DNA of 64,000 bases. Source: Acidimicrobiia bacterium. GTDB taxonomy: Bacteria > Actinomycetota > Acidimicrobiia > Spongiisociales > UBA11373. Position numbers and translations under genes: made by a program. Location: assembly GCA_040902765.1 (NCBI GenBank), contig JBBDWO010000002.1:1-64000 (forward strand), given 5' to 3'. The notes beneath the pieces were generated by a model. That model did no database searches, was not told where the DNA came from, and was given only the letters and a program-made list of their open reading frames with translations. Shown here piece after piece: positions 1 to 64,000 of the stretch (positions within the stretch are counted from its first letter, which is position 1; the number at the start of each line of letters is the position of its first letter).

Positions 1-48
<48 letters not shown>

Positions 49-1085
49 ACGACTCCGAAGGCGACGACCACCGAGATGGCGTAGGCGGCGAGATAGAACC
101 ACATGGCCTCGATACCGGCACCACTGGCCACCAGGGCGGTCAGTACGAATCCGGCGTGGGTCACCGACGAGTAGGCGAGCATCCGCTTGATGTCGCTCTG
201 GGCAATGGCGAGCAGGGTGCCCACCACCACCGACGCGGCGGCGATCACCGCCAGGGCCGGCACCCAGTCGGCGGCACGGGCATCGAATGCAGTGGTGAGC
301 AGCCGGGCGAGGGCGGCGAATCCGGCGACCTTGGCGGTGGCGGCCATGAAGCCGGTGATCCCCGCCGGCGACCCCTGATACACGTCGGGTGCCCAGGCGT
401 GGAACGGCACCGCCGACACCTTGAAGGCGAGACCCACGATCACCAGCCCGATGCCGACGACGAGGATCCCGGGGCGGAAGATGATCCTCGATCCGAGGAA
501 CTCGGCGATGCCGTCGAGGTCGGTGGTGCCGGTCGAGGCGAAGGTGAGCGCCACCCCGTACAGGAAGATGGCCGAGGCGAGCGCCCCGAGCAGGAAGTAC
601 TTGAGGGCGGCCTCGTCGGCATCGGGCCGCTCCCGGGTGAAGCCGGCGAGGATGTAAAGGCTGATCGAGAACACCTCGAGGGCGATGAACAGCACGATCA
701 GGTTGCTGGCCGCCGCCATCAGGTGGGCCCCCGCGGCCGCCACCAGCACCAGCGTCACGAACTCGGCGCCGCGCTTGCCCAGCGACCGGGCGAGCGGCCA
801 GGCAGCGACCAGTCCGAGCGCCGACACGGGGAACACGACCAGACCGGCGAATGAAGAGAACCCGTCGATGACGATCATGTCCGTGAAGTAGCGCGCACCG
901 TCGCCGCCGCGGTGGGTGGCCCACTGGAAGGCCGACGCCACGGTCGCCCCACCGAGCCCGATCACCGCGCACGCGGCCCACCAGCGCGGGTTCGGTGTCT
1001 TCAGTTGGACGTCGACCATGAGCAGGGCCACCACGGCCACCGTGAGGACGACGACGGGAGCGACCGCGAGGAAGTCCAAGTTCAT
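49..1085 (-). CDS. nuoN: NADH-quinone oxidoreductase subunit N (partial, C-terminus missing)
   Basis: Antiporter-like membrane subunit of complex I, contributing a proton path in the membrane arm. The start is the ATG at 1083-1085 and about 345 residues are present of a usual ~480-500. The end is lost at the poly-C run. The protein is almost continuously hydrophobic and carries the family motifs FKVSAVPFHAWAPDVYQGSP and AQSDIKRMLAYSSVTHAGF, with the conserved lysines and histidines of the proton-conducting helices. It is the last gene of the nuo operon, 82 bases after nuoM, with a heptad repeat in the gap. It is partial because of the window edge, not because of mutation. Confidence 0.93.
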
Positions 1086-1112
1086 CGCCGAACCTCCGGT
1101 TCGGTGATGAAC

Positions 1113-1166
1113 AGCTTCCAGCTTCCAGCTTCCAGCTTCCAAAAGGGCACGGGTGACGGGTGACGG
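1113..1166. repeat. Heptad array between nuoM and nuoN
   Basis: Four perfect tandem AGCTTCC units occupy 1113-1140, followed by two GGGTGAC units at 1151-1164. The array fills the short nuoM-nuoN gap. The seven-base period and GC core match the other heptad arrays of the window although the unit sequence differs. Confidence 0.8.
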
Positions 1167-1167
1167 C

Positions 1168-2673
1168 TCATCGTCCTGGCTCCGGTTGGCGATAGTCGGT
1201 GGTCTGCTCGATGCGCTCGATCAGGTGATCAACCGACGGCTCGATCCGATCGAGCACCGGCTTCGGGTAGAGGCCCATGACCAGCATGAGGATCAGCAGC
1301 GGGGCAATGATGAGCCGCTCACGCATGCTCAGATCGCTCAGCCCGCGGTTCTCCTCGACCGTGATCTCGCCGGTGAACATCCGTTGGTACGCCCACAGCA
1401 GGTACACGGCGGCGAGCACCACACCGGAGGCACCGACGATGGCGTAGACCGGCAGCGTGAGGAACGAGCCGATGAGCACCATGAACTCGCCGACGAACCC
1501 GTTGAGGGCCGGAAGGCCGATCGAGGCGAAAGCGGTGACCAGGAAGGCGGCGGCGTAGAGGGGCATCACAGTGGCCAGCCCGCCGAAGTGGGCGATCTCC
1601 CTGGTGTGTCGCCGCTCGTAGATCATCCCGACCAGGAGGAAGAGGGCCCCGGTGGTGATGCCGTGGCTGACCATCAGGATGACCCCACCCTGGAGGCTCG
1701 ACGTGGTGAGGGCGGCGATGCCGAGCAGCACGAACCCCATGTGGCTCACCGACGAGTAGGCCACCAACCGCTTCACGTCGGGCTGGACGATGGCGACGAT
1801 GCCGCCGTACACGATGCCGATGACGGCTAGTACGGCCAGCGGCACGACGAACTCCACCGCCGCTTCGGGGAACAGCGTCAGGTTGAAGCGAAGCAAGCCG
1901 TAGGTGCCCAGCTTGAGCAACACACCGGCGAGGACCACCGAGCCCGCGGTCGGTGCCTCGACGTGCGCATCGGGGAGCCAGGTGTGGAACGGGAACACCG
2001 GCACCTTGATGGCGAACGACAGGCCGAAGGCGGCGAACAGCCACATCTGTGCGGTCCGGGTGATGTCGGCACCGAGCAGCTCGACGAAGTCGAACGAGGG
2101 ACCGCCCGACCCGCCGACCACGGCCAGGGCGAGGATGCCGGCGAACATCAGCGCCGAGCCCAGCGCCGTGTACAGGACGAACTTGATGGCAGCGTGCACC
2201 CGGCGCTCTCCACCCCAGATACCGATGATGAAGTACATCGGGATGAGCATCGCCTCCCAGAACACGAAGAAGACGAGCAGGTCGAGGGACAGGAAGACCC
2301 CGAAGATGGCCGCCTGGAGGACCAGCATCGACACCAGGTAGCCGCGCAGCCGGTCGGTGATCGTCGTCGAGGCAGCCAGGGCGATCGGAAACAGCAACCC
2401 GGTGAGCACCACCAGGAACAGTGAGATGCCATCGACCCCGAGGTGCCAGGCCACGCCCCACGGTTGGTAGAGGGTCACCCGCTCGACCAGCTGGAACCCA
2501 CCGTTTCCGGTCTCGAAGGCGACCAGCAACCACACCGTGAGCCCGAACACCACCGTGGTCCCGACCACGGCGGTAGGCAGCAGCAACTGCGGTCGCTGCC
2601 GGGGCACCAGCAACACGGCGACGGCCACCACCACCGGCGCCACGACGATCAACGAGAGGAGCGGGAAGTCCAT
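1168..2673 (-). CDS. nuoM: NADH-quinone oxidoreductase subunit M
   Basis: Antiporter-like proton-pumping subunit of complex I, 501 residues, with about 14 hydrophobic helices. Typical motifs are visible, such as FPFHTWLPDAHVEAPTAGS and QPDVKRLVAYSSVSHMGF. I place the start at the ATG at 2671-2673 because GGAGGT lies about eight bases upstream and the protein then begins directly with a membrane helix. The reading frame continues upstream through a repeat but gives low-complexity, non-homologous sequence. The gene is unusually separated (235 bases) from nuoL by the GC-rich palindromic element, so coupling to the upstream genes may be weaker. Confidence 0.97.
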   Translation of the reverse strand: MDFPLLSLIVVAPVVVAVAVLLVPRQRPQLLLPTAVVGTTVVFGLTVWLLVAFETGNGGFQLVERVTLYQPWGVAWHLGVDGISLFLVVLTGLLFPIALAASTTITDRLRGYLVSMLVLQAAIFGVFLSLDLLVFFVFWEAMLIPMYFIIGIWGGERRVHAAIKFVLYTALGSALMFAGILALAVVGGSGGPSFDFVELLGADITRTAQMWLFAAFGLSFAIKVPVFPFHTWLPDAHVEAPTAGSVVLAGVLLKLGTYGLLRFNLTLFPEAAVEFVVPLAVLAVIGIVYGGIVAIVQPDVKRLVAYSSVSHMGFVLLGIAALTTSSLQGGVILMVSHGITTGALFLLVGMIYERRHTREIAHFGGLATVMPLYAAAFLVTAFASIGLPALNGFVGEFMVLIGSFLTLPVYAIVGASGVVLAAVYLLWAYQRMFTGEITVEENRGLSDLSMRERLIIAPLLILMLVMGLYPKPVLDRIEPSVDHLIERIEQTTDYRQPEPGR

Positions 2674-2736
2674 CAGAGCCCACCTCCGGTGGGCGCACCA
2701 CCTGGGCGCGCGGAGAGGGCTGGGCCAGTCTTCATT

Positions 2737-2888
2737 TCCTCCCCCGAAGGGGGAGGTGGATCGGCCCGAAGGGCCGAGACGGAGGGGAAGGCCAGACGCG
2801 TCGCGAGGCCTCGGGCGCGTTCGCCCTCCCCCCTCCCCTCCGGTCGCTTCGCTCCCTGCGGGAATCCCCCCTTCGGGGGGAGAGAGCG
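2737..2888. repeat. GC-rich palindromic intergenic element, copy 1
   Basis: About 150 bases beginning with the inverted repeat CCTCCCCCGAAGGGGGAGG, then CGGCCCGAAGGGCCG, and ending with CCCCCCTTCGGGGGG. It lies between nuoL and nuoM inside the operon. The same blocks recur near 14711, 25838, 34737, 51147 and 57074. It resembles a REP/BIME-type element; no associated transposase is in the window. Confidence 0.85.
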
Positions 2889-2908
2889 GGTGGCGGGTGT
2901 CGGGCGAC

Positions 2909-4783
2909 TCACAACACCCCTCCCCGCACGAGGAACCAGGCGAGCAGAGCAACCGCGCCGAGCACGATGCCTGCCGAGTACGAGCGGACGAATCCGGTCT
3001 GGAGGGGGCGCAGCAGCAAGCCGGCGCGGCGGGTGAGCGATCCGGTTCCCTCGACGAGGCGGTCGATGCCACGGGCGTCGAAGCGGAATGCCAGCCAGGC
3101 GGCACCCAGCTTGCCGGTACGGGCGAACACCTGGCCGTAGACGTCGTCGACGAAGTAGCCGCGCTCGAGGGTGTGCCACACACCGGTCTTCTCGGCTTGC
3201 TCGGTCCGATACCGGGCGATCCCGGCGGCGATGCCGGCGACGGCGACCCCGACGGCGACCGCGGCGAGCACCAACAGCGTCGCCCCCTCCGGGGGATGGG
3301 TGAGGTGCACGGCGGCGAACACCGGGGCGAGGAAGTGCTCCAGGCCCAGAAGCCAGGGGGTGTTGATGAGGCCGCCGACCACGGAGAGCACGGCGAGAAC
3401 GACGAGGGGGATCCTCATGCTCCTCGGCGGATCGTGCGGGTGCACCCCCTCGGCCCAACGCGGCGCCCCGAAGAAGGTTCGCCACATCATCCGGGTCATG
3501 TAGAAGGCAGTGAGGAGAGCGGCCAGCATCCCCATCGCCCACAGCACGGTCCAGAGACCCCCGAGTCCGAACACCGAGGCGAGGATCTCGTCCTTCGACC
3601 AGAAGCCCGACAACGGTGGGATCCCGGAGATGGCGAGCCACCCCACGGACATCACGGCGAAGGTCACCGGCATCGCCTTGCGCAGTCCACCCATCCGCGC
3701 CATGTCCTGCTCCCCGGACATCCCGTGGATGACGGCGCCGGCCCCCAGGAACAGCAGTGCCTTGAAGAAGGCGTGAGTCATGAGATGGAACACCCCGGCG
3801 ACGTGGGCGGCGGCGCCGACGGCCAGGAACATGAAACCAAGCTGGCTGATGGTCGAGTAGGCGAGCACCCGCTTGATGTCCGACTGGGCGAGGGCGATGG
3901 TGGCGGCGAAGAGCGCGGTGGCGGCGCCGACGATGCCGACCGTCGCCGCAGCCACCGGCGCCATCTCGAAAATCACGGCGGTCCGGGCGACCAGGTACAC
4001 GCCGGCGGTCACCATCGTCGCCGCGTGGATGAGGGCCGACACCGGCGTCGGACCCTCCATGGCGTCGGGGAGCCAGACGAACAGCGGCAGCTGCGCCGAC
4101 TTGCCGATCGCACCGACCAGGAGCAGCAGGGCGATGGCTGTCGCCGTGCCCGGCGACAGCACCGACGGTGCGGTGTCGAGCACCCCATCGAAGCTGAGCG
4201 TGCCGAACGACGAGAACACGAGCATGAGGGCGACGATGAAGCCGACGTCGCCGACCCGGTTGACCACGAACGCCTTCTTGCCGGCGGCGGCCGCCGAGTC
4301 GCGCTCGAACCAGAACGAGATGAGCAGGTACGACGACAGACCGACCAGCTCCCAGCCGATGAACATCACGGCGAACCCGTTGGCGAGCACCAGCACGAGC
4401 ATCGACGTGACGAACAGGTTGAGGTAGGCGAAGAACCGGGGGAACCGGGCGTCGCCGTGCATGTAGCCGATCGAGTAGAGGTGGATGAGTCCGCCGACGC
4501 CGGTGACCACCAGCGCCATCAGGGACGACAGCGCATCCCACCGCAGCTCGATGTCGACCCCGAGGGCGGGGAGCCAGGAGAACCAGCGCGCCGTCTCGGC
4601 GGTGCCGGTGCCGGTGAAGAAGTCGGCGGACCCGACCAACGCGGCTAGGAATGCGCCGGCAATGCTGAGGGTCCCCACCACCCCGGCAAGCGGTTCTCCC
4701 AGGCGACGCCCAAAGGCGAACAGCATCACCGTCCCGGCCAGCGGGAACAGGAGGACCAGCGAGACGAGCAGGTCGGCGCTCAT
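2909..4783 (-). CDS. nuoL: NADH-quinone oxidoreductase subunit L
   Basis: Largest antiporter-like subunit of complex I, 624 residues, ending in the long lateral helix region typical of NuoL. Family motifs include [20 protein letters not shown] and [20 protein letters not shown]. The start is the ATG at 4781-4783, which shares ATGA with the nuoK stop, so the two are translationally coupled. The C-terminal part carries the amphipathic linker followed by a final membrane segment. Confidence 0.97.
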
Positions 4784-5085
4784 CCGCGCAGCTCCGCCAA
4801 GGCATCGACCGAGGCCGTACCCCGGCGTCGGAACACGGCGACGATGATCGCCAGTCCGACCACCACTTCGGCGGCGGCCACCACCATCACGAACAGCACC
4901 GAGATCTGGCCCTCGATGACCCGCAGCTCGCGCCCCGCAGCGACGAAAGTTAGGTTGACCGCGTTGAGCATCAGCTCGACCGACATGAACATGACGAGGG
5001 CGTTGCGCCGCAGCAGGATGCCCGCCATCCCGATGACGAAGAGCACCGCTCCGAGGGCCATGTACCAGCCGGAAGTGACGATCAC
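4780..5085 (-). CDS. nuoK: NADH-quinone oxidoreductase subunit K
   Basis: Small three-helix membrane subunit of complex I, 101 residues, the normal size. The sequence [20 protein letters not shown] contains the conserved glutamate of the second helix ([10 protein letters not shown]) needed for proton transfer. It overlaps nuoJ and nuoL by four bases each (ATGA junctions). Confidence 0.97.
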
Positions 5086-5606
5086 GACGACTCCTCCGCC
5101 TCGTCGTCACCCCGCCGCCAGAGCGCCAGGGCGACGGTCCCCACCGCGGCGACCACCAGCAGCAGGGCGGTGAGTTCGAACGGCAGCAGCCAGCGCCTGA
5201 ACAGCGCGTCACCGATCACCTCTGCCGTCCCGGACGGTGCGCCGAGCCCGGGAGGGGCGATCACCCAGGCGGTGCGGCCGGCGAGCAGGATCCCGGCACC
5301 GAAAAGGGCGAGGAGCCCGAGGGCCATGGGACGCTGGAGCGGGAGTGTCTCCTCACGACTCACGGCACGATCGACACCGATGAGCATGATGACGAACAGG
5401 AACAGCGTCATCACGGCACCGGCGTAGATGATGATCTGGACGGCGGCGATGAAGTGGGCGCCCTGGACCACGTAGAAGATCGCCAGCGAGAACATCGACA
5501 GCATCAGCCCGAGGGCCGAGAACACGGGGTTGCGAGCGAGGATCATCACCAGGCCGCCGTACACGGCGGCGGCGCCGAACACGATGAAGAGGGACATCTC
5601 GATCAT
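5082..5606 (-). CDS. nuoJ: NADH-quinone oxidoreductase subunit J
   Basis: Five-helix membrane subunit of complex I, 174 residues. The third-helix motif [19 protein letters not shown] is characteristic of NuoJ, the pi-bulge helix next to the quinone-coupled E-channel. It overlaps nuoI and nuoK by four bases, fitting coupled translation in the nuo operon. Confidence 0.97.
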
Positions 5607-6346
5607 TGTCGGTTACCTGTTTCCCGTTCCCCGTTGCCCGTCCGGCGGCGGCCGGGGAGGGGAAGGCGGTCCAGGAGTCGCCTCAGGCCCTTCGGTTGTG
5701 GCTGCGGCTCTTCGAGTTTGGGGAGCAGGGCGCCGGGTTCGGGGTCGGGGTTCTGGCCGGTCTCGGGTGGGCGGGTACCGACCCCTAAGGTCGGGGTCCA
5801 GGCGACGACGCCCTCGTACGCCGCCCGTCCTGACGAGGCCGTGGCTCGCATCCAGCCGTCGCCGAGGCGCAGCTCCCCCTTGTCGATGAGGATCGAATCC
5901 GGCTGGGGATGCGGGACGGCGCCGTCCTCGTCCATCAGCAGGTCGTCGCGGGTGTAGATGGCGTCACGGCGATTGTCCACCGACATCTCGAAGAGGTGTG
6001 TCATGGTGATCGCCTCGGTCGGACAGGCCTCGACGCACAGTGCGCAGAAGATGCAGCGCAGCATGTTGATCTCGTAGACGAACCCGTACCGCTCCCCCGG
6101 GCTCACCGGTGCGTCGGGCGGATTGTCCTTGCCGCGAACGTAGATGCATCGGGCCGGGCACACCCCGGCGCACAGCTCGCACCCGATGCATTTCTCCATC
6201 CCGTCGGGATACCGGTTGAGCACGTGCCGGCCGTGGAACCGCTGCGGCTTGACCCGCTTCACCTCGGGGTACTGGATGGTCACCTTGCGCTTGAAGATCT
6301 GGCGGAAGGTCACACCAAAGCCGGCGAAGGGACCAAGAAGACTCAT
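5603..6346 (-). CDS. nuoI: NADH-quinone oxidoreductase subunit I (long C-terminal tail)
   Basis: Peripheral-arm iron-sulfur subunit of complex I, 247 residues, carrying clusters N6a and N6b. The ligands are C53/C56/C59 with C63 ([12 protein letters not shown]) and C98/C101/C104 with C108 ([12 protein letters not shown]). I start at the ATG at 6344-6346, just before the conserved N-terminal amphipathic region. Residues ~175-247 form a proline-rich, probably disordered extension beyond the usual NuoI end. Its last ~11 residues ([11 protein letters not shown]) are encoded by a tandem heptad GTTNCCC array read on the opposite strand, so the tail appears to have grown by repeat capture. Confidence 0.96.
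5612..5639. repeat. Heptad array inside the 3' end of nuoI
   Basis: Four consecutive seven-base units, GTTACCT GTTTCCC GTTCCCC GTTGCCC, lie within the coding 3' end of nuoI (minus strand), just before its stop. They encode the repetitive GN/GE/ET residues at the C-terminus. Confidence 0.7.
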
Positions 6347-6371
6347 CGGCGTCCTCTTCGAGGCCGCGGAT

Positions 6372-6482
6372 GGCGGACGGCAGACGGCAGATCGACCATG
6401 AGGACACGCCCGCGCGGGGCGACAGTGCCATCTGCCATCCGCCATCCGCCATCGACTGTCTGCCATCTGCGATCTGCCATCT
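6372..6482. repeat. Heptad arrays between nuoH and nuoI
   Basis: GGCGGAC GGCAGAC GGCAGAT occupies 6372-6392. At 6427-6482 eight units in strict register follow: GCCATCT, GCCATCC, GCCATCC, GCCATCG, ACTGTCT, GCCATCT, GCGATCT, GCCATCT. The array runs almost to the nuoH stop codon and fills one of the few gaps in the nuo operon. Confidence 0.85.
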
Positions 6483-6485
6483 GTC

Positions 6486-7592
6486 TCAGGACCATGGTGC
6501 ACCGAACCTTCGCCAGGACTGGAGCAGGGCGAACAACATCAGCCACACCAGGCTGAACGGGATGAGTCGCTTCCAGCCGAACGTCATGAGCCGGTCGTAA
6601 CGCATCCGGGGAAGCGATGCCCGGATCCACACGAACACGCACACCAGGGCGTAGGTCTTGAGCAGGAACCAGAAGGTTGGCATCGCCCAGGCGATCCACG
6701 GCGGGAGCCCGAAGTCCGGCCCCAGCCAGCCACCGAGGAACAGTGTGACCGCGAGGGCGGCGATGTTGAACATGCTGATGTACTCGGCCAGGAAGAACAG
6801 GGCGAAACGGACCCCCGAGTACTCCGTGTGGTACCCGCCGACCAGCTCGGACTCGGCCTCGACCATGTCGAACGGTGGGCGGTTGGTCTCGGCCACGCCG
6901 GCGATGAAGAACACGATGAACGAGGGAAGCAACCAGAACACGAACCAACCCGGGATCGGCCCGCGGAACGAACCCGCCTGGAGCTCGACGATCGTCGACA
7001 GGGACATGGTTCCCACGCCCGCGCTCCCCCCGGCGATCTGAGCCGAGGCGAACAGGACCACCGGTACCAGGGACAGGGCCATCGCCGTCTCGTAGGAGAT
7101 CATCTGGGCGGTGGCCCGCACTCCGCCGAGCAGCGGGTACTTGGACCCGGAGGCCCAACCGGAGAGCACGATCGAATACACCGCGATCGATGACATGGCG
7201 AGGACGAAAAGGATGGCCACGTTGAGGTCGGCCACCTGCATGGTGACCCGGGTCTGACCGATGGTGAACGGCCGGCCGATCGGAATCACCAGGAAGATGA
7301 GGAATGCCGGGATGGCTGCGGCGATCGGGGCCAACAGGTACAGACCGAACTCGGCGCGGCGCGGCCGGATGCTCTCCTTGAAGAACAGCTTGACGCCGTC
7401 CGCCACGGTCTGGAGCAGCCCGAACGGTCCCGCCCGGTTCGGTCCGATCCGGTTCTGCATCACTGCGATGAGCCGCCGCTCCAACCACACCAGCAGCATC
7501 ACGGTGACCATGAGCAGGGCGAAGGCCACCACCACCTTGATCACCGCCGTCCAGAAGGTCGAGGCGAACAGACCCTCGAGGAAGTCGATCAC
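6486..7592 (-). CDS. nuoH: NADH-quinone oxidoreductase subunit H
   Basis: Eight-helix membrane subunit that forms the quinone cavity of complex I, 368 residues. Visible motifs are [20 protein letters not shown] near the N-terminus and [20 protein letters not shown], which holds the conserved acidic residues of the E-channel. The start is a GTG at 7590-7592 sharing GTGA with the nuoG stop. The open frame extends far upstream over nuoG, but that sequence is not NuoH-like. Confidence 0.96.
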
Positions 7593-9944
7593 GAGACCGC
7601 CTCCACCGACACCGCCGGCGACGTACCGAACGACAACCCCAGGTTGGCGGGCACCGCCACCGTCCCGGGCAGGAGCCCGGGGTCGATCCTCACCGGGAGT
7701 TCGGCCTCGCCGCCGTCCCCGGTGACGGTCACGCTGGCCCCCTCGACCACACCGAGCCGCTCGGCGTCCTCCGGATGCAGCCGTGCCGTCGGCGCGGGCA
7801 CCAGCTTCGCCAGTGACGGACCGGCGGCGATCATCGTGCCGGCGCCGTAGAGCACCCGGCCCAGGTGCAAAGCCATGCCGTCGGGTGCGGAGCCATTCAC
7901 CGCTGCGTCGGGAGCGGGCGACGATGCGCTGACCACCACCCCGTCGCGACCCGGGCCCCATCCCAGCGTCGCCCACGACACCTCGTCGTATCCGGGCACC
8001 GTCTCGCGGATCCGATCGGCCATCGCCGCCGCCGTGGCGGGGATCGACCCGCCGAGCCGGGATACGAGGTCGGCGATCGCCTCGACCGCAGGTCGGCTCT
8101 GCCCGACGCCGGGGACCAGCCGATTGACCTTCTGGACCCGACCCTCGAGGTTGGTGACGGTGCCCTCCACCTCGGCGAAGGCGTCCACCGGGAAGATCAC
8201 GTCGGCACCGCGATTCGACTCTGTGACGAAAAGGTCGAACGAGACCACGAACGACGCCTTGTCGATCGCCGCTCGAGCCTTCGCCGAGGACGGATGGTCG
8301 GCCGCCGGGTCGGCTCCGAGCAGCACCAAGGCCCCGATCTCGCCCGAGTCGAGCGCCTCCAGGATGCCGGTGGTGTCGCGACCACGGCTCGCCCCGTCGA
8401 AGGCAACGCGTCCAGGGCCGGTCACCGGGCTCATCCCCATGTCGATGGCCCCGAACAGGTTGCCGCGGTGCGCGGCCGGGAGCACCCGAGCGTCGGGGAG
8501 CCCGGCGGCGAAGGCGGCCACGGCGTTCGCCAGGCCGGGATCCTCGGTCATCCCGGTGCGGCCGACGATGGCGACCACCGGGCCCTCGCCGAGCGCCGCC
8601 GTGACCGGCGCGAGCTCGTCGTCGCCACCGGTGAGCCGCGCCAGCAGTCCGGCGCCATCACCGGGGCGGTAGCGCAGCACGTGATCGGCACAATGGTCGA
8701 GACCGGTCGGCGCGGGATGGGCGACGATCAGGGTGGCGCCGAGTTCCATGGCGGCCCGCCGGACCCGGAGGTACAGGACCGGCAGGTCCTCCTTGAGGTC
8801 TGGGCCCCACACCAGGATGGTTCGGGCGGTCTCCAGGTCACCGATGACCCCGCGGTTGGCGGCGCCGGTCAACAGGAGCGGGTCGGGGGCCTCTCCGACG
8901 GCTGCGTCGAGATGCGGGGTGCCGATGATGTCGCGCAGCAGGGTGGCGAAGGCATGGGCCTCCTCGTTGGTGCTGCGGGCGCCGCCGATGCCGGCAACCG
9001 CCTCCGGACCCGAGCCATCGATCACCCGGCGCAGGCCCGCCGCCGCGGCGTCGAGCGCCTCCGCCCAGCCGCTCTCGACCAGCTCGCCGTCGTCGTTTCG
9101 CACAAGGGGAGCCGACAGGCGGCCCGGCGACCGCAGGTACTCGAACCCGAACCGGCCCCGGTCGCACAGCCACCCGTGGTTGGTGGCTTCGACGTCGACG
9201 CCGAGCAGCCGAAGCACCTCGTTGTGACTCGCCTGCACCGACACCCGACAGCCGACCGCGCAGCCGGTGCAGGTGCTCTCGACCGCCTCCAGGTCCCACG
9301 GCCGAGCACGGAACCGGTACGGCGTGGCGGTGAGGGCCCCCACCGGACACAGTTGGACCGTGTTGCCGGAGAAGTACGAGGCGAACGGCTCGTCCGGGAA
9401 GGTGTTGATCTGGGTGTAGGTGCCGCGATCGAGGAACTCGATGAGCGGGTCACCACTGATCTCGTCGCTGAACCGGGTGCAGCGGGCGCATAGGATGCAG
9501 CGCTCCCGGTCGAGGAGGACCAGGTCGCTGATGGCGATCGGCTTCTCGAAGTGCCGCTTCTCCTCGACGAACCGACTCTCGCCGGGCCCGTGGGACAGGG
9601 TCTGATCCTGCAGCGGGCACTCGCCGCCGCGGTCGCACACCGGGCAGTCGAGGGGGTGGTTGATCAGCAGGAACTCGAGGACGCCCTCCTGGGCCTTCTT
9701 CACGGTGTCCGACCGGGTGTCGACCACCATGCCCTCGGTGCACACCGCGGTGCACGAGGTGGTGAGCATCGGGCCGCGGGGGCCTTCCACCTCCACCAGG
9801 CACATGCGGCACATGCCGACCGGCTTCATCCGAGCGTGCCAGCAGAACCGCGGGATGTAGGTGCCGTTCCTCTCGGCCGCCTCGATGAGCAGCGTCCCCG
9901 GGTCGACCTCCAACGCCTTGCCGTCGACGGTGATCGTGATCCGT

Positions 9945-9952
<8 letters not shown>
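7589..9952 (-). CDS. nuoG: NADH-quinone oxidoreductase subunit G
   Basis: Catalytic-arm subunit of complex I, 787 residues, molybdopterin-oxidoreductase-like. The N-terminus carries a [2Fe-2S] domain (CWHARMKPVGMCRMC). Next come the His-Cys [4Fe-4S] site (HPLDCPVCDRGGECPLQD), the CILCARC cluster, and CTGCAVGC with a later Cys that could bind the extra N7-type cluster. The C-terminal molybdopterin-binding-like fold is retained but has no catalytic role in this family. The C-terminal aspartate-decarboxylase-like barrel is present. It overlaps nuoF by eight bases and nuoH by four. Confidence 0.96.
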
Positions 9953-11227
<1,275 letters not shown>

Positions 11228-11231
<4 letters not shown>

Positions 11232-11842
11232 GCGCCACCCGCCGTTCCGTACGGGCCGAAAGCGGGTATCGGCCCTACGGCCTCGGTCTGGTCTTCCGAG
11301 CCCCAGTCGAAGGCGGTGCGCCCGCCGAACCGCTCCTGCATGTCGTCGCTGCGAACCGTCCCGGGCGACTCGTCGACGAGCCAGCGGCACAGGGACCGCG
11401 CCGCCTCCGGAGTGACCCCCTCGACGAACTCGTAGTCGACCTGAACCGCGACGGCACCGCCACAGGCACCGATGCACTCGACCCCCTCGACCGTTACCGA
11501 CCCATCGGCGGCGGTGCCTCCGACCGGTACGCCGACCTCGTCGGTAGCCGCGGCCAGCACCTCATCGGCGCCGAGTAGGTGACACGAGATGGAAGTGCAC
11601 ACCGAGACCAGGTGGCGACCCACATGGCGCTTGTACATCGTGTAGAAGGAGGCCACCGCCTTCACCTGCACGGGGGTGATGCCGATTAGGTCGGCCACGA
11701 CGCGCATGCCGTCGTCGGTGAGCGAACCGCCTTCCTCGCTCATCGCCAGGTACAGCAGCGGCATCACCGCCGATCGTGTCTCGGGGTAGGACGCCACCAG
11801 GCTCCGCGCCCGCTCCATCGTCTCGTCACTCCACGCTCTCAT
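11228..11842 (-). CDS. nuoE: NADH-quinone oxidoreductase subunit E
   Basis: Thioredoxin-fold [2Fe-2S] subunit of the NADH dehydrogenase module, 204 residues. Ligands C82/C87 (VCTSISC) and C123/C127 (ECIGAC) are intact, giving cluster N1a. A ~50-residue tail after the fold is not part of the core. Four-base overlaps with nuoD and nuoF show coupling. Confidence 0.96.
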
Positions 11843-13254
11843 CGGTCTACGTCTCCCAGCACCGGGTCCGCCGAGGCGAGTGCGGCGATGGCGTCACCGA
11901 TCAGGCCATCGGAGAGCATCACCGGCAGCACTTGCACGCTGGCGAACGACGGGCCGCGCACGTGGAGGCGCCAAGGCTTGGCACTGCCGTTGGACACCAG
12001 GTACATGCCGAGCTCGCCGCGCGGCGACTCGACCGCCTCGTAGACGGCACCCGGCGGCACCTTGAAGCCTTCGGTGAACAGCTTGAAGTGGTGGATGAGC
12101 GCCTCCATCGACTGGTCGATGCGGGCTCGGGGCGGCGGAGTGACCTTGCGGTCCTCGGTGCGGTAGTCGCCCGACGGCATCGTCTCGAGTACCTGACGCA
12201 CGATGCGCAGCGACTGGCGCATCTCCTCCATGCGGACCAGGTAGCGGTCGTACACGTCGCCATGCCTGCCGAGCGGAACGTCGAAGTCGTACTGCTCGAT
12301 GCCCGAGTAGGGGAAGGCCTTGCGCAGGTCGAAGTCGACACCGGACGCCCGCAGCATCGGCCCGGTGACGCCGTAGGCGAGGCACTCCTCCGGGGTGAGC
12401 ACCCCGATGCCCTGGGTGCGATCCAGGAAGATGGGGTTCTGAGTGAGGAGGGCGTCGTACTCGTCGATGCCCTTGGGGAGGGTCTCCAGGAGCCCACCGA
12501 CCGTGCCCTCCCATCCGTCGGGGAGGTCGGCGGCCACGCCACCGGGACGGATGTAATTGTGGTTCATGCGCAGCCCGGTGGTCTGCTCGAAGAAGGCGAG
12601 CACCGACTCGCGCTCGCGCCATCCGTAGATCATCATCGACACCGCCCCGATGTCCATGCCTCCGGTGGCCAGCCAGAGCTGGTGGCTGGAGATCCGGTTG
12701 AGCTCGGTCATCAGGACCCGGATCGCCTGCGCCCGCGGCGGGACGTCGACGCCCATGAGGCGTTCCACGGCGAGGGAGAAGCACAGCTCGTTGAAGAACG
12801 GCGACAGGTAGTCCATGCGGGTGACGTTGGTGGGGCCCTGCATGTAGGTGAGGACCTCGGCCGTCTGCTCCATGCCCGTGTGCAGGTATCCGATCACCGG
12901 CTTGCAGCGGCGGATGACTTCGCCCTCCAACTCCAACTGGAGGCGCAGGACCCCGTGAGTGGCCGGATGCTGTGGCCCGACGTTGAGGATCTGCCGCTCA
13001 TCGTCCGAGGTGAACGCGCCGATCTCGAAGTCGTCGTCGACGAGGGTGCCCATCTGCTCGGCGAGGACCGCACCCTCCTCGTCGAGGCGCATCTCCTGGG
13101 TGCCCTCGGAGGTGAACCGTTCCATGATGCCGGGCGCCTCGGTGCCGGACAGCCACAGTTCCTTGATCACCCGGTCCGAAAGGGCAACGGTGTCGTCGCC
13201 GACCCGGGCTGGCCTCTCCAGCTCGCCGGATGGGATGTCGGGCGGGTTGCTCAC
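11839..13254 (-). CDS. nuoD: NADH-quinone oxidoreductase subunit D (extended N-terminus)
   Basis: 49-kDa-type subunit lining the quinone site, 471 residues. The conserved core begins at about residue 88 with ILNVGPQHPATHGVLR; the quinone-site histidine is in GPQHPATHG. The GTG start at 13252-13254 shares GTGA with the nuoC stop and gives an 88-residue acidic N-terminal extension that is longer than in most NuoD proteins. Translation could start downstream instead, but the overlap matches the operon's pattern. Confidence 0.95.
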   Translation of the reverse strand: MSNPPDIPSGELERPARVGDDTVALSDRVIKELWLSGTEAPGIMERFTSEGTQEMRLDEEGAVLAEQMGTLVDDDFEIGAFTSDDERQILNVGPQHPATHGVLRLQLELEGEVIRRCKPVIGYLHTGMEQTAEVLTYMQGPTNVTRMDYLSPFFNELCFSLAVERLMGVDVPPRAQAIRVLMTELNRISSHQLWLATGGMDIGAVSMMIYGWRERESVLAFFEQTTGLRMNHNYIRPGGVAADLPDGWEGTVGGLLETLPKGIDEYDALLTQNPIFLDRTQGIGVLTPEECLAYGVTGPMLRASGVDFDLRKAFPYSGIEQYDFDVPLGRHGDVYDRYLVRMEEMRQSLRIVRQVLETMPSGDYRTEDRKVTPPPRARIDQSMEALIHHFKLFTEGFKVPPGAVYEAVESPRGELGMYLVSNGSAKPWRLHVRGPSFASVQVLPVMLSDGLIGDAIAALASADPVLGDVDR

Positions 13255-13724
13255 GTCACCTCCCGCGCATCTTTGAACTGCACGGGCACCGCCCCGACAG
13301 GGGTGTCCTTGCGCAGGGGGTGGCCCTCCCAGTCGTCCGGGAGCAGGATCCTGGTCAGGTCGGGATGACCCTCGAACCGAACTCCGAACAGGTCGTAAGC
13401 CTCGCGCTCGTAGAAGTTGGCGCCCGGGTACACCGAGGTGAGCGACGGGACCACCGGCGCGTCCGCGTCGGCTCCCGTCACCAGGCGCAACCGGACCGGA
13501 GGATCCAGCGACAACAACACGGCGACGACCTCGAACCGCGGCGACCGGTGCAGGTAGTCGACGGCGCACAGGTCGACGAACATGAGGAAGCCCGCATCGC
13601 GTGCCGCCATCGCCGCCTCGGCCAGTCGCTCGGTGGGGACGCGCACCTGCGCCTGACCGAACGACTCCTCGAGCTGGGAACCGGGGACCGCATCGGCGAC
13701 CCTCTGGACCATCTCGTGGATCAT
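13251..13724 (-). CDS. nuoC: NADH-quinone oxidoreductase subunit C
   Basis: 30-kDa-type subunit of complex I, 157 residues, a short version of the family. The signature [19 protein letters not shown] with [16 protein letters not shown] is intact. The ATG at 13722-13724 overlaps the nuoB stop by four bases. It packs against NuoD and NuoB in the hydrophilic connecting arm. Confidence 0.96.
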
Positions 13725-14191
13725 CGTGTAGCCGCCTCCGCCCGCACCTTGTCGTGCAGGGTGAGGATGCCGTGCATCAGCGACTGCGGCCCCGGGGGGC
13801 ACCCCGGCACATAGACGTCCACCGGCACCACCTGATCGACCCCCTGGACGAGGGCGTAGTTGTTGAACATGCCGCCGGTGGACGCACAGGCGCCCATCGA
13901 GATCACCCACTTCGGCTCGGCCATCTGGTCATAGACCTGGCGCAGCACCGGAGCCATCTTCTGCGACACCCGGCCTGCGACGATCATCAAGTCTGCCTGT
14001 CGCGGCGACCCGCGAAACACCTCCATGCCGAACCGTGACAGGTCGTTGTGGGCTCCACCGGTCGCCATCATCTCCATGGCGCAGCAGGCGAGCCCGAAAG
14101 ATGCGGGCCACATGGAATGGGTACGGGCCCAGGCGACCGCCTTGTCGAGGGTCGCGACCAGGAAGTTCGACGGAGCGGCCGGGCGCGCCAC
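13721..14191 (-). CDS. nuoB: NADH-quinone oxidoreductase subunit B
   Basis: PSST-type subunit carrying cluster N2, the last centre before menaquinone; 156 residues. Ligands C36 and C37 (GLACCAMEM), C101 (MGACASTGG) and C130 (VPGCPPGP) are present. The start is a GTG at 14189-14191 that shares one base with the nuoA stop (TAGTG). Confidence 0.97.
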
Positions 14192-14604
14192 TACGCCTCC
14201 TCCCCACCTGGGGCGACCACCCGGCGATACCGGGCTCGCGACCGCTCACTCCAGTCCAGTGCCCCTCGCTTCCACACGTACACCAGCGTCTCCACCAGCA
14301 GCACGGTGAACACGCCGATGGCAGCCATGCCGTACCAACCGAGGTCGTAGAACTCGACGGCCCAGGCGAACAGGAAGATGATCTCGATGTCGAACACGAC
14401 GAACAGCATCGCCACGACGTAGAAACGCACCGGGAATCGCTCGACCGGTTCATGGATCGGCACGATGCCCGACTCGTAGGGCTCGGATTTCTCCGGTGTC
14501 GGTCTCTGCGGTGCCAGCCAGCGCGTCGCGATGATCGACACCCCGCCGAATGCCACCACCAGCAGGAACATGAGACCGATGGGCAGGTAATCGCTCAGAG
14601 ACAT
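14191..14604 (-). CDS. nuoA: NADH-quinone oxidoreductase subunit A
   Basis: First gene of the nuo operon; three-helix membrane subunit, 137 residues. The motif [12 protein letters not shown], with the YESG turn, and [19 protein letters not shown] with conserved acidic residues are typical. No strong Shine-Dalgarno is seen before the ATG at 14602-14604. The operon promoter must lie in the 276-base gap upstream, which holds a nested hairpin and a palindromic element. Confidence 0.96.
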
Positions 14605-14638
14605 CTCACTCGCGGTTGGTGGGTCGGGGTGAGATTAG

Positions 14639-14701
14639 GAGTCATGAGCCAGAGGGAAGAAACCGAGCGAAGCGGCTTTGCCGCTTCGCAGCTCATGACT
14701 C
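14639..14701. other. Nested inverted repeat upstream of nuoA
   Basis: The outer arms GAGTCATGAGC (14639-14649) and GCTCATGACTC (14691-14701) are perfectly complementary. Inside them GCGAAGCGGC and GCCGCTTCGC form a ten-base stem with a TTT loop (14667-14689). The structure lies in the divergent gap between nuoA and the reductase gene, so it could be a leader hairpin, an operator or a cruciform; the sequence does not decide. Confidence 0.6.
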
Positions 14702-14710
14702 TTTCACCTT

Positions 14711-14848
14711 TCCTCCCCCGAGGGGGGAGGTGGCATCGGCCAGAGGCCGATGACGGAGGGGGAGTGTTGACGCGTCGCGAGGCCCCCGTAGCGATCGCCC
14801 TCCCCCCTCCCCGCCTTCGGCGGTACTCCCCCCTTCGGGGGGAGAGAG
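14711..14848. repeat. GC-rich palindromic intergenic element, copy 2
   Basis: Same organisation and orientation as copy 1: TCCTCCCCCGAGGGGGGAGG start, GCGTCGCGAGGCC core, CCCCCCTTCGGGGGGAG end. It sits between the nested hairpin and the start of the reductase gene. The right half has the variant CCGCCTTCGGCGG, shared with copy 5. Confidence 0.8.
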
Positions 14849-14880
14849 TCGCTACTCGAAGTCTCCTAGCCTCCATCGTC

Positions 14881-16116
14881 GTGACGAAGATCGACGTGCT
14901 CGTGGTCGGTGGTGGGCCGGGAGGATCCGCGGCCGCCTACTGGTTGGCGCGCGATGGGCACCAGGTGCTCCTCGTCGAGAAGCACGAGTACCCGCGGGAC
15001 AAGACCTGCGGCGACGGCCTCACCCCCAGGTCCATCTACCAGCTCGAACAGATGGGCTTCGACTTCGCCGTTCCCGAGTTCCACCGCATCACCGGGCTGC
15101 GTGCCTACTCGTCCGAGCTGGTCATCGAGATGGAGTGGCCCGACCACCCGACGCTGCCCCGGTGGGGCGGGGTGATCAGACGCGCCGACCTCGATCACCA
15201 GGTGGCGCGGCTGACCGAGAAGCAGGGCGTCGTGGTTCGACAGCACACCACGGCGATGCCGATCGTCACCGATGGACGGATCACCGGGGTCCGGCTCACC
15301 TCCGGGGACGACGTAGAAGTGGTCGAGCCGAGGTTCGTCGTGGTCGCCGACGGGTCGCTGTCCCGATTCGGTCGTGACCTCGGCACCGCACGCGACAAGA
15401 CCCGCCCGTACGGACTGGCGGCGCGCGCCTACTACGCGAGTCCCATGTCGACCGACGGATTCATGGAGAGCCAACTCGACCTGCGGGATCACAGCGGCGC
15501 CAGCGTCCCCGGCTACGGGTGGGTGTTCCCGCTCGGCGACGGGACCGTCAACCTGGGCGTCGGAGTCCTCTCCACCTTCCGTCGATGGAAGGAACTCAAC
15601 ACGACGGTGCTCATGGAAGCGATGGCGGAGTCGGCGCCCGACCATTGGGGACTCACCGATCAGTCCCAGGTCACCGATGCACGCGGCGGCAAGCTCCCGA
15701 TGTCCTTCTCCGTCGGACCGCTGGTCGGGCCCAACTGGGTGGTCATCGGTGACGCCGCCGGAGCGATCAACCCGTTCAACGGGGAGGGCATCGCCTATGC
15801 CTACGAGACCGGTCGCATCGCCGCCCGGCACGTGGGCCGGGCTATCGCCGCCGACGATCACACGATGCTCTGGGGCTATAGGGACGAGATCACCGACACC
15901 TACGGCTTGTACTACAAGGTAGCCCGCGCCTTCGTCCACCTGATCGGTCGCCCCGGCGCCATGCGGATCCTGACGCGCACCGGGCTTCGCTCCCGCCCTC
16001 TCATGGAGTGGACCCTGAGAGTCATGGCCAATATCCTGAGGCCCGACGAACGCCACATCGGCGAAGAGGTCTACCGGATGATCGAACGCGTGGTGGCGGT
16101 CGGGCCGGAGCTTTAG
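14881..16116 (+). CDS. Geranylgeranyl reductase family FAD-dependent oxidoreductase (menaquinone reductase-like)
   Basis: 411-residue flavoprotein of the geranylgeranyl reductase family, which saturates double bonds of isoprenoid chains. FAD-binding motifs are VVGGGPGGSAAAYWLARDG at the N-terminus and VIGDAAGAINPFNGEGI at ~residue 290. The family signature PRDKTCGDGLTPRS is also intact. The GTG at 14881 is chosen because the Rossmann motif starts a few residues later. Next to the nuo operon the likely substrate is the menaquinone side chain (MenJ-like), but archaeal-type lipid or other prenyl substrates are possible. The divergent position relative to nuoA suggests coordination with complex I. 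Confidence 0.88.
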   Translation: MTKIDVLVVGGGPGGSAAAYWLARDGHQVLLVEKHEYPRDKTCGDGLTPRSIYQLEQMGFDFAVPEFHRITGLRAYSSELVIEMEWPDHPTLPRWGGVIRRADLDHQVARLTEKQGVVVRQHTTAMPIVTDGRITGVRLTSGDDVEVVEPRFVVVADGSLSRFGRDLGTARDKTRPYGLAARAYYASPMSTDGFMESQLDLRDHSGASVPGYGWVFPLGDGTVNLGVGVLSTFRRWKELNTTVLMEAMAESAPDHWGLTDQSQVTDARGGKLPMSFSVGPLVGPNWVVIGDAAGAINPFNGEGIAYAYETGRIAARHVGRAIAADDHTMLWGYRDEITDTYGLYYKVARAFVHLIGRPGAMRILTRTGLRSRPLMEWTLRVMANILRPDERHIGEEVYRMIERVVAVGPEL

Positions 16117-16144
16117 AGGGGCGAGGAGCCAGGGGCGAGGGGCC

Positions 16145-16236
16145 GGCTATCGGCTACCGGCTACCAGTTGCCAACGCTCAACGCTCAACGCTCAACGCTC
16201 AACGCAAGAGCGACGGCGACCGAATGGCGAATAGCG
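16145..16236. repeat. Heptad array between convergent genes
   Basis: Nine units in register from 16145 to 16207: GGCTATC, GGCTACC, GGCTACC, AGTTGCC, four AACGCTC, AACGCAA. After a short break GAATGGC GAATAGC GAACGAA follow. The array separates the convergent reductase and cytochrome c genes. Unit sequence changes within one array while the period of seven is kept. Confidence 0.85.
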
Positions 16237-16243
16237 AACGAAG

Positions 16244-17458
16244 CTAGGGCGCCTCTAAGGTGACCTCGTCGACTTCATCGGCGTCCTCGCCGTCGTCGGT
16301 GAGGCCGCAGTCGTCGAGGGCCGCGTCGAGGGTCTCGCCACCGAACTGAACGCGCTCGTACAGCGCAACCGCGGCGAGCTCCGTGTCCGTCAGGTTCGAT
16401 CCGAACCCGGGCATGACCCCGAAGCCACCGACTTGTTTGTCGTTGGCTCCGTATGTGGGATCGGGCCACCCTGTGGTCCCGAGCCGGATCCACTCAGTGT
16501 GCTGGCCACACTGGCCCTCGGGGAAGGTCTCCGGGAGTGCGCCACCGGTGAACGCAGGACCCGAGCCACCACCGCCGCCAGCACCATGGCAACCGGCGCA
16601 CCCCCACACCTCGAACAACTCGGCACCCATCGCCAGGTAGTCGACGACCACCTCTCCGTAAGCAGAGCCGTCGCACTCGACGGCGACGCCGGTGACCGGA
16701 TCGATGGCGAGCTGACCTGCATCGCCACAGTTGGGACCGTTGGGAAGGAAGGCGGCGTAGATGATCGCCACGGCCGGGCCGACCACGAACAGGGTCGACA
16801 GCCAACGGGGCACACCGGAACCCGCCCCGACCAGCTCCGGCTCGCCCTCCTCGACTGCACGAGAGTCCGGTTCCGCTGCCTCGCCGATGACCTCCACCGC
16901 GGCGGGAGCCTCTTCCTCCGGCTCTGCCTCCTCTTGGTCGTCGCCCTCGGCTGTAGCCGCCGCTGGCGCTTCCTCGGCGGCAACCTCGGCAGCCCCCTCG
17001 TCCGCCGCCGCCGCCGGTGCCTCCGCAGGCTCTTCGGCGGGAGCGGGCTTCTCCTCGGCGGCAGCCCGGACCTCGGCGACGTCCACGCCTGCCCAGTCGG
17101 CGAGGACCTCCTCGTAGGAGCGCCCCTCGACGTCGGCGCGCGCCGCCGCCGACCGCCGGACCATGCTCGCCGGCATCTTCATCGCCTCGGCCGCCATCTC
17201 CACGAACTTGTCGATGCCCGTCGCCGCCGGCTTCGGGGCAGGTTCCGGCTTGGCGGCGGGCGCAGCCTCCGCCGCCGCCTCGTCGGGGGCACCACCCTCG
17301 CTCGGCGACTCCGGTGCGTCGACGCCCGCCCACTCGGAGAGAACCGTTTCGAGGCTGAGCCCCTCGGCCTTGGCGCGAGCCTCCGCAGATCGGCGGACCA
17401 TGGCCGCCGGCATACCCATCTTCTCCGCCGCCGCTGCGATCAGGTCGTCCAAGCTCAT
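16244..17458 (-). CDS. Membrane-anchored cytochrome c with two N-terminal VRRSA modules
   Basis: 404-residue protein of unusual design. Residues 15-47 and 94-126 are two copies of a helical module (consensus MPxxMVRRSAxARAxxEG then VLxxWAGVD; 23 of 33 positions identical). An Ala/Glu/Pro-rich linker (~130-215) follows. One membrane helix spans ~218-238. A c-type cytochrome domain carries CAGCH at 287-291 and a likely axial Met in VMPGF (Met349). Topology predicts modules and linker in the cytoplasm and haem outside. The start ATG (17456-17458) overlaps the stop of the upstream CcoN-CcoO-like gene, so the two are co-translated. Related modules also begin the subunit IV-like gene at 21452. Function inferred: electron carrier of the adjacent complex. 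Confidence 0.85.
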   Translation of the reverse strand: MSLDDLIAAAAEKMGMPAAMVRRSAEARAKAEGLSLETVLSEWAGVDAPESPSEGGAPDEAAAEAAPAAKPEPAPKPAATGIDKFVEMAAEAMKMPASMVRRSAAARADVEGRSYEEVLADWAGVDVAEVRAAAEEKPAPAEEPAEAPAAAADEGAAEVAAEEAPAAATAEGDDQEEAEPEEEAPAAVEVIGEAAEPDSRAVEEGEPELVGAGSGVPRWLSTLFVVGPAVAIIYAAFLPNGPNCGDAGQLAIDPVTGVAVECDGSAYGEVVVDYLAMGAELFEVWGCAGCHGAGGGGGSGPAFTGGALPETFPEGQCGQHTEWIRLGTTGWPDPTYGANDKQVGGFGVMPGFGSNLTDTELAAVALYERVQFGGETLDAALDDCGLTDDGEDADEVDEVTLEAP

Positions 17459-19386
17459 TCCAGCCCCGAAACGTAGACGGACAGTGCGGTCAGCTCGTCG
17501 TCGGTGAGATGGCGGTATGACGGCATCGACGACCACGGCCGCGCCGCGCGGGGGTCGATCAGGTGATCACGAATCCACAGCGGCGAATCGGTGGGGGAAC
17601 GCGACCCGGCGTGGGCGAGATCCGGTCCGATTCGACTGAACCCGCTGATGCCGGCAGGGTCGAACGCGTAGTCACCGAGATCGGACACGGCGCCCATCCG
17701 AGCATCGGTGACGATGGGGCGCACCTCCTGCGTGTGGCAATACACACACCCTTCCGTGACATAGAGCGAGCGCCCCTGGTCGGCGAGCGAGCCCTCGGCG
17801 TGCGCCCGTGACCGCTCGGCGAGGATCGACGGCCCGGTGTCGGCGTCGACGGCCGGCAGGTAATACGCCCCGAGTGCCCCGACGGCGAACAGGAGCACCA
17901 CCGTCCGCCCGACCGTCCGCAACCGGGCGGTGGTCAGGACTGCAGAGGACCGTTCCGCTTCCTCTTCCGAGCGAGCGAACGACCGCAGCAGCACCCAGAG
18001 AGCAAACAGGGAGGCCGCGGCCAGCACGACGGCGAGCGACCCGGTGGTCACCCGGTCGAGTCCGCGAACGCCCACGACCGAGGGGGCGAAGTCGTCACCT
18101 ACAGGAACCCGGCCGTCCTGCACGATCGCCAGCCATGCCAGCCCCTGCTGCAGTCCGGCGATCATCTGACTGCCGGCTGCGACCACGGCACCCCCGAAGG
18201 CGGCCAGGCCGACAGCCTGCAGGACGCGGCCCCCGCCAGCCCCCGACCGGTGTTCGTCGACCGCATGAGCCACCGCAGCCATGGCGCAGAGGGTGAACGC
18301 ACCGATGACGGTGACGATGAACACCCCGGTCTCGAACCTGGTGAACCGCAGGATGGCGGAACCGGATCGAAGGCTCAGGGTCAGCATGAGAACCGGAACC
18401 AGACCGAAGAGCAGCGATCCGAGGGCGAACAGGGTCAATGGCGCGTCGGCGGCGACCGCGGCCCACCGACCGCGAAGGGCCATGGCGAAGTCGGCGAGGA
18501 TGGCGACCACCCCGACGGCCAGTCCCACGCCGAAGACGATCGGAAGCGTCTCGAACCAGTCTCCGGTCGGGCCGTACTGGAAGGCGAGGCCGGTCGTCCA
18601 CACCCAGGTGAAGGCCAACGAGTAAAAGCCGATACGGCCGAGGTCGCCGTTGAACGCGGCGTCGGGCACGCGCCGAGAAACGAGGTAGTAGCCGACGCCG
18701 ACAGTGGCCGCGGCGATCCAGAGCCCGATGATCGCGGTGGACGAGAACGCCGCCTGCACCTCGCCGGGGATACCGGTGAGGTCCGGAGCGGCGCCAACGG
18801 CGTAGGAGGCCACCAACCACCACGGCGCCGCAATCAGATACCAGCACGACAGCGGCACCGCAGAGCGGTCGGCTCGCCGGGCGGTGAGGGTGACCAACCC
18901 GGCCAGGGTCAGGTAGGAGAGGAGCAGCGGGCCGTCGGCGAAGAGCGGCATGGCGGCGAGACCCGCACCTTCGCTCTGTCCGAACCCGATGGCGGCGACA
19001 CCGTATGCGGTGGCCGCGGCCATGAGGAGCAGGTTGCCGAGGGCGAACGCCGGGAGCGCCAGCGGCACGCCCAGGGTCCGGGGCACCGCGTGGAGGGTGA
19101 CGCCGGCGAGGCCGATGGTCAGCCACCCGAAGACCAGCGAGCACAGGGCCATCGGCCAGATCCGACCGAACGAGAGCAGTGCGGTGTCGGCAAGCAGGCC
19201 GGGCCAGACCAACTTCGCCGTGGCAAGCCCCAGGAGGGCCAGGCCGACGATCAAGAACAGCGACGAGATCAGGAAGTGGCCGCGGATCGCCAGCGACCCG
19301 AACGCCGGATTGGTGATCAGCCCGCGGAGTCCGCCCGGCGCATCGGTCGGCTCAGCGGTGTCCATCGTCTCGGTAGCCGAGGTCAC
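17455..19386 (-). CDS. CcoN-like membrane protein lacking metal ligands, fused to a CcoO-type cytochrome c domain
   Basis: 643 residues, about 12-13 membrane helices then a haem-c domain. CcoN homology by eye: LLSFGRIWPM (CcoN FGRLRPLHTN region), GYYLVSRR, FTWVWTT...GDWFETL, TRFETG and MIAGLQQGLAWLAIVQDG. At every place where CcoN has a haem b, haem b3 or CuB histidine another residue stands: A80, S216, L267/A268, V355 and I357. The membrane part therefore appears unable to bind the oxidase cofactors. The C-terminal domain is CcoO-like: GRSLYVTEGCVYCHTQEVRP with CxxCH at 547-551, RIGPDLAHAG, and axial Met621 in SMPSY. The GTG start at 19384-19386 has GGAGG nine bases upstream. It is co-translated with the cytochrome c gene and divergent from the b6-type operon. 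Confidence 0.85.
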   Translation of the reverse strand: MTSATETMDTAEPTDAPGGLRGLITNPAFGSLAIRGHFLISSLFLIVGLALLGLATAKLVWPGLLADTALLSFGRIWPMALCSLVFGWLTIGLAGVTLHAVPRTLGVPLALPAFALGNLLLMAAATAYGVAAIGFGQSEGAGLAAMPLFADGPLLLSYLTLAGLVTLTARRADRSAVPLSCWYLIAAPWWLVASYAVGAAPDLTGIPGEVQAAFSSTAIIGLWIAAATVGVGYYLVSRRVPDAAFNGDLGRIGFYSLAFTWVWTTGLAFQYGPTGDWFETLPIVFGVGLAVGVVAILADFAMALRGRWAAVAADAPLTLFALGSLLFGLVPVLMLTLSLRSGSAILRFTRFETGVFIVTVIGAFTLCAMAAVAHAVDEHRSGAGGGRVLQAVGLAAFGGAVVAAGSQMIAGLQQGLAWLAIVQDGRVPVGDDFAPSVVGVRGLDRVTTGSLAVVLAAASLFALWVLLRSFARSEEEAERSSAVLTTARLRTVGRTVVLLFAVGALGAYYLPAVDADTGPSILAERSRAHAEGSLADQGRSLYVTEGCVYCHTQEVRPIVTDARMGAVSDLGDYAFDPAGISGFSRIGPDLAHAGSRSPTDSPLWIRDHLIDPRAARPWSSMPSYRHLTDDELTALSVYVSGLE

Positions 19387-19536
19387 GCCCCGAAGCCTCC
19401 GTGTCTCGCCATGGTCACGGCGGGAGGTTAGCGAGTAGGCCCGACCTCCCCGCGCGCCACACCGGCTTCTCCGTCGGCTCTGGTGTTGGCACCGGCGCGC
19501 GTACAATGACCGCCCGTCGGAACAGGAGCCTCGTCG
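19387..19536. promoter_or_regulatory. Divergent intergenic region of the electron-transfer island
   Basis: The 150-base gap separates the minus and plus arms and must hold both promoters. On the plus strand TACAAT at 19502-19507 is a good -10-like hexamer, ~30 bases before the GTG of the membrane protein; AGGAG at ~19524 is its ribosome site. I see no clear -35 and no recognisable Rex operator. Confidence 0.45.
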
Positions 19537-20151
19537 GTGTCGGATCGACTCAGGAAGCGTCTCGGGATCATCGGCGTCGTCGTCGGTTCGGTCCTGCTCA
19601 TCGGCGGCACCCTGCTGGCCCACTTCACGGCGCTCCCCCCGACCGACGCCATCGGTCAGCGGATCTACCCGAGCATCCCGAGGTGCCTGTGGTTCGAGGA
19701 GGCCGGGTCGTGCTGGATCCTGCCAACCCTCTCGAAGGCGACGGCATTCCTCGGCAGCCAGGTGCTGATTGCGGGCATCGTCGTCGGTTGGATCTTCGAT
19801 CGGAAGTTGACCTGGGCGCTCGCCACCCTCGGCGCCTTCCTGTTCACCCTCGAGGTCATCATCCTGTTCGGCATCGTCCCCAACGAGATGCTGGCGCTGT
19901 TCCAGGGCACCCTCGAGTGGTCGAGCCGCAGGATCTTCCTTACCATCCCGTCGTGGCTCGTGCTCAACAACACCGTCCAGATCAGCTACGACACGCTCAA
20001 AGACCTCGTAGTGGCCGGCTACGCCACCACCGTGCTGGTCCTGTTCATGGTGGTGCCATATCAGGTGCAGGAGTGGAGCAAACGGCGCGGTGAGCCCAAG
20101 CCGCCGTCCACGTCGCTCTACGGTCGCCCCGTCGTCAAGGGAAGCCGCTGA
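19537..20151 (+). CDS. Four-helix membrane protein preceding the ferredoxin
   Basis: 204 residues starting at a GTG with AGGAG about eight bases upstream. Roughly four membrane helices are visible (residues ~8-28, ~72-86, ~92-112, ~158-176), with a long extracytoplasmic loop containing CLWFEEAGSCW, whose two cysteines might pair. The C-terminus is polar and cytoplasmic. I do not recognise the family. It is first in the operon leading to ferredoxin, cytochrome b6, subunit IV, Rieske and cytochrome c. Its stop shares one base with the ferredoxin start (TGATG). A role as membrane anchor or quinone-interacting partner of the ferredoxin is inference. Confidence 0.8.
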   Translation: MSDRLRKRLGIIGVVVGSVLLIGGTLLAHFTALPPTDAIGQRIYPSIPRCLWFEEAGSCWILPTLSKATAFLGSQVLIAGIVVGWIFDRKLTWALATLGAFLFTLEVIILFGIVPNEMLALFQGTLEWSSRRIFLTIPSWLVLNNTVQISYDTLKDLVVAGYATTVLVLFMVVPYQVQEWSKRRGEPKPPSTSLYGRPVVKGSR

Positions 20152-20597
20152 TGGCGAACGAAGCCTGGTTCGAGACCCCTCCCTTTCGGGACGACTACCA
20201 GCTGACCCTCGTGGACGGGTCCTATCTGACCGCAGCCGTCAAGCCCAAGCAGTTCCTCCACATCGATCAGGCCGAGTGCATCCTGTGCGAGGGCTGCGTC
20301 GACATCTGCCCCTGGAAGTGCATCCACTATCTCTCCCTCGACACGATCGCCGAGGCGACCAACGTCGACGACCCGCGCCAGGACGCCACCAACTACGGGG
20401 TGTTCATCGTCGACGAGGACGAGTGCACCCGATGTGCCCTGTGCGTCGACCGGTGCCCGACCAACGTGATCAGCCTCGGCAAGTATGAGGGGTCGCTGGC
20501 CGCCCAGGCGGAGGAGCTCGCGGTGAGCGCGCCGTGGGCGGTGGACACGGGGCAGCGAGATCACAAACACGGCTATGCCTACGGCATGCGGTTCTGA
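20151..20597 (+). CDS. 2x[4Fe-4S] ferredoxin-like protein
   Basis: 148-residue iron-sulfur protein with two complete cluster motifs, C43/C46/C49/C53 (CILCEGCVDICP) and C92/C95/C98/C102 (CTRCALCVDRCP), separated by ~40 residues. Unlike short bacterial ferredoxins it has ~40 residues before and ~45 after the clusters. There is no signal peptide, so it is cytoplasmic. It overlaps the membrane-protein gene upstream and is 62 bases before cytochrome b6. Its presence in a quinol:cytochrome c reductase operon is unusual for actinobacteria. It may feed or accept electrons at the cytoplasmic face; that is inference. Confidence 0.9.
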   Translation: MANEAWFETPPFRDDYQLTLVDGSYLTAAVKPKQFLHIDQAECILCEGCVDICPWKCIHYLSLDTIAEATNVDDPRQDATNYGVFIVDEDECTRCALCVDRCPTNVISLGKYEGSLAAQAEELAVSAPWAVDTGQRDHKHGYAYGMRF

Positions 20598-20659
20598 GGA
20601 ACGGCGCAGATTTGACGCTCGGCTCGGCCGGGTAAGAGACTGAGAACACGGAGGACGGG

Positions 20660-21442
20660 TTGACCAGCGGAAACGGCGACGGGAAGAAGGGCATCGGCAC
20701 TCGGCTCGCCGAGATGCCCGGCCGCGTGCGCGACAGCGAGGTCTGGGAGTCGATCTTCCGGCCCGGTTCGCCGTTCCGCAAAGGCTACGGCGACAGCCCC
20801 CGCAACCGGTCCTACGTGATCATGAACAACGTGCTCTATCACCTCCACCCGGTGAAGGTGAAGCGGCACGCCGTCCGCCTTTCCTACACCCTGTGCCTGG
20901 GAGGGCTCTCTTTCTTCCTGTTCATCCTGTTGACCATCACGGGCATCTTCCTCATGTTCTATTACACGCCCGCCTCGCCCGACGCGTACGAGGACATCGC
21001 CTCGCTGTCCACGAGCGTCGCCTTCGGGCAGCTGGTGCGCAACATGCACCGATGGGGCGCCCACCTGATGGTGATCACGGTGTTCCTGCACATGACCCGG
21101 GTCTTCTATCACGGCGCCTACAAGCCGCCGCGCGAGTTCAACTGGGTGGTCGGCGTCGTCCTGCTCTTTCTCACCCTGTTCCTCTCCTTCACCGGCTACC
21201 TGCTCCCTTGGGACCAGCTGGCCCTGTGGGCGGTGACGGTGGGATCCAACATGGGTGGCTACACCCCCGTGTTCGGTGACCAGGTGACGTTCGTACTGCT
21301 CGGGGGGCTCCAGGTGGGGGCGGCGACGCTGCTGCGCTTCTACGTGCTCCACGTCCTCGCCTTTCCGTTCCTCATCGTGATCTTCATGGCCGTCCACTTC
21401 TGGCGCGTGCGCAAAGACGGCGGCATCTCCGGACCGCTCTAA
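20660..21442 (+). CDS. Cytochrome b6-type subunit of a quinol:cytochrome c reductase
   Basis: 260-residue four-helix cytochrome b N-terminal half. Haem b ligands are H130/H144 (13 residues between, RNMHRWGAH and FLHMTR) and H231/H246 (14 between). The 14-residue spacing in helix D is the b6 rather than bc1 pattern. C79 in [10 protein letters not shown] sits where b6 proteins bind the extra haem c (YCLGG). The motif TGYLLPWDQ is typical. The start is a TTG at 20660 with GGAGG six bases upstream. It belongs with the adjacent subunit IV-like and Rieske genes; the quinol is probably menaquinol. Confidence 0.93.
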
Positions 21443-21451
21443 GGATCGACC

Positions 21452-22141
21452 ATGGCTGACATCCCCGAACATCTCCTCAGACGAGCCGCACAGGCGAGAG
21501 CGAAGGCTCGCGGCGTGTCCGTCGACGAGGTGCTCGTCGAGTTCGGCGCCGCGCCCTCAGAGGGCAACGGCGAGTCGGCGGCGCCGGCGGCCACCGTGGC
21601 CACCGCGGTCTCGTCGGCCCCCTCCGCTCTAGCCATCCCAGAGGGCGTCCGCACCCAGCGCCTCCTGACCGTGGTCAAGGCTCGAGCCATCCAGCAGGTG
21701 AAGAAGGAGCCCACCGACAAGGTGCATGTGTGGCCCCACCTGCTCGGCATGGAGTTCGTGGCGCTGCTGGTGGTCACCGCCCTGCTCACCGTCTTCTCCG
21801 TGTTCCAGGACGCCCCGCTCCTCGAGTTCGCCAATCCGAACGACCAGCCGAATCCGTCAAAGGCCCCGTGGTACTTCCTCGGCCTCCAGGAGCTGCTGTC
21901 CTACTTCGACGCCCAGGTGGCAGGCGTCCTCATCCCGGGCCTCGGACTGGCCGGGCTCGCCTCCATCCCCTATGTGGACCGCAACCGCTCAACACTGCCT
22001 TCGGATCGCAAGTTCGCCATCATGGTGTTCACCTTCTTCGTGATGGCCTCGGCGATCCTCACCATGATCGGATCCTTCTACCGGGGTCCCGGACTCAACT
22101 TCTCGTATCCGTGGAGAGACGGGATCTTCTTCGACCTATGA
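21452..22141 (+). CDS. Subunit IV-type cytochrome b C-terminal half with N-terminal VRRSA-like module
   Basis: 229 residues. Residues 3-33 (IPEHLLRRAAQARAKARGVS then VDEVLVEFGA) match the module duplicated in the cytochrome c at 16244. An Ala-rich linker follows. Three membrane helices come next with PNPSKAPWYFLGLQELLSYF, the subunit IV quinol-site motif with APWY in place of PEWY as in menaquinol-type enzymes. The ATG at 21452 follows AAGGA. Its stop overlaps the Rieske start (ATGA). Together with the b6 gene it makes a complete split cytochrome b. Confidence 0.93.
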   Translation: MADIPEHLLRRAAQARAKARGVSVDEVLVEFGAAPSEGNGESAAPAATVATAVSSAPSALAIPEGVRTQRLLTVVKARAIQQVKKEPTDKVHVWPHLLGMEFVALLVVTALLTVFSVFQDAPLLEFANPNDQPNPSKAPWYFLGLQELLSYFDAQVAGVLIPGLGLAGLASIPYVDRNRSTLPSDRKFAIMVFTFFVMASAILTMIGSFYRGPGLNFSYPWRDGIFFDL

Positions 22142-22968
22142 GCGCGCCACAGATCCTCTCACTGGCATTCGCCATCATCGCGATCCTCGCCGTGGTCGCC
22201 ATCGGCAGCGTGGCCTACCGACGCGGCACCGGGGAAACGGACGAGGGAACCACCGGTCGACTCGACCGCAAGGCCCGCCGTCGTGGCCGCGATGTGGAGA
22301 AGCGTCGGCGCTCCCCTGAGCGGGAGCCCATCGCAGCGGAGGCCACGGCCACCGACGAGGAGCCTCCGGTCGACCCCCGGCAACTCCGACCCGAAATCGG
22401 CCGCGAGGAGTACGACATCACCCGGCGGCAGTTCTTCAACCGCGGGGTCGGTGCCATCTTCGGTGTGTTCCTCGCCCAGTTCGGCATCGCCTCACTCGCC
22501 TTCATGTGGCCGAAGCTCCGGGGCGGCGGCTTCGGAGGCCGCGTGGTCATCGGCACCATCGATGACCTCACCAGAAGCGTCTTCCTCCCCGACGGCCGGG
22601 TGCAGCCACTCTTCGCCTCGGCCGCCCAGGCCTACATCGTGCCCTTCCAGGGGAGTACCGACGGGACCAGCTTCGAGGGACTCCCGGTCGTCGCCGGCGG
22701 CCTGATGGCGCTGTGGCAACGGTGCGTGCACCTCGGCTGCCGGGTGCCGACCTGCCAGAGCAGCCAGGGCTTCGAATGCCCGTGCCACTCCTCCAAGTAC
22801 AACTACCACGGCGAATACGAGGACGGACCGGCACCCCGGAACCTCGACCGCTTCGTGGTGTCGCTCGACGACGCCGGCAACTTCATCGTGGACACCGGAC
22901 AGGTGATCCAGACCTCCCGTTCCCGGGTCAAGAGCACCGAGTACCCGCAAGGACCGTCGTGTCTGTGA
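22138..22968 (+). CDS. Rieske [2Fe-2S] protein
   Basis: 276 residues. Two hydrophobic helices (~5-26 and ~103-123) flank a strongly basic/acidic cytoplasmic stretch. The Rieske fold then carries ligands C196/H198 (CVHLGC) and C214/H217 (CPCHSS), with C201 and C216 placed for the stabilising disulfide. The extra first helix recalls the multi-helix Rieske proteins of actinobacteria rather than the one-helix bc1 type. The ATG overlaps the subunit IV stop. Confidence 0.95.
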   Translation: MSAPQILSLAFAIIAILAVVAIGSVAYRRGTGETDEGTTGRLDRKARRRGRDVEKRRRSPEREPIAAEATATDEEPPVDPRQLRPEIGREEYDITRRQFFNRGVGAIFGVFLAQFGIASLAFMWPKLRGGGFGGRVVIGTIDDLTRSVFLPDGRVQPLFASAAQAYIVPFQGSTDGTSFEGLPVVAGGLMALWQRCVHLGCRVPTCQSSQGFECPCHSSKYNYHGEYEDGPAPRNLDRFVVSLDDAGNFIVDTGQVIQTSRSRVKSTEYPQGPSCL

Positions 22969-22997
22969 GCGACGACCACGAGCGGGGTGGGTGAGCC

Positions 22998-24500
22998 ATG
23001 GACCTAGGTGCGGCGGTACTCGCCCTCGCCATCCTCGCCTTCATCGGCTGGCTCACCTACGCCGTGACCCGCGGGCCGGCACGCCCCACCCGCGAGGCGC
23101 CGCCACCCAATCTCGAGCCGTACATGACGGACGACGAGCTGGAGTCGAAGCGGCTCAACCGAGTGCTCGGCGCGGCCCTGGTCGCTACCGCCGTCCTCGC
23201 CATCGTCATGCCGCTCTATTACCTGAACGAGACCGACCGTCAGGCGGCGGCGGAGTACCGGTTCGGCCAGATCGCCATCGAGCGCGGCCACCACTGGTTC
23301 GAGGAGTTCCAGTGCATCGACTGCCACGGTCCCAGCGGGGTCGGCGGCGCAGCGTCGTTCATCGAGTCTCGCAGCGGCATGCCCACGAGCTGGGCGGCTC
23401 CGGCACTCGACGACATCTTCCTGCGGTACTCCGTCGACGAGATCAGGTACTGGATCACCTTCGGCCGCCCGGGCACGCCGATGCCGGCGTGGGGCGTGGA
23501 AGGCGGCGGACCGCTCACCTACCAGCAGGTGGACGAGCTGATTGCGCTCATCGGGACGATTCAGATCGGCGCCGGGGCCGCCTTCGACGCCGTCGACAGC
23601 CGGGTACGGTTCGAACTCACCCGCCTCGACGGCGCCGACGACACGGTGGACGCAGCCATCGCCGCCAAGCAGGCCGAGATCGACTCGATCCTGGCCGCGC
23701 CAGACCTGTACGCGCGGGTCCTGACCATGCCTGCGGAACTGGTTGCCATTCTCAGCGCCGACGGCACCTGCACCGCAGCCTCGGCAGAACTCGTGTCGCT
23801 CCCCTGCGGCGCCTCCGGGACCGACACCGACCGGGACGGCCTCGCCGACGATGCGGAGACCGAGCTGACCGGCTTCCTCGAACGACTGCTCGCCGTGATT
23901 CCCCCGTCCCCCTCGGCCAACGACCTCGCCCGCCTCGTGTTCGATCCAGCCGACGCCTTCAGCAACACCGACAGCGAGGGTCGACCGCTGCGCGATCTCG
24001 CCGCTGCCGATGAGGTGATCCTCGACGTGGACCAGGTGGTTCGGGACCTCCGACTGGCCACCCAAAACGGTGACCGGCTCCTCGCCGCCGCCGAGGCGAA
24101 CCTCGCCTTCCTCATCGAGGCGCGTGAGGCCCGTCGCTACGCCGTCGACTTTGACACCCTCGCCACCGATGCCTTCGGCGGGAATCTCGACGACGCCCGC
24201 CGCGCCGTCGGCCTGTACAACGCCTACTGCGCCCGTTGCCACACCGCCGGGTTCTCCGCCGGGATCGCCTTCGCCCAGGAGCCTGGTTCCGGGGCGATGG
24301 GGCCCTCCCTCCGTGGCGGTCGGGCGCTGGTCCAGTTTCCGAACCTCGACGACCACATCGCCTTTCTCATCTCCGGCTCGGACGAACTGGTGCCCTACGG
24401 GGTCAACGGGCTGGGTAGTGGTCGGATGCCCAGCTTCGGAACATTCCTCAGCGAGCAGGACCTGACCCTCATCGCCAGGTACGAGAGGAGCCTGCCATGA
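22998..24500 (+). CDS. Dihaem membrane cytochrome c with a long inserted domain
   Basis: 500 residues. Two N-terminal helices (~4-23 and ~56-74), then CIDCH at 106-110 and CARCH at 411-415, each with a downstream Met (TPMPAW, GRMPSF) as probable axial ligand. The two haem domains are separated by ~250 residues of non-haem sequence. This insert includes an acidic loop DTDRDGLADDAETE near residue 280 that resembles calcium-binding thrombospondin-type-3 repeats, and a cysteine pair. It is the haem c subunit of the b6-type complex by position. The insert is not recognised. Confidence 0.9.
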   Translation: MDLGAAVLALAILAFIGWLTYAVTRGPARPTREAPPPNLEPYMTDDELESKRLNRVLGAALVATAVLAIVMPLYYLNETDRQAAAEYRFGQIAIERGHHWFEEFQCIDCHGPSGVGGAASFIESRSGMPTSWAAPALDDIFLRYSVDEIRYWITFGRPGTPMPAWGVEGGGPLTYQQVDELIALIGTIQIGAGAAFDAVDSRVRFELTRLDGADDTVDAAIAAKQAEIDSILAAPDLYARVLTMPAELVAILSADGTCTAASAELVSLPCGASGTDTDRDGLADDAETELTGFLERLLAVIPPSPSANDLARLVFDPADAFSNTDSEGRPLRDLAAADEVILDVDQVVRDLRLATQNGDRLLAAAEANLAFLIEAREARRYAVDFDTLATDAFGGNLDDARRAVGLYNAYCARCHTAGFSAGIAFAQEPGSGAMGPSLRGGRALVQFPNLDDHIAFLISGSDELVPYGVNGLGSGRMPSFGTFLSEQDLTLIARYERSLP

Positions 24501-24991
24501 TCGCACGGCTCCATCGCGACGAACGCGGGCTCAGCCGTCTCGAGTGGATCGGGATCATCCTCGCCCTGTTCGTTCTGTTGTCGTTCGTTCCCCAGTTCCG
24601 GGCGCTGCTCGCCGATGTCTACGACTGGATGGTGGGGCGCCACAACGTCGACGCCGATGGCAACCCGGCGTCGGGCGTCCTCGTCCGTGGCCTCATCGTC
24701 GCCATCAGTGCGCTGGCGATCTTCGTGGGCACCGTCTGGCTCATCAACCACACCAACCTGGGTAACCGCCTGGCGTTCCTCATCACCGGAGCCGGCTTCT
24801 TCGGGTTCCTGGCCATCGTCGGTCTCCTCTACACGCTGTATGCCCCACGGGGTGTGCGACCGAGGTCGGTCGAGGGCCTCAACGCCTTCGAGATCCGAAT
24901 CCTCCCCGGGTCGCTGATGGTGGGGTCGGCGATCCTGTTCGTGATGTTCCTCGCCGCCCTCAGCCGCCTGGAAGCCGCGCAAGACGAGTAG
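24497..24991 (+). CDS. Small membrane protein ending the b6-type operon
   Basis: 164 residues with about four helices (~17-35, ~62-82, ~91-112, ~134-155). The ATG overlaps the dihaem cytochrome stop (ATGA). The start DERGLSRLEWIGIILALF is superficially like a class III prepilin leader but the rest is a multi-helix protein, so I do not call it a pilin. No family is recognised. Position suggests an accessory subunit of the reductase. Confidence 0.8.
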   Translation: MIARLHRDERGLSRLEWIGIILALFVLLSFVPQFRALLADVYDWMVGRHNVDADGNPASGVLVRGLIVAISALAIFVGTVWLINHTNLGNRLAFLITGAGFFGFLAIVGLLYTLYAPRGVRPRSVEGLNAFEIRILPGSLMVGSAILFVMFLAALSRLEAAQDE

Positions 24992-24997
24992 ATCGTC

Positions 24998-25104
24998 AGC
25001 TGTTAGCTATTGGCTATTAGCGGTTGGCCAGAGGCGCGTCGCGCCAACGGAAGGCGAGGGTCTGGCTAATGGCTAAGAGCTAAAAGCCAATAGCCGATCG
25101 CTCA
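24998..25104. repeat. Inverted heptad arms around a GC hairpin, abutting the rex stop
   Basis: Left arm: AGCTGTT AGCTATT GGCTATT AGCGGTT GGCCAGA (24998-25032). Right arm: GGCTAAT GGCTAAG AGCTAAA AGCCAAT AGCCGAT (25064-25098), partly its reverse complement. Between them lies GGCGCGTCGCGCC. The right arm reaches the rex stop codon. It could act as a bidirectional terminator between convergent genes. Confidence 0.75.
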
Positions 25105-25722
25105 ACTCCTGTTGAGGTAATACGCCAGGACTTGCAGCTCCGTCGACAGATCCACGCGACGGACTTCGACGCCCTCCGGAACTTTGATCACGGTCGGTGC
25201 GAAGTTGAGGATCGATCGAATCCCGGCGGCGGCCATCGCATCGGCGACCTCCTGCGCTACGGACGCCGGCGTGGTGATGATCCCGATGGACGCTCCCCGA
25301 TCGGCGACGGCGCCGGCAAGTGCCTCCATCGACTCGACCACCATCGAGTCCACCCGGGTCCCCACCTTGGCCTGATCGCTGTCGAACAAGCCAACGATCT
25401 CGAACCGTCGCCTTCCGAATCCGTCGTAGTTCGCCAGTGCACGACCGAGGTTTCCGATGCCGACGATCACCACCGCCCAGTCGCGGGTCAGTCCCAGTTC
25501 CATGCTGATCTGAAAGCGGAGATGCTCCGTGTCGTACCCGACCCCCCTCACCCCGTAGGAGCCGAGGTAGGACAGGTCCTTTCGAACCTTGGCGCTGTTG
25601 ACACCGGCCCGGGTCGCGAGTTCCTCCGACGACACCGAGGTCTGGTCCGGAGGAAGCTCGTCGAGGCACCTGAGGTATACGGGCAGGCGCTGCACCGTGA
25701 CGGCTGGGACTGTCGACTTCAC
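25102..25722 (-). CDS. rex: Redox-sensing transcriptional repressor Rex
   Basis: 206 residues, full length. The N-terminal winged helix contains SSEELATRAGVNSAKVRKDL and YLGSYGVRGVGYD. The C-terminal Rossmann domain has VVIVGIGNLGRALANYDGF and a domain-swap helix at the end. Rex binds DNA when NADH is low and releases it when NADH rises, typically controlling respiratory genes. Its neighbourhood (nuo and the reductase island) fits, but I find no convincing Rex operator in the gaps. The start is a GTG. Confidence 0.95.
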   Translation of the reverse strand: MKSTVPAVTVQRLPVYLRCLDELPPDQTSVSSEELATRAGVNSAKVRKDLSYLGSYGVRGVGYDTEHLRFQISMELGLTRDWAVVIVGIGNLGRALANYDGFGRRRFEIVGLFDSDQAKVGTRVDSMVVESMEALAGAVADRGASIGIITTPASVAQEVADAMAAAGIRSILNFAPTVIKVPEGVEVRRVDLSTELQVLAYYLNRS

Positions 25723-25743
25723 CGTTGCGAGGTTAGGAGCCTG

Positions 25744-25796
25744 CTGCGGCAGTAAAACCGCCGCAGGCGGCAGACGGCAGACGGCAGACGGCAGAC
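25744..25796. repeat. Hairpin and GGCAGAC heptad array upstream of rex
   Basis: CTGCGGC (25744-25750) pairs with GCCGCAG (25760-25766). Four perfect GGCAGAC units follow at 25769-25796. This is just upstream of the rex GTG, so it may lie in the rex leader. Confidence 0.75.
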
Positions 25797-25837
25797 GGCG
25801 GGGAAAGCCCGCGGACAGGGGCCGATCCGTTCTGACT

Positions 25838-25987
25838 CTCCTCCCCCGTAGGGGGAGGTAGCAGCGGCCGAAGGTCGCTGACGGAGGGGGAGGCCAGACG
25901 CGTCGCGAGGCCCACGTAGCGTTCGCCCTCCCCCCTCCCCTCCGGTCGCTCCGCTCCCTACGGGACTCCCCCCTACGGGGGGAGAGC
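25838..25987. repeat. GC-rich palindromic intergenic element, copy 3
   Basis: Complete copy in the same orientation as the others: CCTCCCCCGTAGGGGGAGG, GACGCGTCGCGAGGCC core, end CCCCCCTACGGGGGG. Both terminal palindromes carry a GTA/TAC loop instead of GAA/TTC, a compensated change between the two ends. It fills the gap between rex and the glutaredoxin-like gene. Confidence 0.85.
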
Positions 25988-26007
25988 GTCTTGCCGGCGA
26001 CGGGCCC

Positions 26008-26235
26008 CTACCTCAGCGCCCGTCTCACGTCTCGTTTGGTGAAGTGGCCGGCGAGGACCGTCGCTCCGTCAGCAATCACTACCGGGAGGCGGTCGCCGTA
26101 TGGTTGCTCCCAGGCGGTTCCGGCGACGTCGATGATCTCGAGATCGTGGCGACGACGACGACACACCGCCGTGACGATCGGCAATGCAGCCTCACAGAGC
26201 GAGCAGTCGGGCCGGGAGAGGAACAGGACCGTCAT
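26008..26235 (-). CDS. Glutaredoxin-like small thiol protein
   Basis: About 75 residues with the thioredoxin-fold start TVLFLSRPDCSLCEAALP. The CxxC redox motif is CSLC, followed by the strand-helix pattern ending in a cis-Pro loop (RLPVVIADG). I choose the ATG at 26233-26235; an upstream GTG at 26253 would add six residues. Neither has a Shine-Dalgarno. Function is thiol-disulfide exchange of unknown partner; family DUF836-like. Confidence 0.8.
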   Translation of the reverse strand: MTVLFLSRPDCSLCEAALPIVTAVCRRRRHDLEIIDVAGTAWEQPYGDRLPVVIADGATVLAGHFTKRDVRRALR

Positions 26236-26256
26236 GCGAGTATCGTCGTCCACCCG

Positions 26257-26352
26257 ATGCGCCCCGCCACCGTCTTCGCCCTCATCGCCCTGCTCCTCCT
26301 GATCGCGGCGGCCGGCACCGTGTTCGTCGTTCAGCTCGTCTCACTGGACTGA
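26257..26352 (+). CDS. Possible 31-residue single-helix membrane protein
   Basis: ATG at 26257 opens MRPATVFALIALLLLIAAAG and ends in a short extracellular tail. It is one hydrophobic helix with a basic N-terminus. It overlaps the 3' end of the SAM adenosyltransferase gene by 22 bases on the other strand and has no ribosome site, so it would need leaderless translation. Weak call. Confidence 0.3.
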   Translation: MRPATVFALIALLLLIAAAGTVFVVQLVSLD

Positions 26353-27167
26353 GCGCCCCCGGCAGCCCCCAGGCCGACCGACAAGCCCTCGCTGATGCTG
26401 AGCACCTCGTCGGCGCGCCCACCGGACACGGCGATTGCCATCAGCCCGTATGAGTCGACGTGAACGATCCGGGAACCCTCGGACCCATAGGTGTCGGCCC
26501 AGGGCAGTTCGAGACGCTGGCCGCCGATGCGCACCGACAGGGTGTCCCCCGGCCGGGCACCGATGAGGGCGAGGTCGTCAGGTGCGATGTTCGTCTGGGC
26601 ATTGCCGAAGCCGTCGATCCAGAGCACCTCACCGTCGACGACGCCATCGCCGTGTTCCACCAGCGGCAGCAACAGCGGGGTGAGCGAGTCGGGATCGACG
26701 TCGGCGCCCAGGTCGTCGAGCTTCGCTTCACCCGACGCCAGCACGGCGGCCGCCGGCGCAAAGACGTCGCGCCCGTCGAAGGTGACACCACTCCGAGGCA
26801 GACGGAACTCCTCGTTGTCCAGCGACACGATCCGGGTGGCCCCGCCGACCATCGCCACCGCCGGGGCGAGTAGTCCGTTGTCGGGACCGACGAAATGCCC
26901 CCACGCGGTCTCGGCGGCGATGCCGCGGCGGCCGGTGCCCACGCCCGGGTCGACCACCGCCAGGCACACCCCCGGGGGCAGGTACTGGACGGCCCGCAGC
27001 AGCGCCAGGGCCCCCGCCCGGACGTTGCCCCGCTCCACCCCGTGAGTGACGTCGATCACGACGGCATGGGGGTCGATCCGTCGAATCACCCCATGCACGA
27101 CACCGACGAACTCGTCGGTGAGCCCGTAGTCGGTGAGCAGCGAGATGGGGCGAGAGGAGGCGGCCAT
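26331..27167 (-). CDS. SAM hydroxide adenosyltransferase / SAM hydrolase (DUF62 family)
   Basis: 278 residues. Family motifs are LLTDYGLTDEFVG at the N-terminus, VDPGVGTGRRGIA, FVGPDNGLLAPA and TFDGRDVFAPAAA. The C-terminal beta-barrel contains GFGNAQTNI. The family breaks S-adenosylmethionine into adenosine and methionine using water/hydroxide; chlorinase and fluorinase relatives differ in a loop insert not obvious here. It stands alone, with a 452-base non-coding region upstream. Confidence 0.9.
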   Translation of the reverse strand: MAASSRPISLLTDYGLTDEFVGVVHGVIRRIDPHAVVIDVTHGVERGNVRAGALALLRAVQYLPPGVCLAVVDPGVGTGRRGIAAETAWGHFVGPDNGLLAPAVAMVGGATRIVSLDNEEFRLPRSGVTFDGRDVFAPAAAVLASGEAKLDDLGADVDPDSLTPLLLPLVEHGDGVVDGEVLWIDGFGNAQTNIAPDDLALIGARPGDTLSVRIGGQRLELPWADTYGSEGSRIVHVDSYGLMAIAVSGGRADEVLSISEGLSVGLGAAGGAQSSETS

Positions 27168-27195
27168 AGGCTAGGGAGCGTAACCCAGGGGTCAC

Positions 27196-27320
27196 GGCTT
27201 CCAGCTACCAGCTACCAGTGAGCTCATGGCCAGAGGGACGTTTCCGTCATCCGTCATCCGTCGACCGTCGACGGTCGACGAACCCTCTAGCCAACAGCCA
27301 AGAGCCAATGGCTAATAGCT
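27196..27320. repeat. Three heptad arrays upstream of the SAM hydrolase gene
   Basis: GGCTTCC AGCTACC AGCTACC (27196-27216); CCGTCAT CCGTCAT CCGTCGA CCGTCGA CGGTCGA (27244-27278); AGCCAAC AGCCAAG AGCCAAT GGCTAAT (27289-27316). Three different units in one gap share the period of seven. Confidence 0.8.
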
Positions 27321-27345
27321 GGCGCGAGCGAAGCGAGCGCGAAAG

Positions 27346-27430
27346 CGCAAGGCCCAACGAACCTCTTCGGCATCTTCCCCGCACTTCCCCAGACGAGGTT
27401 TCCAACCGATTCAGCACCTTGGGCCTTGCG
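27346..27430. other. Nested inverted repeat, possible structured RNA or cruciform
   Basis: CGCAAGGCCCAA (27346-27357) is perfectly complementary to TTGGGCCTTGCG (27419-27430). Inside, AACCTC (27360-27365) pairs with GAGGTT (27395-27400). There is no convincing reading frame across it. It may be a structured RNA, a terminator or a repeat; strand unknown. Confidence 0.5.
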
Positions 27431-27557
27431 TGACCGAACCTACGGATGTCGGGGCGTCGCGTCAACCACCGTGCGCACGCCGAGTTTTCGCGGTCTCGTG
27501 CGCGCCATTGCCCTCACCGGATGCTTGTCGCACGCAACCGCGCACTCGATCGAGCTC

Positions 27558-27601
27558 TTCTCCACATATCCACAGCAATCCACAGGGGCTTGTGCACAAG
27601 C
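27558..27601. promoter_or_regulatory. Cluster of DnaA-box-like nonamers
   Basis: Within 41 bases four nonamers resemble the DnaA box TTATCCACA: TTCTCCACA (27558), ATATCCACA (27566), CAATCCACA (27576) and TTGTGCACA (27590), each one or two mismatches away. The last lies in a perfect palindrome GCTTGTGCACAAGC. The area is A+T richer than its surroundings. No dnaA/dnaN genes are near, so an auxiliary DnaA-binding site is as likely as an origin. Confidence 0.45.
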
Positions 27602-27619
27602 GGTGTCGACAACTAGCCC

Positions 27620-28051
27620 TCATGTATTCTTTTCGCGGGAGAAAGCCAGTCGTACCAACGGTTTGAATGCGACCTCGACGGCCTCGTACACCTCACCGAG
27701 GATCAGCTCGAGCTCCTCCTCGGTCACCTCCCCGACCGGAACCCGCCCCGCCAGCACGAGGTCGCCGTCCGGATCCAGGGCGAAGTGCATCCGGCGGGTC
27801 GAAAAGCTCCTGACCAGCGCCTGGCGGAACACCGCCTCGCGATTGAACGGCGGTCCGGGTAGCACGTATGCCTCGACGGTCAGCCACCGATCGCCGATGC
27901 CGAACCACACGGTGGTGAAGTCGCGCACGGTCTGCCGCATTCGCACACCTCGCCGGCCTTCGTGGTCTCCCGCCCAGACGACATCGCCGTCCGCATCTGC
28001 AGCCCAGGCGTCGGTGACGGCGCAAACGAGCCCCCAGGGGGAGTCGTTCAC
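27620..28051 (-). CDS. YbjN domain-containing protein
   Basis: 143 residues. Starts MNDSPWGL at a GTG that shares GTGA with the mshA stop. The fold pattern (TVWFGIGDRWLTVEAYVLPG, then FALDPDGDLVLAGRVP, and a helix EEELELILGEVYEAVE) is that of YbjN/type III chaperone-like domains. A YbjN gene directly after mshA is a common actinobacterial arrangement (established). No enzymatic role is known. Confidence 0.85.
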   Translation of the reverse strand: MNDSPWGLVCAVTDAWAADADGDVVWAGDHEGRRGVRMRQTVRDFTTVWFGIGDRWLTVEAYVLPGPPFNREAVFRQALVRSFSTRRMHFALDPDGDLVLAGRVPVGEVTEEELELILGEVYEAVEVAFKPLVRLAFSREKNT

Positions 28052-29223
28052 TCGACCATCCCCCGGTACAGCTCTAGGAGCCGATCCACCGTCCCGTCCC
28101 ACGAGGACGACTCGGCACGCTTGACGGCACCGGCGGCGAGATCGGCCGCCATCTCCGGATCGAACAGGATCCGCCCGAGCGCCGCGGCGTAGTCCGCCGG
28201 ATCGTGACCGGCGACCAGGAACCCCGACTCGCCATCGATGACCACGTAGGGGAGGCCGCCGACCCGCGAGGCGACCACCGGAGTCCCGGTCGCCTGGGCC
28301 TCGAGCGCCACCAGGCCGAACGACTCGGCACGCGACGGCACGATCAACGCGTCGACCGCGCGATAGACCTCGACGACGTCCGCGTGAGCGACCGGGGCGT
28401 GGAAGACGACCTGCCCCGGTGCCACTTCGTCGGCCAGGGCACGGAAACCGGCGAGATCGGCATCGCCCTCCGGCCCACTGGGGCCGCCGACCACGAGGAG
28501 CCTGACCTCGGGGAGAGCGGCGACTGCCCTGATGGCCACGTCGACGCCCTTCAGCGTCTGGATACGGCCGACGAAGCCGACGATCGGACCGGCCCCCAGT
28601 CCGAATCGGTCCCGGGCCGCCCGTCGGTCGCCCGGCGAGAACACGGTGTGATCGACACCGGGTGGCGACACACAGATCCGTTCCGGGTTCGCCTGGTAGT
28701 GCTCGATGAGATCGGCGGCATCGGCCGGGGTCGACGCCACCATGCACTCGGCACGGGCGACCACGTCCACCTCGGCGGCGATACGGACCAGCGACTCCCG
28801 CGGCTCGGCAGGCGTCCTCGCCGCCTCCTTGACCCGACCGAGGGTGTGGAACGAGATCGCCAGGGGAACGCGCAGGCGTTCCTGGAGCAACGCTCCTGCC
28901 CATCCGGACAGCCAGTAATGGCTGTGCACCATGTCGTACCGGATGTGCCTCCCCGCCGCCCAACCCTCGATTCCGTCGGCGAACGCTGCCACCAGCATCG
29001 CCAGGTCGTCACCCGAAGCAGGGAGCTCGACGACGGTGTAGCCGGGGCAGACCACCGTCTCCCGCAGCTCGTCGGAGCGGGTGAACACGTCGACGCATAT
29101 GTCCCGCGAGGCGAGCGTGCGCGCCAGTGCGTCCACGTACACGTTCATGCCGCCGGCGTCGCCCGCGCCCGGAGGGTCCAGCGGCGAGGTGTGGATGCTC
29201 ACGAGGGCGACCCGCTCGATCAC
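28048..29223 (-). CDS. mshA: D-inositol-3-phosphate glycosyltransferase (mycothiol biosynthesis)
   Basis: GT4 retaining glycosyltransferase, 391 residues. Diagnostic features are the start HTSPLDPPGAGDAGGMNVYV, the acceptor-side HSHYWLSGW, the GFVGRIQTLKG donor-domain start and the EX7E pair in SRAESFGLVALEAQATGTPV. MshA transfers GlcNAc from UDP-GlcNAc to inositol-3-phosphate, the first step of mycothiol synthesis, which supports an actinobacterial host. GTG start; overlaps both neighbours by four bases. Confidence 0.9.
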   Translation of the reverse strand: MIERVALVSIHTSPLDPPGAGDAGGMNVYVDALARTLASRDICVDVFTRSDELRETVVCPGYTVVELPASGDDLAMLVAAFADGIEGWAAGRHIRYDMVHSHYWLSGWAGALLQERLRVPLAISFHTLGRVKEAARTPAEPRESLVRIAAEVDVVARAECMVASTPADAADLIEHYQANPERICVSPPGVDHTVFSPGDRRAARDRFGLGAGPIVGFVGRIQTLKGVDVAIRAVAALPEVRLLVVGGPSGPEGDADLAGFRALADEVAPGQVVFHAPVAHADVVEVYRAVDALIVPSRAESFGLVALEAQATGTPVVASRVGGLPYVVIDGESGFLVAGHDPADYAAALGRILFDPEMAADLAAGAVKRAESSSWDGTVDRLLELYRGMVE

Positions 29224-30104
29224 AGGCTTCCCTCAACCAGGAACAGGGGCCGCGGTTCGGCCCCCAGGCGACGCTTGTAGGTCTCGGTGCCCTTGAGGAA
29301 GTCGAAGCGGCTCCGGCCCGACTCACCCACCCGCCGGATGAGCCGGTGCAGGAGAACGATCCCCGGCGACACCTCGGCCACGGCAGGGTCGTACGCCGCG
29401 TTGTACAGGTAGTAGGCGTCGGCGTCCTCGAAGCCGAAGCCGGCGGCGACCAGGCGATCGTCGCCGGTCACCAGGCAATCCAGCCGTGCACCCGGGAGGA
29501 CGAGCAGATCCCGGAAGAAGCCCTCCATGTCCCCGGTCATGAACTCGCCCTTGTCGCCCGGTGCCGCCCGATGCAGGGCGACGAACTCACCGAACCGCGT
29601 CGCATCGTCGACGAGTAGCGCCTCCCCCAACGCCTCGTCGAAGCGCCGCTGTTTGCGGCGAACTTCGTGGCGCTGCTTGGCATCGAGACCGTCCAGATGG
29701 TCACCCCCGTCGAGGGTCAACACCATGGCGTCGGTGAAGTGCGTGGTGGTGGTCCCCACGCCGGCTAATTCGAGGGCCTTGGTCACCGCCTCCGCAGCCT
29801 CCACGGGGAGTGAGTCGAATGAGAACCTAGTGCCCGATCCACGGTCGCCGACCACCGATGCGAGGAGCTCGGTCGGGTCACCACCGAGGGGGCTGCGATA
29901 GTCGACGAGGTCGGCGGCGCCGGCCGCGGTCACACCTCCGTCCGCCGTGATGAACGCCCACGCCGCCCCGCCCACATCGGTCACTTCCAGGTCTCCGGTC
30001 CCGAAGTGCTCCCACCACGCCGACAGAAACCCACCATGCGGAAACGGGCCGACCGACGGAGCCAACGGCCGACGAGCGGCGTCGAGCGCCGACCAGTCGA
30101 TCAC
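29220..30104 (-). CDS. GNAT-superfamily acyltransferase (BioF2/CelD/FemAB-like)
   Basis: 294 residues. The central helix DAKQRHEVRRKQRRFDEALG and the C-terminal motif FDFLKGTETYKRRLGA are typical of BioF2-like/CelD acetyltransferases of the FemAB type. Substrate unknown; members acylate amines or cell-envelope sugars. It overlaps mshA and the asparaginase-like gene by four bases, so it belongs to the same transcription unit. Confidence 0.75.
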   Translation of the reverse strand: MIDWSALDAARRPLAPSVGPFPHGGFLSAWWEHFGTGDLEVTDVGGAAWAFITADGGVTAAGAADLVDYRSPLGGDPTELLASVVGDRGSGTRFSFDSLPVEAAEAVTKALELAGVGTTTTHFTDAMVLTLDGGDHLDGLDAKQRHEVRRKQRRFDEALGEALLVDDATRFGEFVALHRAAPGDKGEFMTGDMEGFFRDLLVLPGARLDCLVTGDDRLVAAGFGFEDADAYYLYNAAYDPAVAEVSPGIVLLHRLIRRVGESGRSRFDFLKGTETYKRRLGAEPRPLFLVEGSL

Positions 30105-31039
30105 GGCGCCACCAGCTCGTATCGCCCCACCGGAACCCCCCCGCCAAGCACCGGGGCGGAGAACACATCGGCGAGGCGGTCGCGCTGGTGTTCGGGAACG
30201 ATCCCGACCCGGTCCATCAGGCCGACCAGCGCCACGATGGCGGCGGTGTCGTCACCGGTCCACGCCTTGGCGGCGAATCCCACACCGCCTTCAGACCAGG
30301 CGGCGGCGATACACCCGGCGGCTCCCGCCTTGACGAAACCGGGAACCCAACGGGCGATCACCGCCTCGCGGCGGTCGCCGTCCGAGGTCAAGGATGCATA
30401 CCGTCCGATGGCCTCCAGGATCGGCGCGAAGTCGGTGTCGCCGCTGAGAGAGGCGTATCCCCGAGCCAGGGCGACGGTGTCGGTGCGCAGGGTGGGGACC
30501 CCGCAACCGTCGACACCGACGGGGCCGACCGATCGGCCGGTGGCTGTGCTCACTATGTCCATAACCTCCGCGTGGAGTGGGTGGTCGTCATCGGTGTAGT
30601 CGAACGACCAGTCGCTGGCCCGGCAGGCGCGCAGCATGGCGGCGTGTTTCCCCGAGCATCCGTGAAACACCCGGAGCGGCTCCAGACTTCCCGACGCGTA
30701 CCAACGTCGGTCCGCGCCAGCGGTGGATGGGCGCGCCGGCGGACAGCGAAGGTCCGCCTCCGTCAGGTCGGCTTCAGCGAGCATCCGTCGTACGAACGCC
30801 ACGTGGAGAGGCTGACCACCGTGGCTGGCAGTGGCGATCGCCGTCTGCTCCATGCCGAGATCGGCGCCGGCACGCTGCGACACGAACGTCTGGAACGGCT
30901 TGACCACGGACCGCCCGAAGAAGTCGCGATCCAGGTCGGCGCCGAAAGAGGCGAGCACCTTCCCGGTCCCATCGACCGCCGCCGCCGACACCGGGTGCTC
31001 GGCCTCGACGAGGCCCGAGCGCACCACCCGGACGATCAC
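30101..31039 (-). CDS. Asparaginase II family protein
   Basis: 312 residues of the L-asparaginase II (AnsA2/thermolabile) family. It carries VVKPFQTFVSQRAGAD, ATASHGGQPLHV, HGCSGKHAAML and GVDGCGVPT, the conserved serine/cysteine-rich motifs of the family. Predicted to hydrolyse L-asparagine to aspartate and ammonia in the cytoplasm. The GTG start overlaps the RsiG-like stop (GTGA). Confidence 0.85.
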   Translation of the reverse strand: MIVRVVRSGLVEAEHPVSAAAVDGTGKVLASFGADLDRDFFGRSVVKPFQTFVSQRAGADLGMEQTAIATASHGGQPLHVAFVRRMLAEADLTEADLRCPPARPSTAGADRRWYASGSLEPLRVFHGCSGKHAAMLRACRASDWSFDYTDDDHPLHAEVMDIVSTATGRSVGPVGVDGCGVPTLRTDTVALARGYASLSGDTDFAPILEAIGRYASLTSDGDRREAVIARWVPGFVKAGAAGCIAAAWSEGGVGFAAKAWTGDDTAAIVALVGLMDRVGIVPEHQRDRLADVFSAPVLGGGVPVGRYELVAP

Positions 31040-31569
31040 GCGTCCGCTTCACCCGAGCTGGGATCGGCGCCGTACCGGCGTGCGAGCTCCGCTTGGATGC
31101 GATCGAGCGCCGAGTGGACCCGACGGCGCTGCTGTGACACGTCGACCTCTACCTCGGAGATGAACACCTGAGCCTCCTGGAGCTCTTCGTCGGTGAGCGA
31201 CGGCAACCTCATCAGGTAGTCGTCGTCGAGGGCCCGATCGACGAGACGCCGGCCCTTCGCCGGAAGCTCGGGCACCTCGATGGGGACCGCCCGCTGCGAT
31301 GGCCCGCCCTTGGTATAGGCACCTTCGGCGAGGATGCGCGGCAGGGCGTCGATGATGGATTCGGTCTCCTCACCTGCCCTCCGCCGCATCTCGAAGGCGA
31401 GCAGGTCCATCCGGCCGTGAAGGAGCCGTCGGTAATAGGAGAGCTCGATGTCCAGGTCGGAACACATCTCGCGCCGGTCCCGCAGCTGGTCGAGGTCCAG
31501 CGACTCGAGTCCGGCGGTGAAACCGGGTTCCGAGACGATATCGATGCCGCGCCGGTTTTCTTCCCTCAC
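31036..31569 (-). CDS. RsiG-like c-di-GMP-binding anti-sigma factor candidate
   Basis: 177 residues, mostly helical. The motif established for RsiG of Streptomyces, E(x3)S(x2)R(x3)Q(x3)D, binds cyclic di-GMP on two helices. Here it appears twice with Q replaced by H: D40-S44-R47-H51-D55 in DIELSYYRRLLHGRMD and E141-S145-R148-H152-D156 in EVDVSQQRRRVHSALD. Surrounding sequence (LDLDQLRDRREMCSDLD; YRRLLHGRMDLL) also resembles the family. RsiG sequesters the sigma factor WhiG when loaded with c-di-GMP; no sigma gene of that type is in the window. GTG start, first gene of the unit ending in YbjN. Confidence 0.8.
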   Translation of the reverse strand: MREENRRGIDIVSEPGFTAGLESLDLDQLRDRREMCSDLDIELSYYRRLLHGRMDLLAFEMRRRAGEETESIIDALPRILAEGAYTKGGPSQRAVPIEVPELPAKGRRLVDRALDDDYLMRLPSLTDEELQEAQVFISEVEVDVSQQRRRVHSALDRIQAELARRYGADPSSGEADA

Positions 31570-31691
31570 GCCACAAAGAGTAGAGGATGCAGCGTCACGA
31601 ACAGACCTCCACGACGGTCGGATACGGGTTGACCGCCATGATCCCGCCCGGGAGAGAGTGTTCTACCCGCTCGCCCTCCAAGGACTAGGTC

Positions 31692-31726
31692 TGCCAATAG
31701 CCAACAGCCAACAGCCAATCGCTAAG
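31692..31726. repeat. Heptad array upstream of hisC
   Basis: Five units in register, TGCCAAT AGCCAAC AGCCAAC AGCCAAT CGCTAAG, end 11 bases before the hisC start codon, where the ribosome site should be. Confidence 0.8.
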
Positions 31727-31737
31727 GTCCGGCGGCG

Positions 31738-32817
31738 ATGGCACTTCGCGTTCGGCCCGACCTGTCGCGAATCGAGGCGTATCGCCCGGGCCGCGCCATC
31801 GCCGAGGTGGCTCGCACCTACGGACTCGACGACGTCGCCAAGCTCGCCTCCAACGAGAGTCCGGAGCCCCCGTGGCCGGAGGTGCAAGCGGCCATCGCCG
31901 AGGCTGCGGCCAGCGTCCACCGATATCCGGACAACGATCGCCCGACCCTCACCGCAGCCCTCGCTGAGCATCTCGGGATCGATTCGGATCTCGTCTGGTG
32001 CGGCGGTGCCGCCAACGAGCTCACCTTCATCACCGGACTGTGCATGGGAGGGCCGGACACCTCAGCGGTGTACGCCTGGCCCTCGTTCAGCCTCTACCGG
32101 ATCACGACGCGCACCGCCTTCGGCCGGGATCTCGCCGTTCCCCTCACCCCGGACCACCGCCACGACCTGGACGCCATGCTCGCCGCCGTCGCCGACGACA
32201 CGACCATCGTCTACGTCTGCAACCCCAACAATCCGTCGAGCACCCATGTCTCCGGCGACGATCTGGAGGCGTTCATCGACGCCATCCCCGAAGACGTGCT
32301 GGTGATGGTCGACGAGGCGTACGCCGAGTTCGCTACCGCTGCCGACTATCGCTCGATGATCCCGCTGGCGGTCAGCAGACCGAACGTCATGGTCATTAGG
32401 ACCTTCTCAAAGGTGTATGCGCTGGCCGGCCTCCGGGTCGGGTACGCCGTGACCGCAGCCTCATCGATCCATGAGTTCAGAAGGGTCCAGCTGCCGTTCT
32501 CGGTGACCGGCGTCGCCGAAGCGGCGGCGGTCGAAGCGCTCCGCCACCAGGACCGCGTCTCCACCAGGGTGCTGGCGAACCGGGCTGCCATCGATGGGTT
32601 GACCGCCTTTCTCGGCGAACGGGGATTCACCGTGCCCGACAGTCAGGCCAACTTCGTGTACACCGACCTGGGGACCCGGATCGGCGATCCCGTCGAGGGA
32701 CTGCTGCGCAGAGGACTCATCGTGCGACCGGTGCCGCCCGACGGCTGGGTGAGGATCACCGCCGGCACCCCGGACCAGAACGATCGGCTGATGGCGGCGG
32801 TCGACGAGCTGCTCTGA
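31738..32817 (+). CDS. hisC: Histidinol-phosphate aminotransferase family protein
   Basis: PLP-dependent class I/II aminotransferase, 359 residues. Features: KLASNESPEPPWP (substrate loop), NPNNPSSTHV, the PLP aspartate in VMVDEAYAEF, the Schiff-base lysine in RTFSKVYALAGLRVGYA and the phosphate-binding arginine in GWVRITAGTP. It may act in histidine synthesis or as an aromatic aminotransferase; no other his genes are near and a tyrosine-catabolism cluster follows, so the second is possible. Confidence 0.85.
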   Translation: MALRVRPDLSRIEAYRPGRAIAEVARTYGLDDVAKLASNESPEPPWPEVQAAIAEAAASVHRYPDNDRPTLTAALAEHLGIDSDLVWCGGAANELTFITGLCMGGPDTSAVYAWPSFSLYRITTRTAFGRDLAVPLTPDHRHDLDAMLAAVADDTTIVYVCNPNNPSSTHVSGDDLEAFIDAIPEDVLVMVDEAYAEFATAADYRSMIPLAVSRPNVMVIRTFSKVYALAGLRVGYAVTAASSIHEFRRVQLPFSVTGVAEAAAVEALRHQDRVSTRVLANRAAIDGLTAFLGERGFTVPDSQANFVYTDLGTRIGDPVEGLLRRGLIVRPVPPDGWVRITAGTPDQNDRLMAAVDELL

Positions 32818-32819
32818 TC

Positions 32820-32853
32820 CTGAGAGCGCGCGCCAATAGGCTCGCGCTCTCAG
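32820..32853. terminator. Bidirectional terminator between hisC and the MoaD-CdsA gene
   Basis: CTGAGAGCGCG (32820-32830) pairs perfectly with CGCGCTCTCAG (32843-32853) around a 12-base loop. It begins three bases after the hisC stop and includes the stop of the opposing gene. There is no T tract, as is common in actinobacteria. Confidence 0.75.
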
Positions 32854-33830
32854 CCCATGAGCAGCAGCACGGCTCCGTACGAGCCGGCGGCGAGGACCAC
32901 GCCGTCGAAGTATCCGAGGCTCCCGGGCAGGTCGCTGCCGCCGAAATATCCGCCGGCACGCACCAGCATCCCCACGGTACGACCGGCGACCAGACCGGCG
33001 ACCGCCGCTACCGATGCTATGACCGAGGTGGACACCGTCGGTGCCCACAGCGCCGACGCGGCGAGCCCGGCGAGCAGGCCGCCGAGGATCATCCCGATCA
33101 TCGGATCGACGATCGGCATCTCGGACCGATCGGAGAGCCAGGCCACGACGATGGCGGCGAGAGCGATCACCATGAACACGGTCGCTTCATCACGGGACCG
33201 CAAGCGAATGAGCATCAGCGACGACGCGCCGATACAACCGGCGAGACCGAGGAGCGCGGTGCCGGCGATGGAGTCCACGTCGCGCAGATGCTCACGCAGA
33301 ACCCCCCAGATGAGACCGAGCATCACCGTCCCTGCCATGGCGGCGGCCATACCCGGCGCGCCGAACCGGTAGGTGGCGAGCACACCGCCGACCACTCCCA
33401 GGTGGATGGGCACCGACCCGACGAAGAGACCCCGACGCTCACCGGTGCCGACGATGTCATACACCCACAGGGTCATGAGAAGCACGGTGACCACGGCGAG
33501 CCACTGGATGGAGAGGAAGTTCGCCAGGGTGAGACCGGCGGTGAAGGCGACGACGAGCCCGAACTCGAAGGTCACCGGCGATCGGACCACGAACGCCCCA
33601 CCGGACACCGGCGGCAGGATCGCCACTTCGGCACCATCGGCGACCTTCGAGTCGGCCGGCACTCGCACCCCGTCCACCCACACCTGGGCGCCCGCCATGG
33701 CGGCGGCGAACTCATCGCCGAAGCGGGCGGCAGCGGCATCCCGGATCGACTCGACCGTCGTCCCATCGATCTCGACGCGGTCGGCCCCGGCGATCTCGCG
33801 GAGGCGGGCGAACAGACGAACCGCCGCCAT
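32850..33830 (-). CDS. MoaD/ThiS-like domain fused to a CdsA-like membrane domain
   Basis: 326 residues. Residues 1-78 are a ubiquitin-fold MoaD-like domain (VRLFARLREIAG...ADGAEVAILPPVSGG) ending in the normally C-terminal Gly-Gly. The chain continues without a stop into ~250 residues with about eight helices. The end LPGSLGYFDGVVLAAGSYGA aligns by eye with the CdsA (CDP-diglyceride synthase) signature LPGHGGxLDRxDS, but the DRxD acid residues are mostly lost. Its ATG shares one base with the upstream stop. Either the precursor is cleaved after GG to release MoaD, or this is a non-sulfur-carrier fusion. Confidence 0.75.
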   Translation of the reverse strand: MAAVRLFARLREIAGADRVEIDGTTVESIRDAAAARFGDEFAAAMAGAQVWVDGVRVPADSKVADGAEVAILPPVSGGAFVVRSPVTFEFGLVVAFTAGLTLANFLSIQWLAVVTVLLMTLWVYDIVGTGERRGLFVGSVPIHLGVVGGVLATYRFGAPGMAAAMAGTVMLGLIWGVLREHLRDVDSIAGTALLGLAGCIGASSLMLIRLRSRDEATVFMVIALAAIVVAWLSDRSEMPIVDPMIGMILGGLLAGLAASALWAPTVSTSVIASVAAVAGLVAGRTVGMLVRAGGYFGGSDLPGSLGYFDGVVLAAGSYGAVLLLMG

Positions 33831-34660
33831 CAGGAGATCCCGAGCCGACCGGTCACCACCACGACCCCATCGGGCCGGGCCGTTTCGAAGCCGACGCCTT
33901 CACTCTCGGAGTCCCACGCACTCGTGGTGAGGTCGCTGCCCGGCAAGACCATGTCGGTGAAGCGCGCCTCGACGGTTCGGACCCCGGCGGCGTCCCCCTC
34001 GAGGACCTCGGTCACGATCCCACCGACCACCAACGACAGGGTGCCCAGACCGTGGTTGATCACGCCGGGGAGCCCGACCGCGGTGGCAACGGCCTCGTCG
34101 AGGTGGATCGGATTGTGATCGCCTCCTGCCGCCGCGTACCGCGACGGCATGTCGACGGGCACATGGCGAACGAAGCGAGTGGTGGGCTCCCCGCGTCGGG
34201 GTGGAACGGTTGGCGTCGACGACACCCGCTCCGCGCCCGAACCCGCGCCGCGCACGAAGATCGTGGCGAACTGATCGTTGACCGCCTCACCGTCCGGCGT
34301 CGCCGCCCGGACCGCGGCGACGAAGATGGCAGACCTCCCCTTGTCCTCCACCGACTCGAGGGAAGGAGTCAGCTCCAGGATGTCGCCTGGCCGGAGCGGA
34401 CGGTGGTGGATGATGCGCTGCTCGCCGTGGACGATCATCAACGGGTTGTCCACGCCGAGTTCGGGATCGAGGGTCACCGTCGCCATTGCCGCCAGGCCGT
34501 ACACCACGGGGAACACCGGTGAGGCAATCTGGCGGTTGCCGGAAGTGTGGAGGGGGTTGTCATCACCGGACGCGGCGGCGTACTCGGCGATCTGCTCGGC
34601 GGTCACCGAGACCGTCGAGCGGTCATAGGTCTTGCCACCGAGATCGAAGTTGAGCGGCAT
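33830..34660 (-). CDS. MaoC-like double hot-dog dehydratase
   Basis: 276 residues with two hot-dog halves. N-half: YAAASGDDNPLHTS, a hydratase-like catalytic D/H pattern. C-half: YAAAGGDHNPIHLDEAVATA then GVINHGLGTLSL, the classical MaoC R-hydratase motif. Such double hot-dog proteins hydrate or dehydrate enoyl/hydroxyacyl thioesters. The start is the ATG at 34658-34660; the open frame extends into the neighbouring repeat, which is not homologous. Confidence 0.85.
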   Translation of the reverse strand: MPLNFDLGGKTYDRSTVSVTAEQIAEYAAASGDDNPLHTSGNRQIASPVFPVVYGLAAMATVTLDPELGVDNPLMIVHGEQRIIHHRPLRPGDILELTPSLESVEDKGRSAIFVAAVRAATPDGEAVNDQFATIFVRGAGSGAERVSSTPTVPPRRGEPTTRFVRHVPVDMPSRYAAAGGDHNPIHLDEAVATAVGLPGVINHGLGTLSLVVGGIVTEVLEGDAAGVRTVEARFTDMVLPGSDLTTSAWDSESEGVGFETARPDGVVVVTGRLGIS

Positions 34661-34736
34661 CGACGCGAGGGTAGCCACGCCCTCTGGGATCATCCTGCGA
34701 CGAATTCCGCGGATGGTGGAAGGACCCTTCTTCATT

Positions 34737-34888
34737 CTCCTCCCCGACGGGGGAGGTGGCAGCGGCCGAAGGCCGATGACGGAGAGGGAGGCCAGACGCG
34801 TCACGAGGCCTGCGTAGCGTTCGCCCTCCCCCCTCCCCTCCGGTCGCTCCGCTCCCTGCGGGACTCCCCCCTTCGGGGAGAGAGAGGG
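34737..34888. repeat. GC-rich palindromic intergenic element, copy 4
   Basis: Complete copy, same orientation: CTCCTCCCCGACGGGGGAGG, CGGCCGAAGGCCG, GACGCGTCACGAGGCC, end CCCCCCTTCGGGGAG. It separates the dehydratase and fumarylacetoacetase genes, both on the minus strand. Confidence 0.85.
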
Positions 34889-34893
34889 CTCGC

Positions 34894-36138
34894 TCAGGAC
34901 TCCCGAGCGGGCAGCACGACCCCCCGACATTCACCGAAGCCGACCCTGATGCCCTCCGCCTCGCACCAGCCGCGCAGGACGACCTCGTCACCGTCTTCGA
35001 GGAAACGGCGTTCGGACCCGTCGGGCAGGGTGATCGGGTCACGCCCGTTCCAGGTGAGCTCGATCAGACTTCCGAACTGCCCGGGCTCGGTGCCGGAGAC
35101 GGTGCCCGATGCATACAGGTCGCCGGGCAGAACGTTGGCCCCGTTGACCGTGGCATGGGCGAGCTGCTGGGCCATGGTCCAGTACATGTGTTTGAAGTTG
35201 GTGCGCGAGATCACCTGCGGGCCGGTCCCTGCCGATCGCATTGCCTCCGACGACAGCGACACCTCCAGTTCGAGGTCGAGGCCCCAGTCACCGGCCGCGT
35301 CGAGGTAGTCGAGCGGCGCAGGGTCCTGGGCCGGTGGGCTCACCATGAACGGGGTCAGGGCATCCAGAGGCACCACCCAGGGCGATACGGTGGTGGCGAA
35401 CGACTTACCGAGGAACGGCCCGAGCGGCTGGTACTCCCACCGCTGGATGTCGCGGGCGCTCCAGTCGTTGACCAGCACCAGGCCGAAGATGTGATCGCCG
35501 GCGTCGTCGATGTCGATTGGCGTTCCCAGCGGGTTGCCCGGGCCGGTGACGAAACCGACCTCCAACTCGATGTCCAAGCCCATCGTCGGCTCCAAGGCCG
35601 GTGGCACATCGCCACGCACAACCTGCCCGCGAGGCCGGGTGACCGGCGTCCCGCTGACCACGACACTGCTCGACCGGCCGTGATAGCCGACCGGCAGGTG
35701 GCGCCAGTTGGGAAGGAGCGGATCACCGTCGGGCCGGAACATGCGGCCCAGGTTCGATGCGTGTTCCAGGGACGAGTAGAAGTCCACGTAGTCGCCCGGC
35801 TCGAACGGCAGCAGCAGCGTCTCGTCGTTCACCGATCGGACCGCAGGTGCCGGTATCGAGTCGAAGGCGTCCGTCGTCAGCAGCTCGACCAGTCGGTGCC
35901 TCGTCTCCTGCCACACGGGGCGCCCACCTGCGAGAAAGCCGTTGAGGGTGCCGGGCCCGAGCGCCTCTGCAGCCTCAGGCGGCAACAGGCCCGCCCCGGC
36001 CAACGCGGTGAGGTCGACGGTGTGGTCGCCGATCCGGACCACAGGATGGCCCGTGCCCTCCCGAGCGGCGACGCCGTACGGCAGGTTGTGAAGCGAGAAG
36101 TCACTGCCCGGAGGTACCGGCAGCCGCGACCCGGTCAC
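34894..36138 (-). CDS. fahA: Fumarylacetoacetase
   Basis: 414 residues, full length. Final step of tyrosine/homogentisate catabolism: fumarylacetoacetate to fumarate and acetoacetate. Metal and catalytic signatures: YVDFYSSLEHASNLGRMFRP (catalytic His region), LPVGYHGRSSSVVVSG, LEPTMGLDIELEVGFV and LVNDWSARDIQRWEYQPLGP. The GTG start overlaps the upstream gene's stop (GTGA). The homogentisate dioxygenase gene is not in the window. Confidence 0.95.
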   Translation of the reverse strand: MTGSRLPVPPGSDFSLHNLPYGVAAREGTGHPVVRIGDHTVDLTALAGAGLLPPEAAEALGPGTLNGFLAGGRPVWQETRHRLVELLTTDAFDSIPAPAVRSVNDETLLLPFEPGDYVDFYSSLEHASNLGRMFRPDGDPLLPNWRHLPVGYHGRSSSVVVSGTPVTRPRGQVVRGDVPPALEPTMGLDIELEVGFVTGPGNPLGTPIDIDDAGDHIFGLVLVNDWSARDIQRWEYQPLGPFLGKSFATTVSPWVVPLDALTPFMVSPPAQDPAPLDYLDAAGDWGLDLELEVSLSSEAMRSAGTGPQVISRTNFKHMYWTMAQQLAHATVNGANVLPGDLYASGTVSGTEPGQFGSLIELTWNGRDPITLPDGSERRFLEDGDEVVLRGWCEAEGIRVGFGECRGVVLPARES

Positions 36139-37079
36139 GGCTCCACCGGGAGGACACCGAGGGCCGTCAGGTCGTCGACCGGCTCCCGGACCGAGCACGA
36201 CCCGTAGGCCCGCAGCAGCGAGGAGCGGGCCTCGGTCAGGGCGTCGACACCGGCGCGTCGGTCCCGCCAGGTCAAGCCGGCGGGAGTCAGCGAGAAGGCG
36301 TCGGCATCGTCGTCGGCGAGGACCGGGATGAGGTCGTCGAGGGCGGCGCCGTCGACGGCGAACGCAGCAGCGGCGAGGAGGTTCAGGAATCCGTGATGCA
36401 CGAACCCGGTGGCCGCATCACGGTGCCGAACCGGGTGGTGGAGCCCGGCAGTGGCTTTGAGCGGGAGGCCGAGGTCACGACAGGCGATCAGGAATCCGGC
36501 GACCGCCTCGGGTGGAGGGAAGGCAGCCTCGGTGACGCCACCGGTCCGGATCTTGGCGCCGAGCGACCGGCCGGCAGCCTCACGAGCGGCAGCCAGAGAC
36601 TGCAACGATCGTTCCAACTCGGGATCGGACCAGGGAACCTCGTAGGAAACGAACCGACCGAAGGAGCGGGAGGCGGCCGCGACGTCGTCGGGCCGGACGC
36701 CACCCGCGGCGACCGGCCGCTCCACCACCTCGACGACGGCTCCACCGGACATCGCGACTTCGAACCCTCGGACCCGAGCGGCGTCGGCATCCACCGCCGA
36801 TAGCCAGTCACCGGACCCGTCATCGGCCACGGCCACGAGCCGCCAGGGCGCGTCACCCGTCCTGAGTGCCGCCATCAGGTGGCCGGCGAGCTCTTCGAGT
36901 CGCGACACCGGGCAGATGAAGCGATCCACCAGCCAGGCGTGGTCGCCCTCGAGCGCCTCGCGGTACCCGGCGACGGCGCCGGCCATGTCCAGGGACTCAG
37001 GGGGGAATAGCCCGGCGTAATCGATCAGCCCGGACAGGCCGGCGAGACGGGCGTCCCTGCGGGTGACTTCCAAAGGCAC
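36135..37079 (-). CDS. Unknown protein coupled to fumarylacetoacetase
   Basis: 314 residues, soluble, no signal peptide. I do not recognise a family. The most conserved-looking stretch is GLPLKATAGLHHPVRH followed by GFVHHGFLNLLAAAAFA, with several histidines that could bind a metal; the alternating strand-helix pattern (LDLIP..., FVSYEVPW, LGAKIRTGG) suggests a TIM-barrel-like fold. It is co-translated with fahA and faces hpd, so it probably serves aromatic amino acid breakdown. No specific reaction can be assigned. Confidence 0.8.
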   Translation of the reverse strand: MPLEVTRRDARLAGLSGLIDYAGLFPPESLDMAGAVAGYREALEGDHAWLVDRFICPVSRLEELAGHLMAALRTGDAPWRLVAVADDGSGDWLSAVDADAARVRGFEVAMSGGAVVEVVERPVAAGGVRPDDVAAASRSFGRFVSYEVPWSDPELERSLQSLAAAREAAGRSLGAKIRTGGVTEAAFPPPEAVAGFLIACRDLGLPLKATAGLHHPVRHRDAATGFVHHGFLNLLAAAAFAVDGAALDDLIPVLADDDADAFSLTPAGLTWRDRRAGVDALTEARSSLLRAYGSCSVREPVDDLTALGVLPVEP

Positions 37080-37094
37080 ATAGGGAGCGTAGAC

Positions 37095-37212
37095 AGCTAC
37101 CAGCTACCAGCTACCAGCCAACAGCCCACCACAACAGAAGATGCGTTTCTGGCTGTGAGCTGTGAGCTCCTCTGGCTGGCCACTGGCCACTCGCCACTCG
37201 CTACTCGCTTAT
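37095..37212. repeat. Two heptad arms between divergent genes
   Basis: Left arm: AGCTACC x3, AGCCAAC, AGCCCAC (37095-37129). Right arm in opposite sense: GGCTGTG AGCTGTG AGCTCCT (37151-37171) then GGCCACT x2, CGCCACT, CGCTACT, CGCTTAT (37178-37212). They flank CAGAAGATGCGTTTCTG, which can fold as a small hairpin. Confidence 0.8.
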
Positions 37213-37246
37213 GCTTGGCTTGTCCACCAAACAGGAGGGCAATCCT

Positions 37247-37348
37247 ATGGCGACCAAGGACAAGGGCGGACGAGCCGACAAGAAGGCTCCCGCCAGGGAC
37301 CTCAAAGAGAAGCGGGCGGCCAAGAAGGCCAAGAAGGCAAAGGACTGA
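37247..37348 (+). CDS. 33-residue lysine-rich basic protein
   Basis: ATG at 37247 with GGAGG nine bases upstream (AACAGGAGGGCAATCCTATG), a strong ribosome site. The product reads MATKDKGGRADKKAPARDLK then EKRAAKKAKKAKD, with 13 Lys and 3 Arg, and is predicted disordered or helical. It stands alone between the heptad arms and hpd. Nucleic-acid binding or ribosome association is a guess from charge only. It is easily missed because of its length. Confidence 0.7.
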   Translation: MATKDKGGRADKKAPARDLKEKRAAKKAKKAKD

Positions 37349-37427
37349 GCGGCCGCCTCGAATCCGACCGAGCGACCGTGGCCCGATATCCTTTGGGGCC
37401 CGTGCGCAGTATTCGGAGGTGCATGTG

Positions 37428-38549
37428 ATGACGACCGACTCGGACACCCTGGAGAGAGCGGCGGCGCTGGCCGCCCGGGACGACATGCCACTCAAGGGCT
37501 TCTCGCATCTCGAGTGGTGGGTCGGCAACGCCTATCAGACCGCCCAGTTCTTCCGCCAGGTCCTCGGCTTCTCGATCACCGGGTACCGGGGCCCCGAGAC
37601 GGGCAGCCGGGAGACTGCCTCCTACCTACTCGAGCAGGGCGACATCCGTTACCTCGTCACCGGCTCCATGACCCCGGACCATCCGCTCAGCCAGCATGTC
37701 ACGCTCCACGGACCCGGCGTCCACGACGTGGCCATCGACGTACCGGATGCCGAAGCGGCGTTCGAAGTGGCGATGGAGCGAGGGGCCGAGGCTGCGACCA
37801 AGCCGCACGTCATCGAGGACGACCACGGCCGCATGGTCGTGTCGGCGATCCAGATCTACGGCGACACCATCCATTCGTTCGTCCAGCGGGACGGCGGCTT
37901 CCCGGGGTTCGAACCGCGAGTCGACGAGATCGCCCGACCCATCGGCCTCCAGTTCATCGACCACGTGGTCGCCAACGTCGAGCTCGGCAAGATGGACTAC
38001 TGGGTGGAGTTCTATGAGCGGGTGTTCGGCTTCACCATGCTCAAGCACTTCGATGACGACGCCATCAGCACCAAGTACACCGCGCTGATGTCGAAGGTGA
38101 TGTGGGACGGCACCGGGATCATCAAGCTGCCGATCAACGAGCCCGCCGAGGGGCTCAAGAAGTCGCAGATCGACGAGTACATCCAGTTCTATCGGGGTGC
38201 CGGGGTGCAGCACATCGCCCAGCACACCGAGGATCTGATCCACACCGTATCGGAGACGCGCCGGCGGGGGCTCGAGACCCTCTCGGTACCTGCGACCTAC
38301 TACGAGGATGTCTGGACCCGGATGCCCGACATCGACATCGACCGGGCCAAGGTGGAGGAGCTCGACATCCTGGTCGACCAGGACGACGGCGGATATCTGC
38401 TCCAGATCTTCACCCGGATGCTCCAGGACCGTCCGACGGTCTTCTTCGAGTTCATCGAACGGCGTGGCGCCACTGGCTTCGGCAAGGGCAACTTCAAGGC
38501 CCTGTTCGAGGCCATCGAGCGCGAGCAGGCCAAGCGAGGCAATCTCTGA
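37428..38549 (+). CDS. hpd: 4-Hydroxyphenylpyruvate dioxygenase
   Basis: 373 residues. Converts 4-hydroxyphenylpyruvate to homogentisate with Fe(II) and O2. The iron ligands H179 (FIDHVVANV), H262 (VQHIAQHT) and E341 (FFEFIERRG) are present, as is the C-terminal gate helix GFGKGNFKALFEAIEREQ. The ATG at 37428 follows GGAGGT by seven bases. It stands divergent to fahA in a split tyrosine-degradation cluster. Confidence 0.96.
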   Translation: MTTDSDTLERAAALAARDDMPLKGFSHLEWWVGNAYQTAQFFRQVLGFSITGYRGPETGSRETASYLLEQGDIRYLVTGSMTPDHPLSQHVTLHGPGVHDVAIDVPDAEAAFEVAMERGAEAATKPHVIEDDHGRMVVSAIQIYGDTIHSFVQRDGGFPGFEPRVDEIARPIGLQFIDHVVANVELGKMDYWVEFYERVFGFTMLKHFDDDAISTKYTALMSKVMWDGTGIIKLPINEPAEGLKKSQIDEYIQFYRGAGVQHIAQHTEDLIHTVSETRRRGLETLSVPATYYEDVWTRMPDIDIDRAKVEELDILVDQDDGGYLLQIFTRMLQDRPTVFFEFIERRGATGFGKGNFKALFEAIEREQAKRGNL

Positions 38550-39448
38550 CCTCCGTCGGCATCGTCGAGGTCGGCCCCCGGGACGGTCTCCAGGGTGAGT
38601 CGGTTCTACCCGTGGCGGCCCGGGTGGCGCTGATCCGGCGGTTGGAAGGTGCGGGGGCGCGACGCGTCGAGACAGTGTCGTTCGCCAACCCCTCCCTGCT
38701 CCCCCAGATGGCGGGCGCCGAGGAGATCTGTGAGGCGCTCGGCGACCGGTCGTTCGCCGCGATCGGCCTGGTCCTCAACGAGCGGGGGATGGAGCGAGCC
38801 CTCGCCTGCGACCTCGACGAGATCAACCTCGTCGCCTACGCCTCCGACGGCTACGCCACGAAGAACACCAACGCCACCGCGGCCACCCGCAACGACGAGG
38901 TGGCCGACCTGATCGCCGCGTCGCGCGATGCCGGGAGGCCGGCAACCGTCACCATCACCGTCGCCTTCGGGGACCCGGTCGAGGGCCGGGTACCTATGGA
39001 GCGGGTGGCCGACATCGCCCAACGCATGGAGGAGGCGGGCGCGGACGAGATCGCCCTCGGTGACACCATCGGCGCCGGCGTGCCGACGACGGTGCGTCAG
39101 GTGCTCGATGCGGTGGCGACAGCCGTGGGAGACACGCCACTGCGCTGTCACTTCCACAACACCCGCAACACCGGGTACGCCAATGCGGTGGCCGCCCTCG
39201 ACCGCGGGGTGGCAACCCTCGACTCGGCGGTGGGCGGATACGGCGGCAGTCCGTTCTCGCCCGGCGCCGGTGGCAACCTGGCCACCGAAGACCTCACCGC
39301 CATGCTCACCGAGATGGGCGTCAGCCACGGTGTCGACACCAGCGCGATGACCGAGACCGGGCTCTGGCTGGCTGAGAAACTGGGCCACGACCATCCCCCG
39401 GCAATGCTCGGACGTGCGGCCGGGTGGCCGCCCGCAGCTCACAGCTGA
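38546..39448 (+). CDS. HMG-CoA lyase-like protein with Cys-to-Ser change; probable CTG start
   Basis: 300 residues of the HMG-CoA lyase/DRE-TIM family. Present: VGPRDGLQGES (catalytic Arg-Asp), HFHNTRNTGYAN (metal His pair) and the glycine loop GGYGGSPFSPGAGGNLATED. In genuine HMG-CoA lyases this loop has the catalytic Cys (GLGGCP); here it is Ser, so specificity or activity may differ. No ATG/GTG/TTG is available at the N-terminus. CTG at 38546 overlaps the hpd stop as CTGA, copying the ATGA/GTGA couplings of this genome. The last codons and the stop lie in a heptad array. Confidence 0.85.
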   Translation: MTSVGIVEVGPRDGLQGESVLPVAARVALIRRLEGAGARRVETVSFANPSLLPQMAGAEEICEALGDRSFAAIGLVLNERGMERALACDLDEINLVAYASDGYATKNTNATAATRNDEVADLIAASRDAGRPATVTITVAFGDPVEGRVPMERVADIAQRMEEAGADEIALGDTIGAGVPTTVRQVLDAVATAVGDTPLRCHFHNTRNTGYANAVAALDRGVATLDSAVGGYGGSPFSPGAGGNLATEDLTAMLTEMGVSHGVDTSAMTETGLWLAEKLGHDHPPAMLGRAAGWPPAAHS

Positions 39449-39547
39449 CAGCCAGGAGAGCTCACAGCTCACAGCTGACAGCTCACAGCCCGAAGAGCAT
39501 CTTCTGTTGGTAGTTGGCTGTTGGCTGGTAGCTGGTAGCTGGTAGCT
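39436..39547. repeat. Heptad arms overlapping the HMG-CoA lyase-like stop codon
   Basis: AGCTCAC AGCTGAC AGCCAGG, then AGCTCAC AGCTCAC AGCTGAC AGCTCAC, then GAAGAGCATCTTC as a central palindrome, then opposite-sense units ending in three GGTAGCT repeats. The gene's stop codon TGA is supplied by the unit AGCTGAC. Confidence 0.8.
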
Positions 39548-39568
39548 GTAGGCAGCGCAGCTGCCTAC
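39548..39568. terminator. Terminator hairpin between convergent genes
   Basis: GTAGGCAGC and GCTGCCTAC form a perfect nine-base stem with a GCA loop. The right arm contains the stop codon of the lipoprotein gene on the minus strand, so it can serve both genes. Confidence 0.75.
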
Positions 39569-40731
39569 TGAACCGTCAGCCTGAAGGTTGCTTGTGCTGG
39601 TTCGCCGCCTACCTCGACCAGGGCGATCCCATCCCCGGCCGAGAGCTCGCCATTCCCATCGAGGTCCACCCACAGGCGTACCCAGAGCGTCGCCGAGGAC
39701 GTCTGGTTGGTGGTGAGGTCGATCTCCACGTCCTCGTGCGAGCCCGCATCGAGGAGGTCCGACACGCCGATCCTCGTGTCGGGTTCGCCATCGTCGTCGG
39801 TCAGGACCTCGATGAAGCCGGCGTACGGCAGTTCGACCGATGCCACTTCCACGCTCCCACCGTTTCCGGACTGATCGGACACCTCCACCATGGCAGGCAC
39901 CCGGGCGGGCACGGTGAGCGTCACCGGGACGATCGCCAGCGAACCGTCGTCCCACACGCCAACCTGGTCGGCATCCTCGCCGGGCCCGAACTCGAGGTTG
40001 GCGTTGCGATCGATGTAGACGACGACGTGAACGACCCCGGTGAGCGCCAGCGGGGGTTCCAGCGCAACCTCGATGCCGTCGGACCCCCCGGCGGGGATCA
40101 GCGTGCTGAATCCGAGCACCGGCCCGAGGGATCCGCCCTCGTCGGCGTGCACCACGACGAACCCCGGAGCGGGCAGCACCACGGCGATGTCCCCCACGAG
40201 CGTCCCATCGGTGGCCTGGTCGTCGACGAATATCTCGGTGGGAGTGAGCGGCGGCAGCAGGCTGATCAGGGCACGATCCGAAGCCGGCTCACCGCTGTCA
40301 CGCACCGCTAGCTCGTCGATGAACGAGTCCGGAGGCTGGTAGGTGAACCTGCCGTCGCGGTCCACGTCGACGTGAACGCTGACATGCACCGGCGTGTCTT
40401 CGCTGATCGGGATGAAGAACGGGACCGCCACCCGCTCGATGACGCCGATCGACAGCAGCTCGCTGATCCCGATGACGTCGCCCGGTGCGCCTGCCTCGTC
40501 GACCCGCGCCACCACCCATCCGGCAGCAGGCATCGACACCATGTCGACGACGAAGAACGACCCGTCGACGCGCTGATCCGAGATCTCGATGTCGGCCGGA
40601 CCGAGCGCCGGCGGCACGTCCTCGGGCTCGACGAAGGTGGTCGTGGTGGTACCCGACGACTCGTAGGCGCACGCCGAAGCGGCGAGCGCCAATGCAATGA
40701 GGATCAGAGAGGTTCTACGCACGGGACGCAA
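39565..40731 (-). CDS. Lipoprotein with three tandem beta-rich repeats (DUF7282-like)
   Basis: 388 residues. A signal peptide with lipobox LAASAC predicts lipidation at Cys21. A Thr-rich spacer follows. Three repeats of ~105 residues come next, each with the pattern (V/I)xxSDQ...GxVxVxxVxLPxxGFVVVHxDxxG..., then G(V/I)S(x)LLxAG and a Val-rich strand with D-N-G-type acidic loops (DVDRDGRFTY, DRNANLEFG, DLDGNGELSA). The acidic loops may bind calcium. The layout recalls DUF7282 proteins of haloarchaea; assigned by eye only. The TTG at 40731 or GTG at 40722 could start it. Confidence 0.8.
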   Translation of the reverse strand: MRPVRRTSLILIALALAASACAYESSGTTTTTFVEPEDVPPALGPADIEISDQRVDGSFFVVDMVSMPAAGWVVARVDEAGAPGDVIGISELLSIGVIERVAVPFFIPISEDTPVHVSVHVDVDRDGRFTYQPPDSFIDELAVRDSGEPASDRALISLLPPLTPTEIFVDDQATDGTLVGDIAVVLPAPGFVVVHADEGGSLGPVLGFSTLIPAGGSDGIEVALEPPLALTGVVHVVVYIDRNANLEFGPGEDADQVGVWDDGSLAIVPVTLTVPARVPAMVEVSDQSGNGGSVEVASVELPYAGFIEVLTDDDGEPDTRIGVSDLLDAGSHEDVEIDLTTNQTSSATLWVRLWVDLDGNGELSAGDGIALVEVGGEPAQATFRLTVQ

Positions 40732-40741
40732 GGCTAGAGGG

Positions 40742-40847
40742 GAGTAGCGAGTAGCGAGAGGACGAGAGGACGCTCAACGCTCAACGCTCAACGCTCAACG
40801 CAGGATGGTTTGCTCTCTGGCGTTGAGCGTTAAGCGTTATGCGTTGT
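40742..40847. repeat. Inverted heptad arms (CGCTCAA / GCGTTNN)
   Basis: CGCTCAA x4 (40771-40798), spacer of ~20 bases, then GCGTTGA GCGTTAA GCGTTAT GCGTTGT (40820-40847), which is the complementary sense of the first arm. GAGTAGC units precede. The two arms could form a long imperfect stem. Confidence 0.85.
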
Positions 40848-40896
40848 CCGCCATTAGGCCCTAGGCACTCGCGACGACTCTCCCTACTCTGGCTTT

Positions 40897-41073
40897 ATGG
40901 ACATACCGACCGAGATCACCTGTGTCGAGTGCGGTGGCACGGCGGGACTCCTCTCGGCTCCGCCCCCGGACGACGTCTTTCACCCCGGGGACGTCGTCGC
41001 CTACGTCTGCGCCGACTGCGGACACCGATTCGACATCGTCCTCGACGAGGTGGAACCTCCCGACGAGTTCTGA
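40897..41073 (+). CDS. 58-residue zinc-ribbon protein
   Basis: ATG at 40897, stop at 41071-41073. Two CxxC knuckles, CVEC (residues 9-12) and CADC (38-41) followed by GHRF, form a typical short zinc ribbon, with an acidic tail. No Shine-Dalgarno; the ATG follows a TATG context suited to leaderless translation. Function unknown; it may modulate transcription or translation, or bind metal. Confidence 0.7.
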   Translation: MDIPTEITCVECGGTAGLLSAPPPDDVFHPGDVVAYVCADCGHRFDIVLDEVEPPDEF

Positions 41074-41112
41074 TTCTCGGGAGTAGCATCGGCCCCGACC
41101 AGAAGGGGACCC

Positions 41113-41952
41113 ATGACCGTGCGTCGAGCAATCCGCTTCACAACCGCCTGTGCTCTGCTCCTGCTCGTCACTGCCCCGGCCGCCCTGGCCGGCACCGAGG
41201 AGCAGATCGACCTGATGGACTTCATCCCGGCTCAGTTCCAGGGTGACTTCGTAGACATCAACGGAGACGGGATCCCCGATCTCGGCCAGCTGCCACCTGA
41301 TGGAGTCGCCGGCATCTGGGACAACAAGATCGGCGCGATCACCGACGAGGAGTTCCTCGGCGCGGTGTCCGGAGACTTCGACGCGACCGACGACGGTTCC
41401 AGCCTGTTCGGCGCCTGCAAGGGCGTCGTCATCTCCTACGACCAGGACGGACTCTCCGTGGACGCCTTCGTGGACGCCGGCGGCGACGCCCCACCGGTAG
41501 ACATCTTCGGGAATCAGGCGCTCACCCGCTCCAACCCCTTCGAAGTCGACACCCGGGGCGTGCTCGTCTACTTCGGCTCGAGCCAGCCCCAGACCTTCCA
41601 CTCCCATCGATGGTTCCTGAAGGCCGAAGGCGTGTTCCAGGACGACGGTGGTGACCCCAACGGTCTCGACAAAAACCGCAATGCGGGATCGGTGGACTTC
41701 GGCAACCTCCTCCCCTTCCCGTTCACCGCCCTGATCAAGGCCAAGGGTGCCTGGGTGGACAACTGGGGTCCATTGGAGCTCCCCGAGATGGAGAGTTATC
41801 CCGAGCCGAATTGCCACGGCGAGGGGTGGGTCAAGTTCGTAGGTCCGAACCCGCTCTTGACCCCGCCCGGGATCCTGGCGTCGCTGCTGGCTGCTGCCGG
41901 CTTCTCCGGGGTCCTGTTCAACGCACGTCCGGCCCTGTCGTGGAGGGAGTGA
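41113..41952 (+). CDS. Secreted protein of unknown function
   Basis: 279 residues with a signal peptide (MTVRRAIRFTTACALLLLVT, cleavage after ALAG). The mature part is acidic, with DINGDGIPDLGQ and DDGGDPNGLDKNRN loops that look calcium-binding. It has few cysteines and a hydrophobic C-terminal segment (~250-272) followed by R/E, possibly a sorting anchor. AGAAGGGG precedes the ATG. Unrecognised family. The membrane protein gene at 41957 follows after four bases. Confidence 0.75.
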   Translation: MTVRRAIRFTTACALLLLVTAPAALAGTEEQIDLMDFIPAQFQGDFVDINGDGIPDLGQLPPDGVAGIWDNKIGAITDEEFLGAVSGDFDATDDGSSLFGACKGVVISYDQDGLSVDAFVDAGGDAPPVDIFGNQALTRSNPFEVDTRGVLVYFGSSQPQTFHSHRWFLKAEGVFQDDGGDPNGLDKNRNAGSVDFGNLLPFPFTALIKAKGAWVDNWGPLELPEMESYPEPNCHGEGWVKFVGPNPLLTPPGILASLLAAAGFSGVLFNARPALSWRE

Positions 41953-41956
41953 TCAC

Positions 41957-42232
41957 ATGACGACGCAGACGCTGAAGCGGCACCCGATCAGGGGCTTCAT
42001 CTGGGGCCTGATCTTCGGCCTGGGGCTCGGTCTGCTCCTGATGGTGCTGAGCATCGTCCCCCTGTCGATCCCGACCCTCGCCATGTACACCGGTGTGACC
42101 GCCGTGCTGGGCGTGGTCTGGGGCATGGTCGGCCCGGCCAAGAAGCCCAAGGGCCCGGCACCCGCCAGTACGCCGCTGGCTCCGCCCCCTGCAGAGCCCA
42201 TGGCCGGCGACTCCGCACCCGAATACGACTGA
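41957..42232 (+). CDS. Small two-helix membrane protein
   Basis: 91 residues; helices at ~12-32 and ~38-58, then a Pro/Ala-rich tail. GGAGGGAG upstream of the ATG overlaps the end of the secreted protein gene, so the two are probably co-expressed. No family recognised. Confidence 0.75.
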   Translation: MTTQTLKRHPIRGFIWGLIFGLGLGLLLMVLSIVPLSIPTLAMYTGVTAVLGVVWGMVGPAKKPKGPAPASTPLAPPPAEPMAGDSAPEYD

Positions 42233-42286
42233 CGCCACACCGCTGAGTCGCCGATCGACCGGGGCGCGGTAGCCTCGCCTCATGGG

Positions 42287-43009
42287 GTGTTTCGTATCGT
42301 GAGGTTCGCCGCTGTCCTGCTCGGAGTCGTCGCCGCGCTCGCCAGCGCCGTCGTGAGCGCGATCACGATCGGGGAGACCGGCGCCATCGTCGTATTCCTC
42401 CTCCTCGTCGGGACCGCCGTGCTCGCCGCCGTCGCTGGATCTCGCGTCTTCGTGACCCGCTACGTCGCCACCGCCGGCGTGCTCGTAGTCGGCAGCATCG
42501 CCTTCGTCGCCTGGCAGGCTGCGCTCATCATGAGGGCTCTGACCACGACGGAAGGGACCGCGGCTCCGGCCGACCCGACTGCCCTCGCCTCGGCGCAGGT
42601 CGCCATCGCGGCGCTCCTCTTCCCCGGGCCCTTCACCCTGACCCTGCAAGACGACGAGATAGAAGCCGTGATCCAGGAGGGACTGAGCGACGACTCCCCG
42701 GTGGAGCGCGTGCAGGTCGACTCGATCGCCGGAATCGGAAGAGACCCGGGAACGCTGCGCATGGTCGTCCACTTCAAGAGCGGATCGATGACCGCCTACG
42801 TGGTCGCCACGATCGAAGTAGCCGACGGTTCGGCGGAGGTCGTGATCACCCGGATGAGCATGGGCCTGGTGTCGGTCCCGGCGAGTCTCCGCGACGAACT
42901 CTCCGAGCCGCTCGACGACCTCAACGAAGTCCTCGGAGGTGACGGGGGGTTCGTCGAGCGGGTGACCGTCGGCAACGGCCGGGTGGTCGTCGAGGGTTAT
43001 CGGCCCTGA
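42287..43009 (+). CDS. Membrane protein with soluble C-terminal domain
   Basis: 240 residues. Three N-terminal helices (~5-27, ~33-52, ~58-80) and an ~150-residue extracytoplasmic or cytoplasmic domain with strands such as TLRMVVHFKSGSMTAYVVAT and the C-terminal FVERVTVGNGRVVVEGYRP. GTG start. Unknown family. It ends exactly at a strong nested hairpin. Confidence 0.7.
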   Translation: MFRIVRFAAVLLGVVAALASAVVSAITIGETGAIVVFLLLVGTAVLAAVAGSRVFVTRYVATAGVLVVGSIAFVAWQAALIMRALTTTEGTAAPADPTALASAQVAIAALLFPGPFTLTLQDDEIEAVIQEGLSDDSPVERVQVDSIAGIGRDPGTLRMVVHFKSGSMTAYVVATIEVADGSAEVVITRMSMGLVSVPASLRDELSEPLDDLNEVLGGDGGFVERVTVGNGRVVVEGYRP

Positions 43010-43100
43010 GGGGGTGAGCGAATAGGTCGCTGGCTTCATCAGCTTTCGGCTTGTGGCAAGCCGAAAGCTGATCCCGGGGCGAGCCTATTCGCTCACCCCC
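43010..43100. terminator. Nested double inverted repeat between convergent stops
   Basis: The outer 17-base arms GGGGGTGAGCGAATAGG (43010-43026) and CCTATTCGCTCACCCCC (43084-43100) match perfectly. The inner 16-base arms ATCAGCTTTCGGCTTG (43038-43053) and CAAGCCGAAAGCTGAT (43057-43072) close a three-base loop. The element starts directly after one stop codon and ends four bases before the other. It probably works as a bidirectional terminator and could extrude a cruciform. Confidence 0.8.
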
Positions 43101-43104
43101 TGAG

Positions 43105-44319
43105 TCAGAGTCCAGCGCGCTCGATCGGCTGCGTCAGGCACCTGCTTCCGCCACGGCCCCTGACGAGCTCCGAGGCATCGAGTTCGAGGACCTCGATGCC
43201 CTCGTCGCGTAGCCGCTGGTTGGTTTCGGTGTTGCGGGCGTAGGCGAGAACCACCCCGGGTTCGAGGGCCAGTGTGTTGTTGCCGTCGTTCCACTGTTCG
43301 CGCAACTGACCGATGTCGTCACCCCCGGTGGCGATGATGCGCATCTTGCGGTCCAGAGCATCTTCGATCGTCTCGACCAGCCCCGAACGCTCGTCCACAG
43401 CCACCCGGTCACCGCCGATCGGCGTCACCACGTAGGTACGCACCGCGTCGATCACCGGCGGGAACAGGTTGAGCGCGTCGTGGTCCACCATGGTGAGCAC
43501 GGTGTCGAGGTGCATGAACGACCGATCGTGTGGGAACGAGGCAACGATCACCCGATCGACCGCATCGGCGGCGAACAGTCGGCTCGCCAGCAGCTCGATG
43601 GCGGCGTGCGACGTCCGCTCGCCGCTCCCCACGAGGACGGTCCGCTCGTCGAGGACGAGCACATCGCCTCCCTCGATGGTCGCCGGGTAGGCGTCGAAGG
43701 GTCCGCCCCCGAACCACACCGGGAAGTCGTCGTCACGAAACCGCGGGTGGTGGCTGTAGATGGTGGAGAGGATGAACGGCTCCGGGCGGCGGATCGGGCG
43801 GCTCGGCGCGCCCAACACGAGGCCGCGTCCCACCCAGGCGGCGTTGTCTCGAGTGAACATCATGTTGGGCAACGGTCGAATGACGGTGAGCGAGGGGTCG
43901 GACCCGACGTCCGAGAAGACGGGATCGATGCCCCAGTCCTGCATCTCAGCGGCGATGATCCCCCCGAAGACGACGTCGAGCGCTCGCTCCATCTCGCACT
44001 CATGCAGCGCGGCGCGCAGCTGGTCCGAGATCCAGGCGCCCGCCGTCGCTGGCGTCACGACCTGGTCGACCACCCGGCGACGCACATCCTCGTCGGCGAA
44101 GACCTCCTCCAGGAGATCGCGCACGTACAGCACCTCGACCCCGCGGTCCCGCATGAGGCCGGTCATGCGATCGTGCTCCTCCTGGGCGCGCTGCACCCAC
44201 AGGATGTCGTCGTAGAGGAGCTGCTCCTTGTTCTGCGGGGTCAGCCGGGCGAGTTCGATCCCGGGGCGATGAACCAGGACGGTGCGCAGGGGACCGATTT
44301 CGGAGAAGACGGCGGGCAT
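43105..44319 (-). CDS. arcA: Arginine deiminase
   Basis: 404 residues. Hydrolyses arginine to citrulline and ammonia. Motifs: MMFTRDNAAWVG, EGGDVLVLDERTVLVG, HLDTVLTMVDHD (catalytic His) and the active-site Cys394 in GSRCLTQPIER. No arcB or arcC follows, so energy generation from citrulline is not encoded here. The ATG at 44317-44319 has no clear Shine-Dalgarno. Confidence 0.93.
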   Translation of the reverse strand: MPAVFSEIGPLRTVLVHRPGIELARLTPQNKEQLLYDDILWVQRAQEEHDRMTGLMRDRGVEVLYVRDLLEEVFADEDVRRRVVDQVVTPATAGAWISDQLRAALHECEMERALDVVFGGIIAAEMQDWGIDPVFSDVGSDPSLTVIRPLPNMMFTRDNAAWVGRGLVLGAPSRPIRRPEPFILSTIYSHHPRFRDDDFPVWFGGGPFDAYPATIEGGDVLVLDERTVLVGSGERTSHAAIELLASRLFAADAVDRVIVASFPHDRSFMHLDTVLTMVDHDALNLFPPVIDAVRTYVVTPIGGDRVAVDERSGLVETIEDALDRKMRIIATGGDDIGQLREQWNDGNNTLALEPGVVLAYARNTETNQRLRDEGIEVLELDASELVRGRGGSRCLTQPIERAGL

Positions 44320-44356
44320 GCCAGGGAGGTTACCGACCGGGCAGGGGGGCGGGAGG

Positions 44357-45949
44357 TCACTGACCGGGGCCGGGGGGCACGCGGTGAGACCCCGACGCCT
44401 CATAGCCCGCGGCGATGGCGATCAGGGTGAGCTCGGCGAACGGCCTGCCCATGAGCTCGAGGCCGATCGGTACACCGGCGGCAGTGCCTGCCGGCACCAC
44501 GATCGCCGGCATCCCCCCAACCGAGGCAGTGCCACAGTTGGTCCCGCCCTGTGATTGGCCGATCGCTGCCGCCGGCTGGCGGATCGTCGGGTAGGCGAGG
44601 GCGTCCAGGTCGTTGGCATCCATGAAAGCAGTGAGCTCGGAGCGCACCACGTCGCGCCTGGCCAGCGCCTGGCGATACTCGGTGGTGTCGAGGGTGGTCA
44701 CTGCGATGGCCCGCCGTAGTTGCTCGTCGACCGCCGGGTGATGCACGCCGAGCGCCACCAGTTCGGCGAGGGACGACACCGGCGCTTGCTGATACCCGGC
44801 GAGGTACTCATCGAAGGCGAAGCGGAACTCCCTCAGGAAAACCGTGGCGGCGTTGCCGCGGAGCGCATCGAAGCCGGGGATGGTGACCGGCACGATGGTG
44901 GCACCGGCGGCGGCCATGTCGTCGAGCGCCGCCCGCACTGACGCCGCCACCTCGGGATGCGCACCGGCGAACAGGCCGTCGACCACGCCGATGCGACGCC
45001 CGATGAGCCCGTTCGGGTCGACGGCTTCGACGGCCCCCTGGAACGGTGTCGGCGACAGATCGGCGCGATGGTTGATGGCCGCGATGACATCGAGGACGAT
45101 GGCCAGGTCGATGACCGACCGGGTGAGCGGACCCACCGTGTCCTCGGTGAGGGTGAGCGGGATGACTCCCCGCGACGACGACCACTCCCAGGTGGGGCGC
45201 AGCCCGTACAACCCGTTGTAGGCCGAAGGGATCCTGACCGAACCACAGGTGTCGGTACCCAACCCGGCGACGGCGAAGTTCATCGTGACCGCAACCGCGG
45301 TGCCACCACTCGACCCACCGGGGTTCCGGGAAGGGTCGTACGGGTTGCGGGTCTGCCCGCCGAGGGACGACACGTTGGTGATGTCGCGTGCCAGCTCGTG
45401 CATGTTCGTCTTGGCGAGGATGATCGCCCCGGCCTCGCGCAGCGCCGCCACCTGAGCCGAGTCGTCCCCCGGACGGAAGTCGGCGAGCGCCACCGACCCC
45501 GCCGTGGTCGGCATGTCGAAGGTGTTGAGGTTGTCCTTGAGCACCACCGGGATCCCGTGCAGCGGCCCGCGCGCTCCGACGGCGGCGCGCTCGGAATCGA
45601 GTGCGGCTGCCTCCTCGCGCGCATTCGGATTGACCGCGAGGATGGCGCCGAGGTCGCCGTCGTGGGCATCGATCCGGTCGAGGTAGTAGTCGACGAGCTC
45701 CAGGGCACTCAGCCGCCCTTCGTCCATCGCCGTCTGGAGTTCCGGGATCGTCGCCTCGAACGGATCGAACGGCTCGGGCGGCAGCGTGCTGGTCGTCGTG
45801 CTCGTCGTCGTCGTCGACGCCGCCGTGGTCGTGGTGACGACGGTCGTGGAGGGGATCAGCGTCGTGCTGGCGGTCGTCCCCGCGGTCCCCCCAGCGCAAG
45901 CGCTGGCCACAAGCGAGATCATGAGGACACGGCCAGCCAGGCGATCCAT
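44357..45949 (-). CDS. Secreted lipoprotein amidase (amidase-signature family)
   Basis: 530 residues. N-terminal signal with lipobox LVASAC, then a Thr-rich stalk (~25-55), then the amidase-signature domain: catalytic Lys in VVLKDNLNTFDM, RNPGGSSGGTAVAV with the cis-Ser, and the nucleophile Ser in DTCGSVRIPSAYNG. It would act outside the membrane on an amide, perhaps a peptide or envelope amide. Substrate unknown. Confidence 0.9.
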   Translation of the reverse strand: MDRLAGRVLMISLVASACAGGTAGTTASTTLIPSTTVVTTTTAASTTTTSTTTSTLPPEPFDPFEATIPELQTAMDEGRLSALELVDYYLDRIDAHDGDLGAILAVNPNAREEAAALDSERAAVGARGPLHGIPVVLKDNLNTFDMPTTAGSVALADFRPGDDSAQVAALREAGAIILAKTNMHELARDITNVSSLGGQTRNPYDPSRNPGGSSGGTAVAVTMNFAVAGLGTDTCGSVRIPSAYNGLYGLRPTWEWSSSRGVIPLTLTEDTVGPLTRSVIDLAIVLDVIAAINHRADLSPTPFQGAVEAVDPNGLIGRRIGVVDGLFAGAHPEVAASVRAALDDMAAAGATIVPVTIPGFDALRGNAATVFLREFRFAFDEYLAGYQQAPVSSLAELVALGVHHPAVDEQLRRAIAVTTLDTTEYRQALARRDVVRSELTAFMDANDLDALAYPTIRQPAAAIGQSQGGTNCGTASVGGMPAIVVPAGTAAGVPIGLELMGRPFAELTLIAIAAGYEASGSHRVPPGPGQ

Positions 45950-45976
45950 CCCCACAGCATCGCAGACGGTCGTCCT

Positions 45977-45990
45977 GCGTTGAGCGTTGA
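45977..45990. repeat. Short heptad pair upstream of the amidase gene
   Basis: Two GCGTTGA units followed by GCGTCGGCGCC. This is the same unit as in the array at 40820 but only two copies long. Confidence 0.5.
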
Positions 45991-46121
45991 GCGTCGGCGC
46001 CGCCTCGCGAAACACTCCTACCCCTCCAGCTTGACCACCGCACGGTCACGGGGCTACAACTCCGTCACCGGCCCTTCCCCGCCGGTGCTTCCCCTGCTTG
46101 TCGAGTTCTTTCGCGAACTCC

Positions 46122-46150
46122 TTGACGGAACCACACGGTTGTAATTACAC
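46122..46150 (+). promoter_or_regulatory. Probable nrdJ promoter
   Basis: TTGACG at 46122-46127 is a good -35 hexamer. The A+T-rich TGTAATTACAC about 13-18 bases later could hold the -10. The two NrdR-like boxes lie just downstream. Confidence 0.5.
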
Positions 46151-46159
46151 TCGTGTCCC

Positions 46160-46204
46160 CTCTACCCGTAGTGGTCGGCGCATCCTCCGCCACTACATGT
46201 AGTG
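46160..46204 (+). promoter_or_regulatory. Paired NrdR-type operator
   Basis: Two palindromes share CTACNNGTAG: CTACCCGTAG (centre 46166.5) and CACTACATGTAGTG (centre 46197.5). The centres are exactly 31 bases apart, three helical turns, the spacing known for NrdR box pairs in front of ribonucleotide reductase genes. The second box is a perfect 14-base palindrome. This predicts repression by ATP/dATP-loaded NrdR, whose gene is outside the window. Confidence 0.75.
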
Positions 46205-46206
46205 GG

Positions 46207-46215
46207 TGTGGATAA
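46207..46215 (-). promoter_or_regulatory. Perfect DnaA box before nrdJ
   Basis: TGTGGATAA is the exact complement of TTATCCACA and starts three bases after the second NrdR-type box. DnaA control of ribonucleotide reductase genes is established in E. coli nrdAB; here it would couple nrdJ to replication initiation. Confidence 0.5.
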
Positions 46216-46265
46216 GTCGGGTCCCACCCTCCCCGGGCGGACCCCCGATGCGGAAAGGGAGCATC

Positions 46266-49200
46266 ATGGGCGACGGACTGCGGATCGATCGGTACTTCAC
46301 TCGTAACGGGGAGGATCCGCTCGAATCCGTCGACTGGGTGCGACGCGACTCGCGCATCACCAACCCGGATGGGTCGGTGGTCTTCGAGATGAAGGATGCC
46401 GAGGTTCCCGCCGCCTGGTCGCAGGTCGCCGCCGACATCATGGTGTCGAAGTACTTCCGCAAGGCCGGTGTCCCCCAGCACGGCGAGCACGGCGAGGTGC
46501 TCTTCGACGACGACGGGCAGCCCGTCCTCGGCGCCGAGGAGAGCGCCAAGCAGGTCTTCACCCGCCTCGCCGCCACCTGGCGCCTCTGGGGCGAGCGGGG
46601 CGGCTACTTCGCCTCGGACGCCGACGCCCACGCGTTCCAGGACGAGCTGGTCTACATGCTCGCCAATCAGATCGCCGCTCCCAACAGCCCGCAGTGGTTC
46701 AACACCGGGCTCAATCACATGTACGGACTCACCGGACCGGCACAGGGCTTCTGGTTCATCGACGAAAAGACCGAGCAGCTGACCGAGTCGACCGACTCGT
46801 ACACCCGCCCCTCCCCCCACGCCTGCTTCATCCAGTCGGTGAGCGACGACCTGGTCGGCGACGGCGGCATCATGGATCTGTGGACCCGCGAGGCGCGCCT
46901 GTTCAAGTTCGGTTCCGGCACCGGTACCAACTTCTCGACGCTGCGCGCCGAGAACGAGCCGCTCTCGGGCGGCGGCAAGTCGTCCGGCGTCATGTCGTTC
47001 CTCAAGATCGGCGACCGCGCCGCCGGCGCCATCAAGTCGGGTGGCACCACCCGCCGCGCCGCCAAGATGGTGATCCTCGACGTCGACCACCCCGACATCG
47101 AGACCTTCGTCGACTGGAAGAAGGTCGAGGAGGACAAGGTCCGCGCCCTCATCGCCGCCGGCTACCCGTCGGACTTCAACGGCGAGGCGTACCAGACGGT
47201 GTCCGGCCAGAACTCAAACAACTCGGTGCGGGTGACCGAGGACTTCATCCGGGCCGTCGCCGAGGACGGCGACTGGGAACTGACCGCCCGCACGACGCCC
47301 GGTCTGGTCATGAAGACGGTCAAGGCTCGCGACCTGTGGCGGCGGATCGCCGAGGCCGCCTGGGCCTGTGCCGATCCCGGCCTCCAGTTCGACACGACGA
47401 TCAACCAGTGGCACACCTGCCCGGCCGACGGCCCCATCCGGGGGTCAAATCCTTGTAGCGAATACATGTTCATCGACAACACGGCGTGCAACCTGGCCAG
47501 CCTCAACCTGGTGACGTTCTATGACGACGACACCGGCGAGTTCGACCTGGTCGGCTACAAGCACGCCATCCGTCTGTGGACCATGGTGCTGGAGATCTCG
47601 GTGCTCATGGCCCACTTCCCGTCGCAGGAGATCGCCCAGGGGTCGTACGACTATCGAACGCTCGGCCTCGGCTACGCCAACCTCGGCTCACTGCTCATGC
47701 GCAAGGGCCTCCCCTACGACTCCGATGAGGGGCGGGCGGTCGCCGGAGCGCTGACCGCGGTCCTCACCGGTGACGCCTATGCGGCATCCGCGGAGATGGC
47801 GGTGGCGCTCGGGCCGTTCCCGCGCTTCTCGCAGAACCGGGAGTCGATGCTGCGGGTGATGCGCAACCACCGGCTGGCCGCATACAACGCTCCCGCCGGG
47901 GAGTACGACGGCATCACCCACTTCGTCATGGGCATCGATCCCGACCTGTGCCCGCCCGACCTGCTGACCGCGGCCCGCGAGTCGTGGGACAACGCGGTCG
48001 CCATGGGCGAGGCCCACGGATACCGCAACGCCCAGGCGACGGTGCTGGCGCCGACGGGGACCATCGGCCTGCTCATGGACTGCGACACCACAGGCGTCGA
48101 GCCCGACTTCGCCCTGGTCAAGTTCAAGAAGCTCGCCGGCGGCGGTTACTTCAAGATCGCCAACCAGTCGATCGACCCGGCGCTGCGAAACCTCGGCTAC
48201 GACGATGCCCAGCGGCTCGAGATCGTCCAGCACGTGATCGGAACGATGTCGCTCGACGGCGCTCCGCACGTGAATCGTGAGTCGCTCGCCGACAAGGGAT
48301 TCGCCGAGGACGAGATCGATGCGATCGAGCGCACGCTGCCCGGCGTGTTCGAGCTGCGCCACGCGTTCAACGTGTTCGTGGTCGGTGAGGAAGCCCTCCA
48401 GCGGCTCGGCTTCACCGAGGACCAGTACACCTCGTTCGACTTCGATCTGCTCGGGTCGCTCGGCTTCAGCCGTTCGCAGGTGGAGGAGGCGAACCGAATC
48501 ATCTGCGGCACGCAGACCATCGAGGGCGTCCCGTACCTGGCCGACGAGCACCTGCCGGTGTTCGACTGCGCCAACCGCAACGGCAAGCTCGGTGTGCGGT
48601 TCATTCACCACACCGGTCACATCCGGATGATGGCGGCGGCTCAGCCGTTCATCTCGGGGGCGATCTCGAAGACGATCAACATGCCCAACGAGGTGACCAT
48701 CGCCGACATCGAGGACTCGTACGCCTTGTCCGCCGAGCTGGGCCTCAAGGCGATGGCCCTTTACCGGGACGGGTCGAAGGCGAGTCAGCCGCTGTCGTCG
48801 AGCACCGGTGAGGGCGATACCAACGACGACGAGGATGAGGGGCTCGCCGAGGCCATCGACAGTGTGGCCCGGATGGTGACGGGCGTGTTCGCCCCGGGGG
48901 TCAGCCCCTCACAGGCGTACCACGGGGTCAACCGGCCCAGGTTCCTGCTGCCCTCCCGGCGTACCGGCTGGACCCAGGAGGCGAAGGTGGGGGGCCACAA
49001 GGTGTTCCTCCGCACCGGCGAGTACGACGACGGCACGCTCGGCGAGCTGTTCATCGACCTGGCCAAGGAGGGAGCCACGCTGCGCGGCATCCTCGGGTGC
49101 TTCGCCATCGCCGTCTCCAAGGGCCTCCAGTACGGGGTGCCGCTCGAGGAGTTTGTCGAGTCGTTCACCTTCCAGACGTTCGAGCCCAGGGGCATGGTCG

Positions 49201-49679
49201 AAGGCCACCCGAACATCAAGATGTCGACGTCGATCATCGACTACGTGTTCCGTTCCCTCGGCCTCGAGTACCTGGGTCGGGCCGATCTGGTCCAGGTGCC
49301 GCCGCAGGAAGTCGGCGAGCTGCCGGAGCCGCCGAGCGGTCTCGCCGTCGACGCCGGCGTCCAGTTGGAGCTCGACGAGGACATCACCCGCATGGCGCCG
49401 GTGCACCACCCGGCGGTGGCCGACCGGAAGCCGCTTCCCGTCACCGGGAACGGCAAGGGCAACGGCCACAGCAACGGGAACGGTCACGGCAAGAAGGCCA
49501 CGGTCACGCTGACCGCGAAGCCAGCGACGGCCGCCGCCAGCCAGACGGTGTCCGTGCAGGCGGCCCTGAGCGAGATGATGGGCGACGCCCCGATGTGTGG
49601 CGTCTGCGGCCACATCACGATCCGCAGCGGATCGTGCTACAAGTGCCTCAACTGCGGCAACACAACGGGCTGCTCGTAA
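46266..49679 (+). CDS. nrdJ: Vitamin B12-dependent ribonucleotide reductase (class II)
   Basis: 1137 residues. Reduces ribonucleotides using an adenosylcobalamin radical. Visible: ANQIAAPNSPQWFNTG, FKFGSGTGTNFSTLR, GSNPCSEYMFIDNTACNLAS (radical-site region), ATVLAPTGTIGLLMDCDTTG, and the C-terminal CGVCGHITIRSGSCYKCLNC cysteine cluster that may bind zinc and carry the redox pair. A Gly/Asn/His/Lys repeat linker (GNGKGNGHSNGNGHGKK) precedes it. The ATG at 46266 follows AAAGGGAG by four bases; an in-frame ATG at 46248 is less likely. It is controlled by the operator described upstream. Confidence 0.96.
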   Translation: MGDGLRIDRYFTRNGEDPLESVDWVRRDSRITNPDGSVVFEMKDAEVPAAWSQVAADIMVSKYFRKAGVPQHGEHGEVLFDDDGQPVLGAEESAKQVFTRLAATWRLWGERGGYFASDADAHAFQDELVYMLANQIAAPNSPQWFNTGLNHMYGLTGPAQGFWFIDEKTEQLTESTDSYTRPSPHACFIQSVSDDLVGDGGIMDLWTREARLFKFGSGTGTNFSTLRAENEPLSGGGKSSGVMSFLKIGDRAAGAIKSGGTTRRAAKMVILDVDHPDIETFVDWKKVEEDKVRALIAAGYPSDFNGEAYQTVSGQNSNNSVRVTEDFIRAVAEDGDWELTARTTPGLVMKTVKARDLWRRIAEAAWACADPGLQFDTTINQWHTCPADGPIRGSNPCSEYMFIDNTACNLASLNLVTFYDDDTGEFDLVGYKHAIRLWTMVLEISVLMAHFPSQEIAQGSYDYRTLGLGYANLGSLLMRKGLPYDSDEGRAVAGALTAVLTGDAYAASAEMAVALGPFPRFSQNRESMLRVMRNHRLAAYNAPAGEYDGITHFVMGIDPDLCPPDLLTAARESWDNAVAMGEAHGYRNAQATVLAPTGTIGLLMDCDTTGVEPDFALVKFKKLAGGGYFKIANQSIDPALRNLGYDDAQRLEIVQHVIGTMSLDGAPHVNRESLADKGFAEDEIDAIERTLPGVFELRHAFNVFVVGEEALQRLGFTEDQYTSFDFDLLGSLGFSRSQVEEANRIICGTQTIEGVPYLADEHLPVFDCANRNGKLGVRFIHHTGHIRMMAAAQPFISGAISKTINMPNEVTIADIEDSYALSAELGLKAMALYRDGSKASQPLSSSTGEGDTNDDEDEGLAEAIDSVARMVTGVFAPGVSPSQAYHGVNRPRFLLPSRRTGWTQEAKVGGHKVFLRTGEYDDGTLGELFIDLAKEGATLRGILGCFAIAVSKGLQYGVPLEEFVESFTFQTFEPRGMVEGHPNIKMSTSIIDYVFRSLGLEYLGRADLVQVPPQEVGELPEPPSGLAVDAGVQLELDEDITRMAPVHHPAVADRKPLPVTGNGKGNGHSNGNGHGKKATVTLTAKPATAAASQTVSVQAALSEMMGDAPMCGVCGHITIRSGSCYKCLNCGNTTGCS

Positions 49680-49702
49680 GCAACAGCCATACCGACCAGG
49701 CT

Positions 49703-49726
49703 TCAGGCCCCAGACCGGGGGCCTGA
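49703..49726 (+). terminator. nrdJ terminator hairpin
   Basis: TCAGGCCCC and GGGGCCTGA form a perfect nine-base stem around a six-base loop, 24 bases after the nrdJ stop. No T run follows. Confidence 0.7.
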
Positions 49727-50051
49727 GGCCGTGGGACCCGATCAGCCCCTCGGCTCAACCACCAGGCAGTGTTCGCCATGTCCCAGATGGTGTTGCCGGA
49801 CGGGACATACCCGGACCCGGCCGCACCAGAACGGGTTGTGGGTGACCTGGCGGTGGGTCAGCGGTACACCCCTGCCGCGTCGATGAGCATCTACTCGGCG
49901 GCACGCATCAGCTCTCAGGAGTCCCTCCAGGTTTCGGTCTATGATCGCGCTCAAGGCAAGTATCGCTGGGGGTCGACCCGCCTTTACTCCACTTTCCTGC
50001 GGCTCCGTGCCTCGCGACCGCTCGCTCGGTCGGCTTACTAGGAGGCGGGAA
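49727..50051. other. Intergenic region without a supported gene
   Basis: About 325 bases between the nrdJ terminator and the next gene. Open frames of 90-108 codons exist on both strands but have no ribosome site, no family resemblance and arginine/serine-rich composition. I see no repeat or RNA gene. The last bases (GGAGG at 50041-50045) are the ribosome site of the next gene. Confidence 0.5.
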
Positions 50052-50447
50052 TTGTCGAACAGTCGCACGCGAGGACCTGTGGAAAGAAGTCGAGTCAGCC
50101 AGATCCTCAGACAAGCGTGGTGGGTTCCGCTCGTAGGAGTTCTGGCAGCCGCGCAACTATGGGTGGCCCTAGCGTTCGTTTATGGAAACGGCACTTCGAA
50201 CATCCTCGACGCCGAGAGCACAGCCGCGGGTGTCAGCCTCGGTACCGGGGGCGCGGCCGCGCTCGTTGCTGGGCTCTGGATCCGCCCCCAACGTCGATCG
50301 ATGGGGGATGTGCTCATCACGGTTGGTGCCTTGCTCGGCGGCATATGGTTCTGGACCGTGGTCATGACGCCCATCGCGATCGTGGTGATCATCGGCGTCG
50401 CGATCAGTTACCTGCGCTCGCCGGTCCCAGCCGCCGATACCCCGTGA
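50052..50447 (+). CDS. Small three-helix membrane protein
   Basis: 131 residues from a TTG at 50052 that has GGAGG six bases upstream. Hydrophobic segments at ~24-43, ~55-74 and ~84-117. The C-terminus is short and polar. Unknown family; no signature residues. Confidence 0.65.
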   Translation: MSNSRTRGPVERSRVSQILRQAWWVPLVGVLAAAQLWVALAFVYGNGTSNILDAESTAAGVSLGTGGAAALVAGLWIRPQRRSMGDVLITVGALLGGIWFWTVVMTPIAIVVIIGVAISYLRSPVPAADTP

Positions 50448-50489
50448 ACTGGGCACTCGACTAACGAAGCTCGCCAGAATGCGGTCTCC

Positions 50490-51098
50490 ATGGACCGCCT
50501 CGGCACGATCACTAGCGACGTTCGCTACCTGGCGCGACAGGACCCCCGGCTGGCGAGTCCGGTCGGTGTTCCACCGATCGAGTTGCACGAGCCGGGCTTC
50601 CACCGCCTAGTCCACTTGATCCTCGGTCAGCAGGTGTCGATCGAGTCGGCAGGTGCCATGTACGCCAATCTGGTCACCACCCTTGGCGCGGTCACCCCGG
50701 AAGCGCTGCTCCGACTCGACGACGACATGATGCGGCGGTGCGGCTTCACCCGGATGAAAGCCGGGTACGCGCGGGGCATCGCCGAGGCGATCCTCGACGG
50801 GTTCGACCTCTCCGCCCTAGACGCCATGGGACCCGACGCTGCAGTGGCCACCCTCACCACACTGCGCGGTGTGGGTGTGTGGACCGCCGAGTGCTACCTC
50901 CTGTTCGCCGTCGGCCACCGCGACATCTTCCCTGCCGGCGACCTGGCGCTGAGAGTGGGATGGCAGGAGATTGCCGCGCTGGAGGCGCCGCCGAGCGAAC
51001 AGGCGCTGAGAGCGATAGCGGAGCAGTGGGCACCGCGGCGCACAGCGGCGGCACACCTGGTCTGGGACGCGTACCTGAGGCGGAGGGGAAGGCGATGA
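50490..51098 (+). CDS. DNA-3-methyladenine glycosylase II family (AlkA-type HhH-GPD)
   Basis: 202 residues, shorter than E. coli AlkA because the N-terminal domain is absent. The helix-hairpin-helix LTTLRGVGVWTAECYLLFAV and the catalytic Asp151 in IFPAGDLALR are present, plus LVHLILGQQVSIESA. Excises alkylated bases. It lies 0.9 kb from the ECF sigma/MGMT-Ada operon, which also answers alkylation damage, so a shared regulon is plausible. Confidence 0.9.
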   Translation: MDRLGTITSDVRYLARQDPRLASPVGVPPIELHEPGFHRLVHLILGQQVSIESAGAMYANLVTTLGAVTPEALLRLDDDMMRRCGFTRMKAGYARGIAEAILDGFDLSALDAMGPDAAVATLTTLRGVGVWTAECYLLFAVGHRDIFPAGDLALRVGWQEIAALEAPPSEQALRAIAEQWAPRRTAAAHLVWDAYLRRRGRR

Positions 51099-51146
51099 GC
51101 CAGGCGCCAGGCACCGGGCTCCAGACAGACCGCGCTGAGAGGTATA

Positions 51147-51209
51147 CGTAGCGTTCGCCCTCCCCCCTCCCCGCCTTCGGCGGTACTCCCCCCCTTCGGG
51201 GGGAGAGAG
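51147..51209. repeat. GC-rich palindromic element, copy 5 (right half only)
   Basis: Only the 3' half is present: ACGTAGCGTTCGCCCTCCCC, CCGCCTTCGGCGG and the end CCCCCCTTCGGGGGG. The left palindrome and core are missing; the preceding CAGACAGACCGCGCTGAGAG may be a decayed remnant of it. Same orientation as the others. Confidence 0.75.
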
Positions 51210-51219
51210 AAGACGTTCT

Positions 51220-51250
51220 GGCGAATAGCGAATCGCGAATTGCTAATCGC
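51220..51250. repeat. Heptad array overlapping the methyltransferase stop
   Basis: GGCGAAT AGCGAAT CGCGAAT TGCTAAT (51220-51247) followed by CGCGCC. The minus-strand stop codon of the methyltransferase (51243-51245) is inside the unit TGCTAAT. Confidence 0.75.
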
Positions 51251-51887
51251 GCCCTCTCTCCCACACCTTCCACTCCCAGACCGCGGTGCGGCCCGAGTCG
51301 ACCTCGGTGAAACCGGCGCCCTCGATCCGTTGTGCCATCTCCCCCGGGTCGTGGGCAAAGACGCGGAAGGTGGTCCGGCGGAGCCAGAGGAAGGCGTTCA
51401 CCCCGCGGAGGCCGATGCGGACCAGCCAGCGGCGACGGGGATATGACATTGCCAGCAGACGACCGGAGCGCTGCGTTGCCCGATCGACCATCGCAGGCAT
51501 GTTGGGGAAACAGCACACCACCCGGTTGAGGAAGACGATGTCGGCTGGTGCTCCAGCGTGGGTCACGAAGTCGGCGGTATGCCACTCCACACGGCCGGTC
51601 ATCCGGTGCTCCTCGAGCAGTTCAGCGGCAACCGACTCGTACCCCGGCGACAACTCGTAGGCGATACCTCTCTCGGCGCCGGAGCCGAGCAGGGCCACCT
51701 GGGCGGAGCCGATGCCGGCGCCTGCCTCGATCACCGTCGCCCCCTCCAGGCGGCGACGAGCCAGGGCGCCGATCATCGGACCGGCGGTGGAGTCGAGGCC
51801 GCGCTTGCGGAACCCTCGCAGTGAGTGACGCGCCATTCGCTCGTCGAAGACGCCGCCGTAGTCCTTCGGATCACAGCACACGGGCAT
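51243..51887 (-). CDS. Class I SAM-dependent methyltransferase
   Basis: 214 residues. SAM-binding motif I VIEAGAGIGSAQVALLGSG, acidic motif in YELSPGYE, and ADIVFLNRVVCCFPN as motif IV region. The start CCDPKDYGGVFDERMARHSL and RGFRKRGLDSTAG resembles a subgroup related to Mg-protoporphyrin methyltransferase fold proteins. Substrate unknown. The C-terminal codons come from a heptad array. Confidence 0.85.
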   Translation of the reverse strand: MPVCCDPKDYGGVFDERMARHSLRGFRKRGLDSTAGPMIGALARRRLEGATVIEAGAGIGSAQVALLGSGAERGIAYELSPGYESVAAELLEEHRMTGRVEWHTADFVTHAGAPADIVFLNRVVCCFPNMPAMVDRATQRSGRLLAMSYPRRRWLVRIGLRGVNAFLWLRRTTFRVFAHDPGEMAQRIEGAGFTEVDSGRTAVWEWKVWERGRD

Positions 51888-51980
51888 GAGGCAACGGTAT
51901 ACCGCTCGGGATCAGCCGGTGCCGTGGATTCGGCTACGGCCGCTGCAACGCCGGAGCGGTCCGCGGTGTTATCAGGCACG

Positions 51981-52541
51981 ATGGTGACGATGACCGACCT
52001 CGACGACCTGGCCGTGCGGCTATCAAAGGATCTCGACGCCGTGTTTCCCGAGGTCGTGCAGGCGCTGAGCCCCGGTCTCTACTCCGGGGCGCTTCGCATG
52101 CTGGGACACCGCCAGGACGCCGAGGACGTCACCCAGGACGCGCTGATCAGGGCCTACCGGGCGCTCGACGAGTACCCGGCGGAGCGGATCGCCACCCTCC
52201 GGCTGTCCGGATGGCTGTGGACCATCGCAGCCAACCTGTGCCGCAACCGGCTGCGCCAGCGATCCCGCAAACCAACGCTGCCACTCGACGGACCGGAACC
52301 GACCGACGGCGGTGCCGGGCCAGACGAGAGGGCCGAGCAGGCCGATCTGGGCGACCGACTCACCGGCCACCTGCTCACCCTGTCGTGGCCGATGCGAAGC
52401 GCCGTCGTCCTGCGTCACGTCGTCGGCCTCACCACCGACGAAATCGCAACCGCCCTGGACCGCCCAACGGCGACCGTCAGATCCGACATCCACCGGGGCC
52501 TGGAACGGCTCCGCCACCTGCTCGATGAGGAGACGCCATGA
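51981..52541 (+). CDS. ECF-type sigma-70 factor
   Basis: 186 residues. Region 2: GALRMLGHRQDAEDVTQDAL then IRAYRAL and SGWLWTIAANLCRNRLRQRS. Region 4: LTLSWPMRSAVVLRHVVGLT then TDEIATALDRPTATVRSDIH. No extra C-terminal domain. The stop overlaps the start of the MGMT-Ada fusion (ATGA), so the pair is translated together. No classical anti-sigma gene is adjacent; the partner protein may take that role. ATG at 51981, alternative at 51990. Confidence 0.9.
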   Translation: MVTMTDLDDLAVRLSKDLDAVFPEVVQALSPGLYSGALRMLGHRQDAEDVTQDALIRAYRALDEYPAERIATLRLSGWLWTIAANLCRNRLRQRSRKPTLPLDGPEPTDGGAGPDERAEQADLGDRLTGHLLTLSWPMRSAVVLRHVVGLTTDEIATALDRPTATVRSDIHRGLERLRHLLDEETP

Positions 52542-53305
52542 CCATCGAAGACCGACTGCAGCAGCTCACCGCCACCCCTCCCGATGATGTCGGCAACCGG
52601 GTCCTCGTCGGTGTCGGGCTCGCCGACGAGTTCGTCGAGTGGCCCAGCATCGTCGGGCGCCTGTTCATCGCCTTCAACGGTCGTGGCGTGTCCACCGTGT
52701 CGGCCGACGCCGACGCCGGGCGATTCGAGGCGTACTTCCAGCGGCGCCACCGCCGCCCGCTGCGGCCGGCCACGGCCGTGCCCGAGGCCATTGAGCGGCA
52801 CCTCGCCGAAGCCCTCGATCGTGGTCGGCCGGGGAGGCTGCCCGTGGACCTTCGCGGGGTCACGCCCTTCCAGCGCGACGTCCTGTTGACGGCGGCGACG
52901 ATCCCCCGCGGTGAGGTCCGCCCGTATGGCTGGATCGCCAAGGAGCTGGGCAACCCCGGGGCGGTGCGGGCGGTGGGATCGGCTCTGGCCACCAACCCGA
53001 TCCCCCTGATCCTCCCCTGTCACCGGGTGGTCCGATCCGACGGGTCACTTGGCCGCTACTCACTCGGCTCCGACGACAACAAGCCGCGGCTCCTCGCCGC
53101 CGAGGGCCTCGACGTGGCCGAATACCAGCGGATGGCTCGGACCGGCACACGGTTCGTCGGAAGCGAGACGACCCGGATCTACTGCCATCCGACCTGTCGA
53201 GCGGCGCGCACGATCGCCGGCTCCCACCGCGTCGAACTCCACAGCACGAGTGAGGCTGCGGACCGTGGGTTTCGGGCCTGCAAACTGTGCCGGCCCGCGG
53301 CCTGA
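52538..53305 (+). CDS. MGMT (Ogt-type) fused to a C-terminal Ada zinc domain
   Basis: 255 residues. Residues ~1-30 (DRLQQLTATPPDDVGNRVLV) look like the N-terminal helices of anti-sigma proteins. Residues ~35-100 are the MGMT N-domain. The MGMT catalytic domain follows: GNPGAVRAVGSALATNPIPL and acceptor Cys161 in LPCHRVVRSDG. Residues ~206-255 form an Ada methylphosphotriester zinc domain with C216/C220 (IYCHPTC) and C248/C251 (ACKLCRP). E. coli Ada has the zinc domain first, then an AraC DNA-binding domain; here the order is reversed and no DNA-binding domain exists. Co-translated with the sigma factor, it is a candidate alkylation sensor controlling it. Confidence 0.88.
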   Translation: MTIEDRLQQLTATPPDDVGNRVLVGVGLADEFVEWPSIVGRLFIAFNGRGVSTVSADADAGRFEAYFQRRHRRPLRPATAVPEAIERHLAEALDRGRPGRLPVDLRGVTPFQRDVLLTAATIPRGEVRPYGWIAKELGNPGAVRAVGSALATNPIPLILPCHRVVRSDGSLGRYSLGSDDNKPRLLAAEGLDVAEYQRMARTGTRFVGSETTRIYCHPTCRAARTIAGSHRVELHSTSEAADRGFRACKLCRPAA

Positions 53306-53472
53306 CCGGTCTTGTTGTCGGCGGCGACGACAGAAACGGTATGCATTCGCCGTCCGGGGTCGACACGACTCCGTCGGCGCCGATGCCTCCGGCACGAGCA
53401 TCGAGGCCGACCTTCGCGAAATGAATGGGCACGCGCTGCGCGCGGTAAACCGGGCGACGGCCCGGGTCTGAA
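53306..53472. other. Convergent intergenic gap
   Basis: 167 bases between the MGMT-Ada gene and the permease gene. No gene, heptad array or palindromic element is seen. Confidence 0.4.
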
Positions 53473-54594
53473 TCACTCCTCGGGGGTGTCGTCCGAGTCG
53501 TATGGAGCATCCGAGGTCAGGTTGTCGTAGACCACCTCGTGGCGCTCCATGAAGGTCCCAACGAACGCCTGCACCGTCGCCGCAAACGGCAACGCCATCA
53601 GGGCACCGGGGACACCCATCAGCGTGCCGCCGGCAATGGCGGCGCCGAAAGCCACCGCAGGGTGGAGTGCCATGGTGCGGGCGGTGATTCGTGGCGTCAG
53701 CAGATAGTTCTCGAACTGCTGATACACCACGACGAATACCACGACGACGATCGCCTTCGCCGGGCTCTCGAGGAGGGCGATGACCAGCGGCAACGCGCCC
53801 CCCAGGTACGTCCCGACCACGGGAACGAACTGGGAGAGCACCCCCATCCAGAGGGCGAGGGCGATCGCAAATGGGATGCCGGTGATGGCGAACACAGCCC
53901 AGGCCACCAGCGCCCCTATACCGGCGAGGAGTGCCCGCGAGTAGAAGTAGCCGCCCGTCTTGTCGATGGCGATCTCCCATGCCCGGAGCACCTTCACCTG
54001 GCGCTCCGGCCGCATGATCGAACACACCGCCCGCCGCATCTTCGGACCTTCGGCCGCCATGTAGAAGGTGAACAGCCCGATGGTGAGCAACTGAAGCAGG
54101 GTGTTGAGTAGCCGCTGTCCGACGCCGAAGACGGTCCCGGCGAGATCGTCGGCCAGGCCGCCGAGATCCGGGTCGAGTCCTGACACCGCGTCGCTGAGCC
54201 GCTTCCCGGACACGTCGACACCGAGTCGGTCCAGGAAGCCGTAGAACTGGTCCACGTACCCGGGAAGCCGCTCGACGAGGCGGGACACCTGGTCGACGAC
54301 CAGCGGCACCATCATCCCGATGAACAGGCCGAGCGACAGGATCACCGACAAGAACATCGCCCAGGTGGCCGGACCGCGCCGCCATCCCCTGCGGGCCAGG
54401 AAGTTGACCCCGGGTTCGATGGCGATCGACAGGAACAGGCTGATCAGCAGGATGACGATCAGCCCGCGCAACCTCCCCAGAACGTGATAGGCGGTGAAGA
54501 CCCCGACCATGATGGCGACGATCATGCCGAGAAGCCGGGGCACCCAGGGAGGCATCCCGTTTCGATCCTTGACGGGGGCGTCCTTGGTGGTCAC
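53473..54594 (-). CDS. AI-2E family (PerM-like) transporter
   Basis: 373 residues with about eight helices and the family pattern GRLRGLIVILLISLFLSIAI, YSRALLAGIGALVAWAVFAI, LSQFVPVVGTYLGGALPLVI and YQQFENYLLTPRI. Family members export small molecules or act as ion antiporters; substrate not predictable. GTG start; acidic C-terminus. Confidence 0.9.
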   Translation of the reverse strand: MTTKDAPVKDRNGMPPWVPRLLGMIVAIMVGVFTAYHVLGRLRGLIVILLISLFLSIAIEPGVNFLARRGWRRGPATWAMFLSVILSLGLFIGMMVPLVVDQVSRLVERLPGYVDQFYGFLDRLGVDVSGKRLSDAVSGLDPDLGGLADDLAGTVFGVGQRLLNTLLQLLTIGLFTFYMAAEGPKMRRAVCSIMRPERQVKVLRAWEIAIDKTGGYFYSRALLAGIGALVAWAVFAITGIPFAIALALWMGVLSQFVPVVGTYLGGALPLVIALLESPAKAIVVVVFVVVYQQFENYLLTPRITARTMALHPAVAFGAAIAGGTLMGVPGALMALPFAATVQAFVGTFMERHEVVYDNLTSDAPYDSDDTPEE

Positions 54595-54624
54595 GCGGCG
54601 CAGGCTACCAATCCGACGGGTGGT

Positions 54625-55113
54625 TCACCCGGGATGGCGAGCCAGATCGTCGACGATCGCCACACCGTCCATCCGTCCGAACACCTCCGGGTCGAGGTGG
54701 ATCTTGATCGACCGGCTTCCACCCCCCACGATGCACCGGCCGGCACCCATCACCGCGGCGTCGACCAGTACCGGCACCCCATCGGGAAGGCCAAACGGGG
54801 TCACCCCGCCGATCTCCATGTCCGTGAGTAGTCGCGTGGTGCCCGCATCGGCGAACGACACCTTCTGCACGCCCAGCAGTGTGCGCACCCGGCGATTGAC
54901 GTCGAGGCGCATCGTGGCGAGCACCACGCACACCGCGTGATGGCCCTCGGGTCGCCGGGAGGCGACCAGGATCGCATTTGCCGACTCGGCGAGGGTGTAG
55001 CCGTATGCGGCGCAGAAGGCGGCCGTGTCGGCGAGGTCGGGATCGATGTCGATGACCTCGTAATCGGCACCGAGGGCATTGAGATGGGCGAGAACGCGAG
55101 AGGCGATGGTCAT
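54625..55113 (-). CDS. YbaK/EbsC-type aminoacyl-tRNA deacylase
   Basis: 162 residues. The YbaK fold shows YEVIDIDPDLADTAAFCAAY, VVLATMRLDVNRRVRTLLGV and MEIGGVTPFGLP with the GxxPxG loop. These proteins hydrolyse mischarged aminoacyl-tRNAs such as Cys-tRNA(Pro) or Ala-tRNA(Pro). ATG start. Confidence 0.88.
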   Translation of the reverse strand: MTIASRVLAHLNALGADYEVIDIDPDLADTAAFCAAYGYTLAESANAILVASRRPEGHHAVCVVLATMRLDVNRRVRTLLGVQKVSFADAGTTRLLTDMEIGGVTPFGLPDGVPVLVDAAVMGAGRCIVGGGSRSIKIHLDPEVFGRMDGVAIVDDLARHPG

Positions 55114-55131
55114 GGGGAAGAGGCTAGGAGA

Positions 55132-55152
55132 CGCTCAACGCTCAACGCTCAA
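55132..55152. repeat. Heptad array CGCTCAA x3
   Basis: Three CGCTCAA units followed by CGCCCGA in the short divergent gap between the YbaK gene and the acyl-CoA dehydrogenase gene. Same unit as at 16173 and 40771. Confidence 0.75.
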
Positions 55153-55205
55153 CGCCCGATGCCTTCAGCGGCTGAGGTTCGGTGTGGCTCACTAGCCTTC
55201 GCTTC

Positions 55206-56957
55206 ATGACCGACTATCGCCCGCCCGTCACCGACATCCGATGGGTGCTGGAGAACGTCGCCGGTCTCGGCGAGATCTCGACGATCGAACGATTCGCCCA
55301 CGCGGACTCCGATGCGACCGCCGGCATCCTCGACGAGGCGGGACGCTTCATGGCCGAGGTGATCGCGCCGCTCGCTCGGACCGGTGACACCGTCGGGAGT
55401 CGCCGCAACGACGATGGGACCGTCACCACTCCCCCTGGTTACCGCGAGGCATATCGACGCTTCGTCGACGCCGGCTGGCCGGCGGCGGCGTTCCCCGAGG
55501 AGTGGGGCGGAGGCGGCCTTCCCACCGTGGTCGGGATCGCCCTCCAGGAGCTGCTCACCACCGCAGACGTGGCGTTCTCACTCTGCCCGATGCTGACCTG
55601 TTCGGCCAACGAACTGCTGCTGGCCCACGGCAGCGAGGAGCAGCAGGGCCTCTACCTGGAGAAGCTGATAAGCGGCGAGTGGACCGGGACCATGGCGCTC
55701 ACCGAGCCCCACGCCGGATCCGACGTCGGGGCCCTCTCCACCCGCGCCGTTCCCGCCGACGACGGGACCTGGCGCATCACCGGGACGAAGATCTTCATCA
55801 CCTGGGGCGAGCACGACATGACCGACAACACCATCCACATGGTCCTGGCCCGAACGCCGGATGCTCCACCCGGGACCGCTGGCGTGTCCTGCTTCATCGT
55901 CCCCAAGGTGCTCGTGCAGCCCGACGGCACGCTCGGGGAGCGCAACGACGTCTCCTGCGTCTCGATCGAGCACAAGCTCGGCATCCATGCCAGCCCCACT
56001 TGTGTCCTCTCCTTCGGGGACCGGGGAAACGGTGCCATCGGCTATCTGGTCGGCGAGGCGAATTCGGGCATGCGCTACATGTTCACCATGATGAACCTGG
56101 CCCGACTCATGGTCGGCGTCGAGGGTCTCGCCGTCGCCGAGCGGGCATATCAGCAGGCGGCGGCTTACGCCCTCGAGCGTCGACAGGGACGAGCGGTAGG
56201 CGACGAGGGCGGACCGTCGCCGATCGTCCGGCATCCCGACGTACGCCGCATGCTGATGCTCATGCGCTCCGGCACCGAGGCGATGCGGTGCCTCATGTAC
56301 CGCAACGCGGCGGCCATCGACCTGGGCGAGCACCATCCGGATCCAGACGTCCGTGAACGCGAGACCGCCCTCGCCGGTCTGTTGACTCCTCTGTCCAAGG
56401 CATGGGGGACGGACCTGGGCACGGAACTCGCCTCGCTGGGCATCCAGGTGCATGGCGGTGCCGGGTTCATCGAGGAGACCGGCGCCGCCCAGTGGTGGCG
56501 CGACTCCCGGATCGCCCCCATCTACGAGGGCACCAACGGGATCCAGGCGATCGATCTGGTGAGTCGCAAGGTGGCCGGCGACGGCGGCGCAGCGGTTCGG
56601 TGGCTCCTCGACCACCTCGACGAGGGCACGGACGCCGCCGAGGAGCCCGTTCGCACTCCCCTGTCCGAGGCCATCGAAGCATGTCGACGCGCCACCGACT
56701 GGCTGCTCAGCGCCGATCGCCCGGACGCGCTGGCGGCCGCCACCGGGTACTGCCGGATGCTGGCGACGACGGTCGCCGGCGGGCTGCTGGCCTCGGCGAC
56801 CCGGGGAACCGGCTTTTCCGACGAGTTCCTGTCAGACAAGGCCGCCACGACCGCCTTCTTCGCCGAACAGGTGGTGAGCGGCGTCCCGGGCATGCTCCCG
56901 AGCGTGCTCGCCGGGGCCAAATCGCTCTTCGGAGTCCCCGAAGAGCGTCTCGTCTGA
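55206..56957 (+). CDS. Acyl-CoA dehydrogenase
   Basis: 583 residues, a long-type acyl-CoA dehydrogenase with a C-terminal extension beyond the four-helix domain. Features: MALTEPHAGSDVGALSTRA (FAD-binding), GTKIFITWGEHD, the catalytic Glu in PIYEGTNGIQAIDLVSRKV and HGGAGFIEETGAAQWWRDSR. Oxidises acyl-CoA to enoyl-CoA. The ATG at 55206 lacks a Shine-Dalgarno; leaderless translation likely. Confidence 0.92.
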   Translation: MTDYRPPVTDIRWVLENVAGLGEISTIERFAHADSDATAGILDEAGRFMAEVIAPLARTGDTVGSRRNDDGTVTTPPGYREAYRRFVDAGWPAAAFPEEWGGGGLPTVVGIALQELLTTADVAFSLCPMLTCSANELLLAHGSEEQQGLYLEKLISGEWTGTMALTEPHAGSDVGALSTRAVPADDGTWRITGTKIFITWGEHDMTDNTIHMVLARTPDAPPGTAGVSCFIVPKVLVQPDGTLGERNDVSCVSIEHKLGIHASPTCVLSFGDRGNGAIGYLVGEANSGMRYMFTMMNLARLMVGVEGLAVAERAYQQAAAYALERRQGRAVGDEGGPSPIVRHPDVRRMLMLMRSGTEAMRCLMYRNAAAIDLGEHHPDPDVRERETALAGLLTPLSKAWGTDLGTELASLGIQVHGGAGFIEETGAAQWWRDSRIAPIYEGTNGIQAIDLVSRKVAGDGGAAVRWLLDHLDEGTDAAEEPVRTPLSEAIEACRRATDWLLSADRPDALAAATGYCRMLATTVAGGLLASATRGTGFSDEFLSDKAATTAFFAEQVVSGVPGMLPSVLAGAKSLFGVPEERLV

Positions 56958-56973
56958 CAGGATCCAGGAGTTC

Positions 56974-56997
56974 TTACGCGCGCCAGCGCGCGTAAGA
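56974..56997 (+). terminator. Terminator hairpin after acyl-CoA dehydrogenase
   Basis: CTTACGCGCG and CGCGCGTAAG form a perfect ten-base stem with loop CCAG, 17 bases after the stop codon. Confidence 0.75.
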
Positions 56998-57032
56998 CGA
57001 TTATGTCATTCGCGACCGCGTCGAACGCGGGC

Positions 57033-57052
57033 GCAATTCGCAATTCGCAAGA
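57033..57052. repeat. Heptad array CGCAATT
   Basis: CGCAATT x2 then CGCAAGA. The same unit occurs at 62734. It lies between the terminator and palindromic copy 6. Confidence 0.65.
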
Positions 57053-57073
57053 CGGGGTCGGCCCCTTCTGACT

Positions 57074-57226
57074 CTCCTCCCCCGACGGGGGAGGTGGCAG
57101 CGGCCGAAGGCCGATGACGGAGGGGGAGGCCAGACGCGTCGCGAGGCCCACGTAGCGTTCGCCCTCCCCCCTCCCCTCCGGTCGCTGCGCTCCCTGCGGG
57201 ACTCCCCCCTTCGGGGGGAGAGAGCC
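57074..57226. repeat. GC-rich palindromic intergenic element, copy 6
   Basis: Complete copy in the common orientation: CTCCTCCCCCGACGGGGGAG, GGCCGAAGGCC, GACGCGTCGCGAGGCCCACG, end CCCCCCTTCGGGGGG. It lies upstream of the cyclophilin gene. Confidence 0.85.
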
Positions 57227-57314
57227 TTGAGGGTCGGCCCCTATCCGCAAGTCCGGGTGACGGATGACGGGCCGGTTAGCCTCCCCCATTCCCGACGAAC
57301 GGAGCGTCTCCCGC

Positions 57315-57821
57315 ATGGCCCGCTACTCATCCCCGCCGGATCTCGAAATCGAGCTCGACGGCACCTACACCGCCACCCTGCACACCTCGTTGGGAGACAT
57401 CACGATCGAGTTCCTCGCCGACGAGGCACTGGTGACGGTCAACAACTTCCTCTTCCTCGCTCGTGACGGCTTCTACGACGGGGTGATCTTCCATCGCATC
57501 GTCCCCGGCTTCGTGATCCAGGGCGGCGACCCGACCGGCACGGGCAGCGGCGGCCCCGGTTACCAGTTCCGCGACGAGCTGGACGGGTCGGGACGCTACG
57601 CCCGTGGGACGGTGGCCATGGCCAACGCCGGCCCAAGCACCAACGGATCACAGTTTTTCGTGTGCCTCGGCGACCTCGGACTGCCCCACCAGTACTCGAT
57701 CTTCGGGCGGGTCACCGACGGCATGGACGTCGTCGACGCCATCGCCGCTCTCCGCACCGGGGCCCAGGACCGGCCGGACGATCCCCCGACGATCGACTCG
57801 GTCACCGTCACCGGCTTCTGA
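57315..57821 (+). CDS. Cyclophilin-type peptidyl-prolyl isomerase
   Basis: 168 residues, cytoplasmic (no signal). Core motifs FYDGVIFHRIVPGFVIQGGD, GTVAMANAGPSTNGSQFFV and the catalytic Arg/Phe/Gln set. Accelerates proline isomerisation in folding. ATG at 57315 with ACGGAG upstream. Confidence 0.93.
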   Translation: MARYSSPPDLEIELDGTYTATLHTSLGDITIEFLADEALVTVNNFLFLARDGFYDGVIFHRIVPGFVIQGGDPTGTGSGGPGYQFRDELDGSGRYARGTVAMANAGPSTNGSQFFVCLGDLGLPHQYSIFGRVTDGMDVVDAIAALRTGAQDRPDDPPTIDSVTVTGF

Positions 57822-57839
57822 GCGCAGCCTCGTAGGTGC

Positions 57840-58826
57840 TCACCGGTCGAGCCACCGGTCGACCTCCTCCCAGCGGTCGTAGAGCCAGGAGAGCTGGGCC
57901 CGCCTATCGACCGGCACGGTTGCGGCGTCATGCCTCCATGCCCTCACCCGGAGCTTCGAACCGATGATCCGGCCCGACCAGGTGTCGGGGATGGATGCCA
58001 GCGGCTCGAGGCCGGTGTGGGCGACGATCACGATGTCGTAACCCGACCGCAGCAGGGCGAGAGTCCCCCCGGGCCGCGGCGGCAGCACCCGTTTGAGTCC
58101 CTTCATGCGGGCGAGGAGCGGATCGGCGTCGTCGGTGGCGCGCTCCAGGATCTGACGCCGCTTAGCCTCGGAGAATCGGGTCCCCTCCGGGTAGATCAGC
58201 ACGCCCTCCGTCGCCGTGAGTCCGTCGGCCAGCCTGGCCACTGCGGTCACCTCGGCCCGCGAGTCGCCGCTGCGATCAACGAAGTGATTGATCAGCCTGT
58301 TGCCGCCGATGTCGAGAGCGGGGTCGGCGAGCAGCTCGCGCTTGAGGACGTACCGAAGCCGAAGACCGGCACCGGTCGTGAGGAGAACGTTGGGGAGCAG
58401 GGTGTCGATGATGCTGGCGTGCCGCATCATCACGATCACCGGCCCTGGCGCTACGGCGTCGAGCCCCTCCACCTCCAGGTCGAGGCGGAACAGGCGACGC
58501 ACGGCGCCGAACAGCCAGCGCGCCCACCACTCCTGCACCCGAGCCGCGCCCTCCAGCAGCCGCTGACGAAACCGGCCGAACCCCGCCCCGATCCACTGGC
58601 CGAACAGCACGACGAGCGCCAGCGTGCCGGTGGCTACGTACACCCAGCCGAAGAGCACGATGCGGACTCCGACGAGAGGAACACCACGGGCGATCCGTCG
58701 AATGAAATCGGCCACCAGGGCAAGGATCACCAGGAGGGGAAGGAGGGCCGTCGCCACCAGGAACAGGACGAGGTAGCTGGGGACCGTGCGGAGCCGGCGG
58801 AGCGTTCGACGCCGCCTCGTCTCCAC
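57840..58826 (-). CDS. 1-Acylglycerol-3-phosphate acyltransferase family (PlsC-like)
   Basis: 328 residues. Two N-terminal helices, then the acyltransferase motif H(x4)D in MMRHASIIDTLLP and the phosphate-binding YPEGTRFSEAKR. Membrane enzyme of phospholipid synthesis. GTG start directly adjacent to the bpa stop. Confidence 0.88.
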   Translation of the reverse strand: METRRRRTLRRLRTVPSYLVLFLVATALLPLLVILALVADFIRRIARGVPLVGVRIVLFGWVYVATGTLALVVLFGQWIGAGFGRFRQRLLEGAARVQEWWARWLFGAVRRLFRLDLEVEGLDAVAPGPVIVMMRHASIIDTLLPNVLLTTGAGLRLRYVLKRELLADPALDIGGNRLINHFVDRSGDSRAEVTAVARLADGLTATEGVLIYPEGTRFSEAKRRQILERATDDADPLLARMKGLKRVLPPRPGGTLALLRSGYDIVIVAHTGLEPLASIPDTWSGRIIGSKLRVRAWRHDAATVPVDRRAQLSWLYDRWEEVDRWLDR

Positions 58827-59291
58827 CTAGAGGTACTGCCCCGGGGCCTCGCCGCCACGGGTTCCCGCTTCGATCGCCCGCATCCGCACCTGCTGCAGCT
58901 GGTCGGCCGCGGCGGCATGCTGGCTCCACACCGATGCCTGAATCCCGGCAAAGAGGCCCTCGAGCCATCCGACCAGCTGAGCCTGGGCCACCCGCAACTC
59001 CGGCTCGGTCACCGACCCCTCCTGAAGGGGGAGAAACAGCTCGTTGAACTCGTCGCGGAGGGCCTCAGGGAGCATCTCGTCGAGCTCGGCGAGCGACTGG
59101 CGGTGGATCTCCACGAGCCGACGGCGTCCGCCCTCGTCCAACGGCGCCTGTCGGATCTCATCCAGCATGGCTCGCGTCATCGAGGCGATGCGGATGAGTT
59201 TCGGGGTCTGCTCCATCGTGATCCGATCGGCATCGGCGCGAGGCACGATCGCCGTCTTGTCGGTGGCTGCGTCTTTCGATTCCGGGCTCAT
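58827..59291 (-). CDS. bpa: Bacterial proteasome activator
   Basis: 154 residues of the Bpa/PafE family. A helical core with APLDEGGRRRLVEIHRQSLA and ELRVAQAQLVGWLEGLFAGI ends in GQYL, the C-terminal tail that docks into the alpha-ring of the 20S proteasome and opens the gate without ATP. This implies that the organism has a 20S core particle, whose genes are outside the window. Confidence 0.92.
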   Translation of the reverse strand: MSPESKDAATDKTAIVPRADADRITMEQTPKLIRIASMTRAMLDEIRQAPLDEGGRRRLVEIHRQSLAELDEMLPEALRDEFNELFLPLQEGSVTEPELRVAQAQLVGWLEGLFAGIQASVWSQHAAAADQLQQVRMRAIEAGTRGGEAPGQYL

Positions 59292-59298
59292 GAGCAAC

Positions 59299-60096
59299 TC
59301 AGGATAGGAGCGGAGGGGAGGCCGTCCACTTCCGCAGCCGAATCGACAGGCAAGTGAGACCGCCGTCGGCACGGGCGATCTCGGACACGTCGACCGTGGA
59401 CACCCGGTGACCCAGTGACTCCAACCGGTCGGCGGTCCCGGGAAAGGCCGAGGAGGCGAGCAGGGTGCCGTCGGGAAGGCGAACCACGTTGGCCGCCTCC
59501 GGATCGTCGTCGACGACCGGCACCGTTCGGATGCCAGAGAACGCATCGGTCTCGACGGAGGCTGGATGTACGAGCACGGTCTCGTCGTCGAGCGCGGTCG
59601 CCGCCGACTTGAGATGCAGCACCCCGGAGGTGTGCACCGGTACGACGCGCCGGCCGCGAACTACGGCGAACCGCGCGAGCGCGGCGATGCCGTCGGCGTT
59701 GGTTCGACTCCCGACGCCAACGAACACCGTGGAGCCCACCTGAAGGACGTCGCCACCGTCGAGGGTCGCCGGCGCCGCCATCCGCTCGACGGCGACGAAT
59801 CGCTCCAGGGCACCCCCCACGGAGGCCGTCTCCCGACGCCGGTTCGGGTGACCCGGCACGGTGAGGAGCGCGGCATCGTCGATCACGACCGCCGTGTCCT
59901 CGACGAAGCAGCCGTCGGGGAGGTCCGGAGCCGGTGTCACCCACTCCACGGTGAAGCCATGGTCGGCGAGAGCCGCGGTGTAGGCGGCATGCTGGCGCCG
60001 GGCCACACCGGCGTCGAGCGGTGGCGAGGGTGGGTTCGCGGTGACGCAGTCGACGAATGCCGCCGACACCTCACGGACCAGAGCAATCGGCCCCAT
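59299..60096 (-). CDS. Dimethylarginine dimethylaminohydrolase-like amidinotransferase-fold enzyme
   Basis: 265 residues of the guanidino-modifying superfamily. DGCFVEDTAVVIDD (substrate acid), LDGGDVLQVGSTVFVGVGSR, HLKSAATALDDETVLVHP (catalytic His) and nucleophile Cys in ADGGLTCLSIRL. Likely hydrolyses methylated arginine or a related guanidine to citrulline. It is the second such enzyme in the window besides ArcA. Confidence 0.88.
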   Translation of the reverse strand: MGPIALVREVSAAFVDCVTANPPSPPLDAGVARRQHAAYTAALADHGFTVEWVTPAPDLPDGCFVEDTAVVIDDAALLTVPGHPNRRRETASVGGALERFVAVERMAAPATLDGGDVLQVGSTVFVGVGSRTNADGIAALARFAVVRGRRVVPVHTSGVLHLKSAATALDDETVLVHPASVETDAFSGIRTVPVVDDDPEAANVVRLPDGTLLASSAFPGTADRLESLGHRVSTVDVSEIARADGGLTCLSIRLRKWTASPPLLS

Positions 60097-60099
60097 CGG

Positions 60100-61113
60100 T
60101 CAGCCCGGTAGACCGACCAGGTAGTCCTCGGCCTCGTCGGACCACTCCAACTCGACGAAGCCCTTGGCCGAGGCCGCCCGAGCGAACTGGAGGAACCCGC
60201 CGTAGCCATAGGACCGCTCGTTGAACTCGGCGTCGGCCTTGCGCATGCCGTCCTTGAGCCCCGACAAAGGCCGCTGCTTACCGCGAGCGTTTCCGACGAC
60301 CGTGGCGAGGAGACGAAACGCTTCCTCCTCCTGGCCACCCTTCTGGCTGAAGGTCACCTCGGGGTCGCCGCGTGCCGGCCCCTCGGACAGCTCGATCACT
60401 CCACGATCCGCCAGGCTTCTCAAGAGCTCTCGGAAACCCCTGAACCCGTATTCGGGCTCACTGAAGGTCGGGTCCTTGCGCAGGATCGCTCGCTTGAGGC
60501 CCGAGGCGAGCACCACCCCGTCGCTCGACCGCTGGAGACCGGAGAGCGTCTGGGTTACCAGCTCGTCGATGCTCGACGGCGGCTCAGGACTCGCTGCCCG
60601 CGTCCGCGAAGTGATTCGGCGATCACGCTTGGGAGCCTCTACGCCCTCGAGAGACTCGTAGAACAGGAACTCGTCGCACGCCGGAGGAAGCAGCGCCGAT
60701 GTGGAGGCCCGCACCCCGATGCCCACGACCCGCCGGTTGAGCTCGCGCAGCTTGTGGACGAGTGGAGTGAAGTCGCTGTCGCCCGTGGCGAGGACGAAGG
60801 TGGTGATGTAGTCGCGCTCGAAGCTGAGTTCGATGGCGTCGACGGCCATCTTGATGTCGGCGGCGTTCTTGCGGGTGGCACCGATCCTCTGCGGTATCTC
60901 GATCATCTCCACGTGGTTTTCGGTGAGCGTCCGCCGAAACTCCTCGAAGAGGTTCCAGTCGGCGTAGGCCCGGCGCACCACGACCCGACCGCGTGACGCC
61001 AGGGCATCCGCAATCGGTTTGAAATCCAGGGCGCCCCCGAGCGCCTCGCGGGCGCCGATCGCCAGGTTCTCGAAGTCCATGAACAGTGCGATCCGCTCTT
61101 CACTGCGATCCAT
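60100..61113 (-). CDS. NYN-domain protein with two OST-HTH/LOTUS domains
   Basis: 337 residues. The NYN (PIN-like) RNase domain occupies ~8-150 with acids D13 (LFMDFENLAIG), D86 (KNAADIKMAVDA), D112 and D114 (ATGDSDFTPLV). Two OST-HTH/LOTUS domains follow: ~185-245 (LKRAILRKDPTFSEPEYGF) and ~268-332 (LKDGMRKADAEFNERSYGYG). LOTUS domains bind RNA (G-quadruplex RNA in several cases). Predicted RNA-cleaving protein; target unknown. Confidence 0.9.
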   Translation of the reverse strand: MDRSEERIALFMDFENLAIGAREALGGALDFKPIADALASRGRVVVRRAYADWNLFEEFRRTLTENHVEMIEIPQRIGATRKNAADIKMAVDAIELSFERDYITTFVLATGDSDFTPLVHKLRELNRRVVGIGVRASTSALLPPACDEFLFYESLEGVEAPKRDRRITSRTRAASPEPPSSIDELVTQTLSGLQRSSDGVVLASGLKRAILRKDPTFSEPEYGFRGFRELLRSLADRGVIELSEGPARGDPEVTFSQKGGQEEEAFRLLATVVGNARGKQRPLSGLKDGMRKADAEFNERSYGYGGFLQFARAASAKGFVELEWSDEAEDYLVGLPG

Positions 61114-61196
61114 GCCGCGAGGGTACAGGTGCCCGGGCGGTGGTGTGGGATAGCCCCGACCGGCGTTTACGCTCGGCTCGACCTCAGGAGTGCCCG

Positions 61197-62720
61197 ATGC
61201 CCCGGCGGCGCGAATACGTGAGCTTCTTCAGGGACGTCCGTGGTGGGCGGCGTCGGGAGTTCTCCGCGTTCGAGGGGCGGCGTGGCATCGCCGCGTTCCT
61301 GCTGCCCCTGCTCGTCCTCACCGTCCTCGGTGTCTCAATCTGGTGGTACGCCGTCCGCGACGACGGCGGCGGTGCCAGCGACGACATCACGCTCGAGGAT
61401 GTCAACGTGCCCAACGTGCTTTTCCCTCTCGAGGATGCGGAACTTCCGATCACGGCCGGCGGCGAGGTGCGCTGCACGGTCGAGAGCACCGAATGGTCCA
61501 CGTTCCAGGGCAACCGCCAGCGGACCGGATGCACCACGGTGCGCGCCATCGCCAGTCCGATCATCCTGTGGGAGGAGGAGGTCGGCGTCCAGGGGTGGCT
61601 GAACAGCCCGATCGTCGTCGAGGTCACCGAGAACAACCAGCCCGTGCGGCGCGTCATCGTGGGCAGTGCGGGCACCGGCCAGGGGTCGCGGGACAACAGC
61701 GACGGCGTCTACGCCCTCGACCTGGCAACCGGGCAGCGGAAGTGGTTCTTCGGAGCCGAGCTCGACGTCAACGGTGTCGGGTACGCGGATGGGACGGTCG
61801 TCGCCACCGGTGACGAGGGACGGGTATGGGCACTGAGCGCCAACGACGGCCGGGTGGTGTGGAGCGCCGACCTCGAGGCGGCCACGTTCGGCAACCCGCT
61901 CACCATCGGCGGTCTGGCGGTGATCGGAGACGCCGATGGCAGGGTCACCGCCTTCGACATTCGCACCGGAGCCGAGCGCTGGCAGGTGCTCCTCGATGGA
62001 CCGGTGCGGGCGGGTCCTTCGTCCGATGGCGAGGTGATCCTCGTCCACAGCGAGCTGCGGGACGTGATGGCGCTCTCGCTGGACGGATCGGAGCTGTGGC
62101 GAACCCGGATCAGGGGCAGCGAGCCTCGAGCGGAGAACTCCCGACTGTGGGCGGCGTCGACGATCATCGGCAACCTGGCCGTGTTCGGGATCCTGCGCGA
62201 CGACGTGTACGTCGAGCCGGCCGTGATCGCCCTCGACATCACCGACGGATCCGTCGTATGGGAAGCGAGCGACGCTGCCGGCCTGTCCACCCAGTGGGGG
62301 AATGTACGAGCGTCGGTCGCCGCCGTGGAAGGCCTGCTGCTCTTCGCGCCGGCGTACAGCGATCAGCTCTTCGCCCTCGACACCGCCACCGGCGAAACCC
62401 TGTGGTCGGTCACGGCTGGCCTCTACTGCTTCAACCACTGGCCGTCGCCCGCCGTCGTGGGGGACCTGGCGATCGTCCCGCGGCAGGATGGTGGGCTCTA
62501 CGCGATCTCGATCGTGAACCAGGTGGTCCAATGGAAGATCTACCTGGGCAACCGCGATACGGGCGGACGGTTCCCCGAGGACTTCGAGGGGGACTACTGC
62601 AACTCGCTACCCGAGGACGCCTCGGCCATCCAGGCCTCCCCGGCCGTCGCTTCCGATGGCACCATCATCGTCGGCACCCTCGACGGCCGCCTGATCGCCA
62701 TCACCGACAGGGATTGGTGA
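61197..62720 (+). CDS. Membrane-anchored PQQ-type beta-propeller protein
   Basis: 507 residues. One N-terminal helix (~32-52), then a propeller of repeated blades with the A-x-D-x-x-T-G-x-x-x-W pattern (VYALDLATGQRKWFFGAEL, VTAFDIRTGAERWQVLLDG, LFALDTATGETLWSVTAGL). No catalytic PQQ residues are recognised, so it is probably a binding or scaffold protein like BamB. GGAG seven bases before the ATG. Confidence 0.85.
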   Translation: MPRRREYVSFFRDVRGGRRREFSAFEGRRGIAAFLLPLLVLTVLGVSIWWYAVRDDGGGASDDITLEDVNVPNVLFPLEDAELPITAGGEVRCTVESTEWSTFQGNRQRTGCTTVRAIASPIILWEEEVGVQGWLNSPIVVEVTENNQPVRRVIVGSAGTGQGSRDNSDGVYALDLATGQRKWFFGAELDVNGVGYADGTVVATGDEGRVWALSANDGRVVWSADLEAATFGNPLTIGGLAVIGDADGRVTAFDIRTGAERWQVLLDGPVRAGPSSDGEVILVHSELRDVMALSLDGSELWRTRIRGSEPRAENSRLWAASTIIGNLAVFGILRDDVYVEPAVIALDITDGSVVWEASDAAGLSTQWGNVRASVAAVEGLLLFAPAYSDQLFALDTATGETLWSVTAGLYCFNHWPSPAVVGDLAIVPRQDGGLYAISIVNQVVQWKIYLGNRDTGGRFPEDFEGDYCNSLPEDASAIQASPAVASDGTIIVGTLDGRLIAITDRDW

Positions 62721-62726
62721 GGCAGG

Positions 62727-62800
62727 CGCGATTCGCAATTCGCAATTCGCAAGTCAAGAGAAGAGTCTTGGCTCTTGAAGGCAACTGGCAACCGGCGACC
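62727..62800. repeat. Heptad arrays after the beta-propeller gene
   Basis: CGCGATT CGCAATT CGCAATT CGCAAGT (62727-62754), then a small hairpin CAAGAG...CTCTTG, then GGCAACT GGCAACC GGCGACC (62780-62800). Ends just before the GTG of the next gene. Confidence 0.75.
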
Positions 62801-62819
62801 GGCCCCCTAGTCTCCGCTG

Positions 62820-63617
62820 GTGGCCTCTTGGACCGAGCACGCTGAGGGAGTGTTCTCGAAGCGGTACGCATCTCTCGACCTGAACATCGGACTCGTCGTG
62901 TGTCCCGACGGGCTGCTGCTCGTCGACACCAGGGCGACCCGTGTCCAAGCGAGACAGCTGAAGGAGGACATCCGGGAGGTGTCCCGCCTTCCCATTCGCT
63001 GGGTGGTCAACACCCACCACCACTGGGACCACACCTTCGGCAACGGCGAGTTCCCCGACACCGCCATCTGGGGGCATGCCCGGTGCGGCCCGACGCTCAC
63101 CGAGAACGCCGAGCGGATGCGCGTGGAGGTGAAGCGGATGGCCCCCGACCATGCCGCCGACCTGGACGAGGTCACGATCGTGCCCCCTCACCACACCTTC
63201 ACCGATGAGATCACCATCGCTTTCGGCGGACGAACAGTGCAGCTGCGCCACTTCGGGCCGGCGCATACCGACAACGACACGGTGGTGATCGTGCCCGATG
63301 CCGACGTGGTGTTCGCTGGCGACCTCGTCGAGGAGAGCGCGCCTCCCGGCTTCGGGGATTCCTACCCGTTCCAGTGGCCGACCGTCGATCGGATGCTCGC
63401 GTCGAGCGCCGGCGGGGTCGTGGTCCCGGGCCATGGCGCTCCGGTCGATGCCGCCTTCGTGCTCGCCCAGGCCGGGGAGCTCGCCGAGGTGGCGCAGATC
63501 GCCAGCGACCGCCACGCAGTCGGCATGACGCCCGAAGAGGCGGCTGCGGCAGGTGGGCCCTATCCGGAACGGACCTTGATCGATGCCTTCACCCGCGCCT
63601 GGGAGCAGGTCCCGTGA
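62820..63617 (+). CDS. Metallo-beta-lactamase-fold hydrolase
   Basis: 265 residues. Zinc motif NTHHHWDHTFGN, further metal ligands in FGPAHTDND, VFAGDLVEES and VVPGHGAPVD. Predicted hydrolase of unknown substrate. GTG at 62820; overlaps the next gene's GTG (GTGA). Confidence 0.9.
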   Translation: MASWTEHAEGVFSKRYASLDLNIGLVVCPDGLLLVDTRATRVQARQLKEDIREVSRLPIRWVVNTHHHWDHTFGNGEFPDTAIWGHARCGPTLTENAERMRVEVKRMAPDHAADLDEVTIVPPHHTFTDEITIAFGGRTVQLRHFGPAHTDNDTVVIVPDADVVFAGDLVEESAPPGFGDSYPFQWPTVDRMLASSAGGVVVPGHGAPVDAAFVLAQAGELAEVAQIASDRHAVGMTPEEAAAAGGPYPERTLIDAFTRAWEQVP

Positions 63618-64000
63618 CGGACACGGCGGCCGGGGCGCCGCGGTGGTTCCGGGATGCACTCGCCGGCGAGGCACCGGGGCGTCGCGTCACCGTCGACGGC
63701 GCCGAAGTGCACTTCCTCGAGTGGGGCGACCAGGGTGATCCCGGCCTGGTGTTGGTCCACGGCGGCGCCGCCCACGCCCGCTGGTGGTCGCACCTCGCTC
63801 CCCTGTTCACCCATCACTATCACGTCGCCGCGCTGGACCTCACCGGCCACGGTGACAGCGACCGCCGGGAGCGTTACTCCCACGACCTGTGGGCCGCCGA
63901 GATCATGGCGGTCGCTGCCGAAGCGGGCTTCCCCGGGCCGCCGGTGGTCGTGGGCCATTCCCTTGGCGGGCTGGTCACGATTCAAACGGCGGCGACCTAC
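63614..64000 (+). CDS. Alpha/beta hydrolase (partial at window end)
   Basis: First 129 residues only. It shows LVLVHGGAAHARWW (oxyanion region), ALDLTGHGDSD and the nucleophile elbow VVVGHSLGGLVT. The rest lies beyond the window. GTG start shares GTGA with the preceding stop. Confidence 0.88.
   Translation, partial: MTDTAAGAPRWFRDALAGEAPGRRVTVDGAEVHFLEWGDQGDPGLVLVHGGAAHARWWSHLAPLFTHHYHVAALDLTGHGDSDRRERYSHDLWAAEIMAVAAEAGFPGPPVVVGHSLGGLVTIQTAATY

Follow-up and report, generated by a model that had tools for sequence, protein, structure and literature searches.

A 643-residue protein from an actinobacterial genome joins in one polypeptide a CcoN and a CcoO of the cbb3 oxidase type, and its CcoN half lacks all six haem- and copper-binding histidines as well as the active-site tyrosine. 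The window considered here is the whole 64,000-nucleotide stretch that was analysed (positions 1 to 64,000 of contig JBBDWO010000002.1, from an Acidimicrobiia bacterium), and the features in it that concern this protein are collected in Table 1. Based on sequence comparisons and a structural model we suggest, with a probability of roughly 0.55, that the fusion serves as a non-catalytic scaffold free of haem b, with c-type haems that would form an electron relay between complex III and a caa3 oxidase. The first-pass annotation had placed the frame correctly and said nothing of its strand; it is encoded on the minus strand, with its coding part running from 19386 to 17458, followed by the stop codon.

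Table 1. Features of the ligand-free CcoN locus (coordinates are those of the window)
Feature	Coordinates	Strand	Basis or remark
Fusion of ligand-free CcoN and CcoO, 643 aa (P0001)	17455..19386, including stop	minus	GTG start, GGAGG upstream
Ligand-free CcoN domain, residues 25-472	17971..19314	minus	Pfam COX1; hhalign, 436 columns; AlphaFold/Foldseek
CcoO part (transmembrane helix and cytochrome c domain), residues 489-643	17458..17922	minus	FixO; 3mk7_B
CVYCH haem c attachment motif, residues 547-551	17734..17748	minus	
M621, axial haem c ligand	17524..17526	minus	
A80, at low-spin haem b His position	19147..19149	minus	three alignments
T217, at CuB His position	18736..18738	minus	three alignments
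W261, at cross-linked Tyr position	18604..18606	minus	MAFFT, hhalign
L267/A268, at CuB HH pair	18583..18588	minus	three alignments
V355/I357, at HxH pair (haem b3 and b)	18316..18324	minus	three alignments
Partner gene: N-terminal repeats, one transmembrane helix, mono-haem cytochrome c (CAGCH)	16244..17458	minus	
mem195, membrane protein without Pfam family, first gene of divergent operon	19537..20151	plus	
Ferredoxin-like subunit, two 4Fe-4S motifs	20151..20597	plus	
Cytochrome b6-type subunit	20660..21442	plus	only Cytochrome_B match in source genome
petD-like subunit IV	21452..22141	plus	
Rieske subunit	22138..22968	plus	probable start: in-frame ATG overlapping petD stop
Cytochrome c, two CXXCH motifs	22998..24500	plus	
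mem245, membrane protein of same operon	24497..24991	plus	

Sequence, profile-profile and AlphaFold comparisons concur that the membrane half of the fusion is a CcoN, a kinship previously claimed from an alignment by eye. The N-terminal part matches Pfam COX1 with 53 bits (cut-off 34.8) and the C-terminal part matches FixO with 82 bits. The top NCBIfam match of the fusion is PRK14485, 'bifunctional ccoNO', at 115 bits, which is below the cut-off of 1080, and its score against NCBIfam ccoN (54.8 bits) is likewise far under the cut-off of 583. The nearest solved structures are CcoN (3mk7_A, E=3e-11) and CcoO (3mk7_B, E=3e-16) of P. stutzeri. An hhalign comparison of 60 family members with 15 canonical CcoN sequences, which the first-pass annotation had proposed in the form of a profile alignment with inspection of the ligand columns, upholds both the relationship and the ligand loss (probability 100%, E=9.5e-75, 436 columns). 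Likewise, the AlphaFold model of the fusion (pLDDT 90, pTM 0.93) has 3mk7 CcoN as its best Foldseek match, with a TM-score of 0.89-0.91 by target length.

The register of the ligand positions was taken from three alignments, a pairwise HMMER alignment, a MAFFT alignment with canonical CcoN and the hhalign comparison (60 against 15), all of which agree. They bear out the loss of every haem and copper ligand, and the replacements first named for the low-spin haem histidine and for the HH and HxH pairs stand; the residue given for the CuB histidine, S216, was off by one, the correct residue being T217. Neither of the outcomes that had been singled out as fatal to the first reading, namely histidines at these sites in another register or no relationship to CcoN, was found, and the concurrence of the three alignments rules out the former. 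The full ligand set is absent from every member of the group that was read, with mixed replacements: most f8 members read keep a single histidine at the first HH position, and arginine occupies it in most members of the source genome's own family. The residues that pack the fold, among them G74, W277, G411, G415 and W418, have stayed. To our knowledge, no protein described so far in the haem-copper oxidase superfamily is devoid of all metal ligands and nevertheless conserved across a clade.

It is conceivable that the emptied pockets bind another cofactor or a quinone, or that the fold serves as a proton path, and both the vacated ligand positions and the arginine at the first HH histidine could be read in this way. 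Yet across the clade the ligand columns show no conserved polar residue, and in the membrane part of 49 relatives no column of His, Met, Cys or Lys is conserved above 50%. Moreover, a tyrosine that is invariant in canonical CcoN (position 320 of L080) has also been lost, with F327 in its place in the fusion. We consider such a use very unlikely, and the quinone-binding function that had been listed among the options finds no support.

The loss of all ligands could also mark a decaying remnant of a cbb3 oxidase, but in pairs with unsaturated dS the CcoN part has a dN/dS of about 0.13-0.14, internal stops are absent from nearly all copies, and the members form one diversified clade that is retained in streamlined genomes of about 1 Mb. 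As judged from these substitution rates the gene is under purifying selection, as the intact frame had first suggested. A pseudogene is ruled out by the dN/dS and the open frames, and decay is scarcely credible. An assembly or binning oddity can also be dismissed, given matches to the family model, fused or split, in 118 of the 138 genomes of the source genome's taxonomic order and the presence of named records, which are mostly metagenome-assembled genomes of Acidimicrobiia or other Actinomycetota. The layout varies by family, with a fused gene in some and adjacent, split genes for ligand-free CcoN and CcoO in others. Beyond the order, ligand-free CcoN is found in the streamlined genomes of the same class (f12, about 1 Mb, 34-37% G+C, which to judge from these values are probably Actinomarinales), in f13 and f15, and, farther off within Actinomycetota, in families f61, f65 and f91; ligand-bearing CcoN occurs in the Actinomycetota families f71, f72 and f80 and in other phyla. 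In a tree computed with the ligand columns blanked, a single branch with support 100/99 sets all 36 ligand-free rows apart from the others; it is recovered in 100% of bootstrap trees, and a larger quick tree gives the same split between ligand-free and ligand-bearing CcoN. The tree fits a single loss of the ligands, with a root that is not fixed and with f12 on a long branch. Repeated independent loss within the family is not needed to account for it.

The CcoO part carries the mono-haem cytochrome c expected from its matches to FixO and 3mk7_B, and the CXXCH motif and axial methionine reported for it earlier are both in place (C547VYCH and M621). Among fused members whose sequence reaches this part, the CXXCH is retained in 42 of 42 and the axial methionine in 41, the remaining one being a truncated sequence. 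The 17 split-gene CcoO rows aligned beside P0001 all retain the CXXCH, and in most of them the axial methionine is replaced by histidine (L172-L177, L181, L047-L050, L180, L182 and L183) or glutamine (L046 and L184).

The main rival to an electron relay is that the ligand-free CcoN is purely a structural or assembly subunit, whose sole task is to stabilise complex III or a supercomplex, its c-type haem being incidental. The disappearance of the b-haem and copper ligands from all members accords with this, as does the distant member G372, in which a CcoO homologue (L233, 4072-4509) beside a ligand-free CcoN has neither CXXCH nor axial methionine and both frames are open. Against it, every other member examined retains the CXXCH, and the matches to the adjoining partner gene contain one CXXCH at 77 of 83 loci. 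A purely structural role thus appears rather unlikely for the group; it may apply in G372, which is a member without any predicted metal site, so that a redox role is not universal among ligand-free CcoN proteins. The relatives of G372 in L231 and L232 have the CXXCH and lack the axial methionine.

The genomic context points, indirectly, to an association with complex III. The fusion's TGA and the ATG of the partner gene overlap as ATGA, and the two genes adjoin in nearly all relatives. In nearly all members with enough flanking sequence, the pair is divergent from an operon of the order mem195, ferredoxin, b6, petD, Rieske, diheme cytochrome c and mem245; the f13 and f15 loci show a looser pairing with the operon, and the distant families are only partly resolved. 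The ferredoxin-containing operon and ligand-free CcoN are found together in 74 of the 95 genomes compared in the order, and 14 have neither. The operon occurs without ligand-free CcoN in three genomes, all cut by contig ends, and the converse holds in four, three of which look like contig-end fragments; the fourth, G006, seems to have no ferredoxin gene between cytochrome b6 and mem195 at its locus L038. Two fragmented assemblies, G011 and G012, have a COX2 match and neither ligand-free CcoN nor the ferredoxin operon. Both the co-location and the co-occurrence that characterise an accessory subunit of complex III are therefore seen, and the survey of neighbouring genes, recommended at the outset, places the fusion in one clade within a conserved complex III locus. 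This favours the electron-relay or structural roles among those initially offered. In genomes sampled from the other orders of the class, this complex III operon is present, mostly beside nuo and menJ, without ligand-free CcoN, which is thus not required for that complex III in general; to judge from these gene arrangements, the module seems to have been added to it. A repeat of about 45 aa (xxMVRRSAxARAxxEGxSxExVLxxWAGV), with no match in Pfam even at E=1, is present twice in the partner cytochrome (16244-17458) and, in similar form, once in petD (21452-22141).

The source genome, which is 97% complete, encodes a single cytochrome b, that of the divergent operon, and its only other COX1-family protein belongs to an A-type (caa3) oxidase, whose CtaC has a cytochrome c domain. 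CcoS was not found above the cut-off in 25 genomes (the controls matched, one of them above the cut-off), and a CcoP-type diheme cytochrome c is not at the locus, where the adjoining partner gene has one CXXCH. These observations suggest how a scaffold of this kind could operate. The protein is derived from a CcoN of the cbb3 oxidase type, joined to its CcoO; sequence and model show that the oxygen-reducing core was lost and the membrane fold kept, and the protein is predicted not to reduce oxygen. As a non-catalytic, haem b-free subunit it would work with the divergent b6f-like complex III beside which it is almost invariably encoded, its fold holding the haem c of CcoO and the mono-haem cytochrome c of the partner at the outer face of the membrane. 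Electrons would leave complex III by its cytochrome c (two CXXCH motifs) and pass through these c-haems to the CuA or haem c of the caa3 oxidase, probably within a III-IV supercomplex. More tentatively, we propose a single conversion of a haem-copper oxidase core subunit into a dedicated metal-free adaptor joining an unusual complex III to caa3 in several families of Actinomycetota.

Alternatively, the c-haems could form a branch in which complex III delivers its electrons not to caa3 but to another acceptor, for instance nitrous oxide reductase. Several genomes, the source genome among them, contain a COX2-type CuA domain in frames of about 680 aa that are probably NosZ, and the histidine or glutamine at the axial position in the split lineages suggests an altered potential; but many genomes with ligand-free CcoN show no such frame, and we regard a branch of this type as improbable. 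A role specific to NosZ was rejected, the presence pattern being inconsistent with it. A CuA-type domain of this sort lies at 12061-12243 of contig C4 in G000, in a 679-aa frame that is probably a nitrous oxide reductase.

An electron-relaying scaffold would have partial parallels in several known systems. With the CcoN and CcoO of cbb3 oxidases (TIGR00780, TIGR00781; 3mk7) the fusion shares the fold (TM about 0.9), the order of helices, packing residues and the haem c of CcoO; it differs in the loss of the six histidines and the tyrosine, in the lack of a detected CcoS and in a partner with one CXXCH rather than two. The fusion had been thought undescribed, but proteins with CcoN followed by CcoO are already known (PRK14485, NF011053). 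The canonical fused rows (L100, L105, L117, L120 and L124) keep the ligands, whereas the present fusion has lost them. In other Actinobacteria a diheme cytochrome cc links complexes III and IV directly, and in their bcc-aa3 supercomplex the c-haems connect complex III to an A-type oxidase without a small cytochrome c (PMC8361435). The locus described here is likewise from Actinomycetota; unlike the bcc-aa3 system it has a split b6/IV cytochrome b, a ferredoxin-like subunit and the additional pair of fusion and cytochrome c, and its supercomplex is a conjecture. CcoN and CcoO are also joined with complex III in the bc1-cbb3 supercomplexes of R. capsulatus (6xkw) and P. aeruginosa (8smr), but those CcoN proteins keep their ligands and are oxidases. 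Similarly, at three Acidobacteriota loci (L065-L067) the genes for Rieske, cytochrome b, cytochrome c, CcoN and CcoO follow one another, possibly as a bc-cbb3 unit, and their CcoN retains all the ligands that are missing here. A ligand-free CcoN as a conserved subunit, of which we found no description in the open-access literature, appears to be new; the fusion itself is not. If our proposal is correct, it would clearly exemplify the reuse of an oxidase subunit as a scaffold in respiration. Because the gene passes the Pfam COX1 cut-off, surveys based on COX1 could wrongly ascribe a high-affinity cbb3 oxidase to these bacteria.

A few further rows deserve mention. A CcoNO fusion from Mariniblastus (Planctomycetota; L102) has lost part of its ligands (L H S H Q S Q) and groups with canonical CcoN, which indicates an independent degeneration. 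A CcoN from Chloroflexi (L123) has the six histidines and, as judged by eye, apparently a serine in place of the active-site tyrosine. Finally, a record titled Acidobacteria (L063) contains a cluster of the Acidimicrobiia type, groups with the Actinomycetota rows and is probably misbinned.
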